Positions 1 to 23,907 of a stretch of 23,907 nucleotides of DNA are shown piece by piece. The stretch lies in IMG/VR virus record IMGVR_UViG_3300031989_000019, positions 1 through 23,907 of that record. One strand, written 5' to 3'. The position numbers and the translations under genes are program-made. The notes beneath the pieces were generated by a model, which worked only from the letters and a program-made list of their open reading frames with translations, did not search any database and was not told the DNA's origin. Position 1 is the stretch's first letter, and each line of letters starts with the position of its first letter. The DNA comes from a virus.

Positions 1-1
1 A

Positions 2-142
2 ATGGTGGTCGGCAGCGGACTCGGAGCGAACCAATTAGTGGTCTTTGTAAACGCCATGAACGAGATGGGCAAGATATTTGAGAGCCCTGTAAAACTTGAG
101 AAAAAGCTCTACAAGTTTGAGCCGATGGCGTTAGCTGCTTAA
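2..142 (+). CDS. C-terminal end of an unrecognised protein (probably truncated by the window edge)
   Basis: The frame is open from the first complete codon and ends at TAA 140-142, giving 46 residues. The first codon happens to be ATG at position 2, but the lack of any visible upstream sequence means this may simply be an internal methionine of a longer protein. The visible part has a short hydrophobic stretch (NQLVVFVNAM) followed by a lysine-rich tail (KLEKKLYKF). The next gene starts about 15 bases downstream on the same strand, so the two are probably cotranscribed. I do not recognise a family. Confidence 0.4.
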   Translation: MVVGSGLGANQLVVFVNAMNEMGKIFESPVKLEKKLYKFEPMALAA

Positions 143-157
143 CATTTGGAAATAATT

Positions 158-739
158 ATGCCCTTTGATCTTTCAGTCGAGAGCGATCTGAAATCGCTGC
201 GCCGTGGCCTGAGTGCGCTGGAGAAGCAGGCCGTGCCGCAAGCGACCGTGCGAACCCTGAACCGAGTGGCGGAAAGCGCGAAGGTTTCAAGCGCCCGGCA
301 CATTGCCCCACAAATGGGCGGCAGGCAGGCTGCGGTAAAAAGACGTATCGAGACCCGCCCATCTACCTTCCGGCGTTTATGGGCGGCGCTGGTAGCAAGT
401 GAGCGGCCATTGCATTTGATCGAGTTCGTAGTCGGCTCCAAGAAGCCTACCCAGCAGCCCGGTGGCAAGCGCGGATTGGTGAAGGCCAAAGCATGGGGAA
501 AGAACCGCACCTATCGCAGCGCCTTCATCGCGCCGCGCAAGAAAGGATCGAATGCCACGGAGGTCTATATGCGGAAATCTGGGAAGCGGTTGCCGCTGAA
601 GCTGTTGTTCGGACCCGGCATCATGCAGCTGTTTAAGCAACGGGAGAATGTCCAGACAATGGAACAGACGGTGAATGACCGTCTGCCCAAGGAGTTTATG
701 CAGAACCTCGCCTACTACATGGCGAAGATCAGGCGTTAG
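158..739 (+). CDS. Phage minor tail protein Z-like (tail completion protein, gpZ family)
   Basis: Predicted 193-residue basic protein. The N-terminal part (AVPQATVRTLNRVAESAKVS) matches the gpZ pattern of 'AVP..A...A.NRVA.SA', and the C-terminal DRLPKEF...L.YYM matches the lambda gpZ ending 'ERLPKEL...L....'. The length is like lambda gpZ (about 190 aa). In lambda, gpZ acts at the last step of tail completion so that tails can join heads productively. I chose ATG 158 over an in-frame TTG at 146 because TTTGGA lies 7 bases upstream of it. The gene sits before the terminase block, whereas lambda Z lies between FII and U; no second Z-like gene is seen there. Its stop overlaps the stop of the convergent gene by two to three bases. 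The family call is firm, the role is by homology. Confidence 0.8.
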   Translation: MPFDLSVESDLKSLRRGLSALEKQAVPQATVRTLNRVAESAKVSSARHIAPQMGGRQAAVKRRIETRPSTFRRLWAALVASERPLHLIEFVVGSKKPTQQPGGKRGLVKAKAWGKNRTYRSAFIAPRKKGSNATEVYMRKSGKRLPLKLLFGPGIMQLFKQRENVQTMEQTVNDRLPKEFMQNLAYYMAKIRR

Positions 740-1104
740 TATTCATGCGTGAGCATAATCGTCAGCACGCGGGTGGTGACGTCAGGGTTGGCCGGGTCTT
801 CTGATCCGGCGTCCATCGTGTTGTTGTAATAATCGATTTTGAAAAAGAACTCGTGGTTGTCGATCTCGATCTTGCCGAAGTCGTGCTCGCCATGCGGATC
901 ATTACGCCAGTCGAAGCTATCGAATTCAGCGACGGCTCTGAACAGCCGTGCCTTAATGTCCTCGGATAGTTCGTTCACGCCGCAGGTGGTCATGACCTTG
1001 CCGCCCCAGTAGGTCTGGCGGAAGCGATCATTCAGTTCGGCGATGCGCTTGGCATATTCGCGGGAGTCGATGGCTTTTTCGTTGGTGTTGGTGGCTGCTA
1101 TCAT
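736..1104 (-). CDS. DUF3768 family protein of unknown function
   Basis: A 122-residue acidic soluble protein on the opposite strand to all other genes. It carries the hallmark pattern of DUF3768: IAELNDRFRQTYWGGKVMTT near residues 21-40, NDPHGEHDFG near 68-77, KIDYYN near 88-93, GSEDPANPDVTTRVLTIMLT near 99-118 and a final HEY. No enzymatic function is known for the family, which is common on alphaproteobacterial plasmids and phages (from memory). On the coding strand AAGAAAGG lies about 10 bases before the ATG. It is convergent with the Z-like gene, and the two stop codons overlap (TTA 736-738 read on the - strand against TAG 737-739), leaving no space for a shared terminator. No signal peptide or membrane segment is seen. 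Confidence 0.82.
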   Translation of the reverse strand: MIAATNTNEKAIDSREYAKRIAELNDRFRQTYWGGKVMTTCGVNELSEDIKARLFRAVAEFDSFDWRNDPHGEHDFGKIEIDNHEFFFKIDYYNNTMDAGSEDPANPDVTTRVLTIMLTHEY

Positions 1105-1398
1105 GGTGTTTGGCCTTTCTTGTTGGGGTTAAACCTTCCATCGGATAACACCCTGCCACCTGCAATCAAGGCTGTTTTCTATTGTTTTACAGTTGGTTGA
1201 GCTGATGGGCGGCGGCGGGTCCTTCCAGCCGATGCTGCACGGGTACGCCGCGAGCGCGGGATTTGCCCAGCGCCAGCTTCAAAATGTCGATTTCGTTTCG
1301 TTTTTTTCAGCACATCCCACTGAGAAACAACGAGAACCCAAAATCAAAAAACGAAATGGGGTGCGAAATGCACTCTACAAAACCAAGGAGATAGGCCG
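1105..1398. promoter_or_regulatory. Divergent non-coding region with CGAAA repeats
   Basis: This 294-base stretch separates the - strand DUF3768 gene from the + strand ParB-led operon, so it should hold both promoters. A possible weak - strand promoter is TTGATT followed 16 bases later by TATCCG, but I could not find a convincing sigma70 promoter for the + strand. The right half has TTTCG at 1291-1295 and 1296-1300, an 11-base inverted pair TTTCGTTTTTT (1296-1306) / AAAAAACGAAA (1346-1356), and a direct repeat CGAAATG at 1352-1358 and 1364-1370. These could be operator sites. A 69-codon open frame here (TTG 1193 to 1402) has no family features and overlaps the well-supported ParB start. Confidence 0.4.
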
Positions 1399-1989
1399 AT
1401 GAAAGTAGAACTGATGCCGGTGGATCAGGTGATTCCCTATGCGCGGAACCCACGGATCAATACCCACGCGATTGAGAAGGTGGCGGCGTCCATCAAGGAG
1501 TTTGGATTCCGCCAGCCCATTGTCACCGATAAGGAGCTGGTGATTGTCGTTGGTCATGTGCGCTTTGAGGCAGCCAAGCGGCTGGGCTTGAAAAAGGTGC
1601 CGGTGCATATCGCCACCGAGCTAACGCCGGAGCAGATCAAGGCCTACCGCATCACCGATAACCGCGTGGGCGAAGAATCGGAATGGGACAAGGCGCTGCT
1701 TCAGCTGGAGATCGCCGAGCTGGATGATGCCACCTACGACACCGAGCTGCTCGGTTTCAATGCGGAGGAACTGAAAGAGATTCAGACGTCGCTTGATTCG
1801 ATGGAAGACGGCTTCGGCAAGGATGATGACGACGACATCGAGGAAGCAGACACCACCGCCCGGATCGCTGCCTACACATTCCCTATCCCACGCGAGCAAT
1901 ATCTCGAATGGATGGAAGCCATAAAGCAGCAGGTTGGCTTTGAGAAAAAAGAGATCATCGCAGAACTTAAACGCAGGCTTGGATTATGA
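1399..1989 (+). CDS. ParB/Srx-like N-terminal domain protein
   Basis: A 196-residue protein with a ParB-like nuclease-fold domain in its first ~90 residues: it opens with MPVDQVIPYARNPRIN, followed by IKEFGFRQPIV and the family signature GHVRFEAAKRLGLKKVPVHI (near residues 52-71), with the GxxR core used by ParB for nucleotide binding. It then has a helical region with a strongly acidic patch (GFGKDDDDDIEEAD, near 138-151) and a basic C-terminal helix. It lacks the DNA-binding HTH and dimerisation domains of chromosomal ParB. Phage proteins of this type are usually found next to terminase genes or fused to DNA methylases, suggesting a role in DNA modification or packaging rather than partition (inference). 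AAGGAG lies about 9 bases before the ATG. The stop overlaps the next start as ATGA, so translation is probably coupled. Confidence 0.82.
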   Translation: MKVELMPVDQVIPYARNPRINTHAIEKVAASIKEFGFRQPIVTDKELVIVVGHVRFEAAKRLGLKKVPVHIATELTPEQIKAYRITDNRVGEESEWDKALLQLEIAELDDATYDTELLGFNAEELKEIQTSLDSMEDGFGKDDDDDIEEADTTARIAAYTFPIPREQYLEWMEAIKQQVGFEKKEIIAELKRRLGL

Positions 1990-3500
1990 AACTCGTGAAT
2001 GTGAAAGACATTGCGCCCTCGACGTATAACCCGCGTGTGGCCGATCCGAAGCGACTGGACTTGATCGAGCTATCGCTGCGTAAACTGGGGTTTTTGTTGC
2101 CGCTCTATGCGACGCCAGATGGAGAAATCATCTCCGGCCACCAGCGTCATCATGTGGCGTGCCGTATGGGTGCCAGCCAAGTGCCTCTGGCTGTCACCCG
2201 CCCGATGGATCTGGCCGAGCGAAAAGGTGTGAACGTGGTGTTTAACCGCGCCACCAATGACCTCGGCCAGAGTGACACGGTGGAGAAGATCAATACGCAA
2301 CTAAACGCGGCGGATGTAGAGAAGCTGGCCGAAGCCGTGCCGGACAAAGCGGTGGATTCGCCGGAGTTCTTCCCGTGCCTGAATGCGAAGCTACACCCGA
2401 TTGCACCGTTCTTGAAAGCTAATCAGGGACGCTGGAAGAATTACGCGCTGAACCTCGCCAAGACGCTCAAGCGCCGTGGCATTGCCATGCCGATTGTGGC
2501 CACGCGGGACTACCGGGTGGTGAATGGCATTGGCCGCTTGCAGCATTATGCGGAGCTGGGCGAGGAACAAGTGCCGGTGGTGTTCGTGACAGACGCAGAA
2601 GGCAAGCTGGCGGAAGCCATGCTGAACTACCTCTCGATGGATTTTGATATTCATCGCCGTTACGAGGATCTGCTGCGCCATAATTCTTTCAGGCGCCTGC
2701 GTCAGGTGCGCGAGTCGCTGGGACGTGGCTTCATCTTCGCGGTGGCGGGTGATGCGACGGCCAAGAGCTTTGATGTCACCAAGCCGGAAAACCGCGAGCG
2801 CTGGATCGGCAAGTTTGGCCGCTGCGTGCTGGATTTTGGCGCAGGCCATTTGCATGAAACCCGCATCCTACGCAGCCTCGGCGTGATGGTGACGCCGTTC
2901 GAGCCGTACCGGGTGGCGGAGAGTAACGAGATCGACAAGGAAGCAAGCGTGGCGCTGGCGCGTGAGTTTCTGCACGCGATTGGCACAGAGAAGCTGCGCT
3001 ATTCTTCGATCTTTATTTCCAGCGTGCTGAACAGTGTTCCCTTCCGCGCAGACCGCGAGCATATCGTGTGCATCTGCGCGGCGCTGGCTCATGCCACCAC
3101 GCGGCTTTACGCGGTGGCATCGGCCAGCAACCACATCAACATCAAGCAGCTCAATGGCTATCATTCCCTGAATGAGCGGCAATCAAGCGGCGTGCTGTTT
3201 CAGCTGGATTACGAGGAAGGCATCACGCTTGGTGACATTGCCACCTCGCCGAAGGTGCAGAAGTATCATTCCCAGCGGGAGTTTTACGATCTGTTCAAGC
3301 TGTTCTTTGAAAAAGTCAGCGTGGATGATTGCAATCAGAATGTGCAGGCGATCTGCGCGAAGCCGCTGGAAATAAATATCAAAAGACTAAAAGCAGCTAT
3401 CGAGTTTGAGTTTGATTTACCCTATCCTGATGGCAGTCGCATGGGATTGGTAGAGGAAGCAAAACGCGCATTCTCAGCGCGGCTGGGGGTGAAACTATGA
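1986..3500 (+). CDS. Double ParB-like domain fused to a class I SAM-dependent methyltransferase-like domain
   Basis: A 504-residue protein with three recognisable parts. Residues 1-75 form a ParB-like domain with GHQRHHVACRMGASQVPLAV at 51-70. Residues ~150-205 look like a second, diverged ParB-like unit, with MPIVATRDYRVVNGIGRLQH at 168-187 and a QVPVVF strand. Residues ~275-460 look like a Rossmann methyltransferase: VLDFGAG at 281-287 as the SAM-binding glycine motif, an acidic residue after strand 2 (FEP near 305), and ISSVLNSVPFRADRE near 344-358 where motif IV/helix D would be. No NPPY/DPPY motif typical of N6-adenine or N4-cytosine methylases is seen, so the target is unknown. It is coupled by ATGA to the genes on both sides. 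The ParB call is strong; the methyltransferase call is moderate and rests on motif I and position. Confidence 0.7.
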   Translation: MKLVNVKDIAPSTYNPRVADPKRLDLIELSLRKLGFLLPLYATPDGEIISGHQRHHVACRMGASQVPLAVTRPMDLAERKGVNVVFNRATNDLGQSDTVEKINTQLNAADVEKLAEAVPDKAVDSPEFFPCLNAKLHPIAPFLKANQGRWKNYALNLAKTLKRRGIAMPIVATRDYRVVNGIGRLQHYAELGEEQVPVVFVTDAEGKLAEAMLNYLSMDFDIHRRYEDLLRHNSFRRLRQVRESLGRGFIFAVAGDATAKSFDVTKPENRERWIGKFGRCVLDFGAGHLHETRILRSLGVMVTPFEPYRVAESNEIDKEASVALAREFLHAIGTEKLRYSSIFISSVLNSVPFRADREHIVCICAALAHATTRLYAVASASNHINIKQLNGYHSLNERQSSGVLFQLDYEEGITLGDIATSPKVQKYHSQREFYDLFKLFFEKVSVDDCNQNVQAICAKPLEINIKRLKAAIEFEFDLPYPDGSRMGLVEEAKRAFSARLGVKL

Positions 3501-3919
3501 TTATACTCCTTGATCTGAACTACACGCTGGTGGCGAACAGTCACGAAAAGCACAAACCCTTTGCCTTGCAGATCCAAAAGGAAACCTATCGCAACTGGCT
3601 GGTGAGTCTGGTTGCGCCGTATCACACCATATTGATGACGGCGCGGCCTGAGAAACACAAACAGGCCACGCTCGATAGCCTGTATTTCAAGGTTGGATGG
3701 GTGCCGCAAGAAGCGCATTTTAACCGCTTCCACAAACCGCCACACGAGGCCAAGCGCATCATGCTGGAAACGCTGGTATTCCCGAAGCACGGGCGCGAAG
3801 CCACGCAGTATCTGGCAATCGAGAGCAACCCACGCACGCAAGGCATGTACGCCGATTACGGCATTCCTTCGATCAAAGTATTTGAGAACGAACAATGGAC
3901 AGAACTTCCGAAACCTTAA
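3497..3919 (+). CDS. HAD-superfamily-like hydrolase with altered catalytic motifs
   Basis: A 140-residue compact protein with the layout of a small HAD phosphatase. Motif I is LLDLNYTLV (D6, N8, T10), motif II is ILMTARP (T48), a lysine-rich stretch HKPPHEAKR (K80/K87) fits motif III, and AIESNPRTQGMYADYGI (E109, N111) sits where the acidic motif IV is expected. D6 would be the nucleophile. The second Asp of the usual DxD is Asn here and motif IV has ES in place of DD/ED, so ordinary phosphatase activity is uncertain; HAD enzymes with non-Asp at the +2 position (phosphonatases, dehalogenases) do exist. It starts in the ATGA overlap with the ParB-methyltransferase gene and its end overlaps the next gene by 25 bases, which ties it to this cassette. 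Substrate unknown. Confidence 0.65.
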   Translation: MIILLDLNYTLVANSHEKHKPFALQIQKETYRNWLVSLVAPYHTILMTARPEKHKQATLDSLYFKVGWVPQEAHFNRFHKPPHEAKRIMLETLVFPKHGREATQYLAIESNPRTQGMYADYGIPSIKVFENEQWTELPKP

Positions 3920-4572
3920 TTGACATTCCCAAGGAATGGTCGTTCGAGAATGCCAGTGTAGCCCAGAGTTTTAACCACCATGTCCGCGAGCAGCTGCCGT
4001 GGTATGATTTGGTGACGGGCGCAGTGGCGCATATCGCACGGCATTACATTCCGCAAGGTGGGCTGGTCTATGACATCGGCGCATCCACCGGCAATATCGG
4101 TAAGGCGCTGGCCGATACGCTCGCCCAGCGGCAGGCCAAGCTGGTGCCGATTGAACCGAGCGCGGAGATGTGCGCCGAGTATTCGGGACCGGCCAAGGAA
4201 AACCTCGTGCAGATGGACGCCTGCGCGTTTGACTATGAACCGTTTGATGTCGCGATCTGTTACCTCGTCATGATGTTTCTGCCGGTGGGTGCGCGTCGCG
4301 AGTTTATTGCCAAGCTCCGCGCCTGCCTGAAACCGGGCGGCGCGATTGTGATTGTCGATAAATGCGAAGCGGCCACCGGTTATCAGGCCACGGTGCTGTG
4401 GCGGTTGACGCTGGCGGGAAAAGTTGCCGCCGGTGTGGAGCCAAAGCAAATCATCGCCAAAGAATTATCACTCGGTGGCGTCCAGCGCCCACTTGATCCT
4501 GCCATACTCGGAGAAGATGCAGCAGAATGGTTTCGGTTTGGAGAGTTTGCGGGGTGGATTATCACGACATGA
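3895..4572 (+). CDS. CmoA-like class I SAM-dependent methyltransferase
   Basis: A 225-residue cytosolic protein. Residues 15-60 (W-S-F-E...VAQSF..HVREQLPWYDLV) match the N-terminal pattern of the CmoA/tRNA carboxy-SAM synthase branch ('F....VA..F..h...s.P.Y..i'). They are followed by VYDIGASTGNIGKALA at 58-73 (SAM motif I), VPIEPSAEM at 84-92 (motif II with E87), FDVAICYLVMMFLP at 117-130 and LKPGGAIVIVDK at 145-156. The family makes or uses modified SAM for tRNA wobble uridine modification in bacteria; whether the phage protein does the same, or is a general methyltransferase, cannot be read from sequence. It overlaps the HAD gene by 25 bases and precedes the small terminase by 12, so it closes the four-gene cassette. 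Confidence 0.75.
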   Translation: MDRTSETLIDIPKEWSFENASVAQSFNHHVREQLPWYDLVTGAVAHIARHYIPQGGLVYDIGASTGNIGKALADTLAQRQAKLVPIEPSAEMCAEYSGPAKENLVQMDACAFDYEPFDVAICYLVMMFLPVGARREFIAKLRACLKPGGAIVIVDKCEAATGYQATVLWRLTLAGKVAAGVEPKQIIAKELSLGGVQRPLDPAILGEDAAEWFRFGEFAGWIITT

Positions 4573-4584
4573 TAGGAATCCCTC

Positions 4585-5214
4585 ATGCAAATTCTTCACA
4601 AGGTCGCGGTGATTTCAAAGTTTTTGAACCTTACCGAACGCCGGGTGCAGCAGCTGGCGCGGGATGGCATCATCCCCAAAGCAGAGAAAGGCAAATACGA
4701 TCTGGTGCGCTCGGTGCAGCGCTATGTGCAGTATTTGCAGGATCGCGCCTATGGCAACGCCGATGCGCCGCGTGACACGCACCACGAACGCGCACGACTG
4801 ATCAAGGCGCAGGCCGATAAGACTGAACTCGAAGTGGCCGCGCTTCGTAATCAACTGATTTCGATTGAAACGATTGAACATGACTGGATGCAGCAAGTTT
4901 CTGCCTGCCGGATGCGGCTGCTTGCGATTCCCACCAAATGCGCCTTCCAGATCGCCGCCCTCAAGGAACCCGCCGAAATTGAGCGGTTCCTGAAGGCTGC
5001 GATTTATGAGGCACTCACGGAACTTGCCCATGATGACGCCCTACCAGAGCTTGAAGAAGAAAGTCCGGCAGGTGTGGATGCCGCCGCCGGAACTGACAGT
5101 GAGCCAGTGGGCGGACACGCACCGGAAACTAAGCCCGGAGGCAAGCGCCGAGCCCGGAAGGTGGAGGACGGATCGCGCCCCATACCAGCGCGGGATGATG
5201 GACGCAGTGAATGA
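4585..5214 (+). CDS. Terminase small subunit (Nu1-like, DNA recognition)
   Basis: A 209-residue protein whose first ~55 residues form a winged helix-turn-helix (VISKFLNLTERRVQQLARDG, then IIPKAEKGKYDLVRSVQRYV) like lambda Nu1, which binds the cos/pac region and recruits the large subunit. The middle (HERARLIKAQADKTELEVAA, residues ~69-88) is a helical, coiled-coil-like segment typical of the family. AGGAA lies 6 bases before ATG 4585. The last ~60 residues are low in complexity (A, E, G, R rich) and are encoded in another frame over the conserved start of the large terminase gene, an overlap of about 185 bases. This tail is either a dispensable extension or the result of loss of an earlier stop. 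Confidence 0.8.
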   Translation: MQILHKVAVISKFLNLTERRVQQLARDGIIPKAEKGKYDLVRSVQRYVQYLQDRAYGNADAPRDTHHERARLIKAQADKTELEVAALRNQLISIETIEHDWMQQVSACRMRLLAIPTKCAFQIAALKEPAEIERFLKAAIYEALTELAHDDALPELEEESPAGVDAAAGTDSEPVGGHAPETKPGGKRRARKVEDGSRPIPARDDGRSE

Positions 5215-6850
5215 AACCGGCGTGCGCGAAGTGGTGTTTATGACCTCCGCGCAGATCGGCAAGACGGAGATTCTGAATAACATTCTGGGGTATTTCGTTC
5301 ATCAAGACCCATCACCCATCCTGTTTATCCAGCCCACGCTGGAGATGGCAGAGGCATGGAGTAAAGACCGGCTCGCGCCGATGATCCGCGATACGGACGC
5401 ACTGACCGAACTGTTCAAAGACCCCAAAAGCCGCAACAGCGACAACACGCTGCTGCATAAGAAATTCGCCGGTGGGCATTTGACGATGGCGGGAGCCAAT
5501 AGCCCGTCATCGCTTGCCAGCCGCCCGATACGGATTGTGCTGCTCGATGAAGAAGACCGCTATCCCACCTCCGCCGGTGCCGAGGGTGATCCCGGCTCGC
5601 TGGCGCAGAAACGCACCACGACGTTCTGGAACCGGCTATTGGTATCGGCCAGCACGCCCACGATTGAGGGTGAAAGCAAAATAGAAGCTCGCTTTCAGCA
5701 AAGCGATCAGCGGCATTTCTTCGTACCATGCCCGGCATGCGGCACGTTTCAGGTGCTGCGCTGGGCGCAGGTGAAGTTTGATAAGAAGCAGCCCGGTGAC
5801 GCGCATTATGAATGCGAACACTGCAAGGCCACGCTGCAAGATAGTGACAAGCCGTGGATGCTCTCGCGTGGCAACTGGCGTGCGCAGGCTGAGTTTAGTG
5901 GTGTGGTGGGGTTTCATATCTCGGAGCTTTACAGCCCGTGGGTGCGCTGGGGCGAGATGGTGGAAAACTTCCTGAAGGCCAAGCGCCTGCCGGAAACACT
6001 GAAAGTCTGGGTGAATACCTCGCTGGGTGAAACATGGAAGGAAGCCACCGAAGGCGTGGATCATTCCGGCCTGATCAGCCGCAAGGAAAACTGGGGACGG
6101 GTCGCACCTGTTGGCGTGGTGGTGATCACTGCCGGGGTGGATGTGCAGGACGACCGGCTGGAGGCGGAGATCGTCGGCTGGGGTATCGGGCAGGAAAGCT
6201 GGTCGCTGCAATACCATGTGCTGCATGGTGATCCGGCGCAGGCGACTGTCTGGCAGGAGCTTGACCGGGTGCTGGGGCAAAGCCTCCAGCGTAGCGACGG
6301 CGTGGTGCTGAATGTCGGGTGCAGCTGCATAGACACCGGCGGTCACTATACGCAGAAAGTCTATGAATATTGCAAAGCACGGGAGCATCATCGCGTGTTT
6401 GCGATCAAGGGCGCGTCACAAATTGGCAGGCCTTTGGTGAGCCGGTTCAGCCGCACCAACAAGCTGCGGGTGAAACTGTTCACGCTCGGCACCGATACCG
6501 CCAAGCAGATGATCTATGCGCGGCTGCGTATCCATCAGCCGGGTGCGGGATATTGCCATTTCCCGGCGGAGTATCCGGAGGAATATTTCCGGCAACTGAC
6601 GTCCGAACGGGTGCAGACACGATTCGTCAACGGCCACCCTGCGCGGCATTGGGTACTGGCCAAAGGGCATCGCAACGAGGCGTTGGATTGCCGAGTGTAT
6701 GCGCTGGCGGCGCTCTACATCCTGAACCCGAACCTTGATGCGCTGGTGCAGGAGATGGAGCGCGAGCATTTGAACCAAAAGAAGCCTGAACCGGCGCAGC
6801 CAGACAAAGGCGATAGCTGGATCGGGTTTGATGATTGGAACTTTAACTAA
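5030..6850 (+). CDS. Terminase large subunit, lambda gpA family
   Basis: ATP-driven packaging motor and nuclease, about 606 residues. Counting from ATG 5030: the family N-terminus (LTVSQWADTHRKLSPEASAE, residues ~22-41, then WRTDRAPYQRGMMDA), a deviant Walker A TSAQIGKT (72-79), Walker B IVLLDEEDRYP (169-179), a paired CxxC zinc-ribbon-like insert (CPAC 234-237, CEHC 262-265), and the nuclease acidic residues in AGVDVQDDRLEAEI (D371), CIDTGG (D435) and NEALDCRVYALAAL (D553). These fit the GpA (PF05876-type) family. The start is uncertain: an in-frame ATG at 5006 and another at 5033 exist; 5030 has GGA about 9 bases upstream and places the protein near the conserved start. It is followed after 11 bases by the joining protein. 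Confidence 0.95.
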   Translation: MMTPYQSLKKKVRQVWMPPPELTVSQWADTHRKLSPEASAEPGRWRTDRAPYQRGMMDAVNETGVREVVFMTSAQIGKTEILNNILGYFVHQDPSPILFIQPTLEMAEAWSKDRLAPMIRDTDALTELFKDPKSRNSDNTLLHKKFAGGHLTMAGANSPSSLASRPIRIVLLDEEDRYPTSAGAEGDPGSLAQKRTTTFWNRLLVSASTPTIEGESKIEARFQQSDQRHFFVPCPACGTFQVLRWAQVKFDKKQPGDAHYECEHCKATLQDSDKPWMLSRGNWRAQAEFSGVVGFHISELYSPWVRWGEMVENFLKAKRLPETLKVWVNTSLGETWKEATEGVDHSGLISRKENWGRVAPVGVVVITAGVDVQDDRLEAEIVGWGIGQESWSLQYHVLHGDPAQATVWQELDRVLGQSLQRSDGVVLNVGCSCIDTGGHYTQKVYEYCKAREHHRVFAIKGASQIGRPLVSRFSRTNKLRVKLFTLGTDTAKQMIYARLRIHQPGAGYCHFPAEYPEEYFRQLTSERVQTRFVNGHPARHWVLAKGHRNEALDCRVYALAALYILNPNLDALVQEMEREHLNQKKPEPAQPDKGDSWIGFDDWNFN

Positions 6851-6861
6851 AGGACATTCCC

Positions 6862-7086
6862 ATGGCGGTAACACTTACCCACGCTAAGGCTGCGCTTGAT
6901 GCGTGGCTGGCGGCAGATTTGGCTGTGGCAAAAGGCCAGAGCTATTCGATGAACGGGCGCAGCCTGTCGCTCGCCAACAGCCGCGAGATTCGCGAGCAAA
7001 TTCAATATTGGGAGCGGCGCGTGGCCGCTCTTGAGTCAGCCAGCCAGAACCAACAAGCAGCCTTAGCGGATTTCAGCGATGTTTAA
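6862..7086 (+). CDS. DUF6148 / gpW-like head-tail joining protein
   Basis: A 74-residue helical protein placed between large terminase and portal, exactly where lambda W lies. It has the DUF6148 pattern: A...L.AWLAAD.AVA.GQSYSMNGRSLS near residues 10-35, then a helix REIREQIQYWERRVAALE. In lambda gpW seats on the portal after packaging and forms part of the connector. AAGGA lies about 9 bases before the ATG. Its last 8 bases overlap the portal gene. The family match is clear; gpW-like function is inferred from size, fold class and position. Confidence 0.75.
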   Translation: MAVTLTHAKAALDAWLAADLAVAKGQSYSMNGRSLSLANSREIREQIQYWERRVAALESASQNQQAALADFSDV

Positions 7087-8614
7087 TCTATTCGACAAAG
7101 CCATAGAGATGATCGCGCCGGAATCTGCCCTACGCCGCGAGACCGCCCGGTGGATTCTGCGCCAGCAGCGTGCCTATGAAGCAGCCCAGCCCTCGCGCCT
7201 GCGTAAAATCAAGGTGGATCATGGCAGCGGTGATGCGGTGGTGGAACGCGCCGGGGAATCACTGCGCCTGCAAGCGCGGTATCTGGACGAGAACCACGAT
7301 CTGGCGCGTGGCGTGCTGAACTGCCTCGTGAATAATGTCATTGGCCGTGGGATCACGATTGAACCACAGGTGAAACGCAAAAACGGTGAGCTGGCCAAAG
7401 AGATTAACGATCAGCTGATCGAGCTGTGGGAAGAATGGGTGCGCTTCCCGGAAGTGACGTGGGAACTGAACTGGAATCAGATGCTGCGCCTGCTTGCACG
7501 CTGCTGGTTTCGGGATGGTGAAGTGCTGGTGAAACATATTGAAGGCATCAGCGCCACGATCAATCACGGCACGCTGGTGCCGTATTCGCTGGAGCTGATC
7601 GAGGCGGATTTCCTGCCCTTTGATCTGAATGACCAGAAAAAGCGGATCATTCACGGGGTGGAAAAGAACGCATGGCGCAAGCCGGTGGCCTATTATCTCT
7701 ACAAGGAACATCCCGGTGATCGGCATGTGTTCGTAACAAGGCAGGACACAAAGCGCTATCCGGCAGAAAAGATCATCCATCTGAAAACTGTGGATCGCAT
7801 CGCGCAGACACGCGGTGTTTCTATGTTCGCCAGCGTGATGACGCGCCTCGATGACATTAAGGATTATGAACTTTCCGAGCGGGTGGCAGCAAAGCTGGCG
7901 GCCAGCCTCTGCGCCTATGTTCGCAAAAACTTGGATAGCCCGACGAGCGCACAGAATATCGACGCCACCGGCAATCGGTTGATGAAAATGCAACCCGGCA
8001 TGATCTTCGATAACCTGCTGCCGGGGGAAGAAGTCTCGGTGATTGATAGCAAGCGCCCGAATGCGGTGCTGGAGCAATTCCGCAACGGCCAGCTTCGCGC
8101 TGTCGCTGCCGGAACCTGCACCAGCTATTCCAGCATCTCGAAGGATTACAACGGCACCTACAGCGCCCAGCGTCAGGAGCTGGTGGAGCAATCAGTGCAT
8201 TACGCGGTGCTGCGCGAGTATTTCATCGAGCGGTGCGTGCGCCCGATCTGGGAACGCTTCGTGGATATGGCGATTCTATCGGGCAAGCTCGCCGTGCCGG
8301 AAGCGCAGATCAATCCCATGAGCCTGAAGAAAGCAGGATTTCAGGGACCCACTATGCCGTGGATCGACCCGCAGCGCGAAGTGACCGCTGAGGAAAAAGC
8401 GGTGCAGGCCGGATTTAAGTCACGCACGCAGGTGATCCGCGAGCGTGGCGGCAATCCGCAAGACATTTTCGAGCAAATCAAACAGGAGCGCGAGCAGGAA
8501 TCGAAGGCTGGCATCAGCTTCACGAGTTCGCTCGGCAAGCAACCCGCTCCACAAACCCCAAAGGAGGAACCAACCGATGACAAAACAGCCGGAAATACTG
8601 ATTCGAACGATTGA
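7079..8614 (+). CDS. Portal protein, lambda gpB family
   Basis: A 511-residue protein matching the lambda portal family (PF05136): an N-terminal basic region, LQARYLDENHDLARGVLNCL followed by VNNVIGRGITIEPQV (residues ~62-96), WEEWVRFPEV and LLARCWFRDGEVLVKHI in the clip/stem region, and LRAVAAGTCTSYSSISKDYN plus GTYSAQRQELVEQ (~339-371) as the family core. The C-terminus (residues ~470-511) is charged and disordered-looking. Twelve copies form the channel through which DNA enters the head. No ClpP-like (gpC) protease gene follows as a separate gene; instead the protease is fused to the capsid gene, whose start lies inside the last 38 bases of this gene. Confidence 0.95.
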   Translation: MFNLFDKAIEMIAPESALRRETARWILRQQRAYEAAQPSRLRKIKVDHGSGDAVVERAGESLRLQARYLDENHDLARGVLNCLVNNVIGRGITIEPQVKRKNGELAKEINDQLIELWEEWVRFPEVTWELNWNQMLRLLARCWFRDGEVLVKHIEGISATINHGTLVPYSLELIEADFLPFDLNDQKKRIIHGVEKNAWRKPVAYYLYKEHPGDRHVFVTRQDTKRYPAEKIIHLKTVDRIAQTRGVSMFASVMTRLDDIKDYELSERVAAKLAASLCAYVRKNLDSPTSAQNIDATGNRLMKMQPGMIFDNLLPGEEVSVIDSKRPNAVLEQFRNGQLRAVAAGTCTSYSSISKDYNGTYSAQRQELVEQSVHYAVLREYFIERCVRPIWERFVDMAILSGKLAVPEAQINPMSLKKAGFQGPTMPWIDPQREVTAEEKAVQAGFKSRTQVIRERGGNPQDIFEQIKQEREQESKAGISFTSSLGKQPAPQTPKEEPTDDKTAGNTDSND

Positions 8615-10490
8615 ACTTGCCTCCCGGTCAATCGTCGATACTGAAAGCCGCCTCGTGCGGCTTTCTTTTTCTTCAGAGGAACCCGTCACCCGCCAGAGCT
8701 TTTTCAGCGATCCGTGGATTGAGATTCTGGGGCATGAGCGCAGCGAGGTGGATCTCAGCCGCCTGAATAACTCCGCGCCGGTGCTTTACAATCACGACCG
8801 CAGCGAGCGGGAGAATCGCATCGGCGTGGTAGAACGGGCATGGGTCGAGAATGGCCGTGGCTATGCGGATATTCGCATCAGCCGCCGCGATGAGGTGGCC
8901 GGACTCTGGCAGGACATCACCGACGGCATTCTGCGCAATGTTTCGGTGGCCTACCGCATTCTTGAGCGCAAGCTCACCGAAGAATCCAAAGACAAGCCAG
9001 CCACTTACCGCGTCATCTGCTGGATGCCGATGGAAATCTCGCTGGTCGATATTCCCGCCGACGCAACCGTTGGCATTGGCAGGAAACTGGAGGCCGAAAG
9101 CCTCGCTTCACAACCCCAACCAACCATAAAGGAGACTACAATGCCTGAAGCAGTCAAAGAAACCGGGGAGCGTGCGGAAGTCACGCTGTCCCACACGCCG
9201 CCGGTGGATGTCCACCAAGTGCGGCAGGAAGCGCTGAATGCGGAGAAAGCACGCCGCACGGAAATCCGCACCTTGTTTGAAAAGCATGGTGATCAGGACA
9301 AGCTGCGCGATCAGTGCCTCGATAACCCGGAGGTGGATATTCACGAAGCACGCAAGCTGCTTTTGGAGGCACTCGGCAAGCGTGAGGAACCCGTCACGAG
9401 CCACCAGCGGATCGAAATCGGCGAAACGGACGTGGAGAAATTCTCCCGCGCTGCTGAAGACGCCATTTCCTTCCGCGCCGGTATCGCTGGCAAGGATGTC
9501 AAACCCACCGAGTTGATGGGCTACACTTTGCTGGAGATGGCGCGTAAGTCGCTGGAACTGCGCGGCGTGCGTACTGCCCACATGGACAAGCGCGAGCTGG
9601 CAGCCCGTGCCTTCACCCATTCGAGCAGTGATTTCCCGAAGATTCTGGAAAACAATGCCCGTAAAGCCATGCTGCGCGGTTATGATGAAGCCGAAGAAGT
9701 CTTCCCGATGTTTACCCGCGCCGGGAACCTGACCGACTTCAAAACTCATAGCCGCGTTGGGCTAGGCGTGTTTGATACGCTGGATGTGATTCCTGAAAGC
9801 GGCGAATTCAAGCACGGCACCATCGGCGAGCGTGCGGAATCGATCAAGCTGGCCACCTACGGCAAGCTATTCTCGATCACCCGTCAGGCGATCATTAACG
9901 ATGATCTGAATGCCTTCACGGACATTCCGCGCAAGATGGGGCGTGCGGCAGCCCGCACGGTCGGTGATCTGGTGTTTAGCATTCTCACCAGCAACCCCAC
10001 GATGAGCGACGGGGTGGCACTGTTCCATGCAACACACAACAATCTGGCAGGCAGTGGCACGGCAATCACGGCGGCTAGTGTGGGCGCAGGCCGCACCGCG
10101 ATGCGCTTGCAGAAAGACGGCAAAGCAGTCCTTAATATCCGTCCTTCCTATCTGATTGTGCCAGCGGCGCAAGAAGATACAGCGCGGGTGCTGATGACGT
10201 CGGAAACCGATCCTTCCAAAACCAACAGCCGCGTGCCCAATCCGGTGCGCAGCGCGGCGGAAGTGATCGTGGATGCGCGACTGGATGCCGCCTCCACCTT
10301 GTCGTGGTATCTGGCCGCTGATCCCAATGTCTTCGATACGATTGAAGTGGGCTATCTCGACGGGATTGCCGCACCGTTCCTTGACCAGCAAGACGGCTGG
10401 ACGATTGACGGCGTGGAATACAAGGTACGCATCGACGCGGCGGCAGCGCCGCTAGAGTTCCGCACCCTGTATAAGAATCCGGGCGCGTAA
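8577..10490 (+). CDS. Prohead protease / major capsid protein fusion
   Basis: A 637-residue protein. The frame is open from 8445, but the AGGAGG-like site at 8561-8567 and the family start point to ATG 8577. Residues ~25-170 form an HK97-type prohead protease: LNNSAPVLYNHDRSE with the catalytic His73, ILRNVSVAYR with Ser123, and MEISLVDIPADATVGIGRK closing the domain. Residues ~190-330 are charged and helical, like a scaffold (delta) domain, and ~330-637 form the shell protein (TLLEMARKSLELRGV; FHATHNNL; the C-terminal VEYKVRIDAAAAPLEFRTLY). Fusions of this kind are a known annotated phage family. An in-frame ATG at 9141 has AAAGGAG just upstream and could yield a separate capsid product. The start lies inside the portal gene. 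Confidence 0.92.
   Translation: MTKQPEILIRTIELASRSIVDTESRLVRLSFSSEEPVTRQSFFSDPWIEILGHERSEVDLSRLNNSAPVLYNHDRSERENRIGVVERAWVENGRGYADIRISRRDEVAGLWQDITDGILRNVSVAYRILERKLTEESKDKPATYRVICWMPMEISLVDIPADATVGIGRKLEAESLASQPQPTIKETTMPEAVKETGERAEVTLSHTPPVDVHQVRQEALNAEKARRTEIRTLFEKHGDQDKLRDQCLDNPEVDIHEARKLLLEALGKREEPVTSHQRIEIGETDVEKFSRAAEDAISFRAGIAGKDVKPTELMGYTLLEMARKSLELRGVRTAHMDKRELAARAFTHSSSDFPKILENNARKAMLRGYDEAEEVFPMFTRAGNLTDFKTHSRVGLGVFDTLDVIPESGEFKHGTIGERAESIKLATYGKLFSITRQAIINDDLNAFTDIPRKMGRAAARTVGDLVFSILTSNPTMSDGVALFHATHNNLAGSGTAITAASVGAGRTAMRLQKDGKAVLNIRPSYLIVPAAQEDTARVLMTSETDPSKTNSRVPNPVRSAAEVIVDARLDAASTLSWYLAADPNVFDTIEVGYLDGIAAPFLDQQDGWTIDGVEYKVRIDAAAAPLEFRTLYKNPGA
8643..8670 (+). terminator. Intragenic terminator-like hairpin
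   Basis: GAAAGCCGC (8643-8651), loop CTCGT, GCGGCTTTC (8657-8665), followed by a T-rich run TTTTTCTT. This is a perfect 9-base-pair stem with a T-tract, so it meets the form of a rho-independent terminator. It lies 28 bases after the portal stop and 66 bases inside the protease-capsid gene. Function untested; it might be an attenuator or a coincidence of codons for ESRLVRLSF. Confidence 0.5.
9124..9143 (+). promoter_or_regulatory. Internal ribosome-binding site and in-frame ATG within the protease-capsid fusion
   Basis: AAAGGAG ends 7 bases before ATG 9141, which is codon 189 of the fusion frame (MPEAVKETG...). It sits exactly at the junction between the protease domain (ending VGIGRK) and the scaffold/capsid part. 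Initiation here would give a 449-residue scaffold-capsid protein without protease. Confidence 0.55.
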
Positions 10491-10514
10491 TCTTAACCCT
10501 ATCACCCAACAACC

Positions 10515-10537
10515 AGCGGCTTTTGGCCGCTTTTTTT
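10515..10537 (+). terminator. Rho-independent terminator after the capsid gene
   Basis: AGCGGC (10515-10520), loop TTTTG, GCCGCT (10526-10531), then a run of seven Ts (10531-10537). It lies in the only sizeable gap of the head gene block, 24 bases after the capsid stop. It probably lowers downstream transcription relative to capsid or defines the 3' end of a capsid transcript. Confidence 0.72.
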
Positions 10538-10563
10538 ATGTCTATCACTCAAGGAGAAATTTC

Positions 10564-10893
10564 ATGGCTAAAAACTTCGTTCAGGAGGGCAAAGCCCTCA
10601 ACTACACCGCCGGGGCGGATATTAACTCCGGCGATTTTGTGCTGATCGGCACGATTGGCGGTATTGCCAAAACTGCCATTGCCAACGGCAAGGTCGGTGC
10701 TGTGCATATCACTGGCATTTTCAACGTGGCCAAGGCCAGCGGTGCGATCACCCAAGGGGCAAAGCTCTATTGGGATAACACCAACAAAGTGCTGACCACT
10801 ACGGCCAGCGGCAACACCATCGTGGGCGTGGCCGCCGCTGCCGCTGCATCGGGCGATGCGACGGTCGCAATCCTGCTCAATGTGGGGCTGTGA
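10564..10893 (+). CDS. DUF2190 family capsid-associated (cement/decoration-like) protein
   Basis: A 109-residue, Ala/Gly/Thr-rich beta protein with the DUF2190 pattern: F.QEGKALNYTAGADINSGDFV at residues 5-26, GGIAKTAIANGKVGAVHITGIF, and KLYWDNTNKVLTTTASGNT. The family sits directly after major capsid genes in many phages and is thought to act as a head decoration or stabilising protein (gpD-like trimers). AAGGAG lies 7-12 bases before ATG 10564. It follows the terminator at 10515-10537 and overlaps the next gene by one base in TGATG. Confidence 0.85.
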   Translation: MAKNFVQEGKALNYTAGADINSGDFVLIGTIGGIAKTAIANGKVGAVHITGIFNVAKASGAITQGAKLYWDNTNKVLTTTASGNTIVGVAAAAAASGDATVAILLNVGL

Positions 10894-11204
10894 TGGGGTT
10901 CATGGAGGACATGGAAGCCCACCACCAGACTCTGCTTGAAACGCTCGATGGGCGGGAAATCTTTTACGTTCCGCGTATTGGCATTTCCCGCCGCATCACC
11001 GGCATGTTTCAGGCCTATTCCGAACTGGTGGATGGGGATTCGGTGGATGTGGTGGCCAACAGCCCGATCCTCTCCATCCGCACGCGGGATATTCCTGAAC
11101 TCGCCACAGGTGATCGCTTCACTATCGACGGCAAGGAATTTGAGCTTGTCGTCATCCGCCCGGATAGTGAGGGCATCACCGAGCTGATGCTGGAGGCCGT
11201 ATGA
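10893..11204 (+). CDS. FII-like head-tail attachment protein
   Basis: About 103 residues. The C-terminal two thirds, VVANSPILSIRTRDIPELAT then GDRFTIDGKEFELVVIRPDS and EGITELML, follow the lambda FII pattern (v.g..P.L.vRT.ev..l..GD.ltI....f.v..v.pDd.G...L.L). FII caps the connector and gives the surface to which the tail docks. ATG 10893 is chosen because it forms a TGATG overlap with the upstream stop; an in-frame GTG at 10890 and ATG at 10902 are alternatives. The next gene begins in an ATGA overlap, directly with the U-like gene, so the Z gene found between FII and U in lambda is absent here. Confidence 0.72.
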   Translation: MGFMEDMEAHHQTLLETLDGREIFYVPRIGISRRITGMFQAYSELVDGDSVDVVANSPILSIRTRDIPELATGDRFTIDGKEFELVVIRPDSEGITELMLEAV

Positions 11205-11644
11205 GCCATGTTCGCACGCAAATTCGGCAGGCGGTGGTGACGCTGCTGCGTAACCAGACATCGGCAGGCAACCGCGTCTATGCCTCGCGGGTGCATCCGC
11301 TGGATGATCCAAAGCTCCCGGCCTTGCTGGTGTACACCCCGCAAGAATCCGTGGGCAATCCCACCATGCAACGGCCACGCACGCAAGCCCGGCAGTTGCA
11401 GCTGGTGATCGAGGGATACCTGAAAGCCAGAGGCGAAATTGACGATGACGCTGATCAGCTTGCCGCCGAAGTGGAGCAGCGCATCGCCGCCGATCCCACG
11501 CTCGGTGGTTTGGTGAAGGATGCCATGCTCGATGTCACCACCACTCAGCTTTCCGGCGAAGGCGAAAAGCCGATTGCCGTTTTAAGCCTCACCTTTGCGG
11601 TGCTTTACACCGTGAAGGAAAACGCACCGCAAATCGCGGTTTAA
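11201..11644 (+). CDS. Minor tail protein U-like tail terminator
   Basis: A 147-residue protein in the position of lambda U. It begins with RTQIRQAVVTLLRNQTSAGN then RVYASRVHPLDDPKLPALLV, the typical start of tail terminators (a helix followed by 'lp.v.VY'), and has a middle helix (DADQLAAEVEQRI) and a final beta hairpin (AVLSLTFAVLYTV). In lambda gpU forms a hexamer on the upper end of the tail tube and stops its growth. It is coupled to the FII-like gene by ATGA. The call rests on position, size and pattern more than on strong motifs. Confidence 0.65.
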   Translation: MSHVRTQIRQAVVTLLRNQTSAGNRVYASRVHPLDDPKLPALLVYTPQESVGNPTMQRPRTQARQLQLVIEGYLKARGEIDDDADQLAAEVEQRIAADPTLGGLVKDAMLDVTTTQLSGEGEKPIAVLSLTFAVLYTVKENAPQIAV

Positions 11645-11669
11645 CCACACTCAAACCAAGGAGAATCTT

Positions 11670-12062
11670 ATGGCTACCCACGCAGGGAGCGAGGGGAAGG
11701 TCTTTGTCGGATCGTCCCAAGTCGCGGAAGTAAAATCATGGTCGCTGGAGGTCAACGCCGATACGGTGGATGCCTCCATCATCGGCACCGAATGGCGCAA
11801 AAACCAAGCCACGATCAAAAGCTGGTCTGGCAGTTTTGAAGCATTCTGGGATGAAACCGACACCACCGGCCAAGGCGCATTGACCGCTGGCGGCACGGTG
11901 ACGCTCAATCTCTACCCGGAGGGCAACACCACCGGCGATAAGTTTTGGACGGGCAATGTGATCATCACCTCCATTTCTTACAGCGCTTCGTTCGATGGAT
12001 TGGTGGAAGCCACGTTCAGCTTCACCGGCACCGGTGCGCTCACCGAATCCACCGTAGCATAG
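11670..12062 (+). CDS. Major tail tube protein
   Basis: A 130-residue beta-rich protein rich in Thr, Gly and Ser with the siphovirus tube pattern: GKVFVGSSQVAEVKSWSLEV near the N-terminus, the loop ASIIGTEWRKNQATIKSWSG, WDETDTTGQGALTAG, and the ending VIITSISYSASFDGLVEATF then SFTGTGAL. It stacks as hexameric rings to make the tail shaft, equivalent to the N-terminal domain of lambda V; the Ig-like C-terminal domain of lambda gpV is absent. AAGGAG lies 8 bases before the ATG. It is followed by the G/GT chaperone, as in lambda. Confidence 0.85.
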   Translation: MATHAGSEGKVFVGSSQVAEVKSWSLEVNADTVDASIIGTEWRKNQATIKSWSGSFEAFWDETDTTGQGALTAGGTVTLNLYPEGNTTGDKFWTGNVIITSISYSASFDGLVEATFSFTGTGALTESTVA

Positions 12063-12072
12063 GGAGGCAACC

Positions 12073-12450
12073 ATGCGAGTGATCGAACGCGTAAAGCAGC
12101 ATTTTGAAACGCAGAACCGGCTGGTGGTATCCGTGCCGGAATGGGGCGATGGTGAAGCGCCGCTGGAAATCCACTTCTTCCCCATGTCGATGGAAGAAGC
12201 CGCGATGATCCAGCGCGTTTCCGGCAAAAAAGCCACCTCGGTGGAGAATGCCGTCTATTCCCTGATCGTGAAGGCACGCGACAAGGACGGCAATCGCATC
12301 TTCAGCCTGAATGAGCGCGAGGAAATGCTTAAATACGGCGATGTGCGGGTGATCCTGCGCATCAATGATGCGGTGGAAAAACACTTCTACCAATCCATTG
12401 AGGAAGCCAAGGGAAACTCCGACGAGACCCCATCCGATACAACCAGTTAG
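12073..12450 (+). CDS. Tail assembly chaperone, unshifted product (gpG-like)
   Basis: A 125-residue soluble protein between tube and tape measure, the place of lambda G. Visible pattern: LEIHFFPMSMEEAAMIQRVS (residues ~31-50), NAVYSLIVKARDKDGNRIFS, then a helical ending with acidic residues. It ends at TAG 12448-12450 after a slippery heptamer at 12411-12417. In lambda the unshifted protein is made in large excess over the shifted one, and both coat the tape measure during tail assembly. GGAGG is 8 bases before the ATG. Confidence 0.8.
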   Translation: MRVIERVKQHFETQNRLVVSVPEWGDGEAPLEIHFFPMSMEEAAMIQRVSGKKATSVENAVYSLIVKARDKDGNRIFSLNEREEMLKYGDVRVILRINDAVEKHFYQSIEEAKGNSDETPSDTTS

Positions 12451-12584
12451 CGCTGGCCTATCGGTTATCGAGGCCGCTCTCTGACATTGAGCAGATGAGT
12501 CCACGGGAGTTCTCGGAATGGCTGGCCTTTTTTCAACTGCAATCCGAACTGTTAAGGAACCAGAAACATGGCCGCCATCGGTAG
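12073..12584 (+). CDS. Tail assembly chaperone, -1 frameshift product (gpGT-like)
   Basis: A -1 shift at GGGAAAC (12411-12417; zero-frame codons aaG GGA AAC) joins 12073-12417 to 12417-12584 and gives about 170 residues. The added part reads LRRDPIRYNQLALAYRLSRP then LSDIEQMSPREFSEWLAFFQ and LQSELLRNQKHGRHR, a T-like domain with the conserved 'W.....L' helix, in a stretch that otherwise has no gene of its own. The heptamer differs from the lambda G-T site GGGAAAG only in the last base and is in the correct phase. The shifted product ends 17 bases inside the tape measure gene. What is seen: heptamer, phase and open -1 frame; what is inferred: that shifting occurs and its rate. Confidence 0.82.
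12411..12417 (+). promoter_or_regulatory. Programmed -1 ribosomal frameshift slippery site
   Basis: GGGAAAC in X XXY YYZ form, in the zero frame of the G-like gene, 11 codons before its stop. Both tRNAs can re-pair after a -1 slip (GGG AAA). I did not see a strong downstream pseudoknot by eye. Confidence 0.82.
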
Positions 12585-14475
12585 TGCTGAATTCATTATC
12601 CGCGCCGTGAATAAAACCCAAGCTGCGTTCGCGCAGGTCGGGCAAGGCGTGGACAATATGGATCGCCGCATGAAGAAATTCAGCGGTGGGCTCAACCGGC
12701 TGGGCGGCCTGTTTGCTTCGGCGTTCGTGGGCAAACAGATCACCGACACGATCACCAAGTTCGAACGGCTGGAAGCCTCGCTTCGCACCGTCACCGGCTC
12801 GGCGGATAAGGCAAGCGTGGCGTTTGGTTTCATTGAGAAGTTTGCCGCTGAAACTCCGTTCCAGTTGGAAGAAGTGGTGGATGCCTTCATCAAGCTGAAG
12901 GCGCTGGGGCTTGCGCCGTCGGAGGAAGCGCTCACCTCCTACGGCAACACTGCCACGGCGATGGGCAAATCCTTAAACCAGATGATCGAAGCCGTGGCCG
13001 ATGCCACCACCGGCGAATTCGAGAGGCTGAAAGAATTTGGGATCAAGTCTCGCGTGCAGGGCGAACAAGTGACTTTCACCTTCCAAGGCGTCAGCACTAC
13101 GGTGGGTAAAAACGCCAAAGAGATCGAAGGCTACCTCCAGAGCATCGGCAATGTGCAGTTTGCCGGAGCGATGAAGGAACAGGCAGGCACGCTGAACGTC
13201 GCACTATCCAACATGGGCGATGCCTTCTCAAAGCTGGTGAAAGCGATTGGTGATGCAGGCCTGACGGATATTCTGATCTTCATTGCCGATAAGGTGAAGT
13301 GGCTGGCGCAGGTGATCACGGATTCCATCGAGCCGTTCAAACTAGGGTTCAAGGCCTTCATTGCCGAGGTGATCAAGTTCGGGAATCTTTTCATCGCCGT
13401 ATTTGAGGGCGTGGGCGATGCGTTCAATGCGTTTGGCGATGCGATCTCTGCGCGGTTTGAAGCGTTAGGGCAGGATTTGGCCAATTTCGTGAATGATCCG
13501 TTATCGGGCGTATCGTTCGAGAATACGCGCAAGGCGCTGGAGACCGGCCTGCTCGATGCGATGGGAACCGCTTTCGATAAAGCACTCGCCAAAGCGCAGG
13601 AGTTCAATGCCTCGATTGATGCGGAGGTGCGTGCCGCCGCCGATAAGATCGTGGATGCACGCCAAGCCAAGAATCAGTCGCTCTCGTCACTGTTTGAGGG
13701 AACCAAGCAGCCGGAGAAAGTGGCCGAAACCACCAAGGCCGTGAAATCCCTGAACAAGCAGCAAGAGGAAGCGCAACGCATTTTCGAGGCCACGCGAACG
13801 CCGCTTGAACGCTACAACAAGGAAATGGCGCAGCTGAACGCGCTGCTGGAGAAAGGATATATCAATCAGGATACGTTCGGCCGTGCGGTGGAACAAGCGA
13901 ATGAAAGGCTGGGCAAGGCCACAAAGCAGACCGGTGAAACCATTGAAGGCGAATTCTCGCGCATCGGTGAAACGATGGAAGGCACCATTGCTGATTCGCT
14001 GGATGCGATTGGTGGGCGCTTTGATGGGTTCGGTGATTTCTTCAAAGGGTTTCTGTCTGATCTAAACCGCACGCTGCTGCAATATGCGCTGAAGGATCTG
14101 GGTGTCACCGGTAAAGGCGGCATTCTCGATGGATTGTTTGGTTCCATCGGTGGCCTGTTCGGTAGTGGTGGCAGCGGTGGCGGTGGTGGTTTTGGCGGGT
14201 TCTTATCGGGGATTGGTGATTTCTTCGGCGGCTTCTTCGCCGATGGTGGCCGCTTGAGCCCCGGCAAGTTTGGCATTGTGGGCGAGCGCGGTCCCGAACT
14301 GGCCTATGCCGGAAATGCTCCCATGCACATCATGCCAGACATGAGCATGAGCGCAGCACCCATCACGATCAATATGAACGTGCAAACGCCGGACGTGCGC
14401 AGCTTTAAGCAAAGCCAAAGCCAGATTGCGGCAGATATGGCGCGGAGTATCGAACGGGCAAGGAGGAATCTCTGA
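12568..14475 (+). CDS. Tape measure protein
   Basis: A 635-residue mostly helical protein. Residues ~60-230 form the 'tape measure domain' (KFERLEASLRTVTGSADKAS, FAAETPFQLEEVVDAFIKLK, ALGLAPSEEALTSYGNTATA and FGIKSRVQGEQVTFTFQGVS). The middle is charged and coiled-coil-like (residues ~370-470), and ~515-560 is Gly-rich with paired hydrophobics (GSGGSGGGGGFGGFLSGIGD), followed by GGRLSPGKFGIVGERGPELA and YAGNAPMHIMP, a C-terminal motif shared with lambda-like tape measures. It sets tail length and is ejected with the DNA; at the usual 1.5 Angstrom per residue the tail would be roughly 95 nm (rule of thumb). Its start overlaps the GT frame by 17 bases. Confidence 0.92.
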   Translation: MAAIGSAEFIIRAVNKTQAAFAQVGQGVDNMDRRMKKFSGGLNRLGGLFASAFVGKQITDTITKFERLEASLRTVTGSADKASVAFGFIEKFAAETPFQLEEVVDAFIKLKALGLAPSEEALTSYGNTATAMGKSLNQMIEAVADATTGEFERLKEFGIKSRVQGEQVTFTFQGVSTTVGKNAKEIEGYLQSIGNVQFAGAMKEQAGTLNVALSNMGDAFSKLVKAIGDAGLTDILIFIADKVKWLAQVITDSIEPFKLGFKAFIAEVIKFGNLFIAVFEGVGDAFNAFGDAISARFEALGQDLANFVNDPLSGVSFENTRKALETGLLDAMGTAFDKALAKAQEFNASIDAEVRAAADKIVDARQAKNQSLSSLFEGTKQPEKVAETTKAVKSLNKQQEEAQRIFEATRTPLERYNKEMAQLNALLEKGYINQDTFGRAVEQANERLGKATKQTGETIEGEFSRIGETMEGTIADSLDAIGGRFDGFGDFFKGFLSDLNRTLLQYALKDLGVTGKGGILDGLFGSIGGLFGSGGSGGGGGFGGFLSGIGDFFGGFFADGGRLSPGKFGIVGERGPELAYAGNAPMHIMPDMSMSAAPITINMNVQTPDVRSFKQSQSQIAADMARSIERARRNL

Positions 14476-14476
14476 A

Positions 14477-14528
14477 TTACAGCTTAAACGCTGTATTTCA
14501 GCCGTTTGTTACAGAATATACGCTGTAA
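14477..14528. repeat. Two TTACAG/CTGTAA dyads after the tape measure gene
   Basis: TACAGC (14478-14483) pairs with GCTGTA (14490-14495) across TTAAAC, and TTACAG (14509-14514) pairs with CTGTAA (14523-14528) across an 8-base spacer. The same half-site appears four times within 52 bases. They may be operator half-sites for a dimeric repressor or a weak processing hairpin; there is no T-tract, so they are poor terminators. Confidence 0.45.
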
Positions 14529-14529
14529 A

Positions 14530-14620
14530 TGGGTATGAAATGGAGGTAACTGGATATAAATGGATATTGTCCTTGCTAATGGGTGATAAATGGATATAAT
14601 TGGGTATAAATGGATATGCA
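14530..14620. repeat. Eight tandem ~10-11-base units, consensus TGGRTATAAA
   Basis: Units start at 14530, 14541, 14551, 14561, 14580, 14591, 14601 and 14611 and read TGGGTATGAAA, TGGAGGTAAC, TGGATATAAA, TGGATATTGT, TGGGTGATAAA, TGGATATAAT, TGGGTATAAA, TGGATATGCA. They fall into two blocks of four, 50 bases apart, separated by CCTTGCTAA. The period is about one helical turn, so sites face the same side of the DNA. The stretch is far more AT-rich than its neighbours and ends 9 bases before the Fic start. Confidence 0.7.
14573..14600 (+). promoter_or_regulatory. Sigma70-type promoter for the Fic gene
   Basis: TTGCTA (14573-14578), 16-base spacer, TATAAT (14595-14600, perfect -10). Transcription would start near 14607, giving a leader of ~23 bases before ATG 14630. 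The -35 lies between the two repeat blocks and the -10 lies within a repeat unit, so a protein bound to the repeats would compete with RNA polymerase. Confidence 0.5.
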
Positions 14621-14629
14621 GAAGGCCTT

Positions 14630-15688
14630 ATGCTCCAATTCAAGAATATCGTTATCACCACAGAAATCCTTAAATATATCAGTGAAATAGATGAATTTAA
14701 GGGCAAGTGGCAAGCCACGCAGGACTTAGCGCCCGACCGCCTGAGCAGCCTCAAGCGCATTGCTACCATTGAGAGCGTGGGTTCTTCCACCCGTATCGAG
14801 GGCGCAAAGCTCACAGATGAACAGGTAGAAAAGCTGCTTTCCAAGCTGGAGCAGAAATCCTTCACCACCCGCGATGAGCAGGAAGTGGCAGGCTATGCTG
14901 ATGCGATGGATATGGTGTTTGAAAGCTATGATCACATCGCCCTGACCGAAAACCACATTAAGCAGCTGCATGGTGTTTTGCTGAAATACAGCACCAAGGA
15001 TGCAGAGCATCGTGGATCTTACAAGAACGTCACCAACCATGTGGAAGCATTCGACGCAGACGGCAAAAGCATCGGGGTTGTCTTTCAAACGGCCACCCCG
15101 TTTGAAACGCCGCTTATGATGAAGGAGTTGGTGGAGTGGTACAACGCGCAGGCGAATGAAGAAACGCAGCATCCGCTGCTACTCGTGGCGGTGTTTATTG
15201 TGGTGTTTCTTGCCATCCACCCGTTCAAGGATGGGAATGGAAGGCTTTCGCGTATCCTGACCACCTTGTTGTTACTACGCGCCGGTTATTCCTATGTGCC
15301 TTACAGCTCAATGGAAACAGTGATCGAGGCCAACAAGGAAAACTACTATCTGGCACTGCGCCGCACGCAACAAACGATCCACACGGAAAACCAGAACTGG
15401 GAAGCATGGCTGACCTTCTTCCTGAAAACGATGGTGAAGCAAAAAGACAATCTTGCTTTTAAGGTGAAGGAAGAGCGAAGCCTGCGCGAGGCACTGCCAG
15501 CGCTATCGCGCACCATACTGGAGATGGCCAACACGCGTAGCGAGATCACTGTGCGTGAAATCGAGGAAGCAACACAGGCCAACCGCAATACGATCAAAGC
15601 GCACCTGAAGAAACTGGCAGAGCAGGAATATCTGGTGGCCGTCGGTAAAGGGCGCGGCGCTCGCTATACAGTGAAGAAGCAAGGCTAA
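14630..15688 (+). CDS. Fic family protein with C-terminal winged helix (class II, self-inhibited)
   Basis: A 352-residue protein. Residues ~1-90 form the Fic N-terminal helical domain with the inhibitory motif SSTRIEG (52-58, [S/T]xxxE[G/N]). The Fic core has the intact catalytic motif HPFKDGNGRLSR at 197-208. Residues ~295-350 form a winged HTH (EITVREIEEATQANRNTIKA, then HLKKLAEQEYLVAVGKGRGA). Fic enzymes transfer AMP (or other nucleotide parts) from NTPs to target proteins; nothing in the sequence names the target. The frame opens at TTG 14600, but ATG 14630 has GAAGG upstream and lies after the promoter. It sits between tape measure and distal tail genes, flanked by its own promoter and terminator, which is moron-like. 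Possible roles are altering host proteins or excluding other phages (inference). Confidence 0.88.
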   Translation: MLQFKNIVITTEILKYISEIDEFKGKWQATQDLAPDRLSSLKRIATIESVGSSTRIEGAKLTDEQVEKLLSKLEQKSFTTRDEQEVAGYADAMDMVFESYDHIALTENHIKQLHGVLLKYSTKDAEHRGSYKNVTNHVEAFDADGKSIGVVFQTATPFETPLMMKELVEWYNAQANEETQHPLLLVAVFIVVFLAIHPFKDGNGRLSRILTTLLLLRAGYSYVPYSSMETVIEANKENYYLALRRTQQTIHTENQNWEAWLTFFLKTMVKQKDNLAFKVKEERSLREALPALSRTILEMANTRSEITVREIEEATQANRNTIKAHLKKLAEQEYLVAVGKGRGARYTVKKQG

Positions 15689-15714
15689 TAGCCAATAAGC
15701 AAAGTCATTTTTGA

Positions 15715-15752
15715 GGGCTCACAGGTGAAAACTTGTGAGCCCTTTTCATTTT
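15715..15752 (+). terminator. Strong rho-independent terminator after the Fic gene
   Basis: GGGCTCACAGGT (15715-15726), GAAA tetraloop, ACTTGTGAGCCC (15731-15742): a 12-base-pair stem with one G-T pair, then TTTTCATTTT. This is the clearest terminator in the window and lies only 31 bases before the start of the next tail gene. Confidence 0.85.
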
Positions 15753-15773
15753 CATCAACAGTGGATCATCACC

Positions 15774-16355
15774 ATGAGCTTTGTAGAAGTCCAATTCCCC
15801 AGCGACATCAGCTATGGGGCAACCGGCGGACCCATGTTCTTAACGGATGTGGTGGCCACGGTTTCCGGCCATGAACAGCGCAACAGCAAGTGGAGCCAAG
15901 CGCGTGCGCGTTACAATGTGGCCTCCGGCGTCAAAACCGAAACGCAGTGGCAGGCGCTGATTGCCTTCTTCCGGGCGCGTCGAGGCAAGGCGGTGGGGTT
16001 TCGCTTTAAGGATTGGGGCGATTTCAAGGCGGTGAACCAGCCGCTGCTCTTACTCGGTGGCACCCAGTATCAGCTGGTGAAGCAATATGTGAGCGGCGCG
16101 GTGGTATCCGAGCGGATCATCAGCAAGCCTGTGGCGGGAACAGTGAAACTTTACCGCAACAGCATTTTGCAGGCCAGCGGCTGGAGCATCGACACCACCA
16201 CCGGCATCATCACCACATCGCTCACCGGCACGCTCACGGTGGATTTTGATTTCGATGTGCCGGTGCGTTTCGATACCGACGAGCTGGCGCTCTCGCTCGA
16301 TAGTTTCAATGCTGGAAGCTGGAACAACATTCCGCTGATCGAGGTGCGTGTATGA
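15774..16355 (+). CDS. DUF2460 distal tail protein (GTA gp12-like)
   Basis: A 193-residue protein matching DUF2460: VQFPSDISYGATGGPMFLTD (residues 5-24), the SGHEQRNSKWSQARARYNVA block, LIAFFRARRGKAVGFRFKDW with GDF, and the ending FDVPVRFDTDELALSLDSFN then NIPLIEVRV. In Rhodobacter gene transfer agents this protein forms the distal tail ring between tube and hub. The frame is open from GTG 15735, but that codon lies inside the terminator stem, and ATG 15774 begins the conserved domain. No clear ribosome-binding site precedes the ATG, which is odd for a structural gene. It is coupled by ATGA to the hub gene. Confidence 0.9.
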   Translation: MSFVEVQFPSDISYGATGGPMFLTDVVATVSGHEQRNSKWSQARARYNVASGVKTETQWQALIAFFRARRGKAVGFRFKDWGDFKAVNQPLLLLGGTQYQLVKQYVSGAVVSERIISKPVAGTVKLYRNSILQASGWSIDTTTGIITTSLTGTLTVDFDFDVPVRFDTDELALSLDSFNAGSWNNIPLIEVRV

Positions 16356-17215
16356 GAGTCATCTCCCCACAACTGGAAGCGCATTTTGCTGGTGGCCTGA
16401 CCACGCTGGCCACTTGCTGGCGGCTGACGCGGCAGGATGGCGCGGAGCTTGGCTTCACTGACCTTGACCGCACGTTGGTGATAGACACACTGGAATATGA
16501 TTCCATCGCAGGGTTCACGCCCACCACGGTGGAAAGCAAGTCCAACATGAGCGTGGATAATCTTGATCTGGAGGGGCAGACATTCCCCTCGAAGATCACG
16601 GAATCCGATCTGCTGGCTGGCATGTATGACTATGCCGAAATCGAGATATTCCTGGTCAATTACGAGGATTTGGCTCAGGGCAAGCTGGTGGTGAAGCGCG
16701 GACGGCTGGGTGAAGTGACACTGAACGCGCAAATGTTCCATGCCGAAGTGCGCGGCCTCACGCAGCATTTAAGCCAGACGATTGGCGAGGTGTATTCGCC
16801 TTCCTGCCGCGCTGTGCTGGGCGATAGCCGGTGCAAGGTGAATCTCGCCAGCGTCACCATCACCACCACCGTTTCGGAAGTGGTGAGCAATCAGACCTTC
16901 AAGGCCAATGCGCTGACGCAGGCGGCGGGTTGGTTCACCGGCGGCGAAGTGGAATGGACAAGCGGCAACAATGACGGGCGGCGCATGGAGGTGAAGGAGT
17001 TTTCCTCCAAGCAGGTGGTGCTGGCGCTGCCGATGGGCAAATCCATTCAAGTGGGTGACGGGTTCAAGATCATCGCTGGATGCGACAAGACGCATGAGAC
17101 CTGTCAGGCGAAGTTTAACAACATCCTTAATTTCCGTGGAGAGCCGTATGTTCCCGGTGTGGACGCGCTACTCACCACGGCAGGAACCATGAGCAAGAGC
17201 AACCGCAATGGCTAG
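16352..17215 (+). CDS. DUF2163 / phage BR0599 family hub protein (GTA gp13-like)
   Basis: A 287-residue protein. The N-terminal DUF2163 domain has LATCWRLTRQDGAELGFTDL (residues 19-38), then MSVDNLDLEG; the C-terminal BR0599 domain has SPSCRAVLGDSRCKVNLA (149-166) and AGCDKTHETCQAKFNNILNF (242-261) with RGEPYVPG. Four cysteines (C152, C161, C244, C251) in two pairs resemble the arrangement in lambda gpL, known to hold an iron-sulfur cluster; cluster binding here is an inference. It forms the trimeric hub at the tail tip. ATGA overlap with DUF2460, 8-base overlap with the peptidase gene. Confidence 0.88.
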   Translation: MRVISPQLEAHFAGGLTTLATCWRLTRQDGAELGFTDLDRTLVIDTLEYDSIAGFTPTTVESKSNMSVDNLDLEGQTFPSKITESDLLAGMYDYAEIEIFLVNYEDLAQGKLVVKRGRLGEVTLNAQMFHAEVRGLTQHLSQTIGEVYSPSCRAVLGDSRCKVNLASVTITTTVSEVVSNQTFKANALTQAAGWFTGGEVEWTSGNNDGRRMEVKEFSSKQVVLALPMGKSIQVGDGFKIIAGCDKTHETCQAKFNNILNFRGEPYVPGVDALLTTAGTMSKSNRNG

Positions 17216-17693
17216 AATCACCAAACCAGAAATCATCCTGCAAGCACGCACATGGCTTGGCACGAAGTATCACCACCAAGGGCGCTTGAAGAAATCCGCT
17301 GCTGGCGCGGGTGGTGTGGATTGTATCGGCCTGATCATCGGCGTGATTGACGAGCTGGGCTTACAGGATGGAAACGGCACGCCGCTATCGGCGCATGATG
17401 AGTTTAACTATTCCATGCACCCGGAGCGTGGACGACTGGTAGCGAGTATCCAGAAGCATTTGCGTGAAGTGCCGCTGGCGAAAATGACGGAAGGCGATGT
17501 GCTGCTCTTTCGTACCTTTCGCGATCCTCAGCATGTGGGGCTGCTTACCAACTATCCGACCGGCGGACCCGGCTTGATCCATTGCAATTCCAGCGCTGGG
17601 CGCGTGGTCGAGCAACCGCTTTCCGATGCGTGGGTGCGAATGCTCACCCATGCCTATCGTTTCAAACCTGAACAACTCGAACCGTTGAAGTGA
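17208..17693 (+). CDS. NlpC/P60 tail-tip cell-wall peptidase (GTA gp14-like)
   Basis: A 161-residue cysteine peptidase. GGVDCIGLIIGV gives the nucleophile Cys39, DPQHVGLL gives His109, and LIHCNSSAGRVVE gives the third polar residue (His125 or Asn127). The length and the closing HAYRF pattern match the short phage type (TIGR02219-like) rather than host NlpC/P60 enzymes, which carry signal peptides; none is seen here. It would cut peptide cross-links in peptidoglycan when the tail tip crosses the periplasm. It lies between hub and TIM-barrel genes, the same order as in gene transfer agents. Confidence 0.92.
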   Translation: MARITKPEIILQARTWLGTKYHHQGRLKKSAAGAGGVDCIGLIIGVIDELGLQDGNGTPLSAHDEFNYSMHPERGRLVASIQKHLREVPLAKMTEGDVLLFRTFRDPQHVGLLTNYPTGGPGLIHCNSSAGRVVEQPLSDAWVRMLTHAYRFKPEQLEPLK

Positions 17694-17696
17694 GTC

Positions 17697-20600
17697 ATGG
17701 CTGATATAGTCCTTCCAGTCGTTGGTGGTGTGACCGGCTTTGTGCTGGGTGGTCCCTCGGGGGCGATCCTTGGCGCGAATCTGGGCGGCATGGCGGCGGG
17801 TATGTTTTTCCCGAAAAGCCAGCGCGTGCAGCTGCCCACGCAGGAGGGACCCCGCCTTGCCGATCTTCGGGCGCAGATTTCCACCTACGGGAACATGATC
17901 CCCAAAGTGTATGGCACGATGCGGCTGGCCGGGAATGTGATCTGGGCAACGGACATTAAGGAAGTGCGCAGCGAGAAAACCACCACGCAAACTTCTAGCG
18001 GCGGCGGTAAAGGTGGCGGCGGTGGCGGCAAAACCACCACCAGCCAAACCACCATTTCCTATGAGTATTTTGTCACGCTGGCGATTGCGATCTGCGAAGG
18101 CCAGATTGATGAAGTAATCCGCGTATGGGCAGATAGCAAGGTGCTGACGGAAGCGGAACTTTCCGCCGCACAGGGCAAGTATAACGTCCATTTTGGGGAT
18201 GAAACCCAAGGTGTCGATGACATCATGGCCAAATACCTGCCAGCCGGAACCATCCCGGCGCATCGCGGCTTGGCCTATGTGGTGATCGAGGATTTTCCGC
18301 TCGCGGCGTATGGCAACCGCATACCGAACTTTACCTTTGAAGTGCGCCGGACGGTAAAATTCAGCCCCAGCGTTGAAGAAAAGGTGAAGGATATTGTGAT
18401 CATCCCCGGCGCTGGGGAATTTGTCTATGGAACGCAGGTCACGACCAAGCAGGACGGGTATTATGCCTATTTCGGCGGTGCGTTCACTCCGTCAGGCGAT
18501 AAGAAATCCATCAACATGCACAATTACGACGGCAAGGCCGATGTGCTGGTGGCGATTGATCAGCTAGTGAAGAACCTACCGAACCTTGAATGGGTGGCGG
18601 TGGTGGTGACGTGGTTCGCTACCTCCACCGATGCCGGTGCCTGCACGATCATCCCCAAGGTGGAGTTTCAGGGGACGACGCAAGTGTTGCCGCAAGACTG
18701 GAGCGTGGCAGGCATCAGCCGCGCCGCCGCGCAAGTGGTGCTGAATTTCGGGGACAACAAGCCCACCTATGGCGGCACGCCTTCGGATCACACGGTGGTG
18801 CAGATCTGCGCGGAACTGAAAAACCGTGGGCTGAACGTGATGTTCTACCCCATGATCTTCGTGGATACGATCACGCCGGAGCCAAAGCCGTGGCGTGGCC
18901 GCATTACGCCTGCAAATGCAACGGATGCCAACAACTGGTTCACTAAAACCAACGGCTACAATGCGTTCATCATGCACTATGCCAATCTGCTTAGTGGTGA
19001 CGTGGATGCGTTTGTGATGGGTTCGGAGCTGGTGGGCATGACTGGCTTCACCGATGCGCCGAGCAGCTATCCGGCAGTGTCGCGCCTTGTCACGCTGGCC
19101 GGTAGTGTGAAGGCCGCCATGCCGGGGACGATCATCACCTACGCGGCAGACTGGAGCGAATATCACAGCCGTGGCGGGTGGTTTAACCTCGATCCGCTGT
19201 GGGCATCCAGCAATATCGACGTGGTGGGGATTGATAGCTATTTCCCGATCACGCCGGACTTGCCGCAAAGCCAGATCACGCCAGAGCTGATCACCGAATA
19301 TTGGGAGAAAGGAGAAGGCTGGGATTATTACTATGCGGATTCGATGGCTCGCACTGGCCTCACGAACTACACGGATGCCAAATATGCGTGGAAGAACCTC
19401 GAATATTGGTGGAAGAACACGCATGTGAACCCGAACGCGGTGGCAACCGGATGGACGGCCAAAATGAAGCCCGTGTGGTTTACGGAGTTCGGCTTTCCCT
19501 CGGTGGATGGCTGCACCAACCAGCCCAACGTGTTTTATGATCCATCATCGAGCGAGAGTTTCTTTCCTCGCGCCAGCAAAGGCCGGGTGGATTTTCAGGC
19601 GCAGCGCGTGGCGATTGATGCAACGCTCGACTATCTGGAAGCACGCAGGCTGGAAACCGGCAACGCCAACCTTGTGCCGCGCCGGTTTATCTGGACGTGG
19701 GACGCACGGCCATTTTCCTTCTGGCCTGATCTCGAAGGCGTGTGGCAGGATTCGATCCTCTGGGCAACCGGCCATTGGGTGAACGGCAAGCTGGGCGCTT
19801 CCACGCTCGGCGCGGTGGTGGCGGAGTTGCTGCAAGCGGCTGGCCTTACGCCTTCGGATTACGATGTGACGCGCCTGACGGCCTCGCTGGAAGGGTTCAT
19901 CCTTCAGCAGCCTATCACGGTGCGCAATGCCATTGAGCAGCTAACTTCGGCGTTTTTCTTCGACATCGTGGAAAGCGACGGGATTCTGAAATGCGTGCCG
20001 CGTGGCAGCGCTTCGGTGAAATCCATCCCGGAGGATGATCTGATCCCCAGCACCAAAAGCGGCGTGCAGGATGTGCTGGAGATCAACTACGCGCAGGAGC
20101 TTGAACTGCCACAGCGTGTGAATGTGACCTATCTCGACCGGCCATTTAACTATGACCCGGTGACGCAGGTATCGCAGCGGCAGGTGGTGCGTGCGGTGGA
20201 TCAGGTAACGATCAATCTGCCGATTGTCATGGGCGCAACGCAGGCCAAACAGGTGGCGGATATTACGCTTTATGGCACTTGGAAGGAGCGCCTGAGCTTT
20301 TCGCTCACCGTGCCGCCAAAATATGTGCGGCTGGAACCCACGGATGTGATCACCGTCACTGTTTCCGGCGTCGCGCATGAAATGCGGGTGGTGAAAACCG
20401 ACATGGAATCCAATGGCCTGATGAAGATCAGCGCCGTGGCGGAAGATGTGAGTTCCTACGATTTCTACACCCCACCGGGTGAGACATCCCGCAACATCAC
20501 GCCGCCGGTGCTGGTGCCGGAAACGCTGGTGCAGTTTGTGGATGCGCCACCACTGCCCAGCGATACGGTGCAAAGCCAAGGCCTGCTGCGTATCGGGGTT

Positions 20601-21449
20601 GCGCCCGATGGCGCAGACTGGAACGGCGCAGCGGTTTATCGCTCGGATGATGGTGGCGAAGCTGGCGGCAACACCTTCAACCTGCTGGCAGGGCTCGAAG
20701 GTGCGGCCACGTTTGGCGCGATCATCACCAACCTTGCCGCTGGCAACACCGTGACGTGGGATCAGTTCAATCAGGTGGAGGTGCTGCTTACTGCCGGAAG
20801 CCTCGCCAGTGTCAGCGAGCTTGCGGTGCTGAACGGTGCCAATGCCGCGCTGATTGGTGACGAGCTGGTGCAATTCCAGAATGCGGAACTGATCGGGGAG
20901 CGCACTTATCGCCTTTCCCGGCTATTGCGCGGCCGTCAGGGTACGGAATGGGCGGTGGGTAGTCATACCGCCGGGGACAGGTTCATCCTGCTTTCTCCGG
21001 CGTTATATACAACCGCAATCCCGAATAACCTGATCGGGCGGCAGCTTTTCTATAAGGCGGTGAGCGTTGGTAACTCGTTAGGCAATACCGACCAGATCAC
21101 CTTTACCTACACCGGGCGAAACCTGAAACCCTTCGCACCGGTGCATGTTGCGGGTGTGCGGGATGGCTCCGGCAATCTCACCATCAGCTGGTTGCGCCGG
21201 TCGCGTGTGGATGCAGAATGGCGCGATGGGGTGGACATACCGCTGGGAGAGGAATCAGAACGCTATGAGGTGGAAATCTATAGCGGCCTGACACTCAAGC
21301 GCACGATTGCCACCACCAGCCCAACCGCCAACTATCCGGCAGCCGATCAGGTGACGGACTTCGGCAGCACGCAAACCAGCGTGAGTGTGAAGGTCTATCA
21401 GCTTTCCGCTGTGGTGGGGCGCGGATACGCCGTGAGCGCCAGCATTTAA
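17697..21449 (+). CDS. Tail tip 'megatron' host-specificity protein with TIM-barrel-like domain (GTA gp15-like)
   Basis: The largest gene, 1250 residues. A Gly-rich hydrophobic N-terminus (residues 4-38) precedes a Gly/Thr linker (~100-120). The GTA TIM-barrel-like domain spans roughly 295-690 (LEWVAVVVTWFATSTDAGAC; glycosidase-like blocks IDVVGIDSYFPI and VWFTEFGFPSVDGC near 592-605). A tail-protein domain spans ~740-930 (VQDVLEINYAQELELPQRVN). RTYRLSRLLRGRQGTEWAVG near 1070 lies in the C-terminal Rcc01698-type domain, and ~1140-1210 is fibronectin-like. In the related particle it encloses the baseplate and carries receptor-binding and periplasm-crossing functions. The glycosidase-like fold suggests glycan binding or cutting; activity is unproven. 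Confidence 0.92.
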   Translation: MADIVLPVVGGVTGFVLGGPSGAILGANLGGMAAGMFFPKSQRVQLPTQEGPRLADLRAQISTYGNMIPKVYGTMRLAGNVIWATDIKEVRSEKTTTQTSSGGGKGGGGGGKTTTSQTTISYEYFVTLAIAICEGQIDEVIRVWADSKVLTEAELSAAQGKYNVHFGDETQGVDDIMAKYLPAGTIPAHRGLAYVVIEDFPLAAYGNRIPNFTFEVRRTVKFSPSVEEKVKDIVIIPGAGEFVYGTQVTTKQDGYYAYFGGAFTPSGDKKSINMHNYDGKADVLVAIDQLVKNLPNLEWVAVVVTWFATSTDAGACTIIPKVEFQGTTQVLPQDWSVAGISRAAAQVVLNFGDNKPTYGGTPSDHTVVQICAELKNRGLNVMFYPMIFVDTITPEPKPWRGRITPANATDANNWFTKTNGYNAFIMHYANLLSGDVDAFVMGSELVGMTGFTDAPSSYPAVSRLVTLAGSVKAAMPGTIITYAADWSEYHSRGGWFNLDPLWASSNIDVVGIDSYFPITPDLPQSQITPELITEYWEKGEGWDYYYADSMARTGLTNYTDAKYAWKNLEYWWKNTHVNPNAVATGWTAKMKPVWFTEFGFPSVDGCTNQPNVFYDPSSSESFFPRASKGRVDFQAQRVAIDATLDYLEARRLETGNANLVPRRFIWTWDARPFSFWPDLEGVWQDSILWATGHWVNGKLGASTLGAVVAELLQAAGLTPSDYDVTRLTASLEGFILQQPITVRNAIEQLTSAFFFDIVESDGILKCVPRGSASVKSIPEDDLIPSTKSGVQDVLEINYAQELELPQRVNVTYLDRPFNYDPVTQVSQRQVVRAVDQVTINLPIVMGATQAKQVADITLYGTWKERLSFSLTVPPKYVRLEPTDVITVTVSGVAHEMRVVKTDMESNGLMKISAVAEDVSSYDFYTPPGETSRNITPPVLVPETLVQFVDAPPLPSDTVQSQGLLRIGVAPDGADWNGAAVYRSDDGGEAGGNTFNLLAGLEGAATFGAIITNLAAGNTVTWDQFNQVEVLLTAGSLASVSELAVLNGANAALIGDELVQFQNAELIGERTYRLSRLLRGRQGTEWAVGSHTAGDRFILLSPALYTTAIPNNLIGRQLFYKAVSVGNSLGNTDQITFTYTGRNLKPFAPVHVAGVRDGSGNLTISWLRRSRVDAEWRDGVDIPLGEESERYEVEIYSGLTLKRTIATTSPTANYPAADQVTDFGSTQTSVSVKVYQLSAVVGRGYAVSASI

Positions 21450-21470
21450 TCAATAAAACTGGAGGATTCC

Positions 21471-22409
21471 ATGTCTCAGACCACACGTCTGGGCTTGCCG
21501 TATATTGTCACGAGCCAAGCCCAGAAAGAAGTGACGCACAACGCATCGCTCAATATCCTTGATGCGCTGCTGCAAGCGGCGATGGAGAGCATCAGCGTCA
21601 ACACGCCGCCGGTTTCGCCGGTGGCGGGTGAAAGCTACATTGTGGGCGCAGCTCCCACCGGTGCATGGGCTGGCAAGGCCAAAGCGCTGGCTTACTTCAG
21701 CACGGCATGGAACTTTATCACCCCGTGGGAAGGCCTGACCGTATGGGCGAAGGATGCCAACGCGCTTTATACCTATGACGGCACCAACTGGGGCGTGTCG
21801 GTGGCCACTCCGACATCGCTTCAGAATCTTTCGCTGCTGGGCGTAAACACCACGGCGGATTCCACCAACAAGCTGGCGGTGGCCAGTGAAGCCATCCTGT
21901 TCAACCATGTGGGCGGTGATCTTCAGATCAAGCTCAACAAAAACGCGGCTGGCAATAAAGCGGGGTTCCTCTTTCAGACCAACTGGTCAGCGCGTGCAGA
22001 GTTCGGCCTGCTGGGGGATGACAACTTCACGCTGAAAGTCTCACCCGATGGTTCCACGTTTTATGATTCGCTGAAAATGCTGGCAGGTAGTGGCCGTGCG
22101 GCGGTGAAAGCCAACGGCGCAGGCCTAAGCGCGGCAGGCACCACACAAGGCACTGCCACGGCGATCACAAAACAAACCAACCAGTTCACCACGGTGGGCG
22201 CAGGGCAAGGCGCAATCCTGCCTTCGCCAGAGCAAGGGGAATTCATCTTTGTAGCCAATGCCGGGGCAAACGCGTTGAACGTCTATCCCGCCACTGGCCA
22301 CAGCATTAACGCACTCGCCAACAATGCCGCATTCTCGCTGGCCGTGGGGAAGAACGCCCTGTTTTGGGCAGCTACGACAAGCAAATGGTACGCACTTTTA
22401 AGCGCATAG
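21471..22409 (+). CDS. DUF2793 phage tail-associated protein
   Basis: A 312-residue protein with the DUF2793 N-terminal pattern (TTRLGLPYIVTSQAQKEVTH then NASLNILDALL at ~3-33, PVAGESYIVG, TGAWAGKAKALAYF, WNFITPWEGLTVWAKD, YDGTNW). The second half (residues ~150-312) is beta-rich and Gly/Ala-rich, ending in GANALNVYPATGHSINALAN then KNALFWAATTSKWYALLSA, a form common in carbohydrate-facing tail proteins. GGAGG lies about 8 bases before the ATG. DUF2793 commonly follows GTA-like megatron genes and is presumed to be part of the fiber or its adaptor. Exact role unknown. Confidence 0.85.
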   Translation: MSQTTRLGLPYIVTSQAQKEVTHNASLNILDALLQAAMESISVNTPPVSPVAGESYIVGAAPTGAWAGKAKALAYFSTAWNFITPWEGLTVWAKDANALYTYDGTNWGVSVATPTSLQNLSLLGVNTTADSTNKLAVASEAILFNHVGGDLQIKLNKNAAGNKAGFLFQTNWSARAEFGLLGDDNFTLKVSPDGSTFYDSLKMLAGSGRAAVKANGAGLSAAGTTQGTATAITKQTNQFTTVGAGQGAILPSPEQGEFIFVANAGANALNVYPATGHSINALANNAAFSLAVGKNALFWAATTSKWYALLSA

Positions 22410-22418
22410 GAACCCGTC

Positions 22419-22772
22419 ATGACCACACACCCAGCCAAGCATAATTTCTATGTGTATCGCGGCGCGACGTTCAGCGAGCAGATCGAATGGAAGGACGAAA
22501 GCGGCACGCCCGTGAACCTGACCGGCTTCACCGCCCGGATGCACATGCGCGAAACGCTCGAAGCGGCTGATCCTTTCCTGACGCTCACCACGGAAAACGG
22601 CGGCATCACCCTCGGCGAGGTGGCGGGAACCATCCAGCTGCTGGCCAGCGCCACACAAACCACCGCCATTACCGCCACCAACGGCGTGTATGACCTTGAA
22701 CTTGTCTCAGGCGCCAACGTCACCCGCTTGCTGGAAGGGCTGGTGATCATCAGCCCGGAGGTAACGCGATGA
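22419..22772 (+). CDS. Small beta-sandwich tail/baseplate protein (LtfC/p132/Gp6-like)
   Basis: A 117-residue protein with a pattern seen in small phage adaptor proteins: YRGATFSEQIEWKDESGTPV, NLTGFTARMHMRETL, a 'GGITLGEVAGTIQLLASATQ' strand pair, and NGVYDLELVSG...RLLEGLVIISPEVTR at the end. It is beta-rich, with no signal peptide. Proteins like this lie next to fiber genes and may bridge fiber and baseplate. The family name is a moderate recognition from pattern. It starts 9 bases after DUF2793 and overlaps the fiber gene by ATGA. Confidence 0.6.
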   Translation: MTTHPAKHNFYVYRGATFSEQIEWKDESGTPVNLTGFTARMHMRETLEAADPFLTLTTENGGITLGEVAGTIQLLASATQTTAITATNGVYDLELVSGANVTRLLEGLVIISPEVTR

Positions 22773-23557
22773 CGGAAGTAATCACCATTAACGAAGTGAT
22801 CCACGTCGTCAAAGTCACCGAGCCGAAAGTGCAAGTGGTGACAGTAGGCACGCAGGGACCACCCGGCACCGGTGGGGATATTGATCACGCCAGCCTGAAC
22901 GGGCTGGAGGCTGATGATCATCCGCAATACCACACCGATGCGCGTGGCGATGTGCGCTATTACACCAAAGCGCAGGTGGATGCTGGGCTGGCTGGCAAAG
23001 CAAACGCGGCGCACGGGCATAGCGTGGCGGATGTAGCAGGCCTTCAGGCGGCGCTAGATGCTAAGGCCAATACAACGCACGGACACAGCATTGCTGATGT
23101 CACTGGGCTGCAATCGGCGCTCGATAGCAAAGCGGCTGGTGTTCATGGCCACAGCATAGCGGAAGTTGCCGGGCTGCAAGCTGCGCTGGATGCAAAAGCA
23201 AGCACCTCTCATGGCCACAGCATTGCTGAGGTGGCCGGACTGCAAACTGCGCTGGATGCCAAGGCGGATCAATCGGCGATACCCAACACGGCGCAGGCAC
23301 AGGTGGATTTTGGCCATGCCACAGGTGGAGAAAGCAACTTCGCCCGTGCTTCGGTTTCGGCGGCATGGGTGGCAAGCGGATCGGTGATCCTCTGCGCAGT
23401 GGGGTCAGGATCAGTCGATCATGATCCTGAAGACGGGGCGCTGGAGGGCATCACAGCCACGGCCTGCAATCTGGTGGAAGGTTCGGGTTTCGACGTGATT
23501 GCCCATGCGCCGGGTGGCAGCTGGGGACGGTACAACATCAACATCATGGGGTTATAG
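22769..23557 (+). CDS. Tail fiber protein with four heptad-like repeats
   Basis: A 262-residue protein. After a beta N-terminus (residues 1-28) comes a short collagen-like GTQGPPGTGG (28-37), then the fiber motif GLEADDHPQYHTDARGDVRY (45-64), and four 22-residue repeats of HGHS[IV]A[DE]V.GLQ.ALD.KA (82-169) that probably make a trimeric coiled coil. Residues ~175-262 form a beta-rich head (NFARASVSAAWVASGSVILC; GFDVIAHAPGGSWGRYNINI), the likely receptor-facing part. The C-terminal head resembles small beta 'H-type' modules seen at fiber tips, but I do not recognise a named family. It starts in an ATGA overlap and is followed one base later by the last gene. Confidence 0.82.
   Translation: MTEVITINEVIHVVKVTEPKVQVVTVGTQGPPGTGGDIDHASLNGLEADDHPQYHTDARGDVRYYTKAQVDAGLAGKANAAHGHSVADVAGLQAALDAKANTTHGHSIADVTGLQSALDSKAAGVHGHSIAEVAGLQAALDAKASTSHGHSIAEVAGLQTALDAKADQSAIPNTAQAQVDFGHATGGESNFARASVSAAWVASGSVILCAVGSGSVDHDPEDGALEGITATACNLVEGSGFDVIAHAPGGSWGRYNINIMGL
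23012..23275 (+). repeat. Four tandem 66-base repeats in the fiber gene
   Basis: Each 66-base unit encodes 22 residues starting HGHS. Units begin at 23012, 23078, 23144 and 23210; they differ at several third positions, so they are old or under selection rather than a fresh duplication. Copy number change would alter fiber length in steps of 22 residues. Confidence 0.85.
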
Positions 23558-23558
23558 C

Positions 23559-23907
23559 ATGAGCATCATTCTCAAATCGGGTGATTCTGCCGATCTTGCA
23601 TCAGTGGATGCCAATAAACGCCTGAAGATCAACCTGCCGATGGAGCTGGCAGATGCTGGCTACTCGGTGATCGCTGGGGAATCTCACGACGGGCAAAGCG
23701 GCGAGCCGCGTCTGGTGCGTGCGGCGCGGGTATCAACCGACGGTCGCCTGCGCGTTGGCGTGGATAATATCTATTGGGCGGATACCTTCAATCACACGGT
23801 GGTGGATGGCAGCGCCTATCAATTTGTCAGTGTCACGGCCACCATCGCCATGACAGGCGGCTTTTTGGTGCTGAACGCTGGTAACTCGGTTGCATCGGCA
23901 GCGGTTG
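23559..23907 (+). CDS. Virion-associated protein, 3' end cut by the window
   Basis: The ATG at 23559 follows the fiber stop by one base, and the frame stays open to the end of the window (116 complete codons). The N-terminus MSIILKSGDSADLASVDANK, then RLKINLPMELADAGYSVIAG, resembles phage structural proteins that start with 'MS.ILKSG.sa..A.Vd...rlkvnlP'. YWADTFNHTVVDGSAYQFVS precedes a beta-rich, alanine-rich stretch where it is cut. Its position after the fiber suggests a baseplate or tail-surface protein. Function not known. Confidence 0.65.
   Translation, partial: MSIILKSGDSADLASVDANKRLKINLPMELADAGYSVIAGESHDGQSGEPRLVRAARVSTDGRLRVGVDNIYWADTFNHTVVDGSAYQFVSVTATIAMTGGFLVLNAGNSVASAAV

What the first reader, a model, noticed from the sequence alone, without database searches (positions are those of the whole stretch)
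1399..4572. Four-gene coupled cassette: ParB-like, ParB-ParB-methyltransferase, HAD-like and CmoA-like genes before the terminase
The genes overlap by 4, 4 and 25 bases and run straight into the terminase with 12 bases between, so they are likely coexpressed with packaging. Two methyltransferase-like domains, three ParB-like domains and a HAD-like enzyme are hard to explain as structural. A plausible idea is a pathway that marks or protects phage DNA (or an RNA) at packaging, with ParB-like domains as nucleotide-binding or nuclease parts; this is inference. It is the best candidate here for an undescribed system.
Basis: partly seen in the sequence, partly recalled or inferred. Interest (0 to 1): 0.72.

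Follow-up and report, generated by a model that had tools for sequence, protein, structure and literature searches.

The report
Phage carboxymethyl DNA-modification cassette, new transferase
Next to its DNA-packaging genes this phage carries a four-gene cassette, shared by well over a hundred other phages and prophages, that most likely makes the rare cofactor carboxy-SAM and uses it, through an undescribed transferase, to decorate the phage's own DNA.

Summary
In detail: ParB (1399-1989), ParB-ParB-MTase ('P2', 1986-3500), HAD (3497-3919) and CmoA-like (3895-4572) overlap by 4, 4 and 25 bases, 12 bases before terminase. The cassette is a real module: of 90 distinct P2 loci, 89 have CmoA and 77 HAD within 4 kb, in three gene orders, with hosts from Alphaproteobacteria to Clostridia. 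The CmoA belongs to the phage family whose Synechococcus S-B43 member is a proven carboxy-SAM synthase (PMC12783734). In that system CmoX, a C5-cytosine transferase, uses carboxy-SAM to make 5-carboxymethylcytosine. Close relatives of the window's CmoA sit in ParB-CmoX-CmoA cassettes, and the CmoA tree forces at least five changes of the CmoX label. None of 31 P2 records over 35 kb has a CmoX. So P2, which has neither the PPC nor the (D/N/S)PP(Y/F/W) motif, most likely takes CmoX's place as a second class of carboxy-SAM-dependent DNA transferase, with HAD as its own partner. ParB tails split perfectly: zinc knuckle in 17/17 CmoX cassettes, 0/82 P2 cassettes. Target base, product and HAD chemistry are unknown; P2's use of carboxy-SAM is inferred, not shown. 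New variant of a kind first described in December 2025.

The parts
1399..1989 (+). ParB-fold protein, 196 aa, with a helical C-terminal tail typical of P2 cassettes; probable NTP-binding partner of the transferase
   Evidence: Pfam ParB_N E 1.1e-8; phrog_620 E 1e-50. Tail lacks the CPKCGYxWSGK knuckle found in 17/17 CmoX-cassette ParBs.
1986..3500 (+). P2: two ParB domains fused to a class I methyltransferase-fold domain, 504 aa; proposed carboxy-SAM-dependent DNA transferase
   Evidence: phrog_5475 over the whole length, E 9e-104; AF2 pLDDT 89.1, pTM 0.84; ParB Z 13 and MTase Z 13.7 matches; DFGAG and NS[VI]PF in 103/103, no PPC or [DNS]PP[YFW].
3497..3919 (+). HAD-fold protein, 140 aa, closest to the T4 Pnkp 3'-phosphatase domain but with Asn for the second Asp of DxD; partner specific to P2
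   Evidence: AF2 pLDDT 96.6; best PDB match 5uj0 Z 15.8; DxN in 97/100 family members; in 77/90 P2 loci, 0/25 CmoX loci.
3895..4572 (+). CmoA-like carboxy-SAM synthase, 225 aa
   Evidence: phrog_4752, the same family as the biochemically proven S-B43 CmoA; 66% identical to the CmoA of a ParB-CmoX-CmoA cassette, L101.
4585..5214 (+). Terminase small subunit (context)
   Evidence: phrog_57 E 1e-29.
5006..6850 (+). Terminase large subunit, GpA type (context)
   Evidence: Pfam GpA_ATPase E 2e-94, GpA_nuclease E 2e-98.

Best explanation
The cassette is a carboxy-SAM-based modification pathway for phage DNA. The CmoA-like enzyme turns SAM plus host prephenate into carboxy-SAM (well supported by homology). 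P2 takes the place that CmoX holds in sister cassettes and transfers the carboxymethyl group from carboxy-SAM to a base in phage DNA (inferred). It is neither a C5-cytosine nor a canonical amino-methyltransferase by motif, so target atom and product probably differ from 5-carboxymethylcytosine (inferred). HAD, which is tied to P2 and never seen with CmoX, does a step specific to P2's product or its maturation (inferred, chemistry open). The free ParB and the two ParB domains of P2 are NTP-binding modules that position or switch the transferase rather than partition DNA (inferred). The late-operon position fits modification of DNA before packaging, probably as protection against host nucleases (inferred).
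For: Linkage: 89 of 90 distinct P2 loci with enough flank have CmoA, 77 HAD, 68 TerL, in three gene orders over many host phyla. Partner exchange: CmoA relatives of 48-66% identity sit in ParB-CmoX-(AsnB)-CmoA cassettes, and starred branches of the CmoA tree force at least 5 changes of the CmoX label. All 21 long CmoX sequences tested carry SPPC and the Arg at the carboxymethyl-binding position (PMC12783734). No carboxymethyl-type C5-MTase in 31 P2 records over 35 kb; the four C5-MTases found there have Asn at that position. Verified S-B43 CmoA falls in the same PHROG and has the same Glu as the window where E. coli CmoA has R199. DAHP synthase, the entry to the prephenate pathway, lies in four P2 records of two lineages and in none of the four CmoX records searched. 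One P2 phage without HAD, HJ05, carries an asparagine-synthase-like gene of the CmoY sort. ParB tail matches transferase type, 17/17 against 0/82.
Against: No biochemistry exists for P2. Its MTase domain has no detectable sequence relation to CmoB beyond motif I, and no carboxylate-binding residue could be assigned without model coordinates. A distant P2-like protein in Bacteroides phage BS-TP3 has no CmoA in its 57.5 kb genome, so the wider family may use plain SAM. A few P2 loci (L023, L214, L218) lack CmoA next door. P2 and CmoA distances correlate less (rho 0.50) than P2 and HAD (0.76) or P2 and TerL (0.70).
Confidence: 0.62

Rival explanations
1. P2 or HAD acts on a nucleotide (dNMP or dNTP) rather than on DNA: carboxymethylation makes a modified nucleotide that the polymerase incorporates, and HAD is a nucleotidase in that route.
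For: HAD has the T4 Pnkp phosphatase fold; P2's MTase fold resembles small-molecule MTases about as well as nucleic-acid ones; Samunavirus PA_L9 has a dCTP-deaminase-like gene close by.
Against: CmoX, which P2 replaces, acts on polymer DNA (PMC12783734). P2 cassettes usually sit with late packaging genes. No kinase or polymerase is tied to the module.
Confidence: 0.12
2. The module uses plain SAM for DNA methylation, and CmoA feeds carboxy-SAM to something else, such as the host's tRNA enzyme CmoB.
For: BS-TP3 has a P2-like gene but no CmoA. ParB-MTase fusions are common in phages (PMC12704722).
Against: No CmoB-family gene in 35 records. P2 modules occur in hosts not expected to make cmo5U, such as Clostridia (host biology from general knowledge). 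CmoA is next to P2 in 89/90 loci.
Confidence: 0.1
3. The cassette is counter-defence by cofactor depletion: CmoA drains SAM, and ParB and HAD blunt other host signals.
For: Yang et al. raise SAM depletion by CmoA as an open question (PMC12783734).
Against: It does not explain the near-fixed link to a transferase, the exchange with CmoX, or the matched ParB tails. Late operon position is poor for early counter-defence.
Confidence: 0.07
4. Ordinary 5-carboxymethylcytosine system: a CmoX lies elsewhere in the phage and P2 is an accessory.
For: The window is a 24 kb fragment, so a CmoX could be missing from it.
Against: No CmoX in 31 P2 records over 35 kb, including Evaa, HJ05 and PA_L9, deposited as complete genomes; the four C5-MTases found have Asn, not Arg.
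Confidence: 0.05

Closest known systems
CmoA-CmoX-CmoY DNA hypermodification of Synechococcus phage S-B43 (PMC12783734)
   Same: Phage CmoA of the same PHROG; a ParB gene often present; the transferase sits beside CmoA; phage gene cluster.
   Different: No CmoX (C5-MTase) and no CmoY in the cassette. Instead the ParB-ParB-MTase P2 and a HAD protein; ParB without the zinc knuckle; product unknown.
CmoA-CmoB tRNA wobble modification (cmo5U) of E. coli
   Same: CmoA homology (23% identity to the window protein, shared fold and motifs).
   Different: No CmoB-family gene in 35 records; P2 has no detectable sequence relation to CmoB beyond motif I.
Phage ParB-methyltransferase fusions surveyed in PMC12704722
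   Same: ParB fold fused to a Methyltransf_23 domain; 11 of 21 P2 members match PF13489. That survey measured ATP binding for ParB fusions to bacterial SAM-dependent MTases.
   Different: The passages read do not connect them to CmoA, HAD or carboxy-SAM. P2 has two ParB domains.
T4 polynucleotide kinase 3'-phosphatase domain
   Same: Fold of the HAD protein (5uj0, Z 15.8, rmsd 2.2 over 124 residues).
   Different: Second Asp of DxD replaced by Asn in 97/100; ESN near the usual motif IV; no kinase domain. A plain phosphatase role is therefore doubtful.
METTL6 (N3-methylcytidine tRNA methyltransferase)
   Same: Top structural match of the P2 MTase domain (Z 13.7).
   Different: 9% identity; many unrelated class I MTases score within about 2 Z units, so no functional inference.

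Membership tests
Phage CmoA (carboxy-SAM synthase) | Same protein family as biochemically proven S-B43 CmoA | tested here: met
   Both match phrog_4752 (P0004 E 2.7e-47, SpCmoA E 7e-71).
Bacterial CmoA equivalog (TIGR00740) | Curated cut-off score | tested here: not met
   48 bits against 193; but proven SpCmoA also fails (116 bits), so this cut-off excludes a verified phage enzyme. Filed as phage CmoA-like, not as the TIGR00740 equivalog.
Phage CmoA (carboxy-SAM synthase) | Conserved positions of CmoX-partnered CmoAs kept | tested here: met
   All positions conserved at 85% or more over 134 CmoAs match the window; the Glu at the R199 position is shared with SpCmoA.
Phage CmoA (carboxy-SAM synthase) | Converts SAM and prephenate to carboxy-SAM | not testable with these tools
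   Needs an enzyme assay.
CmoX DNA cytosine C5-carboxymethyltransferase | PF00145 fold with SPPC and Arg at the HhaI N304 position | tested here: not met
   P2 has no PPC (0/103); Pfam gives ParB_N and Methyltransf_23 only. So P2 is not a CmoX.
CmoX DNA cytosine C5-carboxymethyltransferase | Works like it: cassette partner of CmoA beside ParB | tested here: met
   Same position, not found together, label changes at least 5 times on the CmoA tree.
CmoB tRNA carboxymethyltransferase | Homology to CmoB / PF08003 (Methyltransf_9) | tested here: not met
   Profile comparison aligns 15 columns of motif I only; no PF08003 in 35 records.
N6/N4 amino-methyltransferase of DNA | (D/N/S)PP(Y/F/W) motif | tested here: not met
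   0 of 103 P2 sequences.
HAD phosphatase | DxD nucleophile and acid/base motif | tested here: not met
   First Asp kept, second is Asn in 97/100. The fold is HAD.
ParB partition CTPase | CTP binding or hydrolysis and a ParA partner | not tested
   Fold match to CTP-bound ParB, Z 13, but nucleotide binding and a parA neighbour were not tested.

The most novel reading that the evidence does not exclude
P2 is the founding member of a second, unrelated class of carboxy-SAM-dependent DNA transferase, acting on an atom other than cytosine C5, with the HAD protein carrying out a follow-up step by chemistry not usual for HAD phosphatases. The result would be a new natural DNA base in phages of many bacterial phyla.
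Probability: 0.45. Interest if true: 0.85.

Novelty: new variant of a known kind. Interest (0 to 1): 0.75.

Why it matters
Carboxy-SAM-based DNA modification was reported only in December 2025, with one transferase, CmoX; its authors found no candidate N6-adenine or N4-cytosine carboxymethyltransferases beside phage CmoA. This module names another candidate transferase class, with isolated phages (Gordonia Evaa, Aeromonas HJ05, Pseudomonas SM1/PaMx31/PA_L9) whose virion DNA can be tested at once. It predicts a new DNA base, suggests a role for the PHROG 5475 and 32036 families of unknown function, and gives a sharp handle on what the ParB proteins of such cassettes do, since their tails match the transferase type.

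Tried and rejected
Structural-protein or partition role: rejected by domain content and linkage. tRNA cmo5U role: no CmoB family in 35 records. Hidden CmoX: the four C5-MTases in P2 records are of the ordinary Asn type. N6/N4 MTase elsewhere as the true partner: PF01555 in only 6 of 35 records. CmoY-like ligase as a fixed part: PF00733 in one P2 record only, HJ05. HAD hidden elsewhere in P2 records that lack it in the cassette: absent in most, present in two. Loss of E. coli CmoA R199 as evidence of a dead enzyme: rejected, because proven SpCmoA has Glu there too (the importance of R199 is recalled, not tested). Assigning a carboxylate-binding Arg or Lys in P2: not possible without coordinates; invariant R231, R237, R357, K423 and K426 are only candidates. 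METTL6 as functional guide: not distinct enough from other MTases. Literature on modified DNA in Samunavirus: nothing found. Iyer et al. 2013 on predicted base-modification systems is not held.
Full report
WHAT IS THERE. Four + strand genes lie at 1399-1989, 1986-3500, 3497-3919 and 3895-4572, overlapping by 4, 4 and 25 bases, and 12 bases before the small terminase gene at 4585. They encode a ParB-fold protein, a ParB-ParB-class I MTase fusion (here P2), a HAD-fold protein and a CmoA-like protein. Each protein matches a phage protein family: phrog_620, phrog_5475 (E 9e-104), phrog_32036 and phrog_4752.

A CONSERVED MODULE. Gordonia phage Evaa, deposited as complete, has the same set at its genome start before terminase, with the HAD gene on the other strand. 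Aeromonas HJ05 and Pseudomonas samunaviruses have ParB-P2-CmoA-TerS-TerL. In IMG/VR I found 122 P2 relatives, 51 CmoA relatives and 143 HAD relatives. Of 90 distinct P2 loci with at least 2.5 kb downstream, 89 have CmoA, 77 HAD and 68 a recognised TerL within 4 kb. In GTDB genomes, 68 further loci occur in Alphaproteobacteria, Verrucomicrobiota, Vibrio, Chloroflexota, Bacteroidota, Desulfovibrionaceae and Clostridia, with three main gene orders: ParB-P2-HAD-CmoA, HAD-ParB-ParB-P2-CmoA and ParB-CmoA-ParB-P2. Reordering with kept content argues for joint function.

THE LINK TO CARBOXY-SAM. Yang et al. (PMC12783734) showed that phage S-B43 CmoA makes carboxy-SAM, that CmoX puts the carboxymethyl group on cytosine C5 in DNA, and that CmoY adds glycine. 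They noted ParB genes nearby with unknown role and found no candidate N6-adenine or N4-cytosine carboxymethyltransferases. The window's CmoA-like protein shares phrog_4752 with that proven enzyme. It fails the TIGR00740 cut-off, but so does the proven enzyme. At the site of E. coli R199 the window protein and proven SpCmoA both have Glu.

P2 TAKES THE PLACE OF CmoX. Relatives of the window's CmoA, up to 66% identical, sit in ParB-CmoX-(AsnB)-CmoA cassettes, several with terminase downstream. All 21 long CmoX sequences carry SPPC and the Arg that binds the carboxymethyl group in SpCmoX. P2 loci lack this enzyme: among 31 P2 records over 35 kb (plus BS-TP3), only four had any C5-MTase, all with Asn at the key position, while all six CmoX records used as control were found. 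On a CmoA tree of 134 rows, well-supported branches force at least five changes of the CmoX label. The same cofactor maker has thus repeatedly changed transferase. P2 itself has SAM-binding motif I (D[FW]GAG, 103/103) and an invariant NS[VI]PF, but neither PPC nor (D/N/S)PP(Y/F/W). It resembles CmoB only at motif I.

STRUCTURE. The AlphaFold2 model of P2 (pLDDT 89.1, pTM 0.84) gives an N-terminal ParB domain like CTP-bound ParB (Z 13) and an MTase domain whose best match is METTL6 (Z 13.7), with many near-ties. The HAD model (pLDDT 96.6) matches the T4 Pnkp 3'-phosphatase domain (Z 15.8), but the second Asp of DxD is Asn in 97 of 100 relatives, while Asp6, Thr48, Lys86 and Glu109-Ser110-Asn111 are invariant. 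This is a conserved, probably active site with altered chemistry (inference).

PARTNERSHIPS. HAD occurs in 77/90 P2 loci and 0/25 CmoX loci, and its distances follow P2's best (rho 0.76; TerL 0.70, ParB 0.67, CmoA 0.50). The ParB before CmoX ends in a CPKCGYxWSGK-type zinc knuckle in 17/17 cases; the ParB before P2 in 0/82, most having a helical tail instead. I infer that the tail docks on the transferase. DAHP synthase, which opens the pathway to prephenate, is carried by four P2 records from two lineages. HJ05, which lacks HAD, has an asparagine-synthase-like gene about 3 kb after DAHP synthase, in keeping with a carboxylate on P2's product that can be amidated; this is one case only. ParB-fold fusions to SAM-dependent MTases have been shown to bind ATP (PMC12704722), which fits an NTP-binding rather than a partition role.

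WHAT IS SHOWN AND WHAT IS INFERRED. Shown: anatomy, conservation, exchange with CmoX, absence of CmoX, motif statistics, predicted folds. Inferred: that P2 uses carboxy-SAM, that the target is DNA, that HAD acts on the product, that ParB is a transferase partner. Unknown: base, atom, product. Counter-evidence: BS-TP3 has a distant P2-like gene without CmoA, and a few P2 loci lack CmoA.

VERDICT. A new variant of a known kind: a carboxy-SAM DNA-modification module with an undescribed transferase. The library held here showed no earlier description of P2-HAD-CmoA, but preprints and most subscription papers were not searchable.

Noticed in passing
window 14600-15688 (+): A Fic/DOC-family protein (Pfam Fic E 5e-18) between the tape measure gene and the tail-tip genes, an unusual spot for such an enzyme.
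   Followed up: no
window 15771-21449 (+): Tail-tip module like that of the Rhodobacter gene transfer agent: DUF2460, Gp84-like hub, NlpC/P60, GTA_TIM and Rcc01698-like domains.
   Followed up: no
window 739-1104 (-): DUF3768 protein (Pfam E 3e-34) on the minus strand just before the cassette, after a GPZ-like neck protein at 158-739; close relatives often have a minus-strand ORF of similar size there.
   Followed up: no
L007 5411-7419 (Bacteroides phage BS-TP3): ParB plus a distant P2-like ParB-MTase directly before TerS-TerL, but no CmoA in the genome; a candidate plain-SAM branch of the family.
   Followed up: partly
L084 4618-6903: Radical-SAM-like gene, DAHP synthase and an acyl-carrier-protein-like gene in a row about 3 kb upstream of a P2 cassette.
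   Followed up: partly
L009 5980-9939 (Erwinia phage pEa_SNUABM_25): CmoA-like gene followed by a glycosyltransferase-looking gene (by eye), a DUF1611 gene and an Asn-synthase/QueC-like gene, without CmoX or P2 beside it; dozens of related jumbo phages have the CmoA.
   Followed up: no
L260 2269-3045: A TauD/TfdA-family dioxygenase (E 5e-16) inserted between HAD and CmoA in a P2 cassette.
   Followed up: no
KT429160.1 93417-94079: Staphylococcus SPbeta-like phages also carry a CmoA homologue; its partner was not examined.
   Followed up: no
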